Shown: piece after piece, positions 1-57,363 of the stretch
Numbering within the stretch: position 1 is the first letter of the stretch
How the letters are laid out: every line of letters starts with the position of its first letter
IMG/VR virus record: IMGVR_UViG_3300049217_000061
Span: 1 to 57,363 of that record
DNA: 57,363 nt
Reading direction: 5' to 3' (one strand)
Source of the DNA: a virus
The notes under the pieces: model-generated
What the model was told of the DNA's origin: nothing
What the model saw: only the letters and a program-made list of their open reading frames with translations
Database searches by the model: none
Made by a program: the position numbers and the translations under genes

Positions 1-126
1 CGGAAACGTATGACGCGGTAAACGGCGGGCGTAACGGCGGGCGTTAACCTATAAACTCTTTCACCTCTCGCCTCACGGGGCGGGCCTGCCTCACGGGGCG
101 GGCCTGCCTCACGGGGCGGGCCTGCC
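1..126. repeat. Left copy of terminal redundancy (contig closes on itself)
   Basis: Bases 1-126 are identical to 57231-57356. Identity breaks where the left end leaves the 18-bp tandem array and the right end begins another unit. This indicates either a circular assembly or a short terminal repeat on a molecule of about 57.23 kb. No reading frame here is convincing. Confidence 0.9.
71..124. repeat. 18-bp tandem repeat, three copies
   Basis: Three perfect head-to-tail copies of a GC-rich 18-mer beginning CCTCACGGGGCG (71-88, 89-106, 107-124). They are followed by degenerate CCCCTGCC runs to about 150. The copy at the other end of the window has at least 3.5 units. Confidence 0.9.
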
Positions 127-430
127 CTCCTGCCCCTGCCCCTGCCCTCTCCACCCACCCGCGTATTCTCTACCCTCTAGTTACCTTCTCGCTACTATCT
201 GTATTAAACGCAAGCGCTAACCTGTTGATAATCGCCTATATACACAGACCCCCCTCAATACGGAAGGATACGCAAGGAAACGTAAGGGAGGGAGGAGGGA
301 GGAAAGTGGATGGGGAACGGTGCTGCCCTCCTGCCCTCCTGCCATCTAACTCCTTTACCCTCTATACTTGCGCACGCGCACTAACGCACATGGGCACATG
401 GGTAGAGGGGCTATAGCGCCCTAGTTAGGT

Positions 431-449
431 GTGCGTACCCTATACGCAC
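431..449. other. Perfect 7-bp hairpin
   Basis: GTGCGTA (431-437) and TACGCAC (443-449) form a perfect inverted repeat with a 5-nt loop, just upstream of the promoter-like element at 468. It could be an operator or part of an RNA structure. There is no T-run, so it is not a typical terminator. Confidence 0.55.
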
Positions 450-467
450 CTGCGCACACTGGAGGGC

Positions 468-500
468 AGGACTAATGGAGTCCGGCTCCAGATGTATATA
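468..500 (+). promoter_or_regulatory. Promoter-like conserved element, rightward copy
   Basis: A 32-bp stretch whose core ATGGAGTCCGGC is followed by CCAGATGTATA. It recurs with about 28 identities on the opposite strand at 51041-51072. Read as a sigma70 promoter, CTAATG is followed after 17 bp by TATATA. The conserved spacer contains the interrupted palindrome GGAG-tccgg-CTCC and could be an operator. The next convincing gene is the zinc-ribbon protein at 1155, which would leave a leader of about 650 nt. Conservation of the spacer as well as the hexamers suggests binding by a regulator or an unusual polymerase; that part is inference. Confidence 0.5.
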
Positions 501-941
501 GAAGCTAAAAAGGGAGGGATGCGTACCTAAGAAGGTACAGTCCGACCGGCGGACCGCATGGCCCGTTGGCCCGTCAGCCCGTTGGCCCGTTGGCCTCATC
601 TGCCCCAACGTTGCCGCCGCGCGCCCTAGTCCGCTGGTCCGAAGTCCACGCGCGCGTCCGGCCACCCTCCCGCCGAACCACCCTCGCCACCCTCCACCCT
701 CCCGCCTCCGCACCCTCCTGCCCACCCTCGCCACCCTCCCTCCGTCCGGCCAGTCCGCCCCACCCTCCCGCCCCCAGTCTCGTTGCCCTATTGTCCGTGA
801 GGGAGGGTGGCCGGGGCGGGGGCGCAGTTTATTCGTGCCGGAAAGTTATCGCGCTATATATATTTCCGGCTCGTATTCTCGTGCGGTAACTGAGGGCGAA
901 AATTTCGCTTGCTATTTTTCTGGCTAGTCGGTAACTTAGAG
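501..941. other. Non-coding leader with hairpins
   Basis: No gene is supportable between 501 and 941. Two adjacent perfect hairpins stand out: GTACC (523-527) with GGTAC (534-538), and GTCCG (540-544) with CGGAC (550-554). Then come repeated CCCGTTGG blocks (about 558-595) and a pyrimidine-rich CCACCCTCC tract to about 780. The 13-bp palindrome GCGAAAATTTCGC lies at 896-908, and GGTAACT copies start at 885 and 930. A structured 5' leader, origin or packaging region are all possible. Confidence 0.5.
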
Positions 942-1140
942 TGGAGAGTGGATGGTGGATGGTGGAGAGTGGATGGTGGAGAGTGGATGGTGGAGAGTGG
1001 ATGGTGGAGAGTGGATGGTGGAGAGTGGATGGTGGAGAGTGGATGGTGGAGAGTGGATGGTGGAGAGTGGAGAGTGGAGAGTGGAGAGTGGAGAGTGGAG
1101 AGTGGAGAGTGGAGAGTGGAGAGTGGAGAGTGGAGAGTGA
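942..1140. repeat. Minisatellite of 14-bp then 7-bp units
   Basis: Roughly eight copies of GAGAGTGGATGGTG give way near 1055 to about twelve copies of the 7-mer GGAGAGT. The strand is purine-only apart from T. Long open frames exist in all three forward phases, and one in reverse, only because the repeat lacks stops; they encode pure repeat and are not genes. The array ends about 15 bases before the first gene. Confidence 0.9.
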
Positions 1141-1154
1141 GGGGGTGAGCCGTT

Positions 1155-1631
1155 ATGGCTGATAAAAAGGTCAGGAAGGTAGTGACGATGAAGAAGGGGA
1201 GCCGCGCGCTGCGGAAGGTCATCGCCGAGAAGGCGAGGTTAGCGGGGAGGCTCGCACCTAAGTGGCCCCACGTGTGCCGGCGGTGCGCGTACCGGTGGAA
1301 GTCGAAGCGGAAACGGCCGTCCTTCTGTAGCCGGTGCAAGTCGAGGATCTGGAACGTGGCAGCCAGTGTCATCCCCCTGAAGGCGAGCCGGAGAAGGCGG
1401 TACTGGGTGCACGAGGGCGCGATGGGGAAGGGTGGGCACAAGTTAGCCAGGGGGAGGATGGTGGTACGGGTGCCCGGCCGGCGCGGGTACATGAGCGAGG
1501 CGATGGCCCGGAAACGGAGGCGCGACGCGACCGTCAAACGGGAGAAGCGGGCTGCGGCAGCCAAAGTTCGGGCGAGCGTGCTCCGGCAGGCGGAACTGCG
1601 GGCCGCCGGGGCCGCCGGCATCGAGGGATAA
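1155..1631 (+). CDS. Basic zinc-ribbon protein
   Basis: 158 aa, very rich in Arg and Lys. A four-cysteine ribbon lies at about residues 41-62 (CRRC ... FCSRCKSRIW), typical of DNA- or RNA-binding zinc ribbons. The rest is basic and helical with no other recognisable domain. The pattern CxxC...PxxCxxCKSxxW closely resembles the small protein at 52738-52962, suggesting a shared origin. The ATG follows GGGGGTGAG and is the first gene after the repeat-rich leader, with the XRE gene 3 nt downstream. Role unknown; nucleic-acid binding is inferred. Confidence 0.8.
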   Translation: MADKKVRKVVTMKKGSRALRKVIAEKARLAGRLAPKWPHVCRRCAYRWKSKRKRPSFCSRCKSRIWNVAASVIPLKASRRRRYWVHEGAMGKGGHKLARGRMVVRVPGRRGYMSEAMARKRRRDATVKREKRAAAAKVRASVLRQAELRAAGAAGIEG

Positions 1632-1634
1632 CTG

Positions 1635-1868
1635 ATGGCCTACCGCGAGACCACCTCCCGCAAGTTGATCGCTAGACGCGTCAGGAAGGCCCGGCGCGCG
1701 CTCCTTCTCACCCAGGCGGAGTTCGGCCGCGAGTTCGGCGTCAAGGCGATCACCGTGTGGCAGTGGGAGCACGGGAAAAGGGTGCCGCAGTTACGGCACC
1801 AGCGCACCCTGTACGCGGTGGAGGTGGGGGCGGCGAACCGGAAACTGGAGAAGGCGAGGAGAGCATGA
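1635..1868 (+). CDS. XRE/Cro-type helix-turn-helix protein
   Basis: 77 aa. Residues about 27-50 (LTQAEFGREFGV-AITVWQWEHGKRVP) match the XRE helix-turn-helix, including the TQAEF start of helix 2 and the WExGxRxP end. The protein is one DNA-binding domain with basic tails and no dimerisation or peptidase domain. It is a candidate early regulator. Its stop overlaps the next ATG (ATGA at 1865), so it is coupled to the small membrane protein. Confidence 0.85.
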   Translation: MAYRETTSRKLIARRVRKARRALLLTQAEFGREFGVKAITVWQWEHGKRVPQLRHQRTLYAVEVGAANRKLEKARRA

Positions 1869-1990
1869 TTGATCGGTTCTTTAACTTTCTCGGTGTTCTA
1901 GCTCTATGGGCGGTTACCGTTGCCGGGATCGCTGTCGCGTTGGTAGTCTGCGGGGCGATGCTGGAGTGCGGAGCGCAGTTAATTCGATAA
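1865..1990 (+). CDS. Small single-span membrane protein (41 aa)
   Basis: MIDRFFNFLGVLALWAVTVA begins a protein that is almost all hydrophobic from residue 5 to 32, with a short C-terminal tail containing Cys. The start overlaps the stop of the XRE gene by 4 nt (ATGA). No homologous family is recognised. A membrane-level accessory role is inferred only from hydrophobicity. Confidence 0.65.
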   Translation: MIDRFFNFLGVLALWAVTVAGIAVALVVCGAMLECGAQLIR

Positions 1991-2017
1991 TCTATAACTA
2001 AAAGAGGCGGTAACTCA

Positions 2018-2545
2018 ATGGCATACGACTTAGGAAAAATCACAGCGCAAGAGGCCCACCACCAGATCGTGGACCATATCAGCCGGCAATTGGCGGCGTG
2101 TTCCGCGTTCAATAATAACTCACTCGCGTACTTCGGGATTGAGGTGAAGTACCGGGTGGAGCTGACCCTGCACTCCCGAGGGAAAACGCGAGAGGACTTG
2201 ACCGCCAATTTTAATATGGGCGACCAGGTGAGCGATCCCCACGTGCAGGCGGCCTTAACGGAGGAAAATGCGGATGTCCATACTGAAACGATGGTGGTCA
2301 GCGACGAGCAGTTGGCTGGGAGCGCGGCGCGCCGACTGGGTGGAGTGGCGGAAGGATCGGGCAGTCATGCGGCAACTCCGGCGCGAGCGGAAGGCGGAGA
2401 TGCGGGAGGAGCTGCACCTGGCTCGGATGTGGGCGTCGTCGAACCTGGTGGCGGAGGTGAGGCGACACAACGACCAGATGGAGCGCATAGTAACCCTCCT
2501 GCAAACGTGGCTCGCCCCCACAAGTCGGGACGCGGGCGGGGATAA
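2018..2545 (+). CDS. Hypothetical protein; C-terminal half overlaps the next gene
   Basis: 175 aa. The start follows GAGGCGGTAACTCA and is clear. Residues 1-90 look like an ordinary soluble protein (MAYDLGKITAQEAHHQIVDH...). From about residue 92 the frame overlaps the gene at 2268 in the +1 phase, and its composition becomes Gly/Ala/Arg-rich, as expected of the out-of-phase reading of GC-rich coding DNA. Either the true C-terminus is long and overprinted, or the gene was once shorter. No domain recognised. Confidence 0.6.
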   Translation: MAYDLGKITAQEAHHQIVDHISRQLAACSAFNNNSLAYFGIEVKYRVELTLHSRGKTREDLTANFNMGDQVSDPHVQAALTEENADVHTETMVVSDEQLAGSAARRLGGVAEGSGSHAATPARAEGGDAGGAAPGSDVGVVEPGGGGEATQRPDGAHSNPPANVARPHKSGRGRG

Positions 2546-2723
2546 CTCCCCGGTGGAGATCGACGAGGTGGCCGAAGTCGAGGACCTCACCCAGGAGCAG
2601 GCCGACCTCATCCTCGACAAGCTGAGGAAAGGGGAGAGCCTGACGGACGCGGAGGCGAGGGCGATCGGGGCCGACGAGGCAGGCGAGCAGGAGGGGGTGG
2701 ATCGCGTGGAGGACGGAGGGTAG
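2268..2723 (+). CDS. Charged coiled-coil protein of unknown function
   Basis: 151 aa with a perfect GGAGG 5 nt before the ATG. It begins with an amphipathic basic segment (KRWWSATSSWLGARR), then heptad-like helices (residues 30-85), then an acidic tail with LTQEQADLILDKLRKGESLTDAEARAIG, a compact helical pair. Its position just before the terminase genes suggests an early or packaging-associated role, but no family is recognised. Confidence 0.75.
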   Translation: MRMSILKRWWSATSSWLGARRADWVEWRKDRAVMRQLRRERKAEMREELHLARMWASSNLVAEVRRHNDQMERIVTLLQTWLAPTSRDAGGDNSPVEIDEVAEVEDLTQEQADLILDKLRKGESLTDAEARAIGADEAGEQEGVDRVEDGG

Positions 2724-2724
2724 C

Positions 2725-3006
2725 ATGGAGCGCAACGACCTGGCTCTCTGGCGCGCCGACCTCGCGTACACGGTCCCCACCCTCTTCGGCCAGGTGTGGT
2801 CCTGCGTGGAGAACGGGTGTAGGATGTTGAAGGCCGGGCAAGAGGAGCACGCGCACAATAGGAGGCCGTACCTGGTATGGCGAAACCCAAACGTAAAACC
2901 CGCGCCGCCGCACCTGTCGCCCGAGCATCCAAGGCTAAGGGCGAAAGTAAGAGCGGGAATAAGCGTGCTCGATCCCGCGTACCCGTTTCCGCTCGACGCG
3001 GCGTAA
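2725..3006 (+). CDS. Hypothetical small protein
   Basis: 93 aa, beginning 1 nt after the previous stop (TAGC-ATG). Residues 1-52 read as a plausible helical protein (MERNDLALWRADLAYTV...). The last 43 residues overlap the following gene out of phase and are Pro/Arg-rich. As with the gene at 2018, the C-terminal part may be an overprint. Function unknown. Confidence 0.5.
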   Translation: MERNDLALWRADLAYTVPTLFGQVWSCVENGCRMLKAGQEEHAHNRRPYLVWRNPNVKPAPPHLSPEHPRLRAKVRAGISVLDPAYPFPLDAA

Positions 3007-3674
3007 CCAACTCCTCGGCTGCCAAGGCGGACGGGAAGGCGCTCACCCTCAGTAGGCGGGCCTGCATCGCCCTCGTCCTCCCCCCCGACTACGAGCCGGT
3101 AACTAACCTGGAGGCGATCCTTAAGGAAGTCGGGATCGTAGACGTGTGGCCCTACCTCCGCCACGCCGACGACGAAGGCGCGCGGAAGGTAGTCAAGCTG
3201 CGAGCCGACCTGGCGAAGGGGGAGCGGGACGCCGTGACCATTGACCACTACATCGCCGCCGCCGGGGCGGACTTCCACAAGATATTCGGCGTAGTAGCCG
3301 AGCAGGTGAGCCGGATCGAGGGGACGAAGGCGAGCATGATCGCGGCGGCCGGGAGTCCGGAACTCATGTCGGCGGCGGTGCGGCGGGGGAGGACGTACCA
3401 CGGCCACCAGGACGCGAAGATGGTGTTGCAGACGGCGGGCGTGGCCCCCGTGCCGAAGAACCAGGTCACGAACATCAGCGTGCGCGACTCGGTGATCGAC
3501 CAGAGAAGGCAGGTGGCGATCGGGCAGGTGAGGGTGCCGACCCTGGAGGAGGTCGTTAAGGATATCGACTCCACTGTGTACGAGCGGGAGCCGGACCCGA
3601 GGGATGCAGGGCCGAAGCACACGCTCCCGGCGAGCGCAAGTAAGGAGGTAACTGATGTCCTACCGGCCAAGTAA
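2877..3674 (+). CDS. Candidate small terminase or packaging-associated protein
   Basis: 265 aa. A Lys/Arg-rich disordered head (residues 1-60, MAKPKRKTRAAAPVARASK...) precedes a helical body and a C-terminal segment (VTNISVRDSVIDQRRQVAIG) that resembles oligomerisation regions. It lies one small gene before the large terminase, where small terminase subunits are usually encoded, and it is DNA-binding in character. I do not recognise the family by sequence, so the assignment rests on position and composition. The end overlaps the next gene by 20 nt. Confidence 0.5.
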   Translation: MAKPKRKTRAAAPVARASKAKGESKSGNKRARSRVPVSARRGVTNSSAAKADGKALTLSRRACIALVLPPDYEPVTNLEAILKEVGIVDVWPYLRHADDEGARKVVKLRADLAKGERDAVTIDHYIAAAGADFHKIFGVVAEQVSRIEGTKASMIAAAGSPELMSAAVRRGRTYHGHQDAKMVLQTAGVAPVPKNQVTNISVRDSVIDQRRQVAIGQVRVPTLEEVVKDIDSTVYEREPDPRDAGPKHTLPASASKEVTDVLPAK

Positions 3675-3888
3675 GAATACACAGGCTATATTCTATACTG
3701 CGGTAGCTAACTTTGAGCGGGACTTTATCTATAGCTATCTGGTATGTGCCAATTGGAATCGCGTATTGGCAGCCAAGCAACTCGGTATCTCATATCGAAC
3801 TCTCCTTAACAAGATGGAGATGCACCGGATCGAGCAACCGTCTGACAGTTCTGACAGTTCTGACAGTTCTGACAGTCTGGTAGCCTGA
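3655..3888 (+). CDS. Fis-type helix-turn-helix protein with SDS repeat tail
   Basis: 77 aa. Residues 25-55 (LVCANWNRVLAAKQLGISYR-TLLNKM) fit the Fis/NtrC C-terminal helix-turn-helix (HTH_8): an N-W-N lead-in, AAKQLGIS, then the recognition helix. The C-terminus is a repeated Ser-Asp-Ser tail encoded by a 9-bp tandem repeat. The start (GGAGGTAACTGATG) is clear. Lying immediately before the large terminase, it could itself be the DNA-recognition subunit of packaging; otherwise it is a transcription regulator. Confidence 0.75.
   Translation: MSYRPSKNTQAIFYTAVANFERDFIYSYLVCANWNRVLAAKQLGISYRTLLNKMEMHRIEQPSDSSDSSDSSDSLVA
3841..3876. repeat. 9-bp in-frame tandem repeat (TCTGACAGT)
   Basis: Four nearly perfect copies of TCTGACAGT encode the Ser-Asp-Ser tail of the Fis-type protein. 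The unit is a multiple of three, so copy-number change would lengthen or shorten the tail without breaking the frame. Confidence 0.85.
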
Positions 3889-3893
3889 CTCCC

Positions 3894-6116
3894 ATGCTTC
3901 ACCCCTCCATCATCCGGCGCAACATCGAGCGCGTGGAACTCAAGCACCACATCCTCCTGGTCGAGCACACCCTAGCCGAGTGCGTCAAAGTGTTCGACCA
4001 CTTCCAGTCGATCACCTTTGGCGAGGGGAGGAAGCGGTTCTACTCCAGGGATATCGCCGGCGACCCGGACGGCGGGAAGTTCCAGTTGGCGGACTGGGAG
4101 CGCGAGTGGATACGGAACGAGATGTACCTGTGCGCGTGCTCGTTTCCGTATTGGTTCTACCGTTACTTCTTCATCAAGACCAAGGAAGGGCGGATTCAGC
4201 GGCCGGATGTGCTCGCGGCCCAGCAAATTTACCTCGACATTTTAGCCGAGATGGACGGGAAGCAGTTACCGATTCTTCTACTCATCCTCAAGGGCCGGCA
4301 GCTCGGGATGAGCACGATCACGGAGGCGATCGTACTGTGGATCGCCTTATTCAGGCGTGGCTCCCACTGCGTGATTGCGAGCGCGGAAGAAGAGAAGTCC
4401 GAGGAAATGTCGCAGATGGTGTGGATTGGCCTCGACAACCTCCCCGTGTGGATGATGCCGCGACTCGTCAGGGATGACGCGAAAAAGGGGCCGGGGTTCG
4501 CGCACGACAGCGACATCCTCCTCCAGCACGGGGCACAGTCGAAGGGAATTAGTCGAGGCTCCACCCCGGTTGCCGCCCACTTAAGCGAGGTCGCCTACTA
4601 CCCGAACCCGATTGAGACCATCGAGTCCTCCTTAATTCGCGCCATGCACGAGAACCCCCGGACCTTCCTCGTGCTCGAAACGACCGCCCGTAAGAAAGGG
4701 GACTGGTTCCACAAGACCTGGCTTCAGAATCGCGCCGGGGAGGAGACCGGGTACAACCGGTTCGTATGTCTGTTCCTCCCGTGGTACGTGGGGCACGATA
4801 AATACCCGACGAAAGACTGGTTGCGCAACCACCCCATCCCGCCGGACTGGGTCCCGATGCGCCAGACCGTGAAGCAAGCCAATGACGCGCGCATCTACGT
4901 GAAGATGACGCCGGTTCTCCGTAAGTATCTAGGCGGTAACTGGACGATGCCGCTGGAGCAGATGTGGTTCTGGGAGTTCAACTTCATCGAGGCAAGCGTC
5001 AGTGACGAGAAGATGAAGTCCTTCCTCGCAGAGTTGGCCGCCGACGAGCGTTCCTGCTTCCAGAGTAAGAAGCACTCGGTGTACGCGCTCGATGTCATTA
5101 AAAGGATCGAGGACACCGCGACTGCCGCTACCTACACGGACTACGCGCTGATCGGGGACGGCGTCGATAAGAAGTTCCACTTGAAAGAATACTGGGCGGC
5201 GGGCGGGAGAAGGATCGAGGTCCAGTGGCAGACCGGGCAGGGCCAACCGATGGCGTGGAAGTTCGTGCCGCTGAAGGAGACGCCCTCCAGCGACAATGAA
5301 TCGTTCTACGTCAGGATCTGGCAGTTACCGAAAGCCGGGTACAACTACACGGTGGGGATCGACGTGAGTGGGGGGCTGGGAAGCGACAATACTAGCTTCG
5401 ATGTACTGCGAACTAACCCGAAGGACAAGCAGGACCGCGACATTCAGGTGGCGCAACTCTACTCGGCGTGGATCTCATCCCCCGAGGCTCCCCCGTTCGC
5501 CCTCGCGCTGGGCCTCCTCTATGGCCGTCACATGCAGCCCATCCCGCAGGCGCTCATGGCTCCCGAAGTCCAGTTAGCGACCGGCGACCCGATCAGTTAC
5601 CAGCTCGATAAGTTGGGGTACGTCAACTTTTACTACATGAAGCGGTTCGACCTGAAGCAGCGGCCCGGCGGGAATCGCCATCGTCGCGGGTGGGCCTCCC
5701 TCGGGTGGAGCCGCCAGATGATGCGCGAGACCCTGAAGCACGCCATCGACAGCGACTGGATCGAGGTCAACAGCGAGAACACCAGTAACGAGATGGCGAA
5801 CGAGGAAGGGGAGGAGACGGACAGCGGGCGCACGAAATATGACCACTCCTCCGACTCGAACGACGACTCGATCACCAGCCTCGGGATCTGCTACATGACC
5901 TCCCACGACGAGGACACGATCATGGAGCGCATCCAGGGAAAGGTGCGGCCCAAAAAGCGGGTGGGCGACGACGAGGACGGGGAGCGAAAAAAGAACGAGA
6001 TCGGGTTAGACTCTACGGAGATCATGTTGCAGCGGCACTTTAGGGCCGACGATGAGCAGGGGTTGGACGAGTTAGGGGTAACTGAGGAGGAGTATGGCGA
6101 CGCGAACGTGTGGTAG
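3894..6116 (+). CDS. terL: Terminase large subunit (packaging ATPase and nuclease)
   Basis: 740 aa, longer than the usual 450-650. The ATPase domain has a Walker A variant KGRQLGMST (about residues 133-141), a Walker B-type AAHLSEVAY (about 227-235) with its catalytic Glu, and a coupling motif VLETTA (260-265). The nuclease domain shows the first acidic site in GIDVSGGLGSDNTS (about 489) and a C-terminal NDDSITSLG (about 656). It cuts concatemers and pumps DNA through the portal encoded downstream. The ATG has no strong Shine-Dalgarno; translation may be coupled to the Fis-type gene 5 nt upstream. The acidic, Lys-rich tail (about 670-740) is extra. Confidence 0.95.
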   Translation: MLHPSIIRRNIERVELKHHILLVEHTLAECVKVFDHFQSITFGEGRKRFYSRDIAGDPDGGKFQLADWEREWIRNEMYLCACSFPYWFYRYFFIKTKEGRIQRPDVLAAQQIYLDILAEMDGKQLPILLLILKGRQLGMSTITEAIVLWIALFRRGSHCVIASAEEEKSEEMSQMVWIGLDNLPVWMMPRLVRDDAKKGPGFAHDSDILLQHGAQSKGISRGSTPVAAHLSEVAYYPNPIETIESSLIRAMHENPRTFLVLETTARKKGDWFHKTWLQNRAGEETGYNRFVCLFLPWYVGHDKYPTKDWLRNHPIPPDWVPMRQTVKQANDARIYVKMTPVLRKYLGGNWTMPLEQMWFWEFNFIEASVSDEKMKSFLAELAADERSCFQSKKHSVYALDVIKRIEDTATAATYTDYALIGDGVDKKFHLKEYWAAGGRRIEVQWQTGQGQPMAWKFVPLKETPSSDNESFYVRIWQLPKAGYNYTVGIDVSGGLGSDNTSFDVLRTNPKDKQDRDIQVAQLYSAWISSPEAPPFALALGLLYGRHMQPIPQALMAPEVQLATGDPISYQLDKLGYVNFYYMKRFDLKQRPGGNRHRRGWASLGWSRQMMRETLKHAIDSDWIEVNSENTSNEMANEEGEETDSGRTKYDHSSDSNDDSITSLGICYMTSHDEDTIMERIQGKVRPKKRVGDDEDGERKKNEIGLDSTEIMLQRHFRADDEQGLDELGVTEEEYGDANVW

Positions 6117-6738
6117 GGCTAGAGTGAAAAAGGTGAGGACAACCGACTATCTCGGCAACCGAGTTACTGTATTGCATTACACTATCGCCTCCGGGATGCG
6201 GGTCCGCGAGTGGCCGGACGGGAGTATGTTGGTCGAGGTGAGAGCGGGGAGGTTCCGCGACTTCCCATCCACTCATCGGGTATCGAAGGCAATCCGTGAC
6301 GGATTGGCGCTCGGCAAGATCGAGGAGGCCCAGCACCGCCATGCGTCCGGCACCCACGAGCCGGTAACTTACTACCGCCGCGCGAACGGCGATATAGGAG
6401 TGCCGCCGGAGCCGGGATTGGAGCCGCCCGACGACGTGACCGTGCACACGTTCAACACGTTAGCCGAGGCAGACTCCCTCTCCCGCGAGATGCAGCGGCA
6501 GATGTACCGGGATTTTCAGGACGACGGGGTCGCAACGCGCGCTTTTGACGAGATGACCGGGGTGATCGACGGCAACCCCTACAGCCGGGAGCAACTGATC
6601 CACGCGACGATGCACGGGCCGGGAAGGAAGGAGCGCGACGTGGCGAAACTGATGCTGGAGGATCTCGATAAAGAGGAGAGGGACCGGCAGAAAATAACCA
6701 CGCGGGCATTTTTCCACTACCGCGAGTATGATAGGTAA
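6094..6738 (+). CDS. Hypothetical protein between terminase and portal
   Basis: 214 aa, overlapping the terminase end by 23 nt, with GAGGAGT just before the ATG. The N-terminal third is beta-rich (LGNRVTVLHYTIASGMRVRE...DGSMLVEV) and the C-terminal part is helical and charged. No family recognised. Its placement inside the packaging operon suggests a virion or head-assembly role. Confidence 0.7.
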   Translation: MATRTCGRARVKKVRTTDYLGNRVTVLHYTIASGMRVREWPDGSMLVEVRAGRFRDFPSTHRVSKAIRDGLALGKIEEAQHRHASGTHEPVTYYRRANGDIGVPPEPGLEPPDDVTVHTFNTLAEADSLSREMQRQMYRDFQDDGVATRAFDEMTGVIDGNPYSREQLIHATMHGPGRKERDVAKLMLEDLDKEERDRQKITTRAFFHYREYDR

Positions 6739-6743
6739 CCATT

Positions 6744-8963
6744 ATGGCCTCGTCATCGTTCGCCGACTCCCGCGCCTCCTGGGACACCCCCGACCGCGCC
6801 CGCTCGTGGCAAGTTCCCGACTACCTGACCGCCACCCCGAAGGAAGTGACGGTCTGGGCGATGCAGCAGGTGGACGACGGGAGGGAGTTTTTCGAGAAGA
6901 GTCCGGGGTACGAGCAACTGGAAGAGAGCGTAAGGCTGCTGTCAGGCGCGCCCGATAGCAAGTTGCAAGCCAAGCAGAAGGACGGCAAGTACTCGAAACT
7001 CTACACCTCCCGGCTCAAGCGCAACCTGCGCGAGCAGATCGCCTCCCTCTCCGATATCCGCTTCGTTCCCGGCTACAAGTCCGACAACCTCTCTATGCAG
7101 AAGCAGGAGGCGACGCTCAACAAGTACGCCTCCTTCTGGTACGTGGACCGGTTCATCGACATCTCCATCAAAAAGGGCGTGCAGTGGATGGCGATCACCC
7201 CCTGCGCCTGGCTGGAGATCAAGTACCACCAGATACCGGGTGAACGCGATAAACGCGAGATCGAGGTGGACGGCCTCAGCGCGTTCGATGTCGTCATGTC
7301 AGGCGTGCCAGAGAACGGCGACCACCAGCGCGCCTACACCGTGACGATCATCAAGGACCTTCCGATCTTCCTGGCGCACGCCATCTGGCCGGAACACCAG
7401 TCCCTCCTCAAGCCGGATAGGGAGACCCCCAAAGGCTGGTTCGAGAAGATGCGCGACAAGACCCGCGCCATCATCGCCGACATCTTCACCGTCCCCTCGA
7501 ACATTCCCTCCACCGCCAAGAACCCCACCGTTCGTCTCTACTACCAGTACGTGCTCGACCTCTCCGTCAACGAGTCCGGTAAAGAAGTGAAGATGGGGTA
7601 CGTGAAGAAGCGGAAGAAGGTGGTCGAGAACGGGCAGGTGATCGACCGCGAGGTGGAGATCGAGACCCCCTGGTGCTACAAGGTGCCGTACGTCGGGCAG
7701 ATGGTCCCCTCCGGCTACGACCAGGCGGGCCAGACCACCTACCGGGTGGCGCAGGTGGAGGACTGCCGCCTCTTCCCCGGCCGGCGGCTTATCGTGTTTA
7801 ACGAGTTGAAAGATAGGATCTACGACGGCCCCATGTGGGACTGGCACGGGAAGGTGCCACTGGTCAAGCTGTGCGGCGACCCGTGGCCCTTCGGGGATTT
7901 CTCGATGGTGCACGACGCCGCGCCGATCCAGGTGACGATCAACGAGCTGGAGAGGATGGCCCACCAGACCGCGCGCAACCGCTACAACCCCTCCATGCTA
8001 TACAACTACCGGGCGGTCGATCGCAACAAGGCGAAGGTGTTCCGCACCGACGTGACCGGCCAGCGCCTCGGCTACAACGGGGCCGAGGGGACCGGCGACA
8101 ACATCATGCGCCCCGCGCTCCCCAAGGAGTTCTACGGGATCGAGGAGTGGTATATGAAGTTCCTCGACACCTACCTCCCGCAGAACATGGATAACCAGAT
8201 GGGGGTGAAGCAGGTGCAGGGGCTGGCGCAGATGAAGGCGACCATCAAGGACGACAGCCTCCAGTCGGCCCTCGAAAACACCGGCCCCATCGTGAAGTCG
8301 ATCGCGCGCGACATGGAGCGGGCGATGCGGGACCTGGCCGAGATGTTCAAGTTCCTGGTCATCCAGTACAAGCGCACGCCCGCCCTGCTCGCCGTACTGG
8401 GGGCGGACGGGGTGAGCGCCGAGAACTTCGACTATCAACCCGGTAACTTGATTCCCTCGCACCTGCCCGGCGAGAACAAGGACAAGCCGAGCATCCACTC
8501 GGACCGGGAGCGCGCCAAGTGGCTCGCCGATCACATTCCGTTCTTCATCGCGCCCAACACCTTGCACGAGATCGTGCAGATGAGCCAGAAGATGATCTAC
8601 CTGCAACTCTGGCGCTCGCCCAACCAGTTCCCGATCGACCCGTGGACCATTGCCGAGGTACTCAGGCTGGGTAACTTTGGCCCCATGCCCGAGGGCGCGA
8701 ACAACATGCTGGAAAGGTTTATGAAGTGGCAGGAGATGCAGCTAAGGTTCAAGATGAAAATGGCGGCCGAGGCGAAGATCCTCGCGCGGGAACTCGGCCT
8801 GGACGACCAGGGGATGGAAGGGGCAGGGGCAGGCGGGCAATCCGGTGGCACCCCAAAAGGCGGGGCTAGGGGACGCGGCGGGCGCGCTCCTAGCGGACAG
8901 GCGGCCCCGCAGATCGTACAGAAGGACGGAGGCGCGCGCTCCACAATTAAGGAGAGTGCCTAG
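6744..8963 (+). CDS. Portal protein
   Basis: 739 aa, in the size range of podovirus portals (P22 type about 725). It sits directly after terminase and before scaffold and coat. The N-terminal half has typical portal features (YTSRLKRNLREQIASLSDIR, then a beta-rich region with PWCYKVPYVG), and a helical stem/crown region (MERAMRDLAEMFKFLV) follows. The Gly/Ala-rich C-terminus (about 705-739) looks disordered. It would form the dodecameric DNA channel at one capsid vertex. The identification combines position, size and pattern. Confidence 0.88.
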   Translation: MASSSFADSRASWDTPDRARSWQVPDYLTATPKEVTVWAMQQVDDGREFFEKSPGYEQLEESVRLLSGAPDSKLQAKQKDGKYSKLYTSRLKRNLREQIASLSDIRFVPGYKSDNLSMQKQEATLNKYASFWYVDRFIDISIKKGVQWMAITPCAWLEIKYHQIPGERDKREIEVDGLSAFDVVMSGVPENGDHQRAYTVTIIKDLPIFLAHAIWPEHQSLLKPDRETPKGWFEKMRDKTRAIIADIFTVPSNIPSTAKNPTVRLYYQYVLDLSVNESGKEVKMGYVKKRKKVVENGQVIDREVEIETPWCYKVPYVGQMVPSGYDQAGQTTYRVAQVEDCRLFPGRRLIVFNELKDRIYDGPMWDWHGKVPLVKLCGDPWPFGDFSMVHDAAPIQVTINELERMAHQTARNRYNPSMLYNYRAVDRNKAKVFRTDVTGQRLGYNGAEGTGDNIMRPALPKEFYGIEEWYMKFLDTYLPQNMDNQMGVKQVQGLAQMKATIKDDSLQSALENTGPIVKSIARDMERAMRDLAEMFKFLVIQYKRTPALLAVLGADGVSAENFDYQPGNLIPSHLPGENKDKPSIHSDRERAKWLADHIPFFIAPNTLHEIVQMSQKMIYLQLWRSPNQFPIDPWTIAEVLRLGNFGPMPEGANNMLERFMKWQEMQLRFKMKMAAEAKILARELGLDDQGMEGAGAGGQSGGTPKGGARGRGGRAPSGQAAPQIVQKDGGARSTIKESA

Positions 8964-9325
8964 TGGATGAGCTGGAGCCGGTAACTGACAACGTGGAGCC
9001 GGATGTGTTCGTGGATCGCGTCTCCCGTGTCCCCGTCCCGGACCTCTCCTTCCGCCACGACGACCCCGCTTCCCTTTACGCCCGCCGCCTCACCCAACTG
9101 GAGATCACCGTCATCGACATGCTCGCATCCGGGTACACGTTTCGGGAGATCGCCTCCCGCAGAAGGATTCGCCAGTACCGGGTGCGCGACATCGTGAGAA
9201 GCGTGTGCCGGAAACTCGATATGCGCTCACGGTACGCGCTCCTGTGCGCGTGGGAGTGGCCCATCTTCCACCTCGGAATGCATGCGTTGAAACTCACCTC
9301 CTACCTGACAAAACCACGCGGGTAA
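8963..9325 (+). CDS. LuxR/GerE-type helix-turn-helix protein in the head module
   Basis: 120 aa from a GTG that shares one base with the portal stop (TAGTG). Residues 40-96 fit a LuxR C-terminal domain: LTQLEITVIDMLASGYTFRE, IASRRRI for helices 2-3, VRDIVRSVCRKLDM for the recognition region, and RSRYALL. There is no receiver or ligand-binding domain. It may be a late-gene regulator encoded among virion genes, or a domain co-opted for another purpose. GGTAACT occurs in its first codons and again at its stop. Confidence 0.75.
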   Translation: MDELEPVTDNVEPDVFVDRVSRVPVPDLSFRHDDPASLYARRLTQLEITVIDMLASGYTFREIASRRRIRQYRVRDIVRSVCRKLDMRSRYALLCAWEWPIFHLGMHALKLTSYLTKPRG

Positions 9326-9343
9326 CTTGGCAGCCGGTAGCTC

Positions 9344-9372
9344 CTCCTGTATTCCTCCTCACAGGAAAGGAG
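9344..9372 (+). promoter_or_regulatory. Hairpin that would hide the ribosome-binding site of the 27-aa gene
   Basis: CTCCT (9344-9348) pairs with AGGAG (9368-9372) and TTCCT (9352-9356) with AGGAA (9363-9367), leaving a GTA bulge and a CCTCAC loop. The stem covers the near-perfect AAGGAGG that serves the ATG at 9380. In addition, 9357-9366 is perfectly complementary to 9513-9522, downstream of the gene, so an alternative long-range pairing could free the site. Confidence 0.5.
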
Positions 9373-9379
9373 GTGTGCC

Positions 9380-9463
9380 ATGCGTAACGATCCCGTTCTC
9401 GGTTTCGGTCCTGTCGCTTTCAAGCACAAGGGCAAAAAGTCGCGCAAGCGCGCGCGAAAATAA
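9380..9463 (+). CDS. 27-aa basic peptide
   Basis: MRNDPVLGFGPVAFKHKGKK then SRKRARK. The ribosome site AAAGGAGGTG is the strongest on this strand, which argues for real translation despite the size. The C-terminal half is almost all Lys/Arg. It could be a DNA- or RNA-neutralising virion peptide or a small assembly factor; both are inference. Confidence 0.6.
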   Translation: MRNDPVLGFGPVAFKHKGKKSRKRARK

Positions 9464-9623
9464 CCCGTTCCTCACACCGGAAAACGAGTTGCCTCAGAGA
9501 TGGGTGTAACTCTCCTGTGAGGGATAAACCGGAGAGGGGCGGGTTGACCCGGAGCCAAATCGGTAACTGGCCTACCCACCCTCCTTCTTACTGCAATCAT
9601 TCCTGACTTATTGAGGTGAGCGT
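9464..9623. other. 160-nt intergenic stretch with complementary segment
   Basis: No gene seen. It holds TCCTGTGAGG (9513-9522), complementary to the hairpin loop region before the 27-aa gene, and a GGTAACT at 9562. The nearby AGAGGGGCGGGTTGACCC contains a TTGACC without a clear -10. Confidence 0.4.
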
Positions 9624-9755
9624 ATGGCATGCAAAGGCGGTTACAACCGAGCCGGGCACCCCGAAGCTGGTGGCATGAAGCCGGTGATGTCGAACATGAA
9701 AAAGGGCAAGGGGAGCAAGGCCGGCAAGGGCGGCATGAAGAAGATGGGGAAGTAG
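9624..9755 (+). CDS. 43-aa Gly/Lys/Met-rich peptide
   Basis: The sequence reads MACKGGYNRAGHPEAGGMKP and continues with KKGKGSKAGKGGMKKMGK. GAGGTGAG stands 6 nt before the ATG. The Gly-Lys-Met repeats resemble small basic proteins found next to portal and scaffold genes in several podovirus-like genomes. Function unknown; a DNA-binding or minor virion role is inferred from its charge. Confidence 0.65.
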   Translation: MACKGGYNRAGHPEAGGMKPVMSNMKKGKGSKAGKGGMKKMGK

Positions 9756-9767
9756 CAGGCGATCCCG

Positions 9768-10067
9768 ATGGCGGCGATGGCAACCAGTCCAGCAGGAGCA
9801 GGCGCAGGCGGGCAAGCGGGAGGCGGTCCGGGAGCCGGATCGGGTGCCGCGCCCGGCCAACAGGCAGCAGGCCCGGACGGCCAGCAGGTCGGACAGGTGA
9901 TGGACAAGTTCCGGCCCTTAGCCGAGTCGATTCGGCAACTGGGGACGCAGTTCCCCGAGGGGCAAGAAGAAGCGGTAGCGATTATGAAGGCGCTGCAATC
10001 GTGGATGGCGAAGGTGGCCGGGAACCCGCAGCGTACGCCCGAGGCGCAAGCGCCACCGAACGCGTGA
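9768..10067 (+). CDS. Gly/Ala-rich hypothetical protein with helical C-terminus
   Basis: 99 aa. Residues 1-42 are low-complexity Gly/Ala/Gln; residues 43-85 form one amphipathic helix pair (VMDKFRPLAESIRQLGTQFP...AVAIMKALQSWMAKV). It lies immediately before the scaffold gene. An alternative start three codons later is equally possible. Probably an assembly or minor head protein. Confidence 0.6.
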   Translation: MAAMATSPAGAGAGGQAGGGPGAGSGAAPGQQAAGPDGQQVGQVMDKFRPLAESIRQLGTQFPEGQEEAVAIMKALQSWMAKVAGNPQRTPEAQAPPNA

Positions 10068-10083
10068 TTAAGGAGATAGCGAT

Positions 10084-10860
10084 ATGCCGAAACTCAACTT
10101 CACTGAGATGATCGACAAAGCCGCCGGCCTCACTGACGAGCAGAAAAAGATTGCGCGGGAAGTGTTCGGCATCGAGAGCCTGACCACCGCGATCGAGGAA
10201 CAGTCCCTCCACGTGGCGAACGAGACGTTCAGGGCGGAGAAGGCCACCCTGCAAGCGAACTGGGACAAGGCGAACTCCGAGTACCTCGCCATGCAGGACC
10301 AGGTGGCGAACGGGGACGCGACCCGCGTCGAACTCGCGCAAGCGAAGAAGGACCTCGCCGAAGCGACCGAGAAACTTAAGACCGCCAACCCCGGCGTGGA
10401 CATCGACAAACTGACCGCCGACATCACGAAGGTGGTCATGGACAAGGCCGGCACCCTGGAACTCGGCCGTGGCGCGATCGAACTCGACGCCATCGAGTGC
10501 GTGGCCGCCCACCGCGAACTCTTCGGCCAGGGGATCTCGGCCCGCCAACTCGTACAGGACGCGCTCGCCGCCAAGAAGCCGGTAACCGCGTACTGGGAGG
10601 AGCATTACAAGGTGGCGGACAAGCGGACCGAGCTATCGAAGGCTGCCCACGACAAGGAAATGAAGGACGCCGACGAGGCCGGGTACAAGCGCGCCCTCGC
10701 CGAGCGCGAGCACCCCGGCACCCGTCCGCTCGCCCCCAGCAAGGACCCGTTCTGGGTGCCGAAACCCTCCACCACGGAAGCGATGCAGCCGTGGGAGAGC
10801 GAGGGCCGGCCCGCCGAGGAAGAGGCGCTACTGGGCGAGCTGATGCAGGCGAGAGGGTAA
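10084..10860 (+). CDS. Capsid scaffolding protein
   Basis: 258 aa, highly charged and predicted almost wholly helical with a coiled-coil core (about residues 40-105, e.g. RVELAQAKKDLAEATEKLKT). It directly precedes the coat gene, the classic position and composition for a scaffold. The Pro-rich C-terminal part (about 205-258) with acidic end could be the coat-binding region. Clear AAGGAGATAGCGAT precedes the ATG. Confidence 0.8.
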   Translation: MPKLNFTEMIDKAAGLTDEQKKIAREVFGIESLTTAIEEQSLHVANETFRAEKATLQANWDKANSEYLAMQDQVANGDATRVELAQAKKDLAEATEKLKTANPGVDIDKLTADITKVVMDKAGTLELGRGAIELDAIECVAAHRELFGQGISARQLVQDALAAKKPVTAYWEEHYKVADKRTELSKAAHDKEMKDADEAGYKRALAEREHPGTRPLAPSKDPFWVPKPSTTEAMQPWESEGRPAEEEALLGELMQARG

Positions 10861-10924
10861 CGGAGAAAGTTAGCGATAGGTAGCTGTAGCTGTAGCGGTA
10901 ACTCAATTTTAATAGGAGGGCCGT

Positions 10925-12127
10925 ATGCCCGCAACGAATCCGTTATTTGATGAGGTAAGCGCGTCAACCATCGAGAACTACTCGAAAGGTCGGGTGGCGC
11001 GCACCCTGTTCACGGCGACCCCGTGGCTGCGCGTCCTCCGCTCCAACAAGAAAATCTACCGCCCCTGGCAGGGTGGGTCGTATCACAAGGCCCCGTTCGA
11101 CCTGCAACCTGTGCCCTCCGGTGCCTACTCGCCGGGCACCGACACGTTCACGCTTCAGCAGTTGCAGACTCAGGACGCCATGATGTTCTCGCCCAAGTTC
11201 TACAACGCCGAGATCGTGATCCTCGCCACCTACACCGACGTGTACAACCGCGAGCCATACCAGATCGTGGACATCCTGAAAGAGAAGTACGGCAACGGGT
11301 CGAACTCCCTCGACTCCAAGGTGGCCGCCGACATTTACAACCACGGGCAGACCAACCAGACCAACGTGGCCTCGAACCGCATCAAGAACTTGAACGGGTT
11401 CCTCGAAGCCCTCAGCGACGGCCTGACCCCCGGCTGGACCGGGGACGTGTTCTCCACCTACGGGAACCAACTCCGCAACGGCCCCCTCACCGGCACCGTC
11501 CTCAACTCCGTCCCCTACTGGGGCGGCAACTCGGACGGGTCGGCCGGCGTCATCTCGAACCAGATCCTTAACCGCATCTACAACCGCTGCAAGCAGGGGA
11601 AGGGCGAGGGCGAGGTGCTGGGCGGCAAGCCGGACTACGGCCTATGCTCGGACTTCCTCTACGGGGCGATCTCGGACCGCGTGTTTGCCATGCAGGTAGT
11701 CGATGCCGAGATCCGCGAGCCGCGAATCGGGATGGTCGGGCTGAAGTTTAACAACGCGGTTATCTTCCCCGACTCCTACTCCCCCGGCTCGCAGAACGCG
11801 CTCTACATCCAGGACCAGACCGTGCTGCCGTCGATCACGACTGCCTCGGCCGGGTTCGCCGTCCCCGCGACCGGGACCGCGTCCTCGCAAAACCTGTCCA
11901 ACTTCCCGGCGAACGGCACCACCGTGTTCCCTGGGGAAGTGTTCTGGTGGCTGCGCGCCGACACGTGGCGGTTCTCGTACCCGCGCACTGGGCGCTACAG
12001 TTTCCGGCCGCGTGGCTTGCAGGAAGCGTTCGACGGGGACATCCTCGCCGACATTATCCGGGCAGCGATTGTGATGTACTGCCTGGTGCCGTCAAGCAAT
12101 CAGCAGACCTTCGGGTATGCAGGCTAA
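10925..12127 (+). CDS. Major capsid protein
   Basis: 400 aa, preceded by AGGAGG. Position after scaffold, size, and the C-terminal beta-rich domain with aromatic motifs (FWWLRADTWRFSYPRTGRYS, FRPRGLQEAFDGDILADIIRA) fit an HK97-fold coat of the P22/podovirus type. The insertion-like region at about 155-235 is Gly/Asn-rich. The family call is from position and pattern, not from a database hit. Confidence 0.88.
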   Translation: MPATNPLFDEVSASTIENYSKGRVARTLFTATPWLRVLRSNKKIYRPWQGGSYHKAPFDLQPVPSGAYSPGTDTFTLQQLQTQDAMMFSPKFYNAEIVILATYTDVYNREPYQIVDILKEKYGNGSNSLDSKVAADIYNHGQTNQTNVASNRIKNLNGFLEALSDGLTPGWTGDVFSTYGNQLRNGPLTGTVLNSVPYWGGNSDGSAGVISNQILNRIYNRCKQGKGEGEVLGGKPDYGLCSDFLYGAISDRVFAMQVVDAEIREPRIGMVGLKFNNAVIFPDSYSPGSQNALYIQDQTVLPSITTASAGFAVPATGTASSQNLSNFPANGTTVFPGEVFWWLRADTWRFSYPRTGRYSFRPRGLQEAFDGDILADIIRAAIVMYCLVPSSNQQTFGYAG

Positions 12128-12188
12128 GCGATCGAGTAACTGAGGCGGTAACTGAGGTTGCCGCCTCCTGACTATACAGGGAGGCAAT

Positions 12189-12866
12189 ATGCCGCGTAAT
12201 TTTACCGACAAGTCCGGCTGGAACTCGGCCACGACTAAGCTGAACGCCACTTCGGTCCCCATCGCGGGCGAGACCAACTCCCTGTTCCAGAACCTCGGCC
12301 TCCCCTGCCCGCCCGCTTATGGCTCGCAGGATGACGTGGGTAAGCGGTTTCTGTTGACCGAGAGCGATCTAGTCCCGCTGGCCTCGTCTCAATTCCTGCT
12401 CGCCTCGGGCGCGGCCATGTTCGGTTGCATCGTGCAACTCGTCCTACTTGACTCCGGCGCGACCGCCGCCAACGTGGCCCCCGGACTCGCGGCCTTTATC
12501 CTCAACACCGCCACCGGCGGGGCCGCCGGCTCGGGCGCGCTCGCCTACTCCGTCACCGATGAATCGCACACGGTAGCCTTGTCCCACTTGTGCGGCACGT
12601 TCCTCTTCGCGGCCACGCCGGGGCAGTACACCTATATCGCAATCGGAGGCAAGATCCCGGTGCAGTACCGGGCGGCCGTCACCGCGAACACCCAGGGCGG
12701 CGCGATCATCGTGCAGGGCGCGGGCACCGGCGTGTTCGACTGTCCGGCCCAGGGCGGCGCTCCCACCTTCGGGCAGTGGGGCCAGATCATCGGCAATGCG
12801 ATCTCGCAGCCGGCCAACGGGGCGATCGGGACCGTGTTCACCAAGTACCTGTTGGGGCGGTACTAA
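12189..12866 (+). CDS. Probable capsid decoration or head-fibre protein
   Basis: 225 aa, right after the coat gene, with AGGGAGGC before the ATG. Almost entirely beta-strand, with Gly/Ala/Thr-rich loops (ATGGAAGSGALAYSV, VTANTQGGAIIVQGAGTG). No named domain, but this position and composition are usual for coat-stabilising or head-decoration proteins. Confidence 0.65.
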   Translation: MPRNFTDKSGWNSATTKLNATSVPIAGETNSLFQNLGLPCPPAYGSQDDVGKRFLLTESDLVPLASSQFLLASGAAMFGCIVQLVLLDSGATAANVAPGLAAFILNTATGGAAGSGALAYSVTDESHTVALSHLCGTFLFAATPGQYTYIAIGGKIPVQYRAAVTANTQGGAIIVQGAGTGVFDCPAQGGAPTFGQWGQIIGNAISQPANGAIGTVFTKYLLGRY

Positions 12867-12916
12867 GGCGAGAGCTGCGAGCTGATAACTGAGAGCTGAG
12901 AGGAAGGCGGTAACTT

Positions 12917-13255
12917 ATGGCGTTCCAGACCGTGCAGGAGATATTAGTTCAGCCTCAGTCCATCGGGGAGGTGTTCGTCGCCTGCCGCCCAATTCCCGGC
13001 CCCCTTTCCTACCTCGGGGGCGCGGGCAACGGGCAGACCATCTCGGCCCAGGCGTTCGCGCTTCTCACCGTACGCTACGCTACCCAGGAGGACATGGACC
13101 AGACCGAGACCTACTACGTGCGCGTGATCCAGACTGGAACGGGCGCAACCAAAACCTTCCGCGTGCGCTGGTACGTGCTGGCGACCAACGCGGAGGTGGC
13201 GAACGGGACTGACCTGCACCTGAGTTCGATTCGGTATCTGGTGATCGGAAACTAG
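12917..13255 (+). CDS. Small beta-rich virion protein
   Basis: 112 aa after GGCGGTAACTTATG. Beta-rich with a jelly-roll-like or immunoglobulin-like rhythm (TYYVRVIQTGTGATKTFRVR). Last gene before a terminator, so it closes the head transcription unit. Likely a minor head or tail protein. Confidence 0.6.
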   Translation: MAFQTVQEILVQPQSIGEVFVACRPIPGPLSYLGGAGNGQTISAQAFALLTVRYATQEDMDQTETYYVRVIQTGTGATKTFRVRWYVLATNAEVANGTDLHLSSIRYLVIGN

Positions 13256-13293
13256 AAACCTCTTACGGCGGTAGCCCAATGGGGCAATGGGGC

Positions 13294-13324
13294 GGGGCGA
13301 TTAACGCTCTGCCCCTAGTTTTTT
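13294..13324 (+). terminator. Rho-independent terminator after the head genes
   Basis: GGGGC (13294-13298) pairs with GCCCC (13311-13315) around a 12-nt loop and is followed by TAG and six T (13319-13324). It lies in the only clear gap of the rightward virion block and separates the head genes from the tail genes. Confidence 0.75.
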
Positions 13325-13362
13325 AAAGCGGTAACTTATGGTGCAAAGAGGGAAACGGTAGG

Positions 13363-14331
13363 ATGTCCTGGCAAACTATGGCGACCGAACTAACCGGCCA
13401 GTGCCCCGTCGATTACCTGTTCGCCCGCACCCTCGTCAACCGCGCCTGGCTCAACGTGCAGCGCAAGTTCCTGTGGTCCTTCCTCTGGGGGAAGCGCGCC
13501 ATCCCGACCCCGAACCCCACCACCGCCGGTTCAGTCACCCTCGTGTCCGGCTCCCCGTTAGTCGTGGGCGACACCACCGCCAACGCGGCCTGGGTGGCGG
13601 TGCCCGGCGCGAATCCGATCACCACGCAACAATTCCGTATCGGCACCGGGACCATCTACAACATCGTGGCCTACAATCCGGGCACCGCCACCCTTACCCT
13701 CGACAATCCGTACGTGGACCCGCAAACCGGGGCCGGGATCAACTACATTATCTCGCAGTTTTACTTCTCCGCCCCCGTGGCCGACTTCCTGTGGTGGGAG
13801 TCCATCGTGGACCCGGTATCTGGGTACAGCATGCGCTGCACCTTGACCAACGAGGAGGTCGATAGGAAAGACCCGCAACGATTCCAGTCCGGGTGGCCCG
13901 TCGGCCCTATTCCCTACCTCGTCAATCCCAATTCCCTCTCCCCTTACTACGGGTGGCCTATGTACGAACTCTGGCCGCAACCCCTCAACCATTACACCTA
14001 CGTCGGCTCGTTCTTCCGTCGCGGCACCTTGTTCGTCAACGACACCGACACCGTGAACTCGATGTTAGGCGAGGACGTAGTGATCGCGCTCGCCAAGAAG
14101 TACGCCTACGAGTGGGCGATCGCCAACAAGGACCTCCCCGCTGCCGCCAAGAAGGGGTGGTCGTTCTTGCTCGGGTCCGCGAAGAAAGAGTACGATGGGC
14201 TACTCTCGGATTACATGATTAAAGACGAGGAGTTCAGCCACCGCCACGTGATAAACGCGCCCGAGGACGCCTACATCGAGGCGTTGCCGTGGATCAGCCA
14301 GCGGGAAGGGTTGGGATATTTCCCCGATTAA
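13363..14331 (+). CDS. Head-tail connector or tail adaptor-like protein
   Basis: 322 aa. The helical start (LFARTLVNRAWLNVQRKFLW), the central beta domain (GSVTLVSGSPLVVGDTTANA...FRIGTGTIYNIVAYNPGTAT) and the ELWPQPL segment followed by a helical end match the pattern of adaptor proteins that sit under the portal in many environmental podoviruses. The ATG follows AAACGGTAGG. A second protein with a similar helical start is encoded at 25162. Confidence 0.65.
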   Translation: MSWQTMATELTGQCPVDYLFARTLVNRAWLNVQRKFLWSFLWGKRAIPTPNPTTAGSVTLVSGSPLVVGDTTANAAWVAVPGANPITTQQFRIGTGTIYNIVAYNPGTATLTLDNPYVDPQTGAGINYIISQFYFSAPVADFLWWESIVDPVSGYSMRCTLTNEEVDRKDPQRFQSGWPVGPIPYLVNPNSLSPYYGWPMYELWPQPLNHYTYVGSFFRRGTLFVNDTDTVNSMLGEDVVIALAKKYAYEWAIANKDLPAAAKKGWSFLLGSAKKEYDGLLSDYMIKDEEFSHRHVINAPEDAYIEALPWISQREGLGYFPD

Positions 14332-14347
14332 CTAAAGGAGGTAACTC

Positions 14348-15562
14348 GTGAAGTTACGACACATACTCTGTACGGCGATCCTATTATCTGCCTCCCTGTT
14401 CTCGGCGGCCCAGAACCCGCTCCCCACGATCGCCATCCCGCAGATATTCACCGTGGCGGGGGTCGGGCAGCCGGTCCAGATCTACGGCTACCTCAACCAC
14501 CTGCTCGTGTTCTCGCCCTCGACCAACGTGGCGGTTACCGGCTGCCTGGTGCAGGTGGACACCGGCCCGACTGCGGCAGGCCCGTGGACGGCCGGCGGGG
14601 CGATCACCTCCGCCGCCTGCAACGCGGTGGTCGGGGCCGGGGGGAGCGTATCCGCCACCTCGGTCGCCGCCTCGTGGACCCGCGTGAACGTGACCACCCT
14701 TACCGGCGGCGTTCCGATTATCACCTACATCGCCACCGGCAACACGAGCGCCGGGACAGCCGGGGCGACCAACGCGACCATCGTCAACCCGGTGGACGGC
14801 TCCGGGTACGTGAACGTAGACTGCAAGACCGGGTGCGCGGGCGGCGCTACCACTCCCACGGACGCGTTCGCCAACCCCACCACCGCCGGCCTCCAGTTCG
14901 GCTTCAACGCTCTATTCAACGGCACCACCTGGGACCGCTGGCGCTCGATGGCGGCGGGGCAGAACGTCGCCTCCACTGGACTCGCCGGCAACTACTGCGG
15001 GTTCAACACCTCCCCGACCACGATCACCACCGGGAACTTCTCCCCCGTGCAGTGCGACAGTGTGGCGAACCTGCTGGTCAACCTCAAGACCGCCCTCCCG
15101 GCCGGCGCGAACATCATCGGCGCGGTCACCCAGTCCGGCCTCTTTAACGTGAACCAGGCAATCGGGGTGGCGGGGTTCGAGAAGGTGACGGACGGCGCGA
15201 ACACCGCAGCCGTGAAAGCCGCGTCCACTGCCGCTGCCGCCACTGACCCGGCCCTCGTAGTGGCGATCTCGCCGAACAACAACATTCCTACCCAGGTTGT
15301 CGGGTTCGGCGCCATCTTCGGCACCCAGCAGGCAGTTACCGCGTCAGCCGTAGCCCTTCCCTCAAACGCGGGCCACGGGTTCTGCGTGAAGGCGCTCCCC
15401 ACTAACGCGCTTACCATATACGTCGGGCAGTCCGGCATCACCACCGCGACCGGCTACCCTCTTGGACCGGGGGACTCGATCTGCTACCAGGTGACCAACT
15501 CGAACCTGATCTTCGTGATCTCAACTTCCACTGGGTCGTCGGTCGCGTTCAGCGGGGTGTAA
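14348..15562 (+). CDS. Secreted-type virion or tail-fibre protein
   Basis: 404 aa from a GTG after GGAGGTAACTC. Residues 1-21 are a textbook Sec signal (MKLRHILCTAILLSASLFSA, then AQ). The middle is Thr/Ala/Gly-rich beta; the C-terminus (GFCVKALPTNALTIYVGQSG...GDSICYQVTN) has the small beta-sandwich pattern common at the ends of phage structural proteins. A signal peptide on a virion gene is odd. Either the protein is exported and displayed, or its start was taken from a host secreted gene. Confidence 0.65.
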   Translation: MKLRHILCTAILLSASLFSAAQNPLPTIAIPQIFTVAGVGQPVQIYGYLNHLLVFSPSTNVAVTGCLVQVDTGPTAAGPWTAGGAITSAACNAVVGAGGSVSATSVAASWTRVNVTTLTGGVPIITYIATGNTSAGTAGATNATIVNPVDGSGYVNVDCKTGCAGGATTPTDAFANPTTAGLQFGFNALFNGTTWDRWRSMAAGQNVASTGLAGNYCGFNTSPTTITTGNFSPVQCDSVANLLVNLKTALPAGANIIGAVTQSGLFNVNQAIGVAGFEKVTDGANTAAVKAASTAAAATDPALVVAISPNNNIPTQVVGFGAIFGTQQAVTASAVALPSNAGHGFCVKALPTNALTIYVGQSGITTATGYPLGPGDSICYQVTNSNLIFVISTSTGSSVAFSGV

Positions 15563-15585
15563 AGGAATAATTCAGGAGATAGCTT

Positions 15586-18051
15586 ATGCAGGATGTCGGT
15601 AGCTGGGCAGCACTACACTTCGCTGAGTTCGCGTCGTTCATCATTATGATCGCGCTGTCTATGGCGGTCGTGGCGGTAGCGTTGCTGTGGCGCGTCTGGA
15701 TCGGGTGGTCTACCCCGCTCAATAAGAACCAGAAGGTGGGGCTGACGGCTGCGATGCTCCTCTCCTTCGCACTTGCGGCTGGGTCGCAGTCCTCGCCCGT
15801 GCAGAGCGCGGTCGGGCAGATCGTGGGCGCACAGGGGTTAATCGCTACGTTCAACGTGGCTGGGAGACTGGTTCAGTCGCAGCTCCTTTCGGACGCGTCC
15901 CAGTTCACCGTTCTCACCGGCAGCGGGGCGGAGGACGTGTGCGCGGAGGCGGTGGCGGCCGAGGCTTCCCTAGTCGGCGGCAACGGGAGCGGCGTGTTGG
16001 TGATCGTAACTGTGCCACGCAAAGCCTACTGTTCCGAGATGCCGATCGCGGCTAACTTTCGCGGGCAAATTTATTTTCGCGGCCGCGTCAGCCGGGGCCG
16101 CATCTACACCGGCGTGCAGTGGGGGAGTTGGGGGTCGGGGGTCAGCATCTTCGGTATCGGGCAGGAAGGGAGCACGGTGCTGAACAACAGCGCCAATTCC
16201 AATCTGATCGCCTGCAACCCACTCTTGCACGATAACACGTACCCGACCAACTCCGACGGCGCGCCGTGCGCGGCTTACTTCAACTCCTCGACGAATATGC
16301 CGCAGGCCACCGTCACCTCGATCACGGCGGCGGCCGGCGGGACCTCGACGATCACCCTTAGCTCGGCACTCTCTGGCACTCCGCCCTCCACCTTCGCCGG
16401 CAGATTATTATGTGTGGGCAAGGAAACCACGTCCGCCGTGAACGGTCACTGCTGGGAAATTAAGCAGGAGCCGACCGGGGGCGGGACCATCTTTGTCGTC
16501 AACTCGACCTCGATGGTGGTGTGCGCGGCCACTTGCGGCGGGGTCGCCTACCTCGAAACTCCCCTGGTTGCCTTCACCCAAGGCCCGACCAACGGTGCCA
16601 CCTTCTACCATTCCGGTATGGAGCACTGGACCTTCACCTGCGCCTACGTGTACGGGTGCGCGGAATATGCGAACGGGGCGGGTGAGGAAGGCACCTACCT
16701 CAACGACGTGCAGGGGTATAACGGCACTGTTTATGGCTTCCGGCTCTTTGTCGGGAACAACGCCAGCCCGAACGCCTACGGCGGGGATAAGGGCGGCGCT
16801 TCCCACTCCGGCCCCTACACGAGGATCTTCCACAACTTCCAGGCGGAGGTGTGCGAGATCCACGCCGGCGGCTGCTATGGGATGAATGCGGCAGTCAGCG
16901 CTGGCGCGGTAACTCAGTTTGTGTCGGGCACTCAGATGATGGCCGGCACTCCCGCGATCATGCCTTCCACCGGGTGCCCGGCGTGCACTTACGCGGTCCT
17001 TGCCTACTCCTCCTCGGTGGCTTCCTCCACCATGAGCAAAACCTTCGTCGGGCTCGCTTCCGACGGGATCGCGATGGGCACGAACAGCCAGTCGATCTAC
17101 GGCGTGAACGGGTCCACGATGTCGCTGAAGGACGTGCAGAACTCCGGCACGCACGCGATCCTGCCCGAGTTAACGGAGGGACTCGGCTACTTCCAGTCCG
17201 GCCCCGCCAACAAGTTCGACGGCTACCACTGCGAGTACGCCATCATCTGCCAGGAGATCGGCGGGATGGCGACCCACAACGAGACCTGGATCGAGGACGG
17301 AGCCACCCAGACCCAGGGCGCGACGTGGGTCAACGGGGACAGTAACAACGACACTACCTTCAACTTCGAGATCGGCTCCGCGCAGGGCACGTCGAACATC
17401 GTCAACTTCTCCGCTTCCAATATGTCCACCATTTCCGGGACGCCCAGCACCAAGATGCTGAAAAACGACATCCTGGCGAACGCGGATTGCAGCGTCAGTA
17501 CCGAGGACAACGTCTACTATATTTTCGCGCAGACTTCGCTCTCGACCCCCTTATTCCTGACCGACTGTTCTTCGGCGCTGGGGCAGTCAATTCCCAATCT
17601 GAAAACTTCCTACGCGGTAACTGGCTCGGTCACTATCGGGTCCGGGTCAAACATCTCCGCCACCTCGCTATGTGCCACCACTTTATGCCCGGCTGGGCGT
17701 TACCGCGTGGACGTATACATCGAGATCACGACTGCCTGCACCACCACCGGGTCCACGATCCCGTGGCTCGGGTACACGGACGACCAGGGCGCGAAGGCGG
17801 GGTCGAGCACCACCACCTTCTTCTCGGCGGCCGGGGGACTCGGTACTACGCCCGCTACTGGTGGGACAACCGGCGCGACCCTTGTCCCCGACTCGACCGC
17901 TGACTTCCTCACTGGGAGCTATTTCCTGACCACCACCGGGGCAGCCACGGGCGGGCTAGGGTCGATCAACTACGGCGTCACCAACACGGCTTGCGGGACC
18001 GGCGGGCCGATGGTGGGGAAAGCGTTCTTCGACGTAACACGGTTGGAGTAA
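15586..18051 (+). CDS. Membrane-anchored beta-helix tail-spike-like protein
   Basis: 821 aa. Two hydrophobic spans lie at about 13-38 and 50-68 (FIIMIALSMAVVAVALLW; GLTAAMLLSFALAAG), then a long Gly/Ser/Thr-rich region whose rhythm (SIFGIGQEGSTVLNNSANSN..., GTYLNDVQGYNGTVYGFR) resembles right-handed beta-helix tail-spikes. The final 150 residues are beta-sandwich-like. Such N-terminal membrane spans are unusual for a tail-spike. It lies between two genes with signal peptides and shares their composition. Confidence 0.65.
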   Translation: MQDVGSWAALHFAEFASFIIMIALSMAVVAVALLWRVWIGWSTPLNKNQKVGLTAAMLLSFALAAGSQSSPVQSAVGQIVGAQGLIATFNVAGRLVQSQLLSDASQFTVLTGSGAEDVCAEAVAAEASLVGGNGSGVLVIVTVPRKAYCSEMPIAANFRGQIYFRGRVSRGRIYTGVQWGSWGSGVSIFGIGQEGSTVLNNSANSNLIACNPLLHDNTYPTNSDGAPCAAYFNSSTNMPQATVTSITAAAGGTSTITLSSALSGTPPSTFAGRLLCVGKETTSAVNGHCWEIKQEPTGGGTIFVVNSTSMVVCAATCGGVAYLETPLVAFTQGPTNGATFYHSGMEHWTFTCAYVYGCAEYANGAGEEGTYLNDVQGYNGTVYGFRLFVGNNASPNAYGGDKGGASHSGPYTRIFHNFQAEVCEIHAGGCYGMNAAVSAGAVTQFVSGTQMMAGTPAIMPSTGCPACTYAVLAYSSSVASSTMSKTFVGLASDGIAMGTNSQSIYGVNGSTMSLKDVQNSGTHAILPELTEGLGYFQSGPANKFDGYHCEYAIICQEIGGMATHNETWIEDGATQTQGATWVNGDSNNDTTFNFEIGSAQGTSNIVNFSASNMSTISGTPSTKMLKNDILANADCSVSTEDNVYYIFAQTSLSTPLFLTDCSSALGQSIPNLKTSYAVTGSVTIGSGSNISATSLCATTLCPAGRYRVDVYIEITTACTTTGSTIPWLGYTDDQGAKAGSSTTTFFSAAGGLGTTPATGGTTGATLVPDSTADFLTGSYFLTTTGAATGGLGSINYGVTNTACGTGGPMVGKAFFDVTRLE

Positions 18052-18053
18052 AA

Positions 18054-21000
18054 ATGAGAAAACTATTCGCTATCGCAGCTATCGCCTTCCCTGCTCTCCT
18101 GGTTACCGGCTCGGTCATCGTGTCGGCCCAAACCGCCGGCTCGATCAACGGCATGTGCGCCAAGGGGAACACGTTCCTGTCGGCGTTCGGCACCCCCACC
18201 ACCACCCCGGCTGTAGGCTCGTTTCCCTCCTGCACCGTCACCGCCTATCTCACTGGCACGACCACCCTCGCCACCCTCTACCAGAACTCCACGCTCACCC
18301 CGCTTACCAACCCGTTCACCGCGAACACGGACGGGTCGTGGCTCCTGTTCGCGTCCAACACGATCAACTACGACATCGTGATGTCGGGAGGCACCCCGTT
18401 TCCCCTCCCGGCTCCTGTCGCCCTGACGAACCTATCCGTTTCCACGATCACCTCCGCTCCCCCGCCGAACGTGATGTCGGTAACTCCCAACCCTCTTTCC
18501 TTTGGCAACGTGCCGATCGGGACTACTGGCCCTCCCCTGCTCGTCCAGCTCACGAACAACACGGTGGCTGCCGTCACCTCCCTCGTGCTCCCCGCCGCCC
18601 CCACTGGGACTAACGCCGCCGACTTCACCGGCCCGCTTGGGAGCACGTGCGGTTCCACCCTCGCCGCGAACGGGGGGACCTGCTTCTACCAAGTCCGCTG
18701 TTCGCCTACCTTGTCCTCGCTCGAAACTGCCACGCTCACCATCACTGACTCGGCCGGGACTCAGGTCCAGACCCTCAACTGTTCCGGCTACAGCTCCGGC
18801 CCGCCTGTCCCCTTGAACATCGGCGCGTCCCCTTCCGCCGTCAACTTCGGCTCCGTCCAACAATTCGTCACCAGCGCCCCGTCTCCAGTCACGATTACCA
18901 ACGTCGGTACTTCCTCGGGCACGATCTCCGCGATCGCTATCGCAGGCACGAACTCCTCCGACTTCGGTCAGTCCTCTTCATGTGTGGGCACAATTCTCCC
19001 GAACTCATCCTGCGTGGTCTCCGTCACTTTCACGCCCTCCATCCTTGGCGCGGAAGGCCCGGCTACCCTCACCATCACCAACAACGGGAGTACGCCCTCT
19101 CTTATGGTTGGCTTGGCTGGGACGGGAACGGCGGCGGCTTCATTTTCGCTTTCTCTCACTAGCGCAGTTGGGGCGCAAGGTGTAGGGACGGTCACAAGCA
19201 ATGACGTTCCACCGACGATCAATTGTTCCTTTACCTCACTGGGGGTGTCGGGAATTTGCAATGGAAATTATCCCACCGGGACAATGTTGACGCTGACCGC
19301 TTCCCCGAATGCCAATAGTGCATTGTTGAGCACAGTGGGCACGGGCAGCGCCAGTGGATGTTCTTCGAGCGGTTCGTTAATCTGCGGACCCATCACGATC
19401 ACGACGAACTCGACGCTTACTTACGGTTTTCAACCGTTCAATCAAACCGATTCATTGAGCATCGTATTTATCGGCACCGGCACTGGCACAGTTCTTGGTT
19501 CCGCAAATGCCTCTTCGATCAATTGCACCGAGAATAGTAACGGAACTCAATCGGGAACGTGTAACCAACTGATTCTTGCGGGATCTTCAGTTACCTTGAC
19601 GGCGACACCGAGCGGCACCGCAACCTTTGTAAATTGGGTTGGTATTTCTGGGTGCTCGTCGAATCCAGTGTGTGGCCCCTTCTCGATCAACAGCCCGATC
19701 ATTGCCAACGTAAATTTCCAGCCGGGTTCTGGTGGCGTGCCACTGGCAAAGCAGCAGAATTGCCAAACTAGCGTTGCGGGCACAAGTAATGTGTCATGCA
19801 ACTGGGCCGCGCCGATTCTGGCCGGCGACACCCTGTTTGTAAATGGCGAGTGGTTCGACAATTCCAGCACTGTATCGAGTGTCACCGATAACTGCGGGAA
19901 TACCTATACGCAGCTTACCGGGTGCTCAGGCAGCAGTTCGCCGCGCGCGGTCGCGGCTGCGAACGGGCAATCCGCGATTACCGGCGTTGTCTATTATGCA
20001 AAGAATGTGAATGCCGCCCTAGCCAAAGCGTGTACTACAGCGATTGCTTTAACTGCGAGCGCGATGGGCCGTGTGATGACCGGCGAAGATTGGGCCGGCC
20101 TGACTACCAACCCCCTTGACGTTTGCGCGGGGGCGAGCGGGCAAGACAACGCCGGGTCATCTCCTCCCGGCAGCGGAAACATTACAACCACGGTGCCGGC
20201 AGATCTCTTACTTGCATTCAACGACTTGACCAGCGGAATCACTTCGCCCGCCACCAGTTTCACGCAGGACATCTATAACTCCTACGGAAATAGTCTGACG
20301 TTTTCTCAATCGAGAGCGCACGCCACTTCATTCACTACCGCTACCGGGACAAACACGCTCAATAATTCGGTAGGAACCGGCGACACCGTGACCGGCATGA
20401 TAATTTCCTCGTCAGCCAGTGACACGTTGAGTAGCGTGGTCACTTCGACTGGCAACAATTGCAACGTGGTGGGGCCATCCACGCAGGCCACGGCTGGTTC
20501 GGTCTGGCTCTACTACTGCAACAATGTCACGGGGAGCGCATACCCTTGGACTGTCACCGCAACCTTCTCCGGGACCGGGCCGACGCGAGCTATTTGGACG
20601 GATGATTTCAATACGGGCGGCAAGGTTCCAACTTTCGACCTGAGCGCGAGCGGATCGGGAACGACTGGAACCGCCGTAAACACTCCAACGATTACGCCGA
20701 CCAATGGAAATTCATTCCTATACTGCGGCGCGATGGTGAGTACCGGAGTTTCAACAGTCAATTCTCCCTGGACTGCGGGCGCGTTTGGTCTAGGCACGAA
20801 CGTCGATTTTTATCAGTTAAGCGCTAGTGGTGGGCAGGCGGTCAATCTCACTGCCATTAGCTCGGGGCCGTGGGCTTCGATCTGTCTATCGTTGAGTCCC
20901 GGCACGGGCGGTTCAAACGATCTTGAAGAACGCCCCAATGTATCCACTGGCGGCAGTCCTTACGTCAACGCAGTTACCCCTTCATCGACGACAAACAATT

Positions 21001-22775
21001 GGGCGTCGTTCCTGAGTGCGTGGAAGGTACAAACCACCACATCACCTAGCACGATCGCGGTTACAATTACCACCACGGCTAACGGTTCCGGCACGGTGAC
21101 CGGCGGCAGTTTGAATTGCATTATTACGAACGGCGTCTTGTCTGCCACGGGTTGCAGCGTTACGATTCCAATCAACTCCGCGCTTGCAATTACGGCGTCG
21201 CCGGCTTCCGGTTCGACTTTTACCGGCTACAACGGTGGAGGTTGCGGAGTAAATCCGCTGTGCAACATTCCTACATCGCAAACCGGAGTCAATCTCAACA
21301 TCGTCGCTAATTTCTCTCTGAGTTCGGCCTATACCTACACCAGCCAGGAGCCGGTAATTCCAGTAGCTTTTTCCTCAAATGCTCAAAGCATATTTTACAA
21401 ACCGCTGCCAGGGCGCTTGGGCACTTCGGGTAACTGGCTTAACCATCTGCAAGGCAATACCAGCACGCCAACTGTGAGCAACGCTTTTGGACAGTGCTTA
21501 ATTACGAATTGTGGTGCGCAGAAAAACAATGGCATCGGGAGTCCATCATCGAGCCTATGGGGATTCCAGCCGTTTAACAGCTATGGGAACTATAACAGCA
21601 CAGCGAAATATTATGCCCAGGCGGGAGATCCTTGGTGGATCGTAAATGGCTGCTTCTACTGCGGAACCGAAGCCGGGTGGACAATCGAATTTCAAGGACC
21701 GAACAATTTTCTTCTTCCAGGAGGTAACTCAAGCGGGCAAGGCGGCGATAGTTCAACCTTTATCTGGCAGCAGGCATCGGGGAACATTGTAGACCTTTAT
21801 TTTTCTGGTGGCAGTTCGACGGGGGAAACTCGCGCTGGAGTTTGCCCATCGAATTCGCATCAAGGAACGTTTGCAGATCCTTGCACGATTCCGATTACCT
21901 GGAGCGCATTAAGCTGGTCGGCAAATTACTACACTTCGCGGGACTGGCAAGCGCAGAATCAGGCGGGATCAAATGACCTGGGTTCTTCGATCGGCATCGC
22001 TCCGCTGGCAGCGCAGGTGCGCACCAATGAACTGACATCGGGCAACATCCCCCATGTGAGGCTTACCGGCGTACCTTGTATCAAAAAGGCGATTCCATTC
22101 CCGGCGCAAGCTGCCATAGTATTTCCCGCCAATGCCTCGCCTGGGATCTGCGGAACAAGCGGGTTTCCTTCCGACTCAACTTACCGGCCTTATGCTGGGA
22201 TGCTTTACGCATTCGACTACACCCCGGCGCAGCTTGATTGTCTGGACCCCGCAAAGGCAACTTGTACCTACAGCGATTCAACGCCAATCGCTAAGGTCTA
22301 TGATTTTCAGATGGTTTGGATTCGGGAGAATTCAAACTATGGCGTGATTCCAGCAGAGACAAGCGGAAACGACGGCAGTCAGACCCTCGATTACAATGTG
22401 CCTTATGGGTTCGATGACTACGCCACCTCTTGGCAGTTTTATTTTGAACTCGGCCAGCAAGTGAGTCCTTTTAATTCCCCCCTTTGGGCCTATCTGCAAA
22501 ATGCAGCGAACGAAACGGGTGCCACGTCGAGCGGTACCGCTTTTTGCGGTGGGGCCAGAACGGGCACGAATGCCAGTCAGAAATATTGTTATGTACGGGC
22601 TTACTCGAATATCCCGCTTCTGCCTGGACTTTCCGGCTTGACTGACATTAACGGCAATTCTTGCACGTCAACTTACGGCTGTGATGCGAGCGGGCATCTC
22701 CAAGCGGTTGACCAATGTGTGTTAATTGCGCAAGCCGGTCTTTCGAGTTATAAAGGCGTGAACGGTTGTCCTTAG
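18054..22775 (+). CDS. Giant secreted adhesin or tail-fibre with choice-of-anchor-D domains
   Basis: 1573 aa from the ATG at 18054 (an in-frame ATG at 17991 lies inside the previous gene). Residues 1-24 form a signal peptide (MRKLFAIAAIAFPALLVTGS). Two ASH/choice-of-anchor-D-type repeats follow (about 145-360; PNPLSFGNVPIGTTGPPLLV and FGSVQQFVTSAPSPVTITNV), then Ig- or InlB-like beta repeats with paired cysteines and a distinct C-terminal domain (about 1095-1573) rich in Trp and Tyr. Base composition falls visibly after about 19130, so the gene is a chimera of phage-like and host-like DNA. Likely receptor or polysaccharide binding. Confidence 0.7.
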   Translation: MRKLFAIAAIAFPALLVTGSVIVSAQTAGSINGMCAKGNTFLSAFGTPTTTPAVGSFPSCTVTAYLTGTTTLATLYQNSTLTPLTNPFTANTDGSWLLFASNTINYDIVMSGGTPFPLPAPVALTNLSVSTITSAPPPNVMSVTPNPLSFGNVPIGTTGPPLLVQLTNNTVAAVTSLVLPAAPTGTNAADFTGPLGSTCGSTLAANGGTCFYQVRCSPTLSSLETATLTITDSAGTQVQTLNCSGYSSGPPVPLNIGASPSAVNFGSVQQFVTSAPSPVTITNVGTSSGTISAIAIAGTNSSDFGQSSSCVGTILPNSSCVVSVTFTPSILGAEGPATLTITNNGSTPSLMVGLAGTGTAAASFSLSLTSAVGAQGVGTVTSNDVPPTINCSFTSLGVSGICNGNYPTGTMLTLTASPNANSALLSTVGTGSASGCSSSGSLICGPITITTNSTLTYGFQPFNQTDSLSIVFIGTGTGTVLGSANASSINCTENSNGTQSGTCNQLILAGSSVTLTATPSGTATFVNWVGISGCSSNPVCGPFSINSPIIANVNFQPGSGGVPLAKQQNCQTSVAGTSNVSCNWAAPILAGDTLFVNGEWFDNSSTVSSVTDNCGNTYTQLTGCSGSSSPRAVAAANGQSAITGVVYYAKNVNAALAKACTTAIALTASAMGRVMTGEDWAGLTTNPLDVCAGASGQDNAGSSPPGSGNITTTVPADLLLAFNDLTSGITSPATSFTQDIYNSYGNSLTFSQSRAHATSFTTATGTNTLNNSVGTGDTVTGMIISSSASDTLSSVVTSTGNNCNVVGPSTQATAGSVWLYYCNNVTGSAYPWTVTATFSGTGPTRAIWTDDFNTGGKVPTFDLSASGSGTTGTAVNTPTITPTNGNSFLYCGAMVSTGVSTVNSPWTAGAFGLGTNVDFYQLSASGGQAVNLTAISSGPWASICLSLSPGTGGSNDLEERPNVSTGGSPYVNAVTPSSTTNNWASFLSAWKVQTTTSPSTIAVTITTTANGSGTVTGGSLNCIITNGVLSATGCSVTIPINSALAITASPASGSTFTGYNGGGCGVNPLCNIPTSQTGVNLNIVANFSLSSAYTYTSQEPVIPVAFSSNAQSIFYKPLPGRLGTSGNWLNHLQGNTSTPTVSNAFGQCLITNCGAQKNNGIGSPSSSLWGFQPFNSYGNYNSTAKYYAQAGDPWWIVNGCFYCGTEAGWTIEFQGPNNFLLPGGNSSGQGGDSSTFIWQQASGNIVDLYFSGGSSTGETRAGVCPSNSHQGTFADPCTIPITWSALSWSANYYTSRDWQAQNQAGSNDLGSSIGIAPLAAQVRTNELTSGNIPHVRLTGVPCIKKAIPFPAQAAIVFPANASPGICGTSGFPSDSTYRPYAGMLYAFDYTPAQLDCLDPAKATCTYSDSTPIAKVYDFQMVWIRENSNYGVIPAETSGNDGSQTLDYNVPYGFDDYATSWQFYFELGQQVSPFNSPLWAYLQNAANETGATSSGTAFCGGARTGTNASQKYCYVRAYSNIPLLPGLSGLTDINGNSCTSTYGCDASGHLQAVDQCVLIAQAGLSSYKGVNGCP

Positions 22776-22832
22776 ACTGTAGACTCTAGATTTAACACTG
22801 AAAAGGAAAAGGAAAAGGAAGAGGAGGTAATT

Positions 22833-23003
22833 ATGCCGCTAGGAATATTTTTCTGGGTGATCTACCTGATTGCGATTTTTGCGAGTTACTGGTTCTTTTA
22901 CGAAGCCAACCAGCCTTGGTTTAAGAGAGCCGGAGGGTTCTGGGTAATCTGGCTGCTGGTTGGCATTTTGGGCTGGCAAGTGTTTGGGCCGGCGATAAAG
23001 TAG
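22833..23003 (+). CDS. Small two-span membrane protein, possible holin
   Basis: 56 aa with a perfect GAGGAGGTAATT site. Two hydrophobic spans (residues 4-22, FFWVIYLIAIFASYWFFY; and 35-50, FWVIWLLVGILGWQVFG) are separated by a charged turn. Size and topology fit a small holin, and it opens the lysis cassette ahead of the endolysin. Upstream is a purine-rich AAAAGG repeat. Confidence 0.6.
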   Translation: MPLGIFFWVIYLIAIFASYWFFYEANQPWFKRAGGFWVIWLLVGILGWQVFGPAIK

Positions 23004-23114
23004 GTTCGATTCAGCTTGTCGATCCAGCTTGTTCGGATTTCGTAAATTGTAAATCGGGCCATTTCGTCTGCACCTTCCCGTATCAGACTGATGCCGGCAC
23101 GGGGGCGATCAACG

Positions 23115-23555
23115 ATGAACAAGTGGGTACTCTGGTGGGAGGCTATCATGCCGTTTGCGATGGTATCGAACGCCCAGCAGTACGACTGGCGCACGTGGGT
23201 GGTCGGGATCATGCGGTCCGCCGTGCAAGGCGGGGCCACGTCAATTGCGTCCATCTCGGTAGTCTCGCTGTTCGCACCCAACACCTTCAACCTAAACGCC
23301 GAGTTGGGTAAGACCCTAGCCGCGCTGGGGATACTGTTCCTGCTGCACGGGGTGATCGGGATGGCGACCTTCCTCCAGACCCACGGAGCGCCGGACCTGA
23401 TGACCACGACCAAGTTTACGGAGACGCAGACTACGGTGACAGCGGAGAAGGCTGGAGTGGCGGGCACTACGCACATGTCCTCTGTCGAGACTACAACTAC
23501 CGTTCCAGTCGTTGTCGTCCCGTCTGCCTCTGTCTCTAAGGACGTGCCCAAGTGA
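23115..23555 (+). CDS. Holin-like membrane protein
   Basis: 146 aa from the ATG at 23115. Hydrophobic segments lie at about 34-52 and 66-88 (TLAALGILFLLHGVIGMATF), with a Thr/Val-rich hydrophilic tail. It overlaps the endolysin start by 4 nt (GTGA), the usual holin-endolysin coupling. An upstream ATG at 23091 is possible. Confidence 0.6.
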   Translation: MNKWVLWWEAIMPFAMVSNAQQYDWRTWVVGIMRSAVQGGATSIASISVVSLFAPNTFNLNAELGKTLAALGILFLLHGVIGMATFLQTHGAPDLMTTTKFTETQTTVTAEKAGVAGTTHMSSVETTTTVPVVVVPSASVSKDVPK

Positions 23556-24025
23556 GCCTCGACGCGATATCGGTAACTCGGCTGGCGCTAGTCGATCCCG
23601 TCCTCGCCGCCCTGATCGTGCAGATGGATGCCCTCCTCTCGCCTTCCGGAATCGCCTTCCGCGTCACGCAAGGCCGGCGCACCTGGCTGGAGCAGGATGT
23701 CCTCTACGCGCAGGGGAGGACCGCGCCTGGCCCCCGCGTGACCAACGCCCGAGGTGGCGAGTCCTGGCACAACTTAGGCTGCGCGGTGGACTTCGTCCCC
23801 ATGAAGGAGGGGGTGCCGATATGGGACACGGCCGACCCGTGGTGGGCGACGATCATCGAGTGCGGAGAGGATGTGGGACTCGTGTCGGGGAGCCGTTGGA
23901 CCGAGCCGGACCGCCCCCACTTGCAGCGTACCGCCCCCTATCCCGAGGACGCTCCTTCCGACGAGGCGAGGCAAATTTACTTAAACGAGGGCGCGGCCCA
24001 GTTTTGGGCTACAATAACCGGCTAA
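23552..24025 (+). CDS. Endolysin, M15-family peptidase
   Basis: 157 aa. The zinc-binding motifs of the VanY/L-alanyl-D-glutamate peptidase family are in order: QGRRTWLEQDVLYAQGR (about 40-56), SWHNLGCAVDF with His73 and Asp80, and PHLQ with His123. It cleaves peptidoglycan stem peptides at the end of infection. It has no cell-wall-binding domain and no signal peptide, so it needs a holin. GTG start overlapping the upstream gene; a GGTAACT lies in codons 7-9. Confidence 0.9.
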   Translation: MSLDAISVTRLALVDPVLAALIVQMDALLSPSGIAFRVTQGRRTWLEQDVLYAQGRTAPGPRVTNARGGESWHNLGCAVDFVPMKEGVPIWDTADPWWATIIECGEDVGLVSGSRWTEPDRPHLQRTAPYPEDAPSDEARQIYLNEGAAQFWATITG

Positions 24026-24053
24026 GGGTAAAGGGTAAAGGGTAAAGGGTAAA
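24026..24053. repeat. 7-bp tandem repeat (GGGTAAA, four copies)
   Basis: Four perfect units fill the gap between the endolysin stop and the Shine-Dalgarno of the lipoprotein gene (AAAAGGAGAC). The repeat may itself have grown by slippage from a stop-plus-SD junction. Confidence 0.85.
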
Positions 24054-24068
24054 AGGAGACAGCAACCC

Positions 24069-24557
24069 ATGAAACGACTCAAACTCTACTGTGGCACTAT
24101 AGCCCTGGCGGCGATCCTGTCCTGCGGGTTCGCCTGTCCGAAGGGGACGCAGAACCTCGCCACCGCTTCCGATGCGGTAGCTCACGCACTGCTCAACGTA
24201 CAGGTGGCAGCCCAGCAGGCGGTAACCTCGGGCGTGATGACCCAGTCCGAGTTCGCGGCGTTCGACACCCAACTCGCCAACGTGAGCCAAGCCGGCCTTG
24301 TGCTCGACAACGCAATTCGCGCCAACGAGTCCGCCACCTCGGTTGCGGCAAAGGTGAACGCGTTCTTGATTGCGTTCAACACGCTCCAGAACTCCGGGGT
24401 GGTCGGGATTAAAAACGTGAACACCCGCCAAACCATCTCGATCATCATCACCGGGGCCGAGTCCTCGATCGCCATCATCGCGGCAGCGGTCGGGACTACG
24501 GGCGCGCCCGCCCCGGTAACCTTCACTAAGTCGGCAGCCAAGTCAGGAGGCAACTAA
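24069..24557 (+). CDS. Lipoprotein-like protein in the lysis cassette
   Basis: 162 aa. It has an N-terminal Lys/Arg cap, a hydrophobic core (LYCGTIALAAILSCGFACPK) and cysteines at the expected cleavage site (ILSC), consistent with a lipobox. The rest is helical and Ala-rich. Its position after the endolysin suggests a role in outer-membrane disruption, such as an outer spanin, but it lacks the Pro-rich look of Rz1, so this is tentative. Confidence 0.55.
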   Translation: MKRLKLYCGTIALAAILSCGFACPKGTQNLATASDAVAHALLNVQVAAQQAVTSGVMTQSEFAAFDTQLANVSQAGLVLDNAIRANESATSVAAKVNAFLIAFNTLQNSGVVGIKNVNTRQTISIIITGAESSIAIIAAAVGTTGAPAPVTFTKSAAKSGGN

Positions 24558-24808
24558 TGGACCCGTCCACTCTGCAACTGATCCTCTTCGCCGAACAACT
24601 GGCCGCGCTGGCTGCGTCCTCCATCTCGAAACTGCGGGCTGTCATTTCGGGGGACTCGACCCAGACTACCGACCAGATCCTCGCCGACGCCGACGCCACC
24701 TACAACCAGATCATCGCCAACGCAACCGGGCAACCCTCGACCACGGTGGCGGGGACCACGATCGTACCCACCACGCCAACTGTACCCACTGTACCACCCG
24801 CTCAATAG
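24557..24808 (+). CDS. Small helical protein with Thr/Pro tail
   Basis: 83 aa. The start shares one base with the upstream stop. Residues 1-58 are two helices (LQLILFAEQLAALAASSISK; TDQILADADATYNQIIANA); the tail is VPTTPTVPTVPP. No family recognised. It is probably co-translated with the lipoprotein. Confidence 0.6.
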   Translation: MDPSTLQLILFAEQLAALAASSISKLRAVISGDSTQTTDQILADADATYNQIIANATGQPSTTVAGTTIVPTTPTVPTVPPAQ

Positions 24809-24821
24809 GAGGCGGTAACTC

Positions 24822-24968
24822 ATGGCAGACGCACCCAAGAAAGAATCAGCGGTCCTGAAGGCGGCAGGCGACTTCACCTCCAACAGCTACGGCTCGCGCC
24901 AAGCGGAGGAGAAACCTCCCGCCAAGAAGCAGAAGCTGTACAAGTACCAGAGCGGTAAGTCGGAGTAA
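24822..24968 (+). CDS. 48-aa hydrophilic peptide
   Basis: MADAPKKESAVLKAAGDFTS... ends in KKQKLYKYQSGKSE. The start follows AGGAGGCGGTAACTC, the recurring start-associated sequence of this genome. Lys-rich and probably disordered. Function unknown. Confidence 0.6.
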   Translation: MADAPKKESAVLKAAGDFTSNSYGSRQAEEKPPAKKQKLYKYQSGKSE

Positions 24969-24971
24969 GGT

Positions 24972-25133
24972 ATGCAGAAGCCGATGGAGAAGCCGAAAAA
25001 GAGGTCCGGCACCACGGGCGGCCCCGCGGGCGCTCCTGACATAGGCGTGGAAGTCCCCGTCAGCAAGGTCGCCAAAGGGATCACAAAGGCCGGGAAGAAG
25101 ATCCGCCGCAAGTTCAGCAAGAAGCGGGAGTAA
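24972..25133 (+). CDS. 53-aa Lys/Arg-rich peptide
   Basis: MQKPMEKPKKRSGTTGGPAG... ends with the basic helix VAKGITKAGKKIRRKFSKKR. It follows the previous stop by 3 nt, without a strong ribosome site of its own. Likely a nucleic-acid-binding or minor virion peptide. The following 28 nt contain a duplicated GAGTAACCGAGTGAGC. Confidence 0.55.
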   Translation: MQKPMEKPKKRSGTTGGPAGAPDIGVEVPVSKVAKGITKAGKKIRRKFSKKRE

Positions 25134-25161
25134 CCGAGTGAGCGAGTAACCGAGTGAGCGC

Positions 25162-26511
25162 ATGCCCTACTCTACCTACACCTTCGCGCAGCTCCGGCAG
25201 GAGTTGGCGAACGCGCTCAACGACGGCGGGAAAGTTCGCTGGGTAGACGGGGAGCTGAAAGTCCACCTCTGGAACTCTCTACGCTTCTGGAACGTGCTCA
25301 CCGGCGACAACAAGCAGTGGTATCAGCTCGCGGTAACTGGGGGCGCGACTGTCTGGTACGACTTACAGCAGATTATCGGCAGCCCCCGCCTCTGCACCCT
25401 GCTCGACACCGACCTATACTCGTGGCTCCAGTACGCGCTGATCGAGGGGCAGGCTCCCCTGACCGCCGCGCTCTCGTCCGGCCAGTTCTCCACCGACCAG
25501 CTCGTGCAGTCGTTGCAGCGGTCGCGCGACGAGTTCCTGTTCCGCACCGGCTGCACCTCCACGGTATACTCGCCGGCCGTGACCCCGAACGTGGCTGACC
25601 TGGCCCTGCGCGAGACCGTGATCGAAGTGAGGCGGGCGTACTGGTGGCCGGCCGGTTCTCCCCTCCCGGCGGGCGCGAACCCGTTCCCGCTGTGGCGCTC
25701 CGACGAGTTCGCGGTGGGCGCGTATGCCCGGTTCGGCGTCAACTCCCCCGGCAACCCGCAAGTCTACTCCCCAGGGGTCGAGCCTCCCCTCCTGCTCACA
25801 ATGACTCCTCCGCCCGGTTTCGCCGGCGCGCTCGAACTCTTGACTACCGAGTCCCAGTCCGCGCTCTCAAACCCCCCTCCCCCCGGCACGCTCCTCCTGC
25901 TCCCCAACGACTTCGCGCCCGCCCTCTACTGGAGAACGCTCGCCGACCTGATGGACATGAACGCCGAGTGCCGGGATGAGGAGAGAGCTAAGTATGCCCG
26001 CTCCCGGTACGAGCAGTTCTGCGAGCTAATATCGAGTTACCCCTTCGTGCTTGCCGGGAGGGTGGCTGGCCTTCCCGTCATGGCGGATGCGGTGGAGAAC
26101 CTGGACCGCTACATGCCGGACTGGGAACTTTCCATCGCGAACCCGTTAATCCTCGGCTACTCCGGCCAGAATTTAGTGGCGTTCCCCGCGCCGGGAGCGC
26201 AGAACGTCTCGTTATTCGTGGTGGCGAACGCGAATCTGCCGGTGGCGGACGGCGACCCGGTGCAGTTGGGCCGCGAGGTGATGGACGCGATCCTCGGGTA
26301 CGCGCAGCACACGGCCTCGTTCAAGGACGGCTGGGCCGAGGTGCAGGCGACCATGCCGCTGTTCAAGGCGATCGTGCAACTGGCGGCCAAGCGGAACGCG
26401 AAGGTACGGGCGATGAGCACCTTCCGCGACCTCCTGTACGAGCGGGCGACACGCGAGGACGAGCAGGTGGCACGCGAGGACGAAGGCGCAACTGAAGAGG
26501 CGGTAACCTAG
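25162..26511 (+). CDS. Tail or connector structural protein
   Basis: 449 aa. The N-terminus (FAQLRQELANALNDGGKVRW...LWNSLRFWNVLTG) resembles the helical start of phage adaptor proteins. It has a beta-rich middle and a helical C-terminus ending in an acidic tail. It directly precedes the nozzle-like giant gene and shares one base with it. Likely part of the short tail. Confidence 0.6.
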   Translation: MPYSTYTFAQLRQELANALNDGGKVRWVDGELKVHLWNSLRFWNVLTGDNKQWYQLAVTGGATVWYDLQQIIGSPRLCTLLDTDLYSWLQYALIEGQAPLTAALSSGQFSTDQLVQSLQRSRDEFLFRTGCTSTVYSPAVTPNVADLALRETVIEVRRAYWWPAGSPLPAGANPFPLWRSDEFAVGAYARFGVNSPGNPQVYSPGVEPPLLLTMTPPPGFAGALELLTTESQSALSNPPPPGTLLLLPNDFAPALYWRTLADLMDMNAECRDEERAKYARSRYEQFCELISSYPFVLAGRVAGLPVMADAVENLDRYMPDWELSIANPLILGYSGQNLVAFPAPGAQNVSLFVVANANLPVADGDPVQLGREVMDAILGYAQHTASFKDGWAEVQATMPLFKAIVQLAAKRNAKVRAMSTFRDLLYERATREDEQVAREDEGATEEAVT

Positions 26512-29500
26512 TGGCCGACTTCACCCGCAAACCCGCCGGCTCCCGCTTCGCCTTCGGCGGCGTCAAGGTTAGTGTCGCGCCCGACGCCATCCCGGAAGGG
26601 AAGTACGGGTACGCCCAAAACGTGCGCGGCTACCTCGCGGACCAGGTCACCAGCCGCCCGCCGTGGGTGCAGTTCACCGCCACCCCCGGCGTCGCCCCCG
26701 GCACCTGCGTCGCGCTCGAACCGGCCCTCGGGATCTACAAAATAGGGAACGCCATCTACCTCAACGCCGTCCGCCTCGACACGGGGTACAGTAGCGCCCC
26801 CGGCACCGGCTGCTCGCTGATCCCGTTCCGCCCCAACGCCTCCCCGGCCGCGTGGGAGTACGTGTTCGACGGCGGGAAACAGGTGAAGGTGCTTCCGAAC
26901 CCGGTAACTCCCGCCTCCTCCCTCATCAAGAAGGTCGGGATCGCCGAACCCCTCCTCCCCTGCGACGCCTACTACGGCAACCTCAACCTGGTTGCCATCT
27001 ACGACACCTTCGCCAACGCCGCCGGTTACACATCATCTGGGACCACTGCCGCTAAATCCGACGGTCTCCGCATCAACCCGGCCGACACCGTGGCAGGCGT
27101 GTTTCAGGACCCGGTGTTCAACTCCGGCACCGGCGCGGTAGCCTCGATCCAGGTCACGATCCCCAACCCCACCTCCGGCACCCAGCAGTACCAGAAGGGG
27201 ATGGTGGTCGTCATCCCCGACCCCGGCATCGGGTACCGCGTGCTCGACGTGTTCCCCGAGGCCACCCAGGCAGTCGGTATCTCGGGCGTGTACTACTTTA
27301 CCGGGTCCACCGGGCACTGCATCATCGTGCCGCAAAACGTGAACTCTGGCCCCGGCGACCCAGGCATCGGGATCAGCCAGCAGCAGCTTCTCGGCTCGCT
27401 CCGGCGCGGCTCCCTAATTAAGTTCTCCTCCGGCGCGGTCGCCTACGTGTGGAGCGTGACCGAAGGCCAGGACGGGAGCGTGTGCATCGAGACCTCCACC
27501 ACGGGCACGATCACCACCGCGATGACGATGACGGCGGTGGCGGCCATCCAGATCGGAACCGCCACGGGGCTGCCGACCATCGGCCAGTCCATCGGGTCGC
27601 ACTACGTCGCGTTCACGGTGAACGTCGGCATCGGGAGCGTCGAGACCAACATCACCGCCTTCCAGCCGATCTTCACGCTGGTCAACTACGCGTTCCAAGA
27701 CGACGACTACCTGCACCTGTCGGTCTTAATCGACAACCCGAACAACTTGGTCTCCTGCCGGATCGGGTTGGACTGCTCGGACGGCACGTTCACCAAGGAC
27801 TACTACTACTACGAGATCCGGCCGTCCGACTTGCAGGGGGCGCTCACTGGGAGCGCCGCCACGCAGATCCTTCAACTGGCGGCCTCGCAACTCCTCAACC
27901 AGCGCGCGGCGATCGACGCGAAAGAGGGGACCGCGTTCAACAACGAGATATTCTCGTCCTCTGGCTCGCAGTTACTAGCCGGCGGCGGCGGGCCATTATG
28001 GACCGAGATCGTAATTCCGCTCTCCAAGTTCACGCGCGTGGGCAGCGACCAGACAAAAACGCTCGCCAACGCGGCCTACTTTTCGTTCGCGGTCAACTGC
28101 TCCGCCACCGTGAACATGGCGATCAACTCCTTCACTATATACGGGGGCGGGCAGCCGAACACCGGGGCGCTTCTCCCCTACCAGTACCGCTACCGGTCGC
28201 GCGACTCCTCCACCGGGGCTGCGTCCAACTGGTCGCCGGTAACTCGCTACGGGTTCTCGCCGGAGCGCACGCAGGGGATGGTGATAATCCCGCAGCAGGT
28301 AACCGATCCCCAGTCCGACACCTACGACATCGAGCGCAACGGGGGGGCGCTGGAGGACTGGACCTACATTGGCAGCGTGGCGATCGTCCAGCCATCAAAC
28401 TCTAACCCGACTCCCTTCACCGACAACTACGGCGACGACCAGGTGGCCGCGAACCCGACGCTCCCCGAGGACAACTACGAACCGTTCCCGTCGATCGGGC
28501 CGCCGCTTGCCACCAACGCGGGGGGCGCGGCGCTCACCGGGTACGTGGCGGTCCTCCAGTTCCCGACCGCGTCTACGAACCCCTCGCTCGCTAAGTTCGC
28601 CAACCTCCTCCCCGGCAACCTTCTGCAAGTGGGGCAGCAGGTGTACACGACCTTCACGCGGCCCACCTTGGTCAGCGTGTCCGGCGGCGTGACCACCTAC
28701 CTCGTACTCATCAAGGAGAACGCCGGGACCCTGGTGGGAGCTACCGCAACCATCTTGGAGCCGCTCCTCGCCAACCAGTTCCTCGGGCAGGTGTGGGGGC
28801 CGGACGACAACGGGTGCCTGCACGCGGTAGGCGACAGCTTGCGTCCGGGCGGCGTCTACAACACCAACCCGCAGAACCCGGACGGGTCGAATGAGGGCGT
28901 CAACTTCAACGAACTCTGCGCGCCTACCGAACCCCTCGTCAACGGGGCGCTCATTCAGCAGACCTCCTGTGTCGCCTCCACGCAACGCTGGTGGGCGGGG
29001 AGGGCCGGGCAGGACGCGCTCGGCAACCTCAAGTACAACTATATTGATATCCCGGTGGGGAGAGGGTTGGCCGCCGCCTTCGGGATCTGTTCGGACGGCG
29101 ACAACATCTACTTCGTCGGGCCGGACGGGATATACATGCACTCGGGTGGCCCAGCTACCTCCTTAACTGACGATGACCTCTACCCCCTGTTCCCGCACGA
29201 GGGCCTGCTCCCCGGCACGCAGCCGCAGAATATCCCGACCTACTCCGGCGGGATCATGTACGCGCCCGACTACCGCCAGTCCCAGGCGATGCGGCTCTCC
29301 TTTGCGAACCGGTATCTCTACTTCGACTACCTCGACTCGACCGGCGTGTATCGCACCCTCGTGTGCAACCTCCTCACCCGCGCGTGGAGCGTCGATACCT
29401 TCGCCCTCGTCGCCAACCGCCAGTTGTCTATCCACGCCGGCACGATCGCGCCCGTCTCCCCGGCCGCCGGCACCGCCACCTCGCAACTCTACGCCGCCGA

Positions 29501-30527
29501 CACGCAGGGGGCCGTCTACACGCCCAACTCCTCCCCTATCGCCGGAGTAGGCGAGACGGTCCCCTGCCTCCTCCAAACGCGCGACGAGATCGGGGACGAC
29601 CTGCGCGCGGAGAAGAAGTTCGGCGACGGGATGGTGGACTCGCTCCCGTTATCCGCCCTTACGGTCGAGCCGATCTTTTTCGGGGCCGGGACCGCGCCCA
29701 CCGTGATCCCCGCCGGCGTCGCGCGCGTCCCCGCCAACCCGATCGACCTCTCCGGCGGCGCGATTGTGCAGTCGATGGCCCTCCTGATCTCCTGGTCCGA
29801 CCAGGGCGTCGCCTCCATCCTCTACGCGTGGCAGGTGAGCTGGGTGCCGCAACCCGAGACCACCAGCCAGCGGTACACGGACTGGGACGGCGGGCCGAGC
29901 GGGCGCAACCTATTCTTCCAGGGGTTCGAGCTGGAGGCGGACACGGTGGGGATTATCAAGGCGATCAAGGTGCGCGACGCCGATAACCTGCTCCTGCACG
30001 ACTTCATCGGGCCGAACGGGACCGCCGTCAACCAGATCCGGCACCAGGGGCAGTCCGTGATTCCCTACTCCTTCGTTTCCCCGTTCCAGGCGCACCTGGT
30101 CCGGCTCGAACCCCAGGACACGACCGTCAACTGGAGGATGTTCCGGGTGCGGTGGATCACGCGGCCCACTCCGGACTCGGCCCTCAACTGGATCGGGCAG
30201 CCCACCAGCTACGGCCTGCCCGGATACCACCACGTGCACCACTCGCTGTTCGCGTACCAGTCCACGGCCCCAGTTACCCTCTCGATCACCACGGATGGGG
30301 TCACGATCCCGTACGTGCTGCCCTCCACTCTCGGCGCGTACAAGAAGGTGCTGGTCATGTTCCAGGCGGTCAAAGGGTTGGTCGATGCGTGGGGGGCAGT
30401 CTCGGCGAACGCGTTCCAGGTGTGGGTGGACGACATCGAGATATTCGTGAAAGCGTGGGGCGACCCCGGCCCGTACACCAAGGCCCGGCTGCTGGGTGCC
30501 CCAATGGTGCCAGATGCCGACATCTAA
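26511..30527 (+). CDS. Large tail nozzle or stabilisation-type protein
   Basis: 1338 aa from a GTG at TAGTG. The start (FTRKPAGSRFAFGGVKVSVA...YGYAQNVRGY...RPPWVQF) follows the pattern of podovirus nozzle/stabilisation proteins: early Gly, then NVRG and an RP turn. The remainder is all-beta with repeated WxxGRAGQ, NIYFVGPDGIYMHSGG and YLYFDYLDSTG blades suggestive of a beta-propeller. Much longer than P22 gp10 (about 470 aa) or T7 gp12 (about 800), so it has extra C-terminal domains. Confidence 0.7.
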   Translation: MADFTRKPAGSRFAFGGVKVSVAPDAIPEGKYGYAQNVRGYLADQVTSRPPWVQFTATPGVAPGTCVALEPALGIYKIGNAIYLNAVRLDTGYSSAPGTGCSLIPFRPNASPAAWEYVFDGGKQVKVLPNPVTPASSLIKKVGIAEPLLPCDAYYGNLNLVAIYDTFANAAGYTSSGTTAAKSDGLRINPADTVAGVFQDPVFNSGTGAVASIQVTIPNPTSGTQQYQKGMVVVIPDPGIGYRVLDVFPEATQAVGISGVYYFTGSTGHCIIVPQNVNSGPGDPGIGISQQQLLGSLRRGSLIKFSSGAVAYVWSVTEGQDGSVCIETSTTGTITTAMTMTAVAAIQIGTATGLPTIGQSIGSHYVAFTVNVGIGSVETNITAFQPIFTLVNYAFQDDDYLHLSVLIDNPNNLVSCRIGLDCSDGTFTKDYYYYEIRPSDLQGALTGSAATQILQLAASQLLNQRAAIDAKEGTAFNNEIFSSSGSQLLAGGGGPLWTEIVIPLSKFTRVGSDQTKTLANAAYFSFAVNCSATVNMAINSFTIYGGGQPNTGALLPYQYRYRSRDSSTGAASNWSPVTRYGFSPERTQGMVIIPQQVTDPQSDTYDIERNGGALEDWTYIGSVAIVQPSNSNPTPFTDNYGDDQVAANPTLPEDNYEPFPSIGPPLATNAGGAALTGYVAVLQFPTASTNPSLAKFANLLPGNLLQVGQQVYTTFTRPTLVSVSGGVTTYLVLIKENAGTLVGATATILEPLLANQFLGQVWGPDDNGCLHAVGDSLRPGGVYNTNPQNPDGSNEGVNFNELCAPTEPLVNGALIQQTSCVASTQRWWAGRAGQDALGNLKYNYIDIPVGRGLAAAFGICSDGDNIYFVGPDGIYMHSGGPATSLTDDDLYPLFPHEGLLPGTQPQNIPTYSGGIMYAPDYRQSQAMRLSFANRYLYFDYLDSTGVYRTLVCNLLTRAWSVDTFALVANRQLSIHAGTIAPVSPAAGTATSQLYAADTQGAVYTPNSSPIAGVGETVPCLLQTRDEIGDDLRAEKKFGDGMVDSLPLSALTVEPIFFGAGTAPTVIPAGVARVPANPIDLSGGAIVQSMALLISWSDQGVASILYAWQVSWVPQPETTSQRYTDWDGGPSGRNLFFQGFELEADTVGIIKAIKVRDADNLLLHDFIGPNGTAVNQIRHQGQSVIPYSFVSPFQAHLVRLEPQDTTVNWRMFRVRWITRPTPDSALNWIGQPTSYGLPGYHHVHHSLFAYQSTAPVTLSITTDGVTIPYVLPSTLGAYKKVLVMFQAVKGLVDAWGAVSANAFQVWVDDIEIFVKAWGDPGPYTKARLLGAPMVPDADI

Positions 30528-30885
30528 CTCTCCAGGAATAGGAATAGGCTCGCCTTCCCGCCAACGCCGCACGACTAAGCCGGTTACCGGCTCGCCTTCC
30601 CGCTGGTTTCCGCAGCGCAAGGACTTCAAGAGTTACCAGGAGTGGGACACGCACTACCGCGCCTACCAGCATATCTACAGCCTTCAGGACAAGGTGCGCG
30701 AGTTAGCCTCCCAGGTGCAGGCGGGGGCAACGCGGGCAAGCGGGAAACCGGCCGGCGATCCACTCTCCACCAGCAACCAGGTGTCGGCGTCCCACATCCT
30801 CGGGATCGCGGTCAAGGCGGGGGTGCCGAAGGACGGGCAGGTGCTCACCTACAAAGCGAAAGAAGGGCAGTACGTTTTCGTGTAG
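30514..30885 (+). CDS. Small tail-associated protein
   Basis: 123 aa from the ATG at 30514, which overlaps the preceding stop by 14 nt (an alternative ATG is at 30496). It has a basic N-terminus, one coiled-coil helix (SLQDKVRELASQVQAGAT) and a beta end (GQVLTYKAKEGQYVFV) of the kind that trimerises fibres. Function by inference only. Confidence 0.6.
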   Translation: MPTSNSPGIGIGSPSRQRRTTKPVTGSPSRWFPQRKDFKSYQEWDTHYRAYQHIYSLQDKVRELASQVQAGATRASGKPAGDPLSTSNQVSASHILGIAVKAGVPKDGQVLTYKAKEGQYVFV

Positions 30886-30922
30886 ATAAGTAGTACAATT
30901 CGAGCGTGTAAACGAGGTTACT

Positions 30923-31378
30923 ATGGCACCACCCTTTGGCAACTCCGCCGGTCCGCTCTACCCGCTGGGCAAGTTCACGATCGCCGCGCCCGGCACGCCT
31001 ATCGGCCTCTCGACCACCCCATCATTAGGCGTGCAGGCGGTAGCTGGGGGCAACGTGCCCTCGACCACGGGGTTCGGGACCCCTGCCACCGGCATCCCCG
31101 GCGAGACCACCGCCGGCCTTCCCGCCCAACTCGTGTGTTGTGGGTTCTTCCTGTGGACGCCCGCCAACAACAACGGGTACGCGTACCTGTGCTTCGCCGG
31201 GACGGCCGCACAGCCCGGCAACAAGAACGTCCCGAACTCGATCATTCTGGGGCTGCCCCCTGGCACCTTCCGCCCGTTCGTCATGCCGAGGGTCGTGAAC
31301 GTATTAATGCCCGGCATGTTTGTGGTGGACGCGGACAACGTGAACAATTCCCTTTTCGTGACGGCGATCATCGCATAA
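30923..31378 (+). CDS. Beta-rich virion protein
   Basis: 151 aa. Thr/Gly/Pro-rich and all-beta in pattern (GLPAQLVCCGFFLWTPANNN; FVMPRVVNVLMPGMFVVDAD). The short upstream gap contains a TACAAT at 30893. Probably a minor tail or fibre protein. Confidence 0.6.
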   Translation: MAPPFGNSAGPLYPLGKFTIAAPGTPIGLSTTPSLGVQAVAGGNVPSTTGFGTPATGIPGETTAGLPAQLVCCGFFLWTPANNNGYAYLCFAGTAAQPGNKNVPNSIILGLPPGTFRPFVMPRVVNVLMPGMFVVDADNVNNSLFVTAIIA

Positions 31379-31391
31379 GAGGAGAGAGCTA

Positions 31392-31790
31392 GTGCACCAC
31401 CCTGACCTCACCTATCGGCTGGTAGCGGGCGCGGAGATGGCGAAGGTGCGCGAACTCCTCGAAAAATTAGGCGAGCCTTCCCCGCACTTCCTCCTCTCCT
31501 GCGCGTGGATCGCCGAGAAGGAGGACGGCGAGATCGTGGGGCTATCCATCATGCAGTCCGTGCCCATCATCGAGCCGTTCAAGATGGTGTCGAACGCGCA
31601 CGACGGCGGGGAGGTGTTGCGTAAGTTGTTCGACATGACGCAGGAGTTCGTTCGCGCCTCCAAGACCCCCCGCGTGTTGATGCACACCTCGCACCCGGCC
31701 ATGAAGCGCATGCTGGCAAGTAAAGAGATAGGCGCGGTAAGGATGTCGGACGAGTTCTTCGACTGGAGACGAGAGCGGAAAGAGGAGTAG
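31392..31790 (+). CDS. GNAT-fold-like protein in the internal-virion cluster
   Basis: 132 aa from a GTG. The order of elements (YRLVAGAEMAKVRELLEKLG, then a beta strand, WIAEKEDGEIVGLSIMQSVP, then ASKTPRVLMHTSHPAMKRML) follows a GNAT acetyltransferase core, including the central DGEIVG turn. GNAT-like proteins precede internal-virion genes in several T7-like phages. Acetyl-CoA-binding residues are not evident, so it may be structural. Confidence 0.6.
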   Translation: MHHPDLTYRLVAGAEMAKVRELLEKLGEPSPHFLLSCAWIAEKEDGEIVGLSIMQSVPIIEPFKMVSNAHDGGEVLRKLFDMTQEFVRASKTPRVLMHTSHPAMKRMLASKEIGAVRMSDEFFDWRRERKEE

Positions 31791-31792
31791 TT

Positions 31793-32338
31793 ATGTGTGG
31801 AGGTAACTCAGCTAAAACTGACCGCAAAGAGACCCTCAAATCCTACGGTTCGCTCGAATCCGTCATCTCGCAACTCTCCGGCGTGGGCAAGACCACCACG
31901 GCGGCCGGGGCCGGCGACACCGGGGCCGCCAGCAAGTACTTCTCGGATATCGTGTCGGGCGACCCTTCTAAAGTGATGGCCGCTGCCGCCCCGGAAGTGA
32001 ACGCGATCAAGGGGCAGGCGACGGAACAGCGGAAGGCCATCGCTAATTTAGGCGGGAATCGGACCGGGGGCACGAATGCCGCCACCCAGGATTTAGCCAC
32101 GAAGGCAAGGGGGCAGATTACCGACGTGATCGCCAAGCAACGGGGAGACGCGGCTGGGGAACTTGCCAAAGTAGGCGCAGGCGAGACCGGGGCCGGGATC
32201 GGGGCCACGAGTAACGCGGGCGCTACCGCCGCCGACTTAGGCACCCTCTCCGCCAGCTCGCGCAAGACCAGCCAACAGATCCACGACGCGGCGGTAGACC
32301 AGTGGGTCAGCGTGGCGGCAGATCTCTTGTTCGCATAG
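31793..32338 (+). CDS. Internal virion protein (gp14-like position)
   Basis: 181 aa, starting MCGG and then helical and Ala/Gly/Thr-rich throughout. Small, Ala-rich, starting Met-Cys and directly followed by two very large helical genes: this is the arrangement of the T7 gp14-gp15-gp16 ejectosome set. Assignment by position and composition. Confidence 0.6.
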   Translation: MCGGNSAKTDRKETLKSYGSLESVISQLSGVGKTTTAAGAGDTGAASKYFSDIVSGDPSKVMAAAAPEVNAIKGQATEQRKAIANLGGNRTGGTNAATQDLATKARGQITDVIAKQRGDAAGELAKVGAGETGAGIGATSNAGATAADLGTLSASSRKTSQQIHDAAVDQWVSVAADLLFA

Positions 32339-32353
32339 TGAGGCGGTAACTTT

Positions 32354-34432
32354 ATGGGCGACGGCAACACGGCAGGGCGGTTCCTCTCCGGCTTATTGCA
32401 GGCCGGTCACGATCGCGCCGACAAGGCGAAAGAGGAGCAGAATAAGCGGCGCGACGACGAGATCAGCATGTACCGGGACGCCGCCAAGACCGCCCTCCAG
32501 CAGGGGGACACGGAGCGCGCGTCCATCGCCCTTAAGAAAATTGACGAGCTGTACAAGTTACCGAAGGGCAAGTCCCCGTTCGCGCAGTTGGGGGAGTTTC
32601 TGTCGAAGGTGGGCAAGAAAAAGGACGGCACGGACGGCACGGGAGGACAAGGTGAGGCGCAACCAGCGGGATCTCAAGCTGCGGGGCCAGATGCGGGAGG
32701 AGGGGGGCAGCCGGTCGCGGGTGCAGCAGCCGGCGGGGCGCAAAAGCCGGGCCTTCCACCTCTGGAGGGCGGCCAACCTGCCGCCAACGCGTCCGCCTCC
32801 CCCGGTAAGCCGGGTGGGCAACCGGCCGGTCCGCCTGCCGCCGCCCCTCCCAGCCCTGGCCCCGGTAAGTCGGCAGGACGCATGGTTACGAAGGCTTTCG
32901 ACAAGGCGGCCCGTGGACTAGGGACGGGGATGACGAAGGTGGCGGATACAATCTCGCCCAAGCCGAAGGAGTTACCGCCTCTCGACATCAACGCGTTCCC
33001 GACAGGCGGGGGTAAGAGTAAAAAGTTGGGTCAGTACGATGGCGACGATCATAAAACGCATATTATTATGGAGCGTGCTGACGGCGCCACGTACGAAGTG
33101 GACGGGTCAGGAAAAAAGCTGGATACCGGGGGCAGCAAGTTCCCGCGCGTGCTCCCGCCGATCTCGATGACGGAAGCGCAGGCCCAAGTCGCGTCCTCCG
33201 GGACCGCCTACACCGGCGTGGACGGGCAGCCGCTCGACCTCGGCAAATATAACGAGAACTGGCAACTCGTCCCGATCTACCTGAACGGGAAAGTGCAGTA
33301 CGAGCCGACCAGCCAGGGAATCGCGCACCTCACCGTGGGCAACGAGGTGTACACGGTGCCTAAGTTAGACATGGGCAAATTAGGGACGGAGGGTACGGCG
33401 CAAGGGGCGTCGCGCACCGGCACCTCCAGCTTAAACGCGTACACCGGGATCGGGGAGGACAACCAGATTGAGCGCGTCCCCGGACAGCGCACGCCGGACA
33501 CGCCGGGATTGCAACCCTCCCCTGCCGGCTCCCCTTCCGGCTCTCCTTCCGGCTCCCGTTTCGGCACCGGCCTCCCCCCTCTCTCGGAGCAGGGCAAGCC
33601 GCGTACCCCTGGCCCGGCTCACCCGGTATCTGGCGCTCCTTTGCCTGCCGCTTCCCAGCGTACCGCTTCCGACCCCGGCGCGCCCGGCTCCGCCCCGCAC
33701 AAGTCCGGCCGCGTCGCCAAATCGTTGCCTGTGCCGATCTCCTTATGGTCCCAGCAGCAGCAGGTGGCCCGCCCCGTACGGGAGGGCGCTACCCAGGTGT
33801 TCGGCGATCCGTCCCAGCCTTCCATGAAATCCTTAAAGGATTACGCCCCCCTCGCCGACGACAAGGCGGCCGCCGACCGGATGGCGGTGGCGTTCAACAT
33901 CACGTTCTCGAACTGGGACCAGGAGATCAAGGAGGCGGGCGGGCTTACCCACTTAGTCGAGACGGCCGGCGGGTACCCACAGTTGCTCGCCCAGTTGCAG
34001 GCGAGTGTACGTGAGGATGCGATCGGCAAACTCGCCAACGACCAGGAGAAGGACTACTACGACAGCGTCATGTCCTCCTACGGCGCGATTATCGGCCTGC
34101 GCTCGCTCACAAAAGCCTCGGCGGCCCAGTTCTCCGCCACCGCCATCGAGCGCGAGTTACCGCTGGTCGGGATCAACACCTTCTCCACGCGGCAATATTA
34201 CGACCAGCTCCACCGACTGGCTGAGCAGGTGTACAACGGCACCCGCACAATGGTGGACCAGGTCATGCCGCCCGAGGAGAAACTCTACTACAAGAATCAG
34301 GTGGAGGCGTTGGGGAAGTTGCGCGACCAGTCCAAGGGGAGCGGGAATAAGAAGGCGCTCCCCGGACTAGGGCCGCGCGACCCCGGCGGGCTATACCCGG
34401 AGGACGTGAACACGGGTGCATCGCCTAACTAA
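32354..34432 (+). CDS. Large internal virion protein, first of two
   Basis: 692 aa. Domains: N-terminal helix (1-90), Gly/Pro/Ala-rich linker (95-190), a beta patch (220-360), a second Ser/Pro-rich linker with SPSGSPSGS repeats (395-470), and a long C-terminal helical domain (480-670). Likely ejected with the DNA to form a trans-envelope conduit, like T7 gp15. The start follows GAGGCGGTAACTTT. Confidence 0.6.
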   Translation: MGDGNTAGRFLSGLLQAGHDRADKAKEEQNKRRDDEISMYRDAAKTALQQGDTERASIALKKIDELYKLPKGKSPFAQLGEFLSKVGKKKDGTDGTGGQGEAQPAGSQAAGPDAGGGGQPVAGAAAGGAQKPGLPPLEGGQPAANASASPGKPGGQPAGPPAAAPPSPGPGKSAGRMVTKAFDKAARGLGTGMTKVADTISPKPKELPPLDINAFPTGGGKSKKLGQYDGDDHKTHIIMERADGATYEVDGSGKKLDTGGSKFPRVLPPISMTEAQAQVASSGTAYTGVDGQPLDLGKYNENWQLVPIYLNGKVQYEPTSQGIAHLTVGNEVYTVPKLDMGKLGTEGTAQGASRTGTSSLNAYTGIGEDNQIERVPGQRTPDTPGLQPSPAGSPSGSPSGSRFGTGLPPLSEQGKPRTPGPAHPVSGAPLPAASQRTASDPGAPGSAPHKSGRVAKSLPVPISLWSQQQQVARPVREGATQVFGDPSQPSMKSLKDYAPLADDKAAADRMAVAFNITFSNWDQEIKEAGGLTHLVETAGGYPQLLAQLQASVREDAIGKLANDQEKDYYDSVMSSYGAIIGLRSLTKASAAQFSATAIERELPLVGINTFSTRQYYDQLHRLAEQVYNGTRTMVDQVMPPEEKLYYKNQVEALGKLRDQSKGSGNKKALPGLGPRDPGGLYPEDVNTGASPN

Positions 34433-34435
34433 GTT

Positions 34436-36778
34436 ATGGCCGAAGATCCCCAAGCCGCGCCCGCTACCGCCTCGCCTGCCGCCACCAAGAAGCAGTTACC
34501 GCCTATTAATCAGCCGATAGCCTCGGTTAAGAAGGGCACCCCCGACGAGGGCACCGAGACCATTGAGTCGTTCGCCAAGCGTATCCGCGAGAAGCACCCG
34601 GAGAAGTTCACCCTCAACGGCAAGGAGATGACCTACGCCGACATCCCGGACGGGAAGCTGGTGTCCGACTGGCTGAGTAAGTACCCGCAGTACCAGTCCC
34701 GATTGAAGCGCGGCGAGGCGGAGAAGGCGAGCCTGTCCGCCTACTGGCACGAGGCGAAGGACAAACTGACGGAAGCCGGCACCGCCCTCTCCAAGTTGCC
34801 TGCCGCCATCAACGAGAACCCGTTCGGCCTCCAATCCCTAATGGCGAAGGCGAGCTACGAGTTCGTCGCCGGGCCGGTGCGCGAGCTAATGGGGAAACCG
34901 CAGCCCGACCGCTCCGTCCTCTCCACCCCGCGCGGGTTGACGGAGAGGTTAGAGGGGGCGTTCGACATATTGTTAGGCGGCGACCCGGCCGCTGCCCGGA
35001 TGAACTTACTGGCGAACCGGGGGCCGGAGGCGGCCGCCGACGTGTTCGCGGTCCCGCTGGTGGGCCTGCTGATGGAGCCGCTAATCCGTGGACTCCCGTC
35101 CCTCCGCTCGGGCACGGAAGCGATCGGTGCAACCCCGAAGTCGAATGCCGCCCTGATGTCCCTCATGGGGCAGGCGCTCCCGCACCTGGCTCCCGAGGAG
35201 ATGGCGAAACGGACCGCCGCGCTCGGGGAGATATGGAAGCAGGCGGCGCGCGACCTCGGGATCACGGACTCGAAACTCAACCCGAACATTCTGGAGACGA
35301 TTCAAGGTGAGAAGTCTGTCCTTCCCTCGCGCTCCCTGTTCTCCGGCAATAAGGACTATCTCAACGCGGTAACTCGCGGTAACCAGTTGGCCCTCAACCT
35401 AGCCGCCCGTGCCGTCGCCATCGCCGACCGCCCCATTCGGGCGCTGATGGACACCTTCGGGAAAGAGCGAATTGGCACGATGGGGGGCGAGATCGCCGAC
35501 ACGTTAAGGAGAGACGCGGCTGCCACCGCCGACGATGGGGTAGCGCGGGCGCTCAACAAACTAGCCGACAAGGCCGACGCCGCGCGCACCGTATCCGACC
35601 TGAACGACATCAAGCAGCACGCCAACAAGGAGGCGAGCCGACTCTACGGGACTACGACCGGGAAGGCGATCAACTCGGCCGCCCAGACCGTGTACGCGTA
35701 CAAGTTAGCGGCCGACGCGATCCGGGACCGGCTCTACCCGGCCCTCCAGCAAATGGCCGGCGGCGAGCACCAGGGGATCGACTTAATCGAGCTGGGCAAG
35801 CGGGAATCGGACGCGATCGCCCTCCGCGACGGTATGGAGGACATCTTCCACCGGTTGCAGGGCGAGCAAGCCAACAAGGAGGCGCTATCGTTCGGGCAGT
35901 ACGTGTTCGGGGAGGGCCGGGAGCACTCCCTGTACTCGCGCCACATCTACAGGAGGGCCGCCGAGAAGGTGAGGCTGGTGCCCGGCCCGACCGGCATCAT
36001 GAACCAGATGGCTAAGACCGCCACCGGGGATCTGGGGAAGGGGGCCGTGGGCGAGCGCGTAATGGCCGGGGCGCGGCGACAGAAGTTGCTCCCTCCTATG
36101 GGTGGCACGCCCGCCCCCACGTTCGAGATTCCTACCGGCCTCCCGCAGGAGGTAATCTCCCCTGTCACCGTGCGCGAGTCCCTCCGCTACGAGGGCACCC
36201 GCGACCTCCCGGCCCTCGACTACGACCCCTACGACCACTCCACCTTCCAGGATAGCGAGGTACGCGGGGGCGGGGTAGGCGAGCGCGAGGGATCAACCGG
36301 CTCTCAAAGCTACACCCCCCTGGAGAACAAGGCCCGCCGGGAGCAGGTGGGCAGTTCCGCCTCCGCTATCCCCGACCGATCGTTCTCGGGTGCGCCCACG
36401 CGTCGCGTAACGCAATGGCAGCGTATTGTAGAGGCGGAGGGCGGGGACGTGTCGCGTCAGGGCGGGGGCGTCCTGCGTACCTCCGACCTCGCCACCGCCC
36501 AAGCCACCCTGGACCGCCTGCTCGAATATTCGCGCAACCACCCCTCGGAGCAGCGCACCTTGGCCCCCACGATCGAGAACCTGCAACGCCAGATCCAGCA
36601 GGCGCGCGCCTACCAGGGCCGCACCCCGCCGGCAGCCGTGCAAGTGGTGCCGGGAAAGCCGGGGGTGGCGCGGCGACAACGTGGGTTGCAGCGGCTGGGG
36701 GTCGCCGGGGCAGCCACCGCCGGGGTAGGGGCCAACGAACGCGCGCAACGCCCGGTCCCGCTCCCACCCTTGCAGTAG
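34436..36778 (+). CDS. Large internal virion protein, second of two
   Basis: 780 aa, starting 3 nt after the previous stop. Mostly helical; residues 120-210 contain amphipathic, membrane-active-looking stretches (FAVPLVGLLMEPLIRGLPSL). Gly/Pro/Arg-rich linkers follow from about 560. It matches the position of T7 gp16. I see no lytic transglycosylase motif, so wall degradation is not supported. Confidence 0.6.
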   Translation: MAEDPQAAPATASPAATKKQLPPINQPIASVKKGTPDEGTETIESFAKRIREKHPEKFTLNGKEMTYADIPDGKLVSDWLSKYPQYQSRLKRGEAEKASLSAYWHEAKDKLTEAGTALSKLPAAINENPFGLQSLMAKASYEFVAGPVRELMGKPQPDRSVLSTPRGLTERLEGAFDILLGGDPAAARMNLLANRGPEAAADVFAVPLVGLLMEPLIRGLPSLRSGTEAIGATPKSNAALMSLMGQALPHLAPEEMAKRTAALGEIWKQAARDLGITDSKLNPNILETIQGEKSVLPSRSLFSGNKDYLNAVTRGNQLALNLAARAVAIADRPIRALMDTFGKERIGTMGGEIADTLRRDAAATADDGVARALNKLADKADAARTVSDLNDIKQHANKEASRLYGTTTGKAINSAAQTVYAYKLAADAIRDRLYPALQQMAGGEHQGIDLIELGKRESDAIALRDGMEDIFHRLQGEQANKEALSFGQYVFGEGREHSLYSRHIYRRAAEKVRLVPGPTGIMNQMAKTATGDLGKGAVGERVMAGARRQKLLPPMGGTPAPTFEIPTGLPQEVISPVTVRESLRYEGTRDLPALDYDPYDHSTFQDSEVRGGGVGEREGSTGSQSYTPLENKARREQVGSSASAIPDRSFSGAPTRRVTQWQRIVEAEGGDVSRQGGGVLRTSDLATAQATLDRLLEYSRNHPSEQRTLAPTIENLQRQIQQARAYQGRTPPAAVQVVPGKPGVARRQRGLQRLGVAGAATAGVGANERAQRPVPLPPLQ

Positions 36779-36808
36779 GAAATCCTGTGGATCGTGTGCA
36801 AAACTCAA

Positions 36809-36835
36809 ACGGCCCACCCTACTGAGGTGAGCCGT
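36809..36835 (+). terminator. Hairpin at the end of the virion block
   Basis: ACGGCCCACC (36809-36818) pairs with GGTGAGCCGT (36826-36835), with one internal mismatch and a 7-nt loop. There is no T-run after it, so it may be a weak or factor-dependent terminator, an RNA-processing site or a regulatory stem before the Cas4-like gene. Confidence 0.45.
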
Positions 36836-36879
36836 CCGAGGTTCCGAATGCAAAGGAGTATCCCAGTTACGGAGAGTGT

Positions 36880-37899
36880 ATGCCTGATTTCCTGTCCGCG
36901 CAAGAGTTTTCTGACTGGGAGTTTTGCCCGCGACTGGTCCAACTCTCGCGTACCGTCGAGCCGCCCTCGTTTCCGGTCCGCCACTCTATTCGTCGCTACC
37001 TCCTGCGCGCCGTCCGAGCGCTCGCCGTGAAGGGTGGCCCTCGCGTGGACGACGTGGTGTGGGACACTACCCAGGCGTTCTTAGAGGAGGCCGCCGATCG
37101 CGGGTTCGAGCACACCATCCCCCTGCTCGCCTTCGACCGCAACGTGTACTCCCTCCTGCGCGACTACGCGTGCTGGCTGGAGGGGGCGATCCACCTGGTG
37201 GACGAGTTCGCACCCTCCCTGGCTGCGCTCGATCCTGTGAGGATCGGCGATCGCCTTGTTCTGCTCGACTGCTGGCTCGACCGGGATGACTCCACTAGCG
37301 CCCACACGTTCCGAGTTACCGATCGAGCAGCCACTACCGCCGACCCGCCCGTACGCTGGAACGAGCTTCTCGCCTCCCTCGACCCTAGTATCCGCTCGAT
37401 CACCCTCCACTCCTTCCTCCTCCCCGCCCCCGTGAAGGATCGCCTCGCCTCCCCTTTGGTGCTCGCCTACTCCCACCCGATCAACGGGCACATGCGGCTC
37501 GCCACCCTGGACGAGGAACGCTATCAGTTCACGAAGAACTGGAAGCGCACGGCTCGATGGGAGCAGGAGGGCAGGCCCGACGCGATCCAGTGGCCGGAGT
37601 GGCGGGAGGGAATCGAGCGCGACCAGTGCATCGGGCGCTGCTATCAGGAGAGCGTGATCGACACGGACACCCTCGCCCCGGACCGCCAGTTACTCGCTTA
37701 CGATACCGGGCTAATCGTGGAGGAGTTAACGGACCAGCCGATCGCGGTGAGGAGGCGGGAGAACTGCCGGCGCTGCATGATGGCGGGGTACTGCCACGGA
37801 GATGAGGAGAGCCGCCAGAGCTACCGCGTCATTTCCGCCGCTTCCGCAAACGCCCTGACGAACTCTGCCGCGACTTGCGGTACGATAGCATTGCCGTAA
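36880..37899 (+). CDS. Cas4-like cysteine-cluster protein
   Basis: 339 aa. The N-terminus FLSAQEFSDWEFCPRLVQLS carries the CPR motif seen at the start of Cas4/Dna2-type PD-(D/E)XK nucleases (Cys16). The C-terminal NCRRCMMAGYC (Cys295, 298 and 304) supplies the other three cysteines of a 4Fe-4S site. The expected catalytic D...ExK triad is not obvious between them, so the nuclease may be degenerate or inactive. It is the last rightward gene and its end overlaps the methyltransferase gene on the other strand. No CRISPR array is present. Confidence 0.6.
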   Translation: MPDFLSAQEFSDWEFCPRLVQLSRTVEPPSFPVRHSIRRYLLRAVRALAVKGGPRVDDVVWDTTQAFLEEAADRGFEHTIPLLAFDRNVYSLLRDYACWLEGAIHLVDEFAPSLAALDPVRIGDRLVLLDCWLDRDDSTSAHTFRVTDRAATTADPPVRWNELLASLDPSIRSITLHSFLLPAPVKDRLASPLVLAYSHPINGHMRLATLDEERYQFTKNWKRTARWEQEGRPDAIQWPEWREGIERDQCIGRCYQESVIDTDTLAPDRQLLAYDTGLIVEELTDQPIAVRRRENCRRCMMAGYCHGDEESRQSYRVISAASANALTNSAATCGTIALP

Positions 37900-38783
37900 C
37901 CCCGCAACTGGCCCACTCGCTCGGCAACCCCATGAGCCAGCGGGAATATTCCGGGTTTAATTGGCCGGTACTTTTCGTCTCGTGCGTGCCACCAGTCGCA
38001 GTCAGCCCAGAATCCGCGAGTTGCGCCTGCCTCGGCAACTGATCGAGCCGTGTGCGGATCGAGCCATCCGGGTCCACGCCAGTCTCGGACATCCCCGAAG
38101 TGTCTTTCCAGTCGCGCGCTGAGGGGCTGGCTACCGCCTGAATCGTCGTCGCCAAATTGCTGTAGCCGTTCCCGTACCGACTCTGGGAGTATTTCCGCGG
38201 ATCGGTCGCCCGTGAATTGTTGTCGTCGGCTGCGTTCGGCGTCGGCACACTTGCCAGTTCCACTGCGTTGTACGTCTCCGGCGTGGGCACCGAAGTATAG
38301 CCTTTGTCGGATGTGCGGCGCACCGACGCTGCACGCTCCAAGTACAGCCGCCCCAACGGTGTAACTCTCTCTTTCCAGGTCAGATTGAACAAGGTCGAGC
38401 CAGCCGTGCCCAATCGCCGCTTTAACCTGTTCTCCAAATATATTTGCAGGATGGCACTCCCGGATGAGGCGCTCCCACTCCGGCCAGAGGTGGCGAGGGT
38501 CGCTAAATCCTTGGCCTTTCCCGGCTGCGCTGAAACTGGGGCAGGGGCAACTTCCAGTCCAACATTCCTTATCGTCGGGCCACCCTGCAAGCTGGAGCGC
38601 GTAGCTCCATCCGCCGATTCCGGCGAAGAAGTGGCACTGGCTCCAGCCTTCAAGGTCTCGGGCCTTAACCTCCTGGATGTCACGCTCGTCCACGTAGCCA
38701 TCGGCAATCAACTTCTCCCCGATCAGTTCCCGCAACCAAGCTGCTGCTTTGGGGTCGTTCTCGTTATAGTACACGTAACTCAT
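37821..38783 (-). CDS. C5-cytosine DNA methyltransferase (Dcm-like)
   Basis: 320 aa. Motif I is CHFFAGIGGWSYALQLAGW (about 50-68). Motif IV is GSCPCPSFSAAGKGQGF with the catalytic Cys in the CPCP segment (about 79-81). Motif VI is FGEQV (about 115), motif VIII IRQRLYF (about 158) and motifs IX-X LRGYGNAIVPQVAAEFVRAF near the end. It methylates cytosine at C5 using SAM, probably to protect phage DNA; no restriction enzyme is present. Its target-recognition region lies under a second long frame on the same strand (37829-38707). Confidence 0.9.
   Translation of the reverse strand: MSYVYYNENDPKAAAWLRELIGEKLIADGYVDERDIQEVKARDLEGWSQCHFFAGIGGWSYALQLAGWPDDKECWTGSCPCPSFSAAGKGQGFSDPRHLWPEWERLIRECHPANIFGEQVKAAIGHGWLDLVQSDLERESYTVGAAVLGACSVGAPHIRQRLYFGAHAGDVQRSGTGKCADAERSRRQQFTGDRSAEILPESVRERLQQFGDDDSGGSQPLSARLERHFGDVRDWRGPGWLDPHTARSVAEAGATRGFWADCDWWHARDEKYRPIKPGIFPLAHGVAERVGQLRGYGNAIVPQVAAEFVRAFAEAAEMTR
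37829..38707 (-). CDS. Long out-of-phase gene inside the methyltransferase gene
   Basis: 292 aa in the +1 phase of the same strand. The C-terminal two-thirds (GTAGSTLFNLTWKERVTPLG, ASVRRTSDKGYTSVPTP, and near the end STGQLNPEYSRWLMGLPSEW) match, from memory, a recurring phage protein family found at Dcm genes; it does not look like random out-of-phase sequence. Both frames stay open for about 290 codons. The first 80 residues are less convincing. The start is uncertain and the function unknown. Confidence 0.6.
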   Translation of the reverse strand: MPMATWTSVTSRRLRPETLKAGASATSSPESADGATRSSLQGGPTIRNVGLEVAPAPVSAQPGKAKDLATLATSGRSGSASSGSAILQIYLENRLKRRLGTAGSTLFNLTWKERVTPLGRLYLERAASVRRTSDKGYTSVPTPETYNAVELASVPTPNAADDNNSRATDPRKYSQSRYGNGYSNLATTIQAVASPSARDWKDTSGMSETGVDPDGSIRTRLDQLPRQAQLADSGLTATGGTHETKSTGQLNPEYSRWLMGLPSEWASCGVTAMLSYRKSRQSSSGRLRKRRK

Positions 38784-39115
38784 CTGGAAGGCGGCCCTAT
38801 CCCCGCTTCCCGCATCAACTGGTCCAGCTTCTCCTGCTGCTGCTCCATCGTCATCGGCGGCGGCAGCGGCTCCGGGACAGGATCGCGCAACTCCCTACAG
38901 TTCACGTGCAGGCTACCGTCAAAGTTCACCACTGTGGTCGTACTGGCGGGCGACTCCATATACACGCACACTTTCCCGCAGTGCAGACACGCCGCTTTTT
39001 TAACGATCTCATACCCAGCCGCACGCAACTCCTGCTGCGCCGTTCGTGCAGGAGCATCCCGACGCGGTAACTCGCTATCTGCCGCCATCGGGATGTCCCG
39101 CATGTCGTCCGGCAC
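38780..39115 (-). CDS. Small protein with a zinc-finger-like cysteine motif
   Basis: 111 aa from the GTG at 39115, chosen because AAAGGGAGAG precedes it; a longer reading would run into the upstream gene. It contains ACLHCGKVCVYMES...HVNC (about 52-80), a plausible zinc site, then a Pro-rich linker and a helical end. Its stop overlaps the methyltransferase start by 4 nt. Function unknown. Confidence 0.65.
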   Translation of the reverse strand: MPDDMRDIPMAADSELPRRDAPARTAQQELRAAGYEIVKKAACLHCGKVCVYMESPASTTTVVNFDGSLHVNCRELRDPVPEPLPPPMTMEQQQEKLDQLMREAGIGPPSR

Positions 39116-39129
39116 TCTACTCTCTCCCT

Positions 39130-39591
39130 TTAACTCAACTGGTTGATCTGCAACCCGGTTGGCGGGTTCTGCGCCCCCGGTATGATCGGCACGTTCAACG
39201 TCACGGTCAACGGGCCAGGTGCCCCCGGCGGCGTGAAGTCGGTCGTGCACGTCAGGTTGTAGCTTGTGCCTACCGGTTTCGGGACGCAGGTCACTTGTAT
39301 CTTGGTCGGGTCCCCGTCCTGCGTCGCCGAGAGCGTCACGTCCCCGGTGTCGTCGGAAGTCCAGTTATACTTTGTGCTCGGCGGAAGTGCGGTGCCGGGC
39401 GGCGTCGGAACAACTTGGAACACGCTGGTTCCCCCTGCTGGTGTGGTGCTCATAATTTCTTCTCCTTCGGCGTTGAAGTACCGGTGCGTGTGATAGGTGG
39501 CACGGATGACTAGCCCCGTGGGTGGACCGTGATGGCGGTGACGCTCAATTACCCGTTCCACGCCATCGGCGATTCGCTCGATCCAGTCCAT
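39130..39591 (-). CDS. Ig-like beta-domain protein
   Basis: 153 aa. Residues about 50-150 form a beta-sandwich pattern with paired cysteines (IQVTCVPKPVGTSYNLTCTT), like bacterial Ig-like domains on phage surface proteins. Two in-frame starts have good ribosome sites, at 39591 (GGAG) and 39453 (GGAG), so a short form without the basic head is likely too. Unusual in a DNA-metabolism block; it could decorate the capsid. Confidence 0.65.
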   Translation of the reverse strand: MDWIERIADGVERVIERHRHHGPPTGLVIRATYHTHRYFNAEGEEIMSTTPAGGTSVFQVVPTPPGTALPPSTKYNWTSDDTGDVTLSATQDGDPTKIQVTCVPKPVGTSYNLTCTTDFTPPGAPGPLTVTLNVPIIPGAQNPPTGLQINQLS

Positions 39592-39592
39592 C

Positions 39593-40054
39593 TTACTTCT
39601 CCTTCGGGGCCGTCACAAGGGCATACGCGAACTCGTTTCCCATCACCGTGCAGCGCGCGATCACGTCCTCACTCACCCCGGCCTGATAGAGGAGTTTGGC
39701 GTCGATCCGAGCGGCGCTTCTCCCGTTGACTACACTCACCTTCACCGCCCCGTCCATTACGCTATCGCGCCCGACCGCCCCCAGCGCGGCCATGATGTCC
39801 TTCCCGGCCTCGTCCTTCTCCGCTTTTGCGTCCTTCTCGGCGGCACTCGCTGACCGGTGGCGCTCCACCAACTGGTGAAACTTCATCCCCTTCAGCTTCG
39901 GGATGGAGTCGGCCTGCGGGACGATCTTGAGCGCGTCCAGCCGCTCGGCCTTGTCCTCCTGCGATAACTTAGTGGGTCGCCCTGTCCCCTTCTGCGTTAG
40001 CGGCGTTCCACGTTCGCGGTCGCCAGTGGCGTTTGCGTGTTGTGTTGTTGCCAT
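39593..40054 (-). CDS. Hypothetical helical protein
   Basis: 153 aa. Charged, with a coiled-coil centre (HRSASAAEKDAKAEKDEAGK) and a compact end (RIDAKLLYQAGVSEDVIARC). Starts after AAGGAGATAGCGAT. Downstream gene follows by 1 nt. No recognised family. Confidence 0.65.
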   Translation of the reverse strand: MATTQHANATGDRERGTPLTQKGTGRPTKLSQEDKAERLDALKIVPQADSIPKLKGMKFHQLVERHRSASAAEKDAKAEKDEAGKDIMAALGAVGRDSVMDGAVKVSVVNGRSAARIDAKLLYQAGVSEDVIARCTVMGNEFAYALVTAPKEK

Positions 40055-40066
40055 ATCGCTATCTCC

Positions 40067-40201
40067 TTATTTGTAAAGGTTTGAGTTAGCTCCCAGCAAC
40101 GAGTTAATGAACCGAATCAGCCACCCTGCTCGTTCGTCCTGATGGCCGCAGTCGATACATACTCCCGTTATCGAGTAGCGGTGTTCGTGTTTATGTTTCA
40201 T
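40067..40201 (-). CDS. 44-aa His/Cys-containing peptide
   Basis: MKHKHEHRYSITGVCIDCGH continues to NSLLGANSNLYK. A CxxCGH motif and a His-rich start suggest metal binding. GTGGAGAGT precedes the ATG, and the end of the gene carries the AAGGAG of the next gene. Confidence 0.65.
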   Translation of the reverse strand: MKHKHEHRYSITGVCIDCGHQDERAGWLIRFINSLLGANSNLYK

Positions 40202-40211
40202 ACTCTCCACT

Positions 40212-40928
40212 TTACTGTTCCGGTAACTCACTTGTCAAGAATAATTCCTTCTGCTTGACCTCCCCGTTGGGCGCGATCGTCGTCCCGACCACCTTAATTC
40301 CTACCGGCTCCTTCGGGTAGTCCGGCCCCATCATGTAGTCCTCGTAGTCCACGAGCGCCCCCGTCCTCCCCTCGTGCGCGGCCTTCACCATTGTGAAGTC
40401 GTACTCCAGTTTCAGCTTGTACGTCCCGGTATCGTCGTACAGGGAGCACGCCGGGTGGTAACAGGGGACGATCACCACGCCACTCTCGCTCAACCGCCAC
40501 GCGCGCCCGTGGCACTCGGCCAACTTCTTGTCCATCCAGTGCGCGCCCATCACCCCGCTCAACGCGTAACTCCCCAAGAGGGCGATCGTCCTCGGCTTCA
40601 CGTTGGCGATCTCCTTGCGCAGGATCGGCAGCCACTCCTCCACTTCCTCCGGCGTCGGCTTGGCGTAGTCGCGGAAGGTCTTGACCAGGTTGGTCACCCA
40701 CAACTGCTGCCTGACGATTCCGGCGTGCCCGAGGTAGTAGTCCAGCTCGCGCCCGGCCGGCCCACTAAAGGGTCGCCCGTTGACCGCCTCCCACTTGCCG
40801 GGGCGCTCGCCTATCAACATGAGTCCCGCGTGCGGGTAGCCCTCTCCCCAGACGACAACGCTCGACAGGTCGGACTCCCGCCTCCTTCCACCCTCAGTTA
40901 CCCCGTCGGAATTAAACTTGATCGTCAT
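40212..40928 (-). CDS. Uracil-DNA-glycosylase-like protein
   Basis: 238 aa from the ATG at 40928. The superfamily motifs are in order: LMLIGERPGKWEAVNGRPFS (about 37-56, the GExPG and PF-G-AG loops), a core LLGSYAL, and PCYHPA (about 154-159, the minor-groove motif 2). The four cysteines of family-4 iron-sulfur enzymes are not evident. It could excise uracil or other deaminated bases from phage DNA; a catalytically different member cannot be excluded. It overlaps the upstream gene by 17 nt. Confidence 0.8.
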   Translation of the reverse strand: MTIKFNSDGVTEGGRRRESDLSSVVVWGEGYPHAGLMLIGERPGKWEAVNGRPFSGPAGRELDYYLGHAGIVRQQLWVTNLVKTFRDYAKPTPEEVEEWLPILRKEIANVKPRTIALLGSYALSGVMGAHWMDKKLAECHGRAWRLSESGVVIVPCYHPACSLYDDTGTYKLKLEYDFTMVKAAHEGRTGALVDYEDYMMGPDYPKEPVGIKVVGTTIAPNGEVKQKELFLTSELPEQ

Positions 40929-41214
40929 AAACACACTGCATAAGCGGCTGGTCCCACTCCGGCTCCCTAAACGCCACACATGAGCAGATGCAATACGGGC
41001 AGTCGCAACTGGTGGGGGCCAGCACCGGGATCTCGATCGACCGCCCGCTGCTCCCTCCCGTTTTCGCGTACGGGAACGTCTTGTGCGGCCGGTGATCCTT
41101 CCTCCTGCACCCGCACTGCCGGCACGGGTCGTCGGGGTGGCCGGCTGACTTGAGCGCCGCTTGGGCAGCCTCGAATATGCCAGGCGGCAACGGTTGGGTG
41201 CGAGCGCGAGTCAT
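40912..41214 (-). CDS. Cysteine-rich small protein
   Basis: 100 aa with two metal-site-like clusters, CRQCGCRRKDHRPH (about 31-44) and SCDCPYCICSC (about 69-79). Basic N-terminus. It precedes the glycosylase gene in the operon. A zinc-binding partner or regulator is inferred from the cysteines only. Confidence 0.65.
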   Translation of the reverse strand: MTRARTQPLPPGIFEAAQAALKSAGHPDDPCRQCGCRRKDHRPHKTFPYAKTGGSSGRSIEIPVLAPTSCDCPYCICSCVAFREPEWDQPLMQCVYDDQV

Positions 41215-41233
41215 ATACTAAAATGGGATATCG

Positions 41234-41533
41234 TCATCGACCACCCCGTGCACTCGTTTCGCGGGTGCGGGCACGACCCCCACTTCCCTTATCTCCCCTC
41301 TTCACCGCCCGCCTTAACTCCTGGAATATCCAGTCCGGGTGCCGCTTCTCCTCGGCTCTCTTATGCGGGATGCACAGGTTCTGCTCGACTGTCCCCATCC
41401 AGCCGATAATCAGGTGTCTCGCGCCCTCCACGTTGCACCTCTCCTCGTGGGCGCGCAGGTGTTTCATGCCGGGCGATTTGCGCTCGACGACCGCCTCGCA
41501 ACGAGGATAGATGGTGACCGTGATTGTCGGCAT
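41234..41533 (-). CDS. Hypothetical protein (preferred frame)
   Basis: 99 aa. MPTITVTIYPRCEAVVERKS reads as a natural beta-then-helix protein, with C-x(n)-H-x3-H-x3-C spacing in HLRAHEERC. The ATG lacks a ribosome site. The same DNA carries a 74-aa frame (41361-41585) from a GTG with an excellent AAGGAG. Upstream in this frame, GSTIQRPARDGYLV also reads naturally without a start, so a non-standard start or a frame change is possible. Confidence 0.5.
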   Translation of the reverse strand: MPTITVTIYPRCEAVVERKSPGMKHLRAHEERCNVEGARHLIIGWMGTVEQNLCIPHKRAEEKRHPDWIFQELRRAVKRGDKGSGGRARTRETSARGGR

Positions 41534-41585
41534 AACTAGATAACCGTCCCGCGCCGGCCGCTGGATCGTGCTCCCACGTCTCCAC
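41361..41585 (-). CDS. Alternative overlapping small gene
   Basis: 74 aa from a GTG preceded by TTAAGGAGAGTAGGCG, a very good ribosome site. The first 25 residues (METWEHDPAAGAGRLSSYAD) look protein-like; the remainder is Arg/Gly-rich and overlaps the 99-aa frame. It may be a short leader-type gene or the true start of a frameshifted product. Confidence 0.35.
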   Translation of the reverse strand: METWEHDPAAGAGRLSSYADNHGHHLSSLRGGRRAQIARHETPARPRGEVQRGGRETPDYRLDGDSRAEPVHPA

Positions 41586-41637
41586 CGCCTACTCTCCTTA
41601 AAGTAGCCGTCTCACGGCCGGCGCGCGAGAGTTACCG

Positions 41638-41880
41638 TTACCAACTCCTGCTCACCGCCCCAACCATCACGTGGTGCGCGCCATAGTGCCCTTCCGGCCG
41701 GCTGCACCGCTGCCCCTCACTGCTCGACTGGCACTGGCTGACCGTAACCGCTTCCGCTCTGACTACCGCTCTGACTACCGCTCTGACTACGCTATGCTCT
41801 CCCTCGTGCCCGCTATCCCGCTGGCAGTACGTTTCCCGGTACGGCCCCAGCCCGATTCTCGCGTTACACCGTATGGTCAT
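41638..41880 (-). CDS. Tandem zinc-finger-like small protein
   Basis: 80 aa with two copies of a C...C-x4-GHxGxH unit: CNARIGLGPYRETYC-QRDSGHEGEH and CQSSSEGQRC-SRPEGHYGAHH. Between them lies VVRAVVRAVVRA, encoded by a 12-bp tandem repeat. This looks like a duplicated metal-binding unit with a repeat linker. The start overlaps the ERCC4-like gene stop. Confidence 0.65.
   Translation of the reverse strand: MTIRCNARIGLGPYRETYCQRDSGHEGEHSVVRAVVRAVVRAEAVTVSQCQSSSEGQRCSRPEGHYGAHHVMVGAVSRSW
41756..41790. repeat. 12-bp in-frame tandem repeat (CTCTGACTACCG)
   Basis: Nearly three copies of CTCTGACTACCG encode the Val-Arg-Ala linker of the two-finger protein. The unit length preserves the frame. Confidence 0.85.
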
Positions 41881-42739
41881 GCAGCGCCCTCCACACCTTT
41901 TTCGCGCCCACTTTCCCCAGCCCCTCGACCTCCATTATTTCCTTCTCCGTAGCCGCCACAAGGTCCGCCACTCGGGGGAAGCGTTTAGCCACCGCCTCAG
42001 AGCGCGTGTATCCGACACCGGGAAGTTGCGCCGCCACCAGCCGACAAACCGTAGGCCGCAAAAGATTAGCAGGGTCAGCAAGACGACCGCGTATTCCGTT
42101 CGACCCATTCCGGCCTCCGTTCCCTCCTCGACTATCCCTTTCCTCCTGCTTCACCCTCGACCAGAACTGCTCGTTCGACGCCTGGTTGACGGCGAGGTGG
42201 CTTCGGTGGCTCTCCCACCCCGTTACCTCTTCGCCGCCCACCCGTTTAACCCTCGTCCACCACGAGTATAGCGCCCCAATCCAAGCGACCGCGTGGTCCT
42301 GGTCGGGCACACTGTCGTCCCGGATGCCCACCTTGGTCCTGACCGTCGTGATCCAAGAGAGGAGGTCCCGGTACATGAAGTGGCGGCTCCCCACGTGCGC
42401 GTCCCGCCACTGGTAACTCTTGCTGAGGTACTGAAGGATGCCGGACGACCGCTGTTGCCGCCACTGCCCCATAATCAGCAGCCACGGCTGGTCGTACGCG
42501 GTCATCATTCCCGGTAACTGGTGCCCGCTGAACCGCCCATCCGTGATGCAATGCAACAGATCGTGGATGGTCTTGACCTCGACTCCCACAGTTACCGGCT
42601 CCCCCTGCGGCCCACTCCCGAGGAATCGTATATCGCCGAAGAGTAAGCGGGCAGGCGTAACCGGTAATCCCGCACGTTGCAGGAGGGGGATCAGGGAGTC
42701 TGAGCCGGCGCGGGTATCGACGGAGATCATTCCGGCCAT
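41864..42739 (-). CDS. ERCC4/XPF-type nuclease with helix-hairpin-helix end
   Basis: 291 aa. The N-terminal nuclease fold shows ISVDTRAGSDSLIPLLQRAG (acidic site) and VGVEVKTIHDLLHCITDGRF, the counterpart of the XPF VERKxxxDL signature with Glu54 and Lys56. Residues about 230-285 form two helix-hairpin-helix motifs (LPGVGYTRSEAVAKRF; VEGLGKVGAKKVWRAL) for DNA-structure binding. Probably cuts branched or flapped DNA during replication or recombination. Well supported by motif order. Confidence 0.85.
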   Translation of the reverse strand: MAGMISVDTRAGSDSLIPLLQRAGLPVTPARLLFGDIRFLGSGPQGEPVTVGVEVKTIHDLLHCITDGRFSGHQLPGMMTAYDQPWLLIMGQWRQQRSSGILQYLSKSYQWRDAHVGSRHFMYRDLLSWITTVRTKVGIRDDSVPDQDHAVAWIGALYSWWTRVKRVGGEEVTGWESHRSHLAVNQASNEQFWSRVKQEERDSRGGNGGRNGSNGIRGRLADPANLLRPTVCRLVAAQLPGVGYTRSEAVAKRFPRVADLVAATEKEIMEVEGLGKVGAKKVWRALHDHTV

Positions 42740-42772
42740 ACCTCCTCCGGTTTCAATTTCAGCTTCCTCACT

Positions 42773-42803
42773 AAAAAATGGGAACTATATACTTGACTCC
42801 CAT
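42773..42803 (-). terminator. Terminator-like inverted repeat, leftward
   Basis: ATGGGA and TCCCAT (42778-42803) flank a 14-nt centre; on the minus strand six T follow (42773-42778). It sits between the 42-aa gene and the ERCC4-like gene. The stem is short, but the sequence belongs to a family of three related palindromes (see 53406 and 54581), so it may instead be an operator. Confidence 0.5.
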
Positions 42804-42856
42804 GTTCCATAAGCATGAGGAATATAGACTGAGAGCCGAGTCCGTTGGAGATCATT

Positions 42857-42985
42857 TCAATTGTTTTTGGCTGTATCACGCTTGGCCTTTCTCACTCTTT
42901 TCTTCGCAGCTTTCGACTTCGGTCTCGGCTTGTATGCAAGCACCACATCGGTTATCCGATCTAGTTCAACGGGAATTTTCTTCAT
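42857..42985 (-). CDS. 42-aa basic peptide
   Basis: MKKIPVELDRITDVVLAYKP is followed by a Lys/Arg-dense tail (RPKSKAAKKRVRKAKRDTAK). The start at 42985 is chosen because the longer reading is out of character. Histone-tail-like; nucleic-acid binding is inferred. Confidence 0.6.
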   Translation of the reverse strand: MKKIPVELDRITDVVLAYKPRPKSKAAKKRVRKAKRDTAKNN

Positions 42986-43014
42986 ACTCGACTGTGATCC
43001 TGTCCGCCATCTCG

Positions 43015-43224
43015 CTAGTCCGGCCACTTCTTCTCGACCTGGCTCCGCTTCATCGCCAGCGCGTCCTCGAACGCGTCCTGCAACTTGGCATCCGGCGCGT
43101 GCTCCCAGTTCTCCATGATCCACCACAGGATCGTTCGTTGCGCCGACCTATCCTGCTCCACTAAGGTGAACGTCCGCTGCCCGCGCCTTGCCGCCTTCTC
43201 GAAACACGTTTTATCCTGCGCCAT
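43015..43224 (-). CDS. Hypothetical 69-aa protein
   Basis: Starts at 43224 after AAAAGGAGAAGCAG. Helical and charged (MAQDKTCFEKAARRGQRTFT, then ILWWIMENWEHAPDAKLQ). No family recognised. It follows the Sak4-like gene and probably shares its transcript. Confidence 0.6.
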   Translation of the reverse strand: MAQDKTCFEKAARRGQRTFTLVEQDRSAQRTILWWIMENWEHAPDAKLQDAFEDALAMKRSQVEKKWPD

Positions 43225-43260
43225 CTGCTTCTCCTTTTCGGTTCTCACTCAGTTACCTCC

Positions 43261-44190
43261 TTACTCCTCACTCGCTACCTCCGCTATCTCCGGCATGTAC
43301 TCATGCAGCGCCCAGGTGATCGCGTCGAAGTTGTTCTCGATCACCAACCCGTTCGCCCAGGGGTTGTGCCTACTGTCTTTCACCCTTATCTGGAACTGGC
43401 TGCCCCCGCCCTCCAGGTCCACTCGCTCGCACCTGCCCACCATCTGCACGATGAACGGCATGTCCCCGAACCCGCGATGGATGCGGTTTCCAGTCTTGAC
43501 CGACTTAACCTCTCCCCTATCGTCCATCACCGCGTTCCCGTCCGCCGTCAGTGCGTCCCGGTACTCGTCCTTCACTGTGTGCAGCCAGAACACGTTCTTG
43601 CTCCCGTACCCGGCCCGGATCATGGCCGCCATTGGGCCGTTGATCTTCCCCCTGGAGCGCGGCAGGATACGCTCGGTCCTCCCGAACTCGGCTAGGGTCA
43701 GTAACTCGAACGCCTGCCCACCGGTGTCAACGATGACGGTTCCGCCCGCCTTAGTCTGGGCGAGCGAGTCGTAGTACTGGTCCCGGAACACCTGGTACAC
43801 CCGGATCGCCTCGTTCATCACGTCGTCGCCCTTCCCGCTCCTGGCGATCGCGTCCGGTTGCGGGTACTCGGCGATGTAGATGGTCTTGCTCGCCAACTTG
43901 CCGTTGCGGAACTTCTCCACGACCCCCTCGGTCCCGAAGTCGAAGGAGTGCAGGTAGATGGGGGCCGGCGCGGTCAGGGCCGTGTGCAGCTTGCCCGACT
44001 TGCGCTCGCCCTCCAGGCTCACGATCGCCCGTTGCTGCACGACAGACGGCGCTTCCCGCCACCCCATTGTCGCCTTATCCGGGGCGGCGTACTTCCTCCC
44101 CGACTGCACGCCTGCCCCATTACCCGGTTGTGGGAAGTCCGACTTCACCTGCTCGCTCGGGGAACGCTCCACATACTGTTTGATCGCCAT
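43261..44190 (-). CDS. Sak4-like RecA-fold ATPase
   Basis: 309 aa. A phosphate-loop position is held by LEGERKSGKLHTALT (about 59-73), with GERKSGK instead of the usual GxxGxGKT. SFDFGTEGVVEKF follows (about 82-94) and GGTVIVDTGGQAFELL is the Walker B strand (Asp155). This order fits phage Sak4/AAA_24 recombination ATPases, which promote single-strand annealing with SSB. The altered P-loop (Leu after Lys, Arg-Lys in the loop) may reduce ATP hydrolysis. Neighbouring exonuclease and helicase genes support a recombination role. Confidence 0.75.
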   Translation of the reverse strand: MAIKQYVERSPSEQVKSDFPQPGNGAGVQSGRKYAAPDKATMGWREAPSVVQQRAIVSLEGERKSGKLHTALTAPAPIYLHSFDFGTEGVVEKFRNGKLASKTIYIAEYPQPDAIARSGKGDDVMNEAIRVYQVFRDQYYDSLAQTKAGGTVIVDTGGQAFELLTLAEFGRTERILPRSRGKINGPMAAMIRAGYGSKNVFWLHTVKDEYRDALTADGNAVMDDRGEVKSVKTGNRIHRGFGDMPFIVQMVGRCERVDLEGGGSQFQIRVKDSRHNPWANGLVIENNFDAITWALHEYMPEIAEVASEE

Positions 44191-44526
44191 TTACAGTATT
44201 CCTCTCTCCACCAGCCTATCCTTGATATCCCGCAGCCAGAACAACTGCCTCCCAGTTACCGTGTAGTGCGTGACGATAGCATTCGAGCGCTCGGTCTCCT
44301 CAGCTACCATCTTGGCCGCCTTACTCCCGCAGTGCAATTCGACCATCTCCCGCCCGACCGGCGTAATCATCGCCAGCAACTTCCTCGCCTCCTGCCCGTC
44401 CGCCGGCGCGCTCCCGCTCCCGGTCTGCTGCCCTAACCCCTCGCCGGCGGACTCTGCACGCTCGGTCACGGGGATCATCGACGCCGCCCGTTTAGGCCGG
44501 TAGAACTCGTCCGCGTACTTACTCAC
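44191..44526 (-). CDS. Hypothetical recombination-operon protein
   Basis: 111 aa from the GTG at 44526, which overlaps the exonuclease stop (GTGA) and follows CCGGAGGTGGCT. It ends in HYTVTGRQLFWLRDIKDRLV, a helical segment typical of small phage proteins encoded beside exonucleases and annealing proteins. Its Ser/Gly-rich centre is disordered. Function unknown. Confidence 0.65.
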   Translation of the reverse strand: MSKYADEFYRPKRAASMIPVTERAESAGEGLGQQTGSGSAPADGQEARKLLAMITPVGREMVELHCGSKAAKMVAEETERSNAIVTHYTVTGRQLFWLRDIKDRLVERGIL

Positions 44527-45110
44527 AGCCACCTCCGGTTCAACGCGTGCCTGACTACCATCTCCCAGTTCTCGTCGATCTCCTGCTGGTCGAACTTCAA
44601 CTCCAGGTGTCGCGCCCTCGGCTTCGGCGGCGCGTAGTCCCCGTTCACGAAGAACACGTACAACTCTGCCGTATCGCACGCCGCCATCGTCTGCATCATT
44701 TTCAGGTAACTCTTCATCTGGCACAGCCACGGCCAGAAGTACCGCTCCATGTGCTCCAGTTTGCGGGCCGACTTCCACGTGAACTTGGTGTCGAGTACCC
44801 GCCATAACTTGTAGTCGATCAGGTCCGGACTCCCGATGATCCCGTCCAGGTACAGCTCCGGCGGCCGCGCGACATCCAGCGATAATATCGACTGCCCGAA
44901 CGCCCGGCTGAACGCGTGCTCCCACAGGAACCCCCCGCTCATGTACGCGGCCCGCTCCTTCTCGTCTATCGGCTCCCGCTTCAGCCACTGCGCCTCGATG
45001 TCCGAGTAGATCGTGGAGAGGTGCAGGCCGGGCGACCGCTGCTGGCCCTGCTGCTCGCTCTCGGACCGGATGGCGGCGAGCGGGTCGAAAGGTAACTCGG
45101 TAACTAGCAT
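44523..45110 (-). CDS. PD-(D/E)XK exonuclease
   Basis: 195 aa. It has GFLWEHAFSRAFG (Glu64), LYLDGIIGSPDLID (Asp96 in the G-SPD motif) and VLDTKFTWKSARKLE (D-x-K, Asp107 and Lys109), then a Trp-rich helix. This is the order of Cas4/lambda-exonuclease-type folds, without cysteine ligands. It probably resects DNA ends for the Sak4-like ATPase. Two GGTAACT motifs lie in its first 12 codons. Confidence 0.8.
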   Translation of the reverse strand: MLVTELPFDPLAAIRSESEQQGQQRSPGLHLSTIYSDIEAQWLKREPIDEKERAAYMSGGFLWEHAFSRAFGQSILSLDVARPPELYLDGIIGSPDLIDYKLWRVLDTKFTWKSARKLEHMERYFWPWLCQMKSYLKMMQTMAACDTAELYVFFVNGDYAPPKPRARHLELKFDQQEIDENWEMVVRHALNRRWL

Positions 45111-45179
45111 CGGAACGGCCCTGACATGGCGAGATAAAAAGTGAGAGAGTGGCCTGTAGTAGCTCCACCCTCTCGGTGA

Positions 45180-45545
45180 TTACTTCTTGGTGGTAGCGCC
45201 GGACTGCGCCTTCACTTCAGCGACCGCCCCCTTGAACGCCCCCATGATGGCCGCGCCTTCACTATGCGCCACCGCGATCGCCTGCTCGAACAACCCCTTG
45301 GCGGTCGGGCTAAGGGTTGCGTACGCCTGCTTGAACTCCGCCTCAAAGGTGGCGAGGTTAGTGGCGAACTGGCCGAACCCGGTGGCTGGAAGTCCCGACT
45401 GTAGGGCGACGGGTGCTGCCGCCGCCGCCGCTGCCTCCAGCGGCATCGTCCAGTTACCGACTACTGGTTGTGCCGGTGGTGCCGGCTCTGCCTGCGTCCC
45501 ACTGCCTGCTGCGGGTGCTGTTTCTGGCTGTGTTCCGTCTGTCAT
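45180..45545 (-). CDS. Ala/Pro-rich helical protein
   Basis: 121 aa. Residues 1-50 are Pro/Ala/Gln low complexity with an eight-Ala run; residues 55-115 form helices (TNLATFEAEFKQAYATLSPT; LFEQAIAVAHSEGAAIMGAF). Starts after AAGGAGATCGGGAA. No family recognised. Confidence 0.65.
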   Translation of the reverse strand: MTDGTQPETAPAAGSGTQAEPAPPAQPVVGNWTMPLEAAAAAAAPVALQSGLPATGFGQFATNLATFEAEFKQAYATLSPTAKGLFEQAIAVAHSEGAAIMGAFKGAVAEVKAQSGATTKK

Positions 45546-45581
45546 TTCCCGATCTCCTTCTTCCTTAATTCCTGTCTCAGT

Positions 45582-46601
45582 TTACGCGAGCGCCACCGTG
45601 GAGGTTGCGGCGTCGTACACCACCCCCTCCTGCCCGGCGATCCACCCTTCGTCGTACATGATCGCGCACACCTGCTGGCGCACCTTGGGTGGGCACGCCT
45701 TCAGCGCCTCGGCTCGGAACCCCTGCTTCGGCACCTCGGCGAACTCAACCAGGCCATCGTTAGCCGCGAGGATTTCCTGCAACGCTTCCGCTGCCTTGGC
45801 CTCCATCGCCGCCTGCCCCCACTCACTGGACGCGGGTACCGGCTTGGCGGGAGTTGCGCCCGGCTTCCCTTGCACCGCCGCCCCATTCGCCTTCCCGCTG
45901 ACCGCCGCCCTCGACGCGGGGGCCGCCACCGTAGGCCGGGCCGCCGGTTTGGGGGCCGCCTGCCTGCTCGCTGGAGCTGCCGGCTTCACTGCCACTGCCA
46001 CTGCCACTGCCGCTTTCTCCGCCCTCTCCCGCACGACACTCTCCGTCTCGCCGGGGAGCGCGATGATGTTGGTGCACAGCAGGATCGACTTCGGCTGGTC
46101 GCCATCCCCCTCCTGCGCGCTCAACCCCTTCCGCTCCTTCTGCGGCTGCCGCTTCACGTGCATCTTCAGCCCGACCATTCCCTTGCAGTTCCCGCTCGCC
46201 ATCCCCGACTGCTCACTCAGCCACGCGTGCTGCTCGGGGGTCGCGCTCTCGAACCAGCTCATAATGAACATGGCCGCGTTGGTGTTCGAGTTGATCGCGG
46301 ACTTGTCCCCCACCGGCACGGCATACGCCCCGTTGTCGTCGGCGCTGGGGACGAAGTACTTGAGGTCCCCGCCCGAGAACGCCTGCTGGTACGGCTCCTG
46401 CCCCTCGTCCAGCCCAGCCAGCGGCCACAGTTCCATGATCAGAGCGAGTTTCAAGTTCTGCGCCGCTCCTTGTTTAGCGAAGTTGAACTTCCCCCAGGCG
46501 ATGTCCGATATCTCAACATCAATATCGTCCCACAACCCGCCTTCCACGAATGTTGACGGCAACATAGATGCCGCGTGCTGCTGCTTCCCTGGTTCTGTCA
46601 C
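45582..46601 (-). CDS. Hypothetical protein, possible single-strand DNA-binding partner
   Basis: 339 aa. A beta-rich N-terminal domain (about 20-160) resembles an OB-like or DUF-type phage core (EISDIAWGKFNFAKQGAAQN...LALIMELWPL). A long Ala/Pro/Lys linker (195-255) leads to a helical end (EWGQAAMEAKAAEALQEILA, then CPPKVRQQVCAIMYDEGWIA). Domain plus flexible linker plus tail and the recombination setting suggest an SSB-like role; this is inference. Confidence 0.5.
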   Translation of the reverse strand: MTEPGKQQHAASMLPSTFVEGGLWDDIDVEISDIAWGKFNFAKQGAAQNLKLALIMELWPLAGLDEGQEPYQQAFSGGDLKYFVPSADDNGAYAVPVGDKSAINSNTNAAMFIMSWFESATPEQHAWLSEQSGMASGNCKGMVGLKMHVKRQPQKERKGLSAQEGDGDQPKSILLCTNIIALPGETESVVRERAEKAAVAVAVAVKPAAPASRQAAPKPAARPTVAAPASRAAVSGKANGAAVQGKPGATPAKPVPASSEWGQAAMEAKAAEALQEILAANDGLVEFAEVPKQGFRAEALKACPPKVRQQVCAIMYDEGWIAGQEGVVYDAATSTVALA

Positions 46602-46636
46602 GGTGATGATCTCCTTATGCGCTGGTAGCGCGGAAA

Positions 46637-46810
46637 TTAAGTTGCGAGTTGCGAATCTGCCTGCTCGACCGCCTGCTGGAGCAACCGTTGCGCTGTCTTA
46701 GTCACGGAGCGGTCCTCCTTGGCCGCAATCTCCCGGACTCGTTTCACCAGCGCGGGTGGAACTCGTAATCGCCAGATGGTTGTCACAGTCTGTGTCTTTT
46801 TTGTAGGCAT
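46637..46810 (-). CDS. Ribbon-helix-helix DNA-binding protein
   Basis: 57 aa from the ATG at 46810. TTIWRLRVPPALVKRVREIA gives the antiparallel strand and first helix, KEDRSVTKTAQRLLQQAVEQ the turn and second helix; this is an Arc/CopG-type ribbon-helix-helix. A candidate promoter lies so close upstream that the mRNA could be leaderless. It also forms the C-terminus of a longer in-frame reading from 47080. Likely a transcriptional repressor. Confidence 0.75.
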   Translation of the reverse strand: MPTKKTQTVTTIWRLRVPPALVKRVREIAAKEDRSVTKTAQRLLQQAVEQADSQLAT

Positions 46811-47080
46811 AACGTGGGCAAGGGTAAATGCAGCCCGCGTCCTTGTCAAGCACGATCTGCTGTGGACTGCTGTTGATAACTTGGGTGCGGGGGTGCGGGG
46901 GTGCGGGTGCGCCGGGTGCGCCGGGTGCGCCGGGTGCGCCGGGTGCGCCGGGTGCGCCGGGGCGTGGTACATCACCCAGATCACGCGACTCACCCATAAG
47001 AGCGCGATCAGTAAGAGGATCGTCAACTCCTGCAAGGTGGGCAACGGAATTACGAGATACCGTCTCTCAGGCCAGTTCAC
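46637..47080 (-). CDS. Longer form: membrane segment, His-Pro-Ala repeat and ribbon-helix-helix
   Basis: 147 aa from the GTG at 47080 (GAAGGTGACGGC upstream), overlapping the helicase end. Residues about 13-34 are a membrane span (LQELTILLLIALLWVSRVIW), then repeated PAH encoded by a 10-bp tandem repeat, then the ribbon-helix-helix domain in the same frame. The unit is 10 bp, so the phase depends on copy number. The result could be a membrane-tethered regulator, or an accidental fusion of two genes. Confidence 0.45.
   Translation of the reverse strand: MNWPERRYLVIPLPTLQELTILLLIALLWVSRVIWVMYHAPAHPAHPAHPAHPAHPAHPHPRTPAPKLSTAVHSRSCLTRTRAAFTLAHVMPTKKTQTVTTIWRLRVPPALVKRVREIAAKEDRSVTKTAQRLLQQAVEQADSQLAT
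46821..46849 (-). promoter_or_regulatory. Sigma70-type promoter for the ribbon-helix-helix gene
   Basis: On the minus strand a perfect -35 TTGACA (46849-46844) is followed after exactly 17 bp by TACCCT (46826-46821). Transcription would begin near 46814, only a few bases before the ATG at 46810. Confidence 0.5.
46883..46962. repeat. 10-bp tandem repeat (GGGTGCGCCG)
   Basis: About six perfect copies of GGGTGCGCCG preceded by degenerate GGGTGCGG units. The unit is not a multiple of three, so gain or loss of one copy would switch the reading frame of the overlapping membrane/ribbon-helix-helix frame. Confidence 0.85.
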
Positions 47081-47090
47081 GCCGTCACCT

Positions 47091-48704
47091 TCATCCCCGC
47101 ATCCCCGGCGGCACCATCGCCACACTTTTATACGCGTCCAGCCACCACTGCGGGAGATAATCCCTCGCCACCCTCACAAACCAGCTTACCTGGTCGTCTA
47201 CGATAAACGTCTCCCCCCAGTCGTCCTCGCTCCTCACGATCCTCCCCGACATCTGCACCAGATCCTGCGCGGTCACGTAGTTCCGGTACTCCTTATCGAC
47301 CTCCATCCTCGCGCGCTGCACGGCGCTCCTTAAATCAGGAAACGGTAACTTTGCTATCACCTGGTATCTCGCCTCGTCGTCCGGGAAGTCGTACCCGGTA
47401 TCCAGGCTCGGGCTAATCAGAACTGCCCCACTCTCCGGCGGCAGCTCCTTGAACTCCCTCACCCGCTCGGCCCTATTCCACTTGTCGTGCGCCAGCAACC
47501 TCCCTGTCCCCCGGTGCCTGCTATTCTCCATCAGCCACTTCGCCCGGTGGTAGCTCACCGTGTGCACGATCCCCTTCACCTTCGGCCGCCCAGTTATAAT
47601 CAGGTCGATCTTGTTCCCCCAGATCGCCTTCTCCTCGTCGGTCATCGTGTAGCGCATCTGCACGCACCTGACATGCGTTACCGGCCGCCGACTCACCGGG
47701 AAGGCGCTACTGTACTCGACGAACTCCCTACTCCCCGCGTCCGTCGATACGCCTAACAGATCCAGCGTTTTCGGCCTCACGGTCGCGCTCACCAGCACCA
47801 CCTTCTTCGCGCCCCGGAACAACTCCTGCTCGCTATATCTCTGCGGCCACAGGGGCGAGAACTTCACCTTGGTCTCATCCTCGTCGCTCTCCATCACCCA
47901 CTCGTGCTCCGCCTGAATCCCGGCGATCCTTATCAACTTATAGCTAATCGACTTGTGCCGGGCCGCGTCCTTAAACTCCCCGGCGCTCAACCTGGCCCCA
48001 TCCTTCATGGCCGCGTCGTACTGCTCGACCACCCTCAGCACGTGCACGCTCCAGTGCTTGGCCCAGTCCACCCACTGCCTGAACTCGTATCCGCGATAGG
48101 GCCACTCGATCGCCACTCGCTCGCATTCCTTCTGCGCGACCTCCACCTCCAGGTAACTCGCCAGCTCCTCGGGCGCGCCGTGGGCCTCGTCCATCACCAT
48201 CAGGTCGAACGGGCGGTCCACCTCCAGGCTCCCGGCGCGGCTCCTGGCCTTCTGCTGGTCGTGTAGCCAACACTGGTAGTTCGTTACCACGATCTCCGCC
48301 CGCTGCGCCTCCCTATAGCGGTCGTAATATTCGCACCCGCCGCTCTTGTACTTGCACCGGAACCCGTAATTACAGGGGGCCTCGCTCACCGGCGTGTTGG
48401 GTGGGATGTCCAGCTTGACCGCGATGGGGCAGAGGAAGTTGTTCTTTCCGCGTAAGTCGCAGGCGATCTCGCTAAAGTCCCGACTGTACTGGTCCTGTAA
48501 CCCTTTTGTACTTGTGAGCACAAGGGTCCGCCACCCTAGCATCTTGCTCGCCGCCATGATGACCAGCGACTTCCCAAACCCGGTGGGCGCGCACAGCACG
48601 TTGAACCGCGCCGGCGACTGATACATTTGCTCGATGGCGTCGAGCTGCCCTTCCCGCCACAGGGAGTAGCGCGCGGGCAGTCCGTAATGGGCGGGAGTCA
48701 GCAT
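47091..48704 (-). CDS. XPD/DinG-like superfamily 2 helicase with cysteine cluster
   Basis: 537 aa from the ATG at 48704, coupled to the upstream stop (ATGCTGA). Walker A APTGFGKS (about 39-46), DEAH (172-175), motif III VSATVRP and motif VI QMSGRIVRSEDDWG are all present. Between motifs I and II lie cysteines at about 82, 92, 111, 117 and 124 (CPIAV...CNYGFRCKYKSGGC), the place of the 4Fe-4S domain of XPD/DinG helicases. It likely unwinds 5'-3' at forks or R-loops, and is the only replicative-type helicase seen here. Confidence 0.88.
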   Translation of the reverse strand: MLTPAHYGLPARYSLWREGQLDAIEQMYQSPARFNVLCAPTGFGKSLVIMAASKMLGWRTLVLTSTKGLQDQYSRDFSEIACDLRGKNNFLCPIAVKLDIPPNTPVSEAPCNYGFRCKYKSGGCEYYDRYREAQRAEIVVTNYQCWLHDQQKARSRAGSLEVDRPFDLMVMDEAHGAPEELASYLEVEVAQKECERVAIEWPYRGYEFRQWVDWAKHWSVHVLRVVEQYDAAMKDGARLSAGEFKDAARHKSISYKLIRIAGIQAEHEWVMESDEDETKVKFSPLWPQRYSEQELFRGAKKVVLVSATVRPKTLDLLGVSTDAGSREFVEYSSAFPVSRRPVTHVRCVQMRYTMTDEEKAIWGNKIDLIITGRPKVKGIVHTVSYHRAKWLMENSRHRGTGRLLAHDKWNRAERVREFKELPPESGAVLISPSLDTGYDFPDDEARYQVIAKLPFPDLRSAVQRARMEVDKEYRNYVTAQDLVQMSGRIVRSEDDWGETFIVDDQVSWFVRVARDYLPQWWLDAYKSVAMVPPGMRG

Positions 48705-48880
48705 GGCCGATTTATGTGGCAGGAACAAATGCAAAACACTGTGTCGTCGGTATTATCAGTGTTTGCTATTTTTGAGATACCGCTACAGTGGTTGTGCTCG
48801 TTTTCGGAACAGTTACGAGAAACGCCAGTTAGCACTGTTAGTTGTTCCCCTTCTGGGAATACGTGCCATTTTACAGCCAT
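48698..48880 (-). CDS. Cysteine-rich 60-aa protein
   Basis: Starts at 48880 (AAGGAGAAGTG) with MAVKWHVFPEGEQLTVLTGV, then CSENEHNHCSG and CICSCH near the end, a probable metal site. Its EGEQLT segment resembles the start of the methyltransferase at 48946-49800, and its start region is a 28-bp duplicate of sequence 66 bp upstream. Overlaps the helicase start by 7 nt. Confidence 0.65.
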   Translation of the reverse strand: MAVKWHVFPEGEQLTVLTGVSRNCSENEHNHCSGISKIANTDNTDDTVFCICSCHINRPC

Positions 48881-48896
48881 CACTTCTCCTTGTCGT
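48869..48896 (-). repeat. 28-bp direct repeat, copy A (ribosome site and start)
   Basis: Identical to 48935-48962. It spans a ribosome-binding site (AAGGAG), GTGATG and the codons for MAVK of the Cys-rich protein. Confidence 0.9.
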
Positions 48897-48916
48897 ACAT
48901 GGATCAGCGAAATGAA

Positions 48917-48946
48917 TCAATCATCCCATCCTTCTTTTACAGCCAT
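48917..48946 (-). CDS. Nine-codon mini-gene MAVKEGWDD
   Basis: ATG at 48946 overlaps the methyltransferase stop (TGATG) and carries the same AAGGAGAAGTG site as the next gene, then stops after nine codons. It is either a leftover of a duplication or a leader peptide that tunes translation of the Cys-rich protein and helicase. Confidence 0.35.
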   Translation of the reverse strand: MAVKEGWDD

Positions 48947-48962
48947 CACTTCTCCTTGTCGT
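48935..48962 (-). repeat. 28-bp direct repeat, copy B
   Basis: Identical to copy A, 66 bp away. A third, diverged copy (AGCCATCACTTCTCCTT) is at 49796-49812. Copy B spans the end of the methyltransferase gene and the start of a nine-codon frame. Confidence 0.9.
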
Positions 48963-49800
48963 CCCTTGGCTTTTCTGGCACCACGAGCTTTAGCTCATTG
49001 CGTGCGCGAGTGCAATACTCTGGCAGCAGTTCGATGCCTATGCTATGCCGATTCAGGCGTTTTGCCACGCGCAAAGTGGTGCAGGAACCAGCGAAGGGGT
49101 CCACTACCAAGTCACCGGGTTTGGAGAACAGTTTGATGAACCACTCCGGAAGTGCCTCTGGGAAGGCGGCGCTATGGTTCCGGTTGGCACACTCCGTAGC
49201 GAAGTGCAGGACGTTCGAGGGATAAGCCAAGTCCCGGCCAATCCAGTTCTCTATCTTCTTGCCGAACCCGCTTCCGACCTTCGACTCGTCCCGCGTCTTG
49301 TCCGTGCTGGAGAGGTTCTTCAGCCGCGATGTTTTCCAGTCGCCCATTGGCACCCGGACAGCATCCTGATACATGGCAAACTTCTTGCTCTTGGTGAAGT
49401 GAAGGCACCGCTCCCACGCATCACGAAAGCGATTCGGCCACTTGCCGGGGTAGCAGTTTTTCTTATGCCAGATGTACTCTTCCGTCCATATCCAGCCGCG
49501 CTTCCGCATCTCTAAAATCAATTCCATCACATAGGTGTGTCGCTCCCCTTCCACTACGCGCTCTTTGATGTTGAGCACGAAAGAGCCGGACGGTTTGAGC
49601 ACCCGGTAAATCTCATCAGCGATGGGGAGAAACCACTTCACGTATCCATCGGGCGTGACTCCGCCATAGGTGTGGATGCGTTGGTCTGCATAGGGTGGAG
49701 ACGTGACGACAAGATCGACGGAATCGGCAGCGAGGTTCTTTAGTTCCTTTACGCAGTCGCCCTGAATAACCTTCGTTAGTTGTTCCCCTTCTATAGCCAT
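48946..49800 (-). CDS. Site-specific DNA methyltransferase, TSPPY type
   Basis: 284 aa. VIQGDCVKELKNLAADSVDL, then TSPPYADQR (motif IV, about 33-41), VLKPSGSFVLNI, and near the end DLVVDPFAGSCTTLRVAKRL (motif I region) then SIGIELLPEY: the beta-class order, with TSPPY typical of N4-cytosine or N6-adenine enzymes. GC content is visibly lower than in its neighbours, suggesting recent transfer. The start carries the repeated AAGGAGAAGTG(ATG) cassette. Confidence 0.88.
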   Translation of the reverse strand: MAIEGEQLTKVIQGDCVKELKNLAADSVDLVVTSPPYADQRIHTYGGVTPDGYVKWFLPIADEIYRVLKPSGSFVLNIKERVVEGERHTYVMELILEMRKRGWIWTEEYIWHKKNCYPGKWPNRFRDAWERCLHFTKSKKFAMYQDAVRVPMGDWKTSRLKNLSSTDKTRDESKVGSGFGKKIENWIGRDLAYPSNVLHFATECANRNHSAAFPEALPEWFIKLFSKPGDLVVDPFAGSCTTLRVAKRLNRHSIGIELLPEYCTRARNELKLVVPEKPRDDKEK

Positions 49801-50342
49801 CACTTCTCCTTACTGAACTCCGTCATCTTAACCGCCTTCCCCCGCTGGTGCGCCGCCTTCCACAGGTGCCCAAACCTCCGCTGGAACTCCTCCATGTACT
49901 TCTCCCGCCACATCGGCTCGCTCACCTTGGCCGCCTGGTCCTTCAACTCGCTTAAGTGCTTGAGCGCCTCCGTGTCCATTCCCAGGTTCATCAACTCGCG
50001 CACCGTTTTCTCAACCTCGTCCAGACTCTGCTTAAACGTGACCACCATCAAGGCCATCCGGCTCACCTCGATCATGTTGTTCGCTACCGCGTACATCGAG
50101 TTCGGGATCTCCTCCATCCTCTCGCACTTCTTGACCGCCTCCCACACGGCCCAGCGCATCATGTCGCCTTCCGTGCTCCACGGCCACTTGCGCGACTGGA
50201 TAATTTTACTGATCTCGTTACTCATGGAAGGCGTGCAGCGGAACTGCTTGCGGACGGAGTGCCCGTGGTGGTCGTTGGCTGGAATCACGTAATCGCGCGG
50301 GCTATACTGGGACTGCGGTAAGTCGGTAACTCGTTTCGCCAC
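49800..50342 (-). CDS. Hypothetical helical protein
   Basis: 180 aa. A basic N-terminus (AKRVTDLPQSQYSPRDYVIP, then HSVRKQFRCTPSMSNEISKI) is followed by helices to the end. Stop overlaps the methyltransferase start (TGATG). Conserved-looking RCTPSM...ISKIIQSRKWPW suggests a DNA- or partner-binding head; no family recognised. Confidence 0.65.
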   Translation of the reverse strand: MAKRVTDLPQSQYSPRDYVIPANDHHGHSVRKQFRCTPSMSNEISKIIQSRKWPWSTEGDMMRWAVWEAVKKCERMEEIPNSMYAVANNMIEVSRMALMVVTFKQSLDEVEKTVRELMNLGMDTEALKHLSELKDQAAKVSEPMWREKYMEEFQRRFGHLWKAAHQRGKAVKMTEFSKEK

Positions 50343-50344
50343 GT

Positions 50345-50662
50345 TCAGCTCTCTTTCTTAAGGTCTAGCTGTTTCTGTAGCAGTACCACCTTCATCTCGT
50401 CCACCATGCTCAACTGCCCCGGCTTGGTCCCCGCCAGCTCGAACCTTGCATCCTCCCCCTCGGCCCGCCTCCGCCACTTATCGCGCTCCCGGTACAGGTG
50501 CTCGCGCTCGTTGTGGTCCCACCCGCCCTGCGCGACTGCCCCGTCGAGCCTCCTGACGTACGCCTTGGCCCGCTCGTGGTCCGCCGGCCCGCAGTACGGC
50601 GAGTCCCCCGCGTATTCCCGCCACGCGGCCCGCTTCCCCCGCCTCTCCTGTTGGCTCTCCAC
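50345..50662 (-). CDS. Charged helical 105-aa protein
   Basis: Arg/Glu-rich with a long helix (YRERDKWRRRAEGEDARFEL) and C-terminal coiled coil (VDEMKVVLLQKQLDLKKES). Sits 2 nt from the next gene. Function unknown. Confidence 0.65.
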   Translation of the reverse strand: MESQQERRGKRAAWREYAGDSPYCGPADHERAKAYVRRLDGAVAQGGWDHNEREHLYRERDKWRRRAEGEDARFELAGTKPGQLSMVDEMKVVLLQKQLDLKKES

Positions 50663-50666
50663 TGGG

Positions 50667-51017
50667 CTAGACGATCCTCCCTCGTTTTTGCGGTATCTCG
50701 CCAGTGGCCCTAATTAACCGGCCCTCGGTATCCGGGTCGAACCCTGGGTCGTAGCTCACCACCACGTACGGGATGTTGGCGAGCCTATAGAAGTTCCCCT
50801 TCTCGTCACTCAACTCCACCGCCCGGTCGTCGGGCGACACCGAGTGGATGTTCACTTGCTTGAGCTGCATCACCATGCCCGGCGGGTAGAAGGTAACGTC
50901 CGAGCGCCTCCCATTATCGGCGAACGGGTGAAGGCTGGACGGATCGACTGCCTCGCTGGGGGCCGCCTTCTCGCTGTCGCTGCCCTGCACTAGGGGCGTG
51001 TCTCGTTTTTCCTGCAT
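50667..51017 (-). CDS. Hypothetical 116-aa protein behind the conserved promoter element
   Basis: The start at 51017 is chosen for AGAGGAGACAGGAA just upstream. The N-terminal 30 residues are Ser/Glu-rich; the body is beta-rich (VTFYPPGMVMQLKQVNIHSV...YVVVSYDPGFD). The promoter-like element at 51041-51072 would give it a leader of about 20 nt, so it is the gene most directly controlled by that element. Confidence 0.65.
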   Translation of the reverse strand: MQEKRDTPLVQGSDSEKAAPSEAVDPSSLHPFADNGRRSDVTFYPPGMVMQLKQVNIHSVSPDDRAVELSDEKGNFYRLANIPYVVVSYDPGFDPDTEGRLIRATGEIPQKRGRIV

Positions 51018-51040
51018 TTCCTGTCTCCTCTCTCGTCTCT

Positions 51041-51072
51041 CTATACATCTGGGGCCGGACTCCATCAATCCT
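51041..51072 (-). promoter_or_regulatory. Promoter-like conserved element, leftward copy
   Basis: Matches 468-500 at about 28 of 32 positions on the opposite strand. Reads TTGATG, 17 bp, TATAGA on the minus strand. The spacer core GGAGTCCGGC is conserved. AGAGAGGAGACAGG and an ATG follow at once, so initiation around 51035 would give a short leader for the gene at 50667. Confidence 0.6.
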
Positions 51073-51168
51073 CGGGGCGCTGGTGCGCTGGGGCGTTTCC
51101 CAACTCTACCCTCCCCTGGCACGAACGCGCGTCAGTATACACCCGCCTACCGGTCTACCGGCGGGGCC

Positions 51169-51270
51169 TTACCGGCGGGGCTTACTACCCTTCTTCTTTT
51201 TCGGGGACTTAGCGGGCCTGGCGGGCCTGACAGACTGTTTTGCTTTGACTGGAGCACGTTTCGCTGACAC
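51169..51270 (-). CDS. 33-aa Lys/Pro/Ala-rich peptide
   Basis: From the GTG at 51270 (GGAGGCGAGCAATAAG upstream): MSAKRAPVKAKQSVRPARPA and then KSPKKKKGSKPRR. It resembles a histone H1-type tail and would bind nucleic acid. It begins 1 nt after the upstream stop. Confidence 0.55.
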   Translation of the reverse strand: MSAKRAPVKAKQSVRPARPAKSPKKKKGSKPRR

Positions 51271-51271
51271 C

Positions 51272-51763
51272 TTATTGCTCGCCTCCACCGCCGGCTTTGA
51301 GCGTCGGCACTCCCACTAGCACCTCGCTCTCCCTGGTCGGGTCGTCCGGCTTCAGCTCCAGCCTCACGCCCGCATTCACGCACGCCAGTCGGGCGTCCAG
51401 TATCTCCGGCACCGCCCCCCGCCTGACTGCCGGCGCGTACCTGGCCCGTAGCTTCATCTGCTCGACAGCGGGTAACAGTATCGCCGCCGGGTCCGGGTAA
51501 TGTGCTACCTCGCTTACATGCACTGTCGCCCGCTCTGTGGCAATCACTGGCTCCACATGCTTCCCCCTCTCGTCGAAGGGTGGGTCGAACTCCGTCGCCG
51601 CTGTCGCCGCTGTCGCCGTGCTCGCCTTCACTGGTATCGCCTGTGCCGGCACGCCATTGTTCCACCAGTCGCGCATGATCTCCGCCACTGCCCGGCCCGC
51701 CTTGCTGTACTCGTGCGTCACTTTCCCGATCAGCGACTCCACCTGCCCGGATGTTATCTCCAT
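51272..51763 (-). CDS. Hypothetical 163-aa protein
   Basis: Starts after GAGGCGGTAACTGAT, the start-associated sequence of this genome. Helical ends (SLIGKVTHEYSKAGRAVAEI; LLPAVEQMKLRARYAPAVRR) flank a Thr/Ala linker from a GTCGCC triplet-type repeat. No family recognised. Confidence 0.65.
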   Translation of the reverse strand: MEITSGQVESLIGKVTHEYSKAGRAVAEIMRDWWNNGVPAQAIPVKASTATAATAATEFDPPFDERGKHVEPVIATERATVHVSEVAHYPDPAAILLPAVEQMKLRARYAPAVRRGAVPEILDARLACVNAGVRLELKPDDPTRESEVLVGVPTLKAGGGGEQ

Positions 51764-51776
51764 ATCAGTTACCGCC

Positions 51777-51851
51777 TCACTTTCTCCATACGTAGAGTAG
51801 GATCAACGCCAATACGACTATATCCGCCGCCACCTCTAATAGCACGATCAC
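51777..51851 (-). CDS. 24-aa membrane peptide
   Basis: MIVLLEVAADIVVLALILLY then VWRK, from a GTG that overlaps the upstream stop (GTGA), with GGAGG 7 nt before it. A single hydrophobic span with a basic end. Its size suggests a regulatory or membrane-modulating peptide; function unknown. Confidence 0.55.
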   Translation of the reverse strand: MIVLLEVAADIVVLALILLYVWRK

Positions 51852-52012
51852 GATGGTGGCCTCCTGCCTGGCTCCAACTCGCCACTCGCCACTACCGCCA
51901 CCGGAATTACCGCGTCACTTCCGCACCTTCCACACCTGCCGTGTTGGTCCAGTGGCCCGCGATACCAGCACTCCGGCTCTAGGCATTCCCACGCTTCCCA
52001 CCAGTTTGTCAC
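51848..52012 (-). CDS. 54-aa zinc-ribbon-like protein
   Basis: From the GTG at 52012 with TAGGAGGCGAGC upstream. ECLEPEC and GRCGRCG give a C-x4-C...C-x2-C site. Trp-rich start (MTNWWEAWECL). Translationally coupled to the 24-aa membrane peptide. Confidence 0.6.
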   Translation of the reverse strand: MTNWWEAWECLEPECWYRGPLDQHGRCGRCGSDAVIPVAVVASGELEPGRRPPS

Positions 52013-52034
52013 GCTCGCCTCCTACGCTCGCCTC

Positions 52035-52181
52035 CTACCTTATCCTGACCAACCTTCTGCACCAGCACTTCTTGCACTGTGCCGGCGGGTGATCCTTCCT
52101 GGGTCGAATCTCGTTTCTACATTCGGGATTCTGACACTGGTAAACCGGTAACCTGAGTTTTCGTTTGCGAGTAGCAGACAT
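52035..52181 (-). CDS. 48-aa zinc-ribbon protein
   Basis: MSATRKRKLRLPVYQCQNPE, then CRNEIRPRKDHPPAQCKKCW: four to five cysteines in C-x4-C...C-x2-C-x-C order with a basic start. No strong ribosome site. The region 52182-52236 on its upstream side has no gene. Confidence 0.6.
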   Translation of the reverse strand: MSATRKRKLRLPVYQCQNPECRNEIRPRKDHPPAQCKKCWCRRLVRIR

Positions 52182-52236
52182 GCGGGATTAACCGTACGCC
52201 TGCTGGCCTCATAAGTCAACTGTGAATTTTCAGGAG

Positions 52237-52455
52237 TTATTCAGCCTGCCGGTTCCCCGGCTCCAGTTCCGCCGAATAGTTGTCATGCGCGATACGATCC
52301 TCGTTGCTAAAGTCCACTCCGTAACAATCGCAATAGTGCCGAAGGTCCGACAGTAGATCTCGGATCGCCGTTTCGTGATCCTTACGGTCCTGCAAGTACT
52401 CTCCGGCCCAAATAGCTTTGGCTGCTCGGTCAACTCTTCGCTCGTTTTCAGTCAT
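52237..52455 (-). CDS. Hypothetical acidic helical protein (72 aa)
   Basis: Strong AAAAGGAGATACCGAA before the ATG. Charged helices (MTENERRVDRAAKAIWAGEY, ETAIRDLLSDLRHYCDCYGV). Overlaps the upstream gene by 8 nt and ends 55 nt before the next gene, the 48-aa zinc-ribbon gene. Function unknown. Confidence 0.7.
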   Translation of the reverse strand: MTENERRVDRAAKAIWAGEYLQDRKDHETAIRDLLSDLRHYCDCYGVDFSNEDRIAHDNYSAELEPGNRQAE

Positions 52456-52738
52456 TTCGGTATCTCCTTTTCATTTTCCGTATCACTTCCGCCCGCCCCA
52501 ACTCCCGCGCCACCGCCCGCCGCACCGTCCTCACCTTCCGCTGCTCCCGGTCCCGCTCCCGCCTGCCCTCCTTCTCCCGGCGCGCCCACTCCTGGTCGAT
52601 CATCTTCAGCTCAGCTCGGTCCTTCGCGCTGAACTCCTCCCTGGGCGCGGCCACGATCACCTTGAACAGGTGCAGCAACTCCACGTCCGGCAATGCGCGC
52701 AACTCCGCCGCCTCTGCCGCCTCCTTCTCCGCCGACAT
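52448..52738 (-). CDS. Charged helical protein (96 aa)
   Basis: Starts at 52738 after GGAGGGCGGTG. SAEKEAAEAAELRALPDVEL, then a long Arg/Glu helix (WARREKEGRRERDREQRKVR). The start overlaps the zinc-ribbon stop (TGATG). No family recognised. Confidence 0.7.
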   Translation of the reverse strand: MSAEKEAAEAAELRALPDVELLHLFKVIVAAPREEFSAKDRAELKMIDQEWARREKEGRRERDREQRKVRTVRRAVARELGRAEVIRKMKRRYRND

Positions 52739-52962
52739 CACCGCCCTCCATTCTGGGCATTCTGGGCGTGCTCCGCCGGCCCGCCTTCCGCCTGCTCCCA
52801 CACGTAGCTCTTGCACCTGGGACACGCGACCGGCTTCTTCCCCAGCCGCGCCTCCCAGCCGTGCCCGCACCGCTTGCAGTGGCACGGGATAGCCTTCTCT
52901 CTCGCCTTCCCCGCCTTCCCCGCCTTCCCCGCCTTCCCGGTTCCCAACTTCCGTTTCGTCAC
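52738..52962 (-). CDS. Zinc-ribbon protein with AGK repeat
   Basis: 74 aa. Residues 8-20 are AGKAGKAGKA, encoded by a 9-bp tandem repeat. CHCKRCGHGWEARLGKKPVA then CPRCKSYVWEQ is a four-cysteine ribbon very like that of the first gene of the genome (1155). The 25-residue tail is Gln/Ala/Asn-rich. Coupled to both neighbours by 2-4 nt overlaps. Confidence 0.75.
   Translation of the reverse strand: MTKRKLGTGKAGKAGKAGKAREKAIPCHCKRCGHGWEARLGKKPVACPRCKSYVWEQAEGGPAEHAQNAQNGGR
52906..52940. repeat. 9-bp in-frame tandem repeat (GCCTTCCCC)
   Basis: Four copies of GCCTTCCCC encode the Ala-Gly-Lys repeat. As in the SDS-tail gene, the unit preserves the frame. Confidence 0.85.
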
Positions 52963-53318
52963 CTTCCACCTCGCTTTCTATTTGCCGCCGCTCGCATCTT
53001 TTTCAGTTGCGCCGCCACTCGCTTCTTATTTTCAGGCAGTTGCGTCCAGTGTCGTTTACCACTTACTGCACGCGCCTTCCCCGGTGTCCGGCCACGTGCA
53101 CCGTCATCCACCGCCACCGCTGCCACCGCTGCCACCGCTGCCACCGCTGCCACGGCCTGACTTCCTTTGGCCTCCCCGCCCGCCTGGCTGAGAAGTAATG
53201 TTCCCACCCGCGCGGCAAGTTCATGGAAAGCGATACCATAAGTTTTGCAGTAATCTTCGATCCACGTTTCGCAGTGGGCGAAGGCGTAAACGACTCGCGT
53301 GTCCTCGATTTGCAGCAT
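52959..53318 (-). CDS. Hypothetical protein with AVA repeat linker
   Basis: 119 aa. The N-terminal domain (MLQIEDTRVVYAFAHCETWI, EDYCKTYGIAFHELAARVGT) is joined by an (AVA)n linker, from a 9-bp repeat near 53105-53150, to a Lys/Arg-rich tail. AAAAAGGAGAACCGGGA precedes the ATG. Function unknown; the tail suggests nucleic-acid contact. Confidence 0.65.
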   Translation of the reverse strand: MLQIEDTRVVYAFAHCETWIEDYCKTYGIAFHELAARVGTLLLSQAGGEAKGSQAVAAVAAVAAVAAVAVDDGARGRTPGKARAVSGKRHWTQLPENKKRVAAQLKKMRAAANRKRGGR

Positions 53319-53405
53319 TCCCGGTTCTCCTTTTTCCCGCCATTTTTAACCCTCCACTCCAGCGCACCCCCGGCCCTCTCTCCGTTTTGTGCGCTGAGTC
53401 GAGAG

Positions 53406-53429
53406 TGGGGAGTTAATACTTGATCCCCA
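53406..53429 (-). promoter_or_regulatory. Inverted repeat of the TCAAGTAT palindrome family
   Basis: TGGGGA (53406-53411) and TCCCCA (53424-53429) enclose GTTAATACTTGA. The centre resembles those at 42778 and 54581. It coincides with the last codons and stop of the DUF932 C-terminal segment. No T-run follows, so operator or processing site is more likely than terminator. Confidence 0.4.
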
Positions 53430-53655
53430 TCGCCTTCATCCAATCCCCGGTCGGAACCACTAACGGAGCGCCCTCGGCCCGCCCTGGGTTGTCCCTGGTC
53501 TCCTCCAGCAGCGCGGTCAACGCCGCCACCTTCAGCCCATCGCCCGCCCCGAACACGGCGTTCTGCGCCCGGACGGCCGTCTCCGTCATCCCTGTCACGG
53601 CACTTGTCATCCTGACCGGCCTGAAGTGGTCCGTATACTCAGTTACCGCATTCAA
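53413..53655 (-). pseudogene. DUF932 C-terminal segment (third frame)
   Basis: LNAVTEYTDHFRPVRMTSAV and following continue, in the +1 phase, the protein that stops at 53639. The junction reads TAC-AAT-ATGTTTGAAT-GCG: ten extra nucleotides between two AAT triplets break the expected AYNAVTEY. The only starts are weak (TTG at 53655), so the segment is probably not made alone. Confidence 0.6.
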
Positions 53656-54316
53656 ACATATTGTACGCAGTACCCTGAATCTCCGGCACCTTCCCGCCGT
53701 CGTTGCTCTCGAACAACTCCAGCACCTTCAGCACCACGTTATCGCGCCTGCTCGTGCCGTCCTTCCCCGCCTCCGCGGGCCATAACCGGTTCACCACCGC
53801 CAGCATGCTTGACCGCGTCATCCGTTTGCTCGCCAGCAAGTTCAGCTTCCCTTCCAGCGCCTTCGCGTCCGCCACGATCGACGGCGCTAACCGTTTCGCC
53901 GCCGCGAGCCTGTCCCCCGCGCCGCTGGTATGCCGAATCCGACACACCGCCCCGGCTTCCCCCAGCGCTACGGTCAACGTGTTCTCGCACACCACCCTCT
54001 CCGTGCAGAGTTTCGCCACGTAACTCAAATTGGCGGTATGCCCGGTTGCCACCAGCAGGTAGGTCCGGCTCGTGTCCTCCGTCCCGGCGATCCGAATATC
54101 GGCCCCCGGCACCCGCGCCATGACCCATATTTTCTCGCCCTTCCCCAGCGCCCCGGCACTCTCGTAATGTGCCCCGTCATGCGCCTGCAACAGCGAGTCT
54201 ACGAAGTCAAACGCCTGTGCGTTCTGTATCGGGTGGTAATCCTCGCCCACCACCCCCAACTGCGCCGGTGTCCCGTTGCCGCGCCACACTGACTTGTACC
54301 CCTCCACCTTAACCAC
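53639..54316 (-). pseudogene. DUF932 central segment (second frame)
   Basis: 225 aa from a GTG. LGVVGEDYHPIQNAQAFDFV, YESAGALGKGEKIWVMARVP, YLLVATGHTANLSYV, RVVCENTLTVALGEAG and RIRHTSGAGDRL are the conserved blocks of DUF932 (phage/plasmid-like protein family), in order. The N-terminal block is missing from this frame and is found at 54345-54512. Role in phages unknown; often near recombination genes. Possibly expressed by recoding or internal start. Confidence 0.75.
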
Positions 54317-54344
54317 CTTGCTCTCGTTCCCCGGTGTGCGGACG

Positions 54345-54512
54345 TTACATCTCCCGCTCCACTACCGGCCAGTCCAACTTCGCCAGCTTCATCGCTTCCT
54401 GCCACGTTTGGGCGTCCGGCGTGCGCTGGCCTAAATGATGCCACGCAGCCTGCCTGTCGCCTACGCACCACATAGCGTCCTGCCCGTCTACCTTTGCAAT
54501 ATTGTGGGCCAT
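54345..54512 (-). pseudogene. DUF932 N-terminal segment (first frame)
   Basis: 55 aa with the best ribosome site of this block (AAAGGAGGAGCTAA-ATG). MAHNIAKVDGQDAMWCVGDR, WHHLGQRTPDAQTWQEAMKL and LDWPVV are the standard start of DUF932 proteins. It ends GAG-ATG-TAA-C; the family would continue into NVRTPGNESKVV in the +1 phase. Frameshift mutation, sequence error and programmed recoding are all open. Confidence 0.65.
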
Positions 54513-54572
54513 TTAGCTCCTCCTTTACCTATTCAAGTGTTAGAGTACCACACGAGTTACCGCGATGCAAAT

Positions 54573-54604
54573 AAAAAAAAGAGGGAATCAAGTTTGACTC
54601 CCTC
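54573..54604 (-). terminator. Rho-independent terminator, leftward
   Basis: On the minus strand GAGGGAGTCA pairs with TGATTCCCTC (54604-54581, one mismatch, loop AACT), followed by eight T (54580-54573). It separates the first leftward gene from the DUF932 gene. The stem sequence is related to the palindromes at 42778 and 53406. Confidence 0.8.
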
Positions 54605-54830
54605 CTCTCCCCAACTCCCACCTCCCTACTTCACCATCCCAAGCTCCCGGTACAGGTACCTCGTAAGCCACCGTTTCAACTGTTTTGGCAGGCACTTGGC
54701 GAATCGCGAATCCCTCCCGGTATCGTTTCGCGTCCTCCAGTTCCCAGTTCTCCTGCCAGTACGCGTTCAGCCTGTCCGGCCATGCCGGCCCGGCCCCCGC
54801 CGCCCGCACCTTCGCCCGCTCCTTCCGCAC
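54588..54830 (-). pseudogene. C-terminal piece of the first leftward gene (+1 frame)
   Basis: 80 aa (RLNAYWQENWELEDAKRYRE, EGFAIRQVPAKTVETVAYEV) from a GTG with no ribosome site. It reads as natural protein, while the upstream frame turns into Gly/Ala nonsense after LLLNAS near 54840. A +1 change near GCC-A-GTG would join them. It begins inside one copy of a 27-bp direct repeat (54804-54830 and 55024-55050) that codes VRKERAKVR in both places. Confidence 0.5.
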
Positions 54831-55411
54831 TGGCGTTTAGCAGCAAGCTGGGCACGTAGTAGCGTTCCTTGAGGTGGGACACGATGTGGTCCTTATCGCC
54901 GAAACACTCGCCCACCGGTTTGCCTGTTCCCACGTTCCGCAGCCCGCAGTACCAGCAGTCCCCGGCGGATGGATGCGGCACTTTCCCCGCCTCCAGCTTC
55001 GCCATGAACTCCCCGGCAAACTTCCGCACCTTCGCCCGCTCCTTCCGCACCCTCTCCGGCGCCGGCCCGCAGTGCGTGAGCCTACCCGCCTGATACGTGA
55101 TGCCGTCCTGCCACGTGACCGGCGGCGCTCCGTTCCCGTCGCTCACATACCCACATACCACACCCCACTCGCCTCGCCTCGCCTGCGATATTCTCACCGG
55201 CCCGTACTTGTTCAGCCGATCCTTAGTAGTTACCGTCTGCCACCCGCCACTTGACATGATCGTCCGCCCGTCCGCCCGCCACACGATTATGTCGGTGTTG
55301 TGCAGCCGTAGCGCGATTCTCCCATTCTCCCGGCGCTGCAAGTACGTGTTGTTTTCGAGTTTCCGCGATTCCCCGGTTCCCGAGTTTCGCTGTAGCCTCT
55401 TGGTAATTCAT
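54676..55411 (-). pseudogene. First leftward gene, frameshifted phage protein with CxxC motif
   Basis: The start MNYQEATAKLGNR lies at 55411 after GGAGAGT; the family continues in the +1 frame as ESRKLENNTYLQRRENGRIA, LHNTDIIVWRADG, SSGGWQTVTTKDRLNKYGPV, CWYCGLRN and DHIVSHLKERYYVPSLLLNA. One extra G in the run CGGGGAA (plus-strand CCCC at 55371-55374) accounts for the break; with three G the two parts join as LGNRESRKLENN. Beyond 54840 the frame is again off. A common hypothetical phage family (recalled, not searched). Position: first gene after the leftward promoter. Confidence 0.65.
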
Positions 55412-55590
55412 ACTCTCCACACTCCTCTGCCGCCCGACTATCCGCCGCACGGCTGAATTCCAACTTCATTCCTAGCTGGCACGCTAGTTACAGCAGGTAT
55501 AACGCCGCCACTTGAGTTACCCAACCTTACCACACGGAGGAGGAGGTCAATAAGGGAAATTTGAGTTACCGGGCCTGCCCGCCTGCCCTC
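55412..55590. other. Divergent control region, left part
   Basis: No gene seen. It contains the candidate leftward promoter, GTTACC motifs near 55515 and 55565, and a purine block GGAGGAGGAGGTCAATAAGG. Together with the 16-bp repeat array it separates leftward from rightward early genes. Confidence 0.5.
55496..55524 (-). promoter_or_regulatory. Candidate leftward promoter
   Basis: On the minus strand TTGGGT (55524-55519), a 17-bp spacer and TATACC (55501-55496) lie about 85 bp upstream of the first leftward gene. The hexamers match only moderately; position and spacing are the main support. Confidence 0.35.
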
Positions 55591-55718
55591 CTCTCGCCTT
55601 CCCCTCCTCTCGCCTTCCCCTCCTCTCGCCTTCCCCTCCTCTCGCCTTCCCCTCCTCTCGCCTTCCCCTCCTCTCGCCTTCCCCTCCTCTCGCCTTCCCC
55701 TCCTCTCGCCTTCCCCCG
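55591..55718. repeat. 16-bp tandem repeat, eight copies
   Basis: Eight copies of CTCTCGCCTTCCCCTC in perfect register. The long reverse frame over it (about 55547-55897) is made of repeat and is not a gene. The array is a strand-biased pyrimidine tract like the minisatellite at 942. Confidence 0.9.
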
Positions 55719-55859
55719 CCCTCTAGCAAGTTTATCTCCAACAATATTAATTTCCACAGGATGAAGAAGAGGAGGAGGAGGAGTATAACTTCCACAGTAC
55801 GGAACACAGTACGGAAAATAAAATCTGGAACCGGAGGTTCGGGAACCGGAGGTTCGCTA

Positions 55860-56000
55860 ATGTGGGAAATTAAGACGTTCAAAACGCGGGAGGCCATGGA
55901 GAAGTGGATTGAAAAGTTCGGTCATCGCTATCAGTGGGTAGAAGTATTTGTGAACAACGGATACGCGCTGGACATTCGCAAACTACGGATCATTGGGTAA
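55860..56000 (+). CDS. 46-aa protein, first of the rightward early cluster
   Basis: MWEIKTFKTREAMEKWIEKF then GHRYQWVEVFVNNGYALDIR: a compact beta-alpha-beta fold. ACCGGAGGTTCGCTA precedes the ATG. A 79-aa form from 55761 would add a basic head and the GTGGSGTGGS repeat but lacks a ribosome site. A duplicated GGAACCGGAGGTTCG lies upstream. Confidence 0.65.
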   Translation: MWEIKTFKTREAMEKWIEKFGHRYQWVEVFVNNGYALDIRKLRIIG

Positions 56001-56027
56001 ATGCAGACACAAAGGAGATTACCTAGT

Positions 56028-56792
56028 ATGAAACACGAAAATGAAACACGATCGATAGAAGAATTAGAAGAGGACATTCCCACCACCTGTAAGGACGTTG
56101 CCACCCTCACTCTCGCCATAGACTCCGCTACCGCCACCACCTCCTCTTTCACGCAAACCGGACCGAAAACTTACAAGATTACAATTCGCAGAGGTCTCCC
56201 AGGTAACGAGGTAACTGATATCGAAGCATTCCGTACCACGTTAGCCCATGAGTTAGGGCATTTCGTTCTTGCTCTCTCCCTCGACCCCACCCACGACCCC
56301 ACCCACATGTTTGACTACCTTCTATCCCACGACCCCGCTACCCTCCTCCCCGGCGAGCGCAAGGCGTGGACTCTCGCCTCCCTAATCTACCCTGCCCTAG
56401 ACTCCGCGCGCGCGGCTCGCTGCCTTCACTCCTACGAGCGCGTACCCTCTACGTGCTCCGATTGTGGCGAGTATCACGACTGCCTCAGCGCGGACCACAA
56501 CTCGACCGACGGTTGCTCGCCAATGGAGTCCGCCGCGACCGGAAAACCGCTTGTGGATACTCCAGAGTATTATGAGGCCAAGGGCAGACCCGATCTGGCT
56601 GCGAAGGTGCGCGGCGGAAGCTTCCACGATTGCCTGCCCCCTGCCCCTGCCCCCTCGCCTGCCCCTGCCCCACCCTCGGACCCTGACCCTATGCGCTGGT
56701 ATTGGCCCCTAGCCTTCGGCACCTGCCTCACTCTCGCCTGCCTCTCCATTCTCGGGGAAGCGTGCCTGACCGCGTGCGAGGTGCTGCGATGA
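56028..56792 (+). CDS. ImmA-like HExxH metallopeptidase with C-terminal membrane span
   Basis: 254 aa; AAGGAGATTACCTAGT precedes the ATG. FRTTLAHELGHFVLALS carries HELGH (His74, Glu75, His78), the zinc site of ImmA/IrrE-type peptidases, which often cleave repressors. Residues about 140-165 hold several Cys/His (CSDCGEYHDC). After a Pro/Ala linker (about 205-225), WYWPLAFGTCLTLACLSILG is a membrane span. Membrane tethering of this fold is unusual. Candidate repressor- or host-protein-cleaving early protein. Confidence 0.75.
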   Translation: MKHENETRSIEELEEDIPTTCKDVATLTLAIDSATATTSSFTQTGPKTYKITIRRGLPGNEVTDIEAFRTTLAHELGHFVLALSLDPTHDPTHMFDYLLSHDPATLLPGERKAWTLASLIYPALDSARAARCLHSYERVPSTCSDCGEYHDCLSADHNSTDGCSPMESAATGKPLVDTPEYYEAKGRPDLAAKVRGGSFHDCLPPAPAPSPAPAPPSDPDPMRWYWPLAFGTCLTLACLSILGEACLTACEVLR

Positions 56793-57034
56793 CAATGATT
56801 CATCCTGGGCTTGCCTTCCGCACCCGCGCGCACGCGGTTCTCCACTACCCGGCCACGCGCATGCTGTTATTCCTTGGCGCGGTCATCCTGTCAGTATGGC
56901 TGGCGGACCGCGTGTCTCACTCTCCACTAGTCACCACCGGCGCGGCAGCCGCCTCCCTGTCTCTCTCTAAGGGACTAGAGCGGCTCGCGGAAGTACTCTG
57001 CGATTGCGTCTGCGACCGCTTGTTCCCACAGTAG
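56789..57034 (+). CDS. Membrane protein (81 aa)
   Basis: The ATG overlaps the peptidase stop (ATGA). One clear span (MLLFLGAVILSVWLADRV) and a second weaker one (TTGAAAASLSLSKGL), then CDCVCDRLF. Co-translated with the membrane-anchored peptidase and so a likely partner. Confidence 0.65.
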   Translation: MTMIHPGLAFRTRAHAVLHYPATRMLLFLGAVILSVWLADRVSHSPLVTTGAAAASLSLSKGLERLAEVLCDCVCDRLFPQ

Positions 57035-57108
57035 CTATAACCCGAGTGCCCGCGCGTGACAGGTGGGCATTCCACGATGTAGCTAGTCACAGAAAGGACG
57101 GTCGCCTT

Positions 57109-57243
57109 ATGCCTAACACTTGGGAATCCCTAGAGGATAACTGCCTCGCCCCCGTCACGGATTGCGAGTGGGACGCGCGGCAGGCCTGCATCACCCTAAT
57201 GCTCGCACGATCTGCCCACTTCCGAGGATACGGAAACGTATGA
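57109..57243 (+). CDS. 44-aa hypothetical protein at the window end
   Basis: MPNTWESLEDNCLAPVTDCE continues to ARSAHFRGYGNV, with AGAAAGGACGG before the ATG. Its stop falls within the terminal repeat, so the gene ends at base 13 of the circular map. Contains two Cys; function unknown. Confidence 0.55.
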   Translation: MPNTWESLEDNCLAPVTDCEWDARQACITLMLARSAHFRGYGNV

Positions 57244-57363
57244 CGCGGTAAACGGCGGGCGTAACGGCGGGCGTTAACCTATAAACTCTTTCACCTCTCG
57301 CCTCACGGGGCGGGCCTGCCTCACGGGGCGGGCCTGCCTCACGGGGCGGGCCTGCCTCACGGG
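57231..57363. repeat. Right copy of terminal redundancy
   Basis: 57231-57356 equals 1-126. The last bases continue into a partial fourth 18-bp unit, whereas the left copy leaves the array after three units. Confidence 0.9.

Follow-up and report, generated by a model that had tools for sequence, protein, structure and literature searches.

A conserved reading frame nested in the +1 phase of a phage C5-cytosine methyltransferase gene probably supplies the second part of the enzyme

The DNA analysed is IMG/VR virus record IMGVR_UViG_3300049217_000061, whose whole 57,363-nucleotide stretch is referred to here as the window. As the original prediction had proposed from the sequence, two long open reading frames (ORFs) share the nucleotides 37829-38707 within a methyltransferase gene. 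We term the outer frame alpha and the inner frame, which lies in the +1 phase of the same strand, beta. The features of the locus are as follows.

37821-38783, minus strand: alpha, C5-cytosine methyltransferase ORF of 320 amino acids with motifs I-VIII and X and catalytic Cys81
37829-38707, minus strand: beta, ORF nested in alpha; 292 codons without a stop in the +1 phase, TTG start, alternative ATG at 38701
38715-38720, minus strand: GGGGAG, putative Shine-Dalgarno (SD)-like site 7 nt upstream of the beta TTG
38520-38546, minus strand: alpha motif IV, PCPSFSAAG, residues 80-88; C81 invariant in 66 relatives
38292-38324, minus strand: alpha motif VIII, GAPHIRQRLYF, residues 154-164; recognised by sequence and conserved among relatives
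38351-38398, minus strand: beta residues 104-119, STLFNLTWKERVTPLG; strand region predicted within a helix-hairpin
38016-38288, minus strand: variable region spanning alpha codons 166-256, where alpha evolves neutrally and beta, with PTP-type segments, is constrained
37913-37960, minus strand: motif-IX-like sequence of beta, LNPEYSRWLMGLPSEW; most constrained stretch, aligned to a fused enzyme
37860-37901, minus strand: alpha motif X, GYGNAIVPQVAAEF, residues 295-308; recognised by sequence, AlphaFold2 (AF2) helix 302-319, constraint relaxed

Profile and structure-database sequence searches matched alpha to PF00145 (2.9e-17), phrog_363 (3.2e-77) and, in the PDB, M.HhaI. With a PC-containing motif IV, the conserved motifs and an invariant Cys81, alpha belongs among the C5-cytosine methyltransferases of PF00145. 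The expectation that this frame would carry every methyltransferase motif held for motifs I-VIII and X; a motif-IX-like sequence is found in beta instead, and inspection of alpha revealed none. A search of the second frame against phage proteins, suggested at the outset, matched residues 19-277 of beta to positions 11-287 of the 329 in phrog_1008 (3.3e-24) and its C-terminal end to phrog_31772 (1.8e-11). No match to beta was found in Pfam, NCBIfam or the PDB. Both PHROG families represent the beta frame, and all 69 beta proteins of the set examined match the two of them; their label, 'DNA methyltransferase', masks the absence of catalytic motifs and a frame different from that of the methylase. 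Residues G103 and W111 of beta are invariant among relatives. Separately, a plus-strand ORF of 339 amino acids (36880-37899) terminates within the 3' ends of both frames, such that positions 37829-37899 may be readable in three ways. This ORF has clustered cysteines close to its end and matched neither PHROG nor Pfam profiles.

Relatives of the locus were assembled in two viral collections, one drawn by a beta motif and the other by an alpha N-terminal motif alone. Every locus in either collection contained both profiles, and wherever gene completeness allowed a comparison they lay in the same phase. To keep the choice of loci from biasing the result, the main tests were restricted to 76 genes drawn by the alpha N-terminus, and beta was open in every one of them. 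Following synonymous-codon shuffling within each gene, the longest +1 open stretch fell from 0.91 to 0.47 of the gene, while the +2 frame, serving as control, gave 0.20 observed and 0.24 shuffled; +1 openness was individually significant (p<0.05) in 63 of the 76. For the window gene itself, alpha was shuffled synonymously 5000 times, and the +1 frame stayed as open in a single case (shuffle mean 125 codons vs 292). The open stretch also has sharp ends. Alpha codons 44-74 lacked a +1 stop in 75 of 76 genes (45 expected) and codons 106-165 in all 76 (16 expected). Upstream of beta, at codons 2-20, only 12 genes were stop-free, fewer than the 28 expected, and downstream of it, at codons 297-316, 21 were stop-free, fewer than the 45 expected. 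The overlap of alpha and beta exceeds chance.

Synonymous codon choice in alpha was frozen at several positions: Ala283 was GCT in 67/67 genes (background 15%), Pro277 CCC in 66/66, Gly285 GGG in 76/76, Pro112 CCT in 75/75 and Val120 GTT in 75/75, where the background in flanking genes for those Ala, Gly and Pro codons was 15-24%. The most constrained stretch was codons 271-285, with a synonymous mismatch of 0.085. Choice relaxed past the end of beta, at codons 297-311 (Ala299, 305 and 311), and constraint was low over the first ~60 codons of beta. At alpha codons ~33-38 the rare AGG and AGT, together with ATT and GAT, were favoured; from these codons an SD-like AGGAGT and a subsequent ATG at codon 38 can be formed. 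This ATG occurred in 72 of 128 genes, and a beta start accompanied by an SD-like site in 98 of 128. In the window, beta likely starts at TTG 38707 or ATG 38701, judging from the sequence; the TTG is weaker than the ATG typical of relatives.

In a distantly related family, found from Paenibacillus phage Jacopo, the pattern matched at 50 loci, and at 49 of them the +1 frame contains the motif-IX sequence. The 39 unique genes of this family have an alpha GC of 0.38-0.60; open +1 sequence covers 0.74 of the gene vs 0.33, with p<0.05 in 38 of 39. Since this family shows the same layout at such GC content, the layout is neither an effect of GC nor limited to one phage group. It might otherwise be supposed that the beta frame is a by-product of high GC and conserved alpha residues, given that the window is GC-rich and holds other long antisense ORFs, such as that of 504 amino acids at 45187-46701 on the plus strand. 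This supposition is contradicted by the synonymous shuffles, the +2 and flanking-gene controls, the frozen codons, the sharp ends and relatives with an alpha GC down to 0.38, and we regard its probability as close to nil. One Jacopo-type copy (L389, 2001-2920) differs by a single base, such that the alpha frame gains the beta motif IX and loses motif X; the joined frames may represent a natural fusion, decay or a sequencing error.

Selection in each frame was measured using 46 independent pairs with an alpha identity of 68-95%, in which substitutions were sorted by their effect per frame and the dN/dS of beta was computed on alpha-changing sites. The baseline was the hypothetical +1 frame of ordinary flanking genes, 0.80 (0.70-0.89). 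Ahead of beta, the beta frame gave 1.18 (0.70-2.50). Values fell to 0.55 and 0.51 in the next two segments; the variable region gave 0.43 (0.33-0.51), and motif IX 0.30 (0.23-0.35). The test for purifying selection advocated with the original prediction shows beta to be under such selection. Shuffles, relatives and selection agree with the proposal that two conserved proteins are maintained on the same DNA in a fixed phase.

The dN/dS of alpha was 0.06-0.08 in its N-terminal half (flanking genes 0.18) and 1.01 (0.92-1.11) in the variable region, bearing out the view that the second frame overlies a region where the methyltransferase tolerates change. Variation there amounted to 0.295, 0.164 and 0.141 at alpha codon positions 1, 2 and 3, the peak at position 1 corresponding to position 3 of beta. 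With alpha approximately neutral and beta constrained, the stretch between motifs VIII and IX evolves as beta coding sequence, and alpha is a passenger; the information of the recognition region therefore appears to be located in beta. Frozen codons by themselves could also be due to an element acting at the RNA or DNA level. Such an element is scarcely credible as the source of the synonymous constraint, as variation in the variable region tracks the codon phase of beta and stop avoidance is limited to the beta frame and to the beta bounds.

The most conserved stretch of beta, LNPEYSRWLMGLPSEW, is motif-IX-like and lies near the end of the protein; we take it to resemble motif IX of M.HhaI. 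A natural comparison is provided by P0001, a 450-amino-acid methylase of the Mycobacterium prophage prophiFSAT01-1, in which motifs I, IV, VI and VIII lie in a single frame together with PTP-type segments, LNPRFSEWMMGWPQDW and a motif X reading GNGVVPQQ. Alignment of beta with the P0001 segment between motifs VIII and X using hhalign gave 93% probability (E 2.8e-7). Like the pair in the window, this enzyme combines alpha-type catalytic motifs with a beta-type PTP and motif-IX segment; it differs in having one reading frame and relatives without an open second frame (in four fused genes the +1 frame was not open, 0.24 vs 0.21 for the null). Motif IX of the enzyme appears to sit in beta, on grounds of resemblance and the fused homologue rather than a Pfam match.

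The second frame recurs in phages, as had been predicted: tblastn with beta hit 222 phage records, of which 157 had a query coverage of 80% or more, all below 60% identity. Among 398 proteobacterial genomes, 27 had phrog_1008 matches, and every confident beta-profile match at these loci was overlapped by an alpha match in phase +1. A recheck of genome loci left four without a beta-profile match, one of which had neither frame. No standalone beta was found among the loci examined in phages, plasmids and the 398 proteobacterial genomes. The two-part overlapping layout is ancient and common in phages. The relatives in E. coli have phage-like surroundings, and the three regions read contained no recognisable restriction gene.

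The idea that the second frame is a phage family in its own right did not survive this comparison, since the confident beta matches examined all overlap alpha save for in-frame methyltransferase fusions and one frame-shifted copy. A lack of homologues away from Dcm-overlapping positions, combined with neutral substitution in the second frame, was to have counted against two coding frames; the former was found apart from these exceptions, while the substitution pattern of beta is not neutral. Most likely, to judge from sequence comparison, the second family makes up the remaining half of the methyltransferase itself. Beta might instead be a real overprinted protein with a role unrelated to methylation, for example in anti-restriction or regulation: it has no Pfam or fold match, and selection demonstrates coding rather than function. 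We consider such a role improbable, because at the loci examined beta never occurs apart from alpha, because it resembles a segment of single-chain methylases between motifs VIII and X, and because a known two-polypeptide enzyme carries motif IX on its small chain (PMC3404938).

In six loci (L013, L015, L016, L023, L136 and L137) the alpha frame is broken, with beta intact except in L013, where it too is split; decay or sequencing errors may account for these interruptions. A shrunken pair occurs in Dunaliella viridis virus SI2 (L216, 1284-1700), where an alpha-like ORF of 138 amino acids without the catalytic core accompanies a beta-like ORF of 104 amino acids containing LNPALSRWLMGLPPVW.

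The AF2 model of alpha was confident over most of residues 1-170 and 301-320, including the C-terminal helix 302-319, and had a pLDDT below 50 at residues 190-241. Foldseek aligned it with M.HhaI over ~190-205 alignment columns of 327 residues. The model is consistent with alpha being a large domain without the small domain. Beta modelled alone gave a pLDDT of 59 and a pTM of 0.27, with a helix-hairpin at residues 81-130 (pLDDT 72-91) and helices at 252-267; a Foldseek search with this low-confidence model returned no match below E 0.6. So weak a model of beta alone argues neither for nor against a domain that folds on alpha.

The sequence comparisons make it highly probable that the pair forms a C5-methyltransferase with two subunits, of the same type as M.EcoHK31I, in which alpha is the catalytic large domain and beta the small domain. 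Alpha would bind the cofactor and its cysteine nucleophile would attack the cytosine, a linker standing where an ordinary enzyme has its small domain. Beta, presumably translated on its own from the internal +1 start, would supply that small domain, comprising the variable region with PTP-type segments followed by motif IX. Its variable region would probably act in target recognition, reading the DNA target, and the two chains would assemble into one active methylating enzyme, as in M.EcoHK31I. Programmed +1 frameshifting from alpha into beta could in principle yield one long chimeric enzyme instead, as beta is in phase +1 to alpha and the viral copy L389 joins the frames via a one-base change. 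This is very improbable: motif X returns to the alpha frame, which would call for a second shift, beta possesses a conserved start of its own, accompanied by SD-like sites, and +1 openness begins near that start, well upstream of the variable region.

M.EcoHK31I is divided between a larger polypeptide, which carries motifs I-VIII and X and a predicted recognition domain, and a smaller one carrying motif IX only (PMC3404938); it has been termed naturally split (PMC3439449). The pair in the window is likened to this YGGCCR enzyme by its described motif layout (motifs I-VIII and X on the larger chain, IX on the smaller), not by sequence. According to Lee, Kam and Shaw (1995), the beta gene of M.EcoHK31I reportedly lies inside alpha in a different frame. 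The recognition domain of M.EcoHK31I was predicted in the larger chain, whereas in the window the variable region is neutral and predicted to be disordered in alpha and constrained in beta; the larger-chain placement is a literature prediction and not an established defining feature. No restriction gene was recognised alongside the window locus. M.AquI is likewise a two-polypeptide C5-methyltransferase (PMC3404938), whose small chain carries half of the variable region with motifs IX and X, whereas in the window motif X lies in alpha and the genes overlap. An M.AquI-type assignment was rejected because motif X is in alpha, not with motif IX on the small chain.

A homologous pair with the same overlap is annotated in both frames in Escherichia phage K1ind2, as ORF29 ('C-specific methylase') and ORF28 ('Mte8-like protein'), sharing 55% (alpha) and 40% (beta) identity with the window. 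ORF28, the second frame, is annotated without a function; 'Mte8' is possibly a UniProt mnemonic denoting an E. coli methylase. The literature searched contained no account of this overlap in phages. The two-part layout has been seen before; what appears to be new is how widely it occurs and that beta encodes the variable region. We put at even odds the wider proposition that a large, old group of phage methylases has catalytic and recognition halves sharing nucleotides, with recognition in the inner frame and the outer frame drifting neutrally there, against the published assignment for M.EcoHK31I.

To our knowledge, outside small viruses a long and ancient same-strand overlap encoding two conserved proteins is a rarity. 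The present overlap occurs often enough for the selection on each frame to be measured, and it predicts which of the two determines the target of the methylase. Annotation pipelines usually list alpha alone or call beta a methyltransferase. Codon optimisation could destroy beta, and a cloned phage methylase could consequently seem inactive.

Elsewhere in the window, the methylase strand encodes a member of the uracil-DNA glycosylase superfamily (40212-40979, minus strand; PF03167, 3.1e-26) and a DNA helicase (47091-48734, minus strand; phrog_2488, 1.7e-74). The plus-strand ORF at 45187-46701 is antisense to 45582-46601 on the minus strand, has no PHROG match and is possibly a chance ORF of GC-rich DNA. 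An ORF of 1594 amino acids (17991-22775, plus strand) matched an Ig-like domain of HYDIN/ASH type (5.4e-6).
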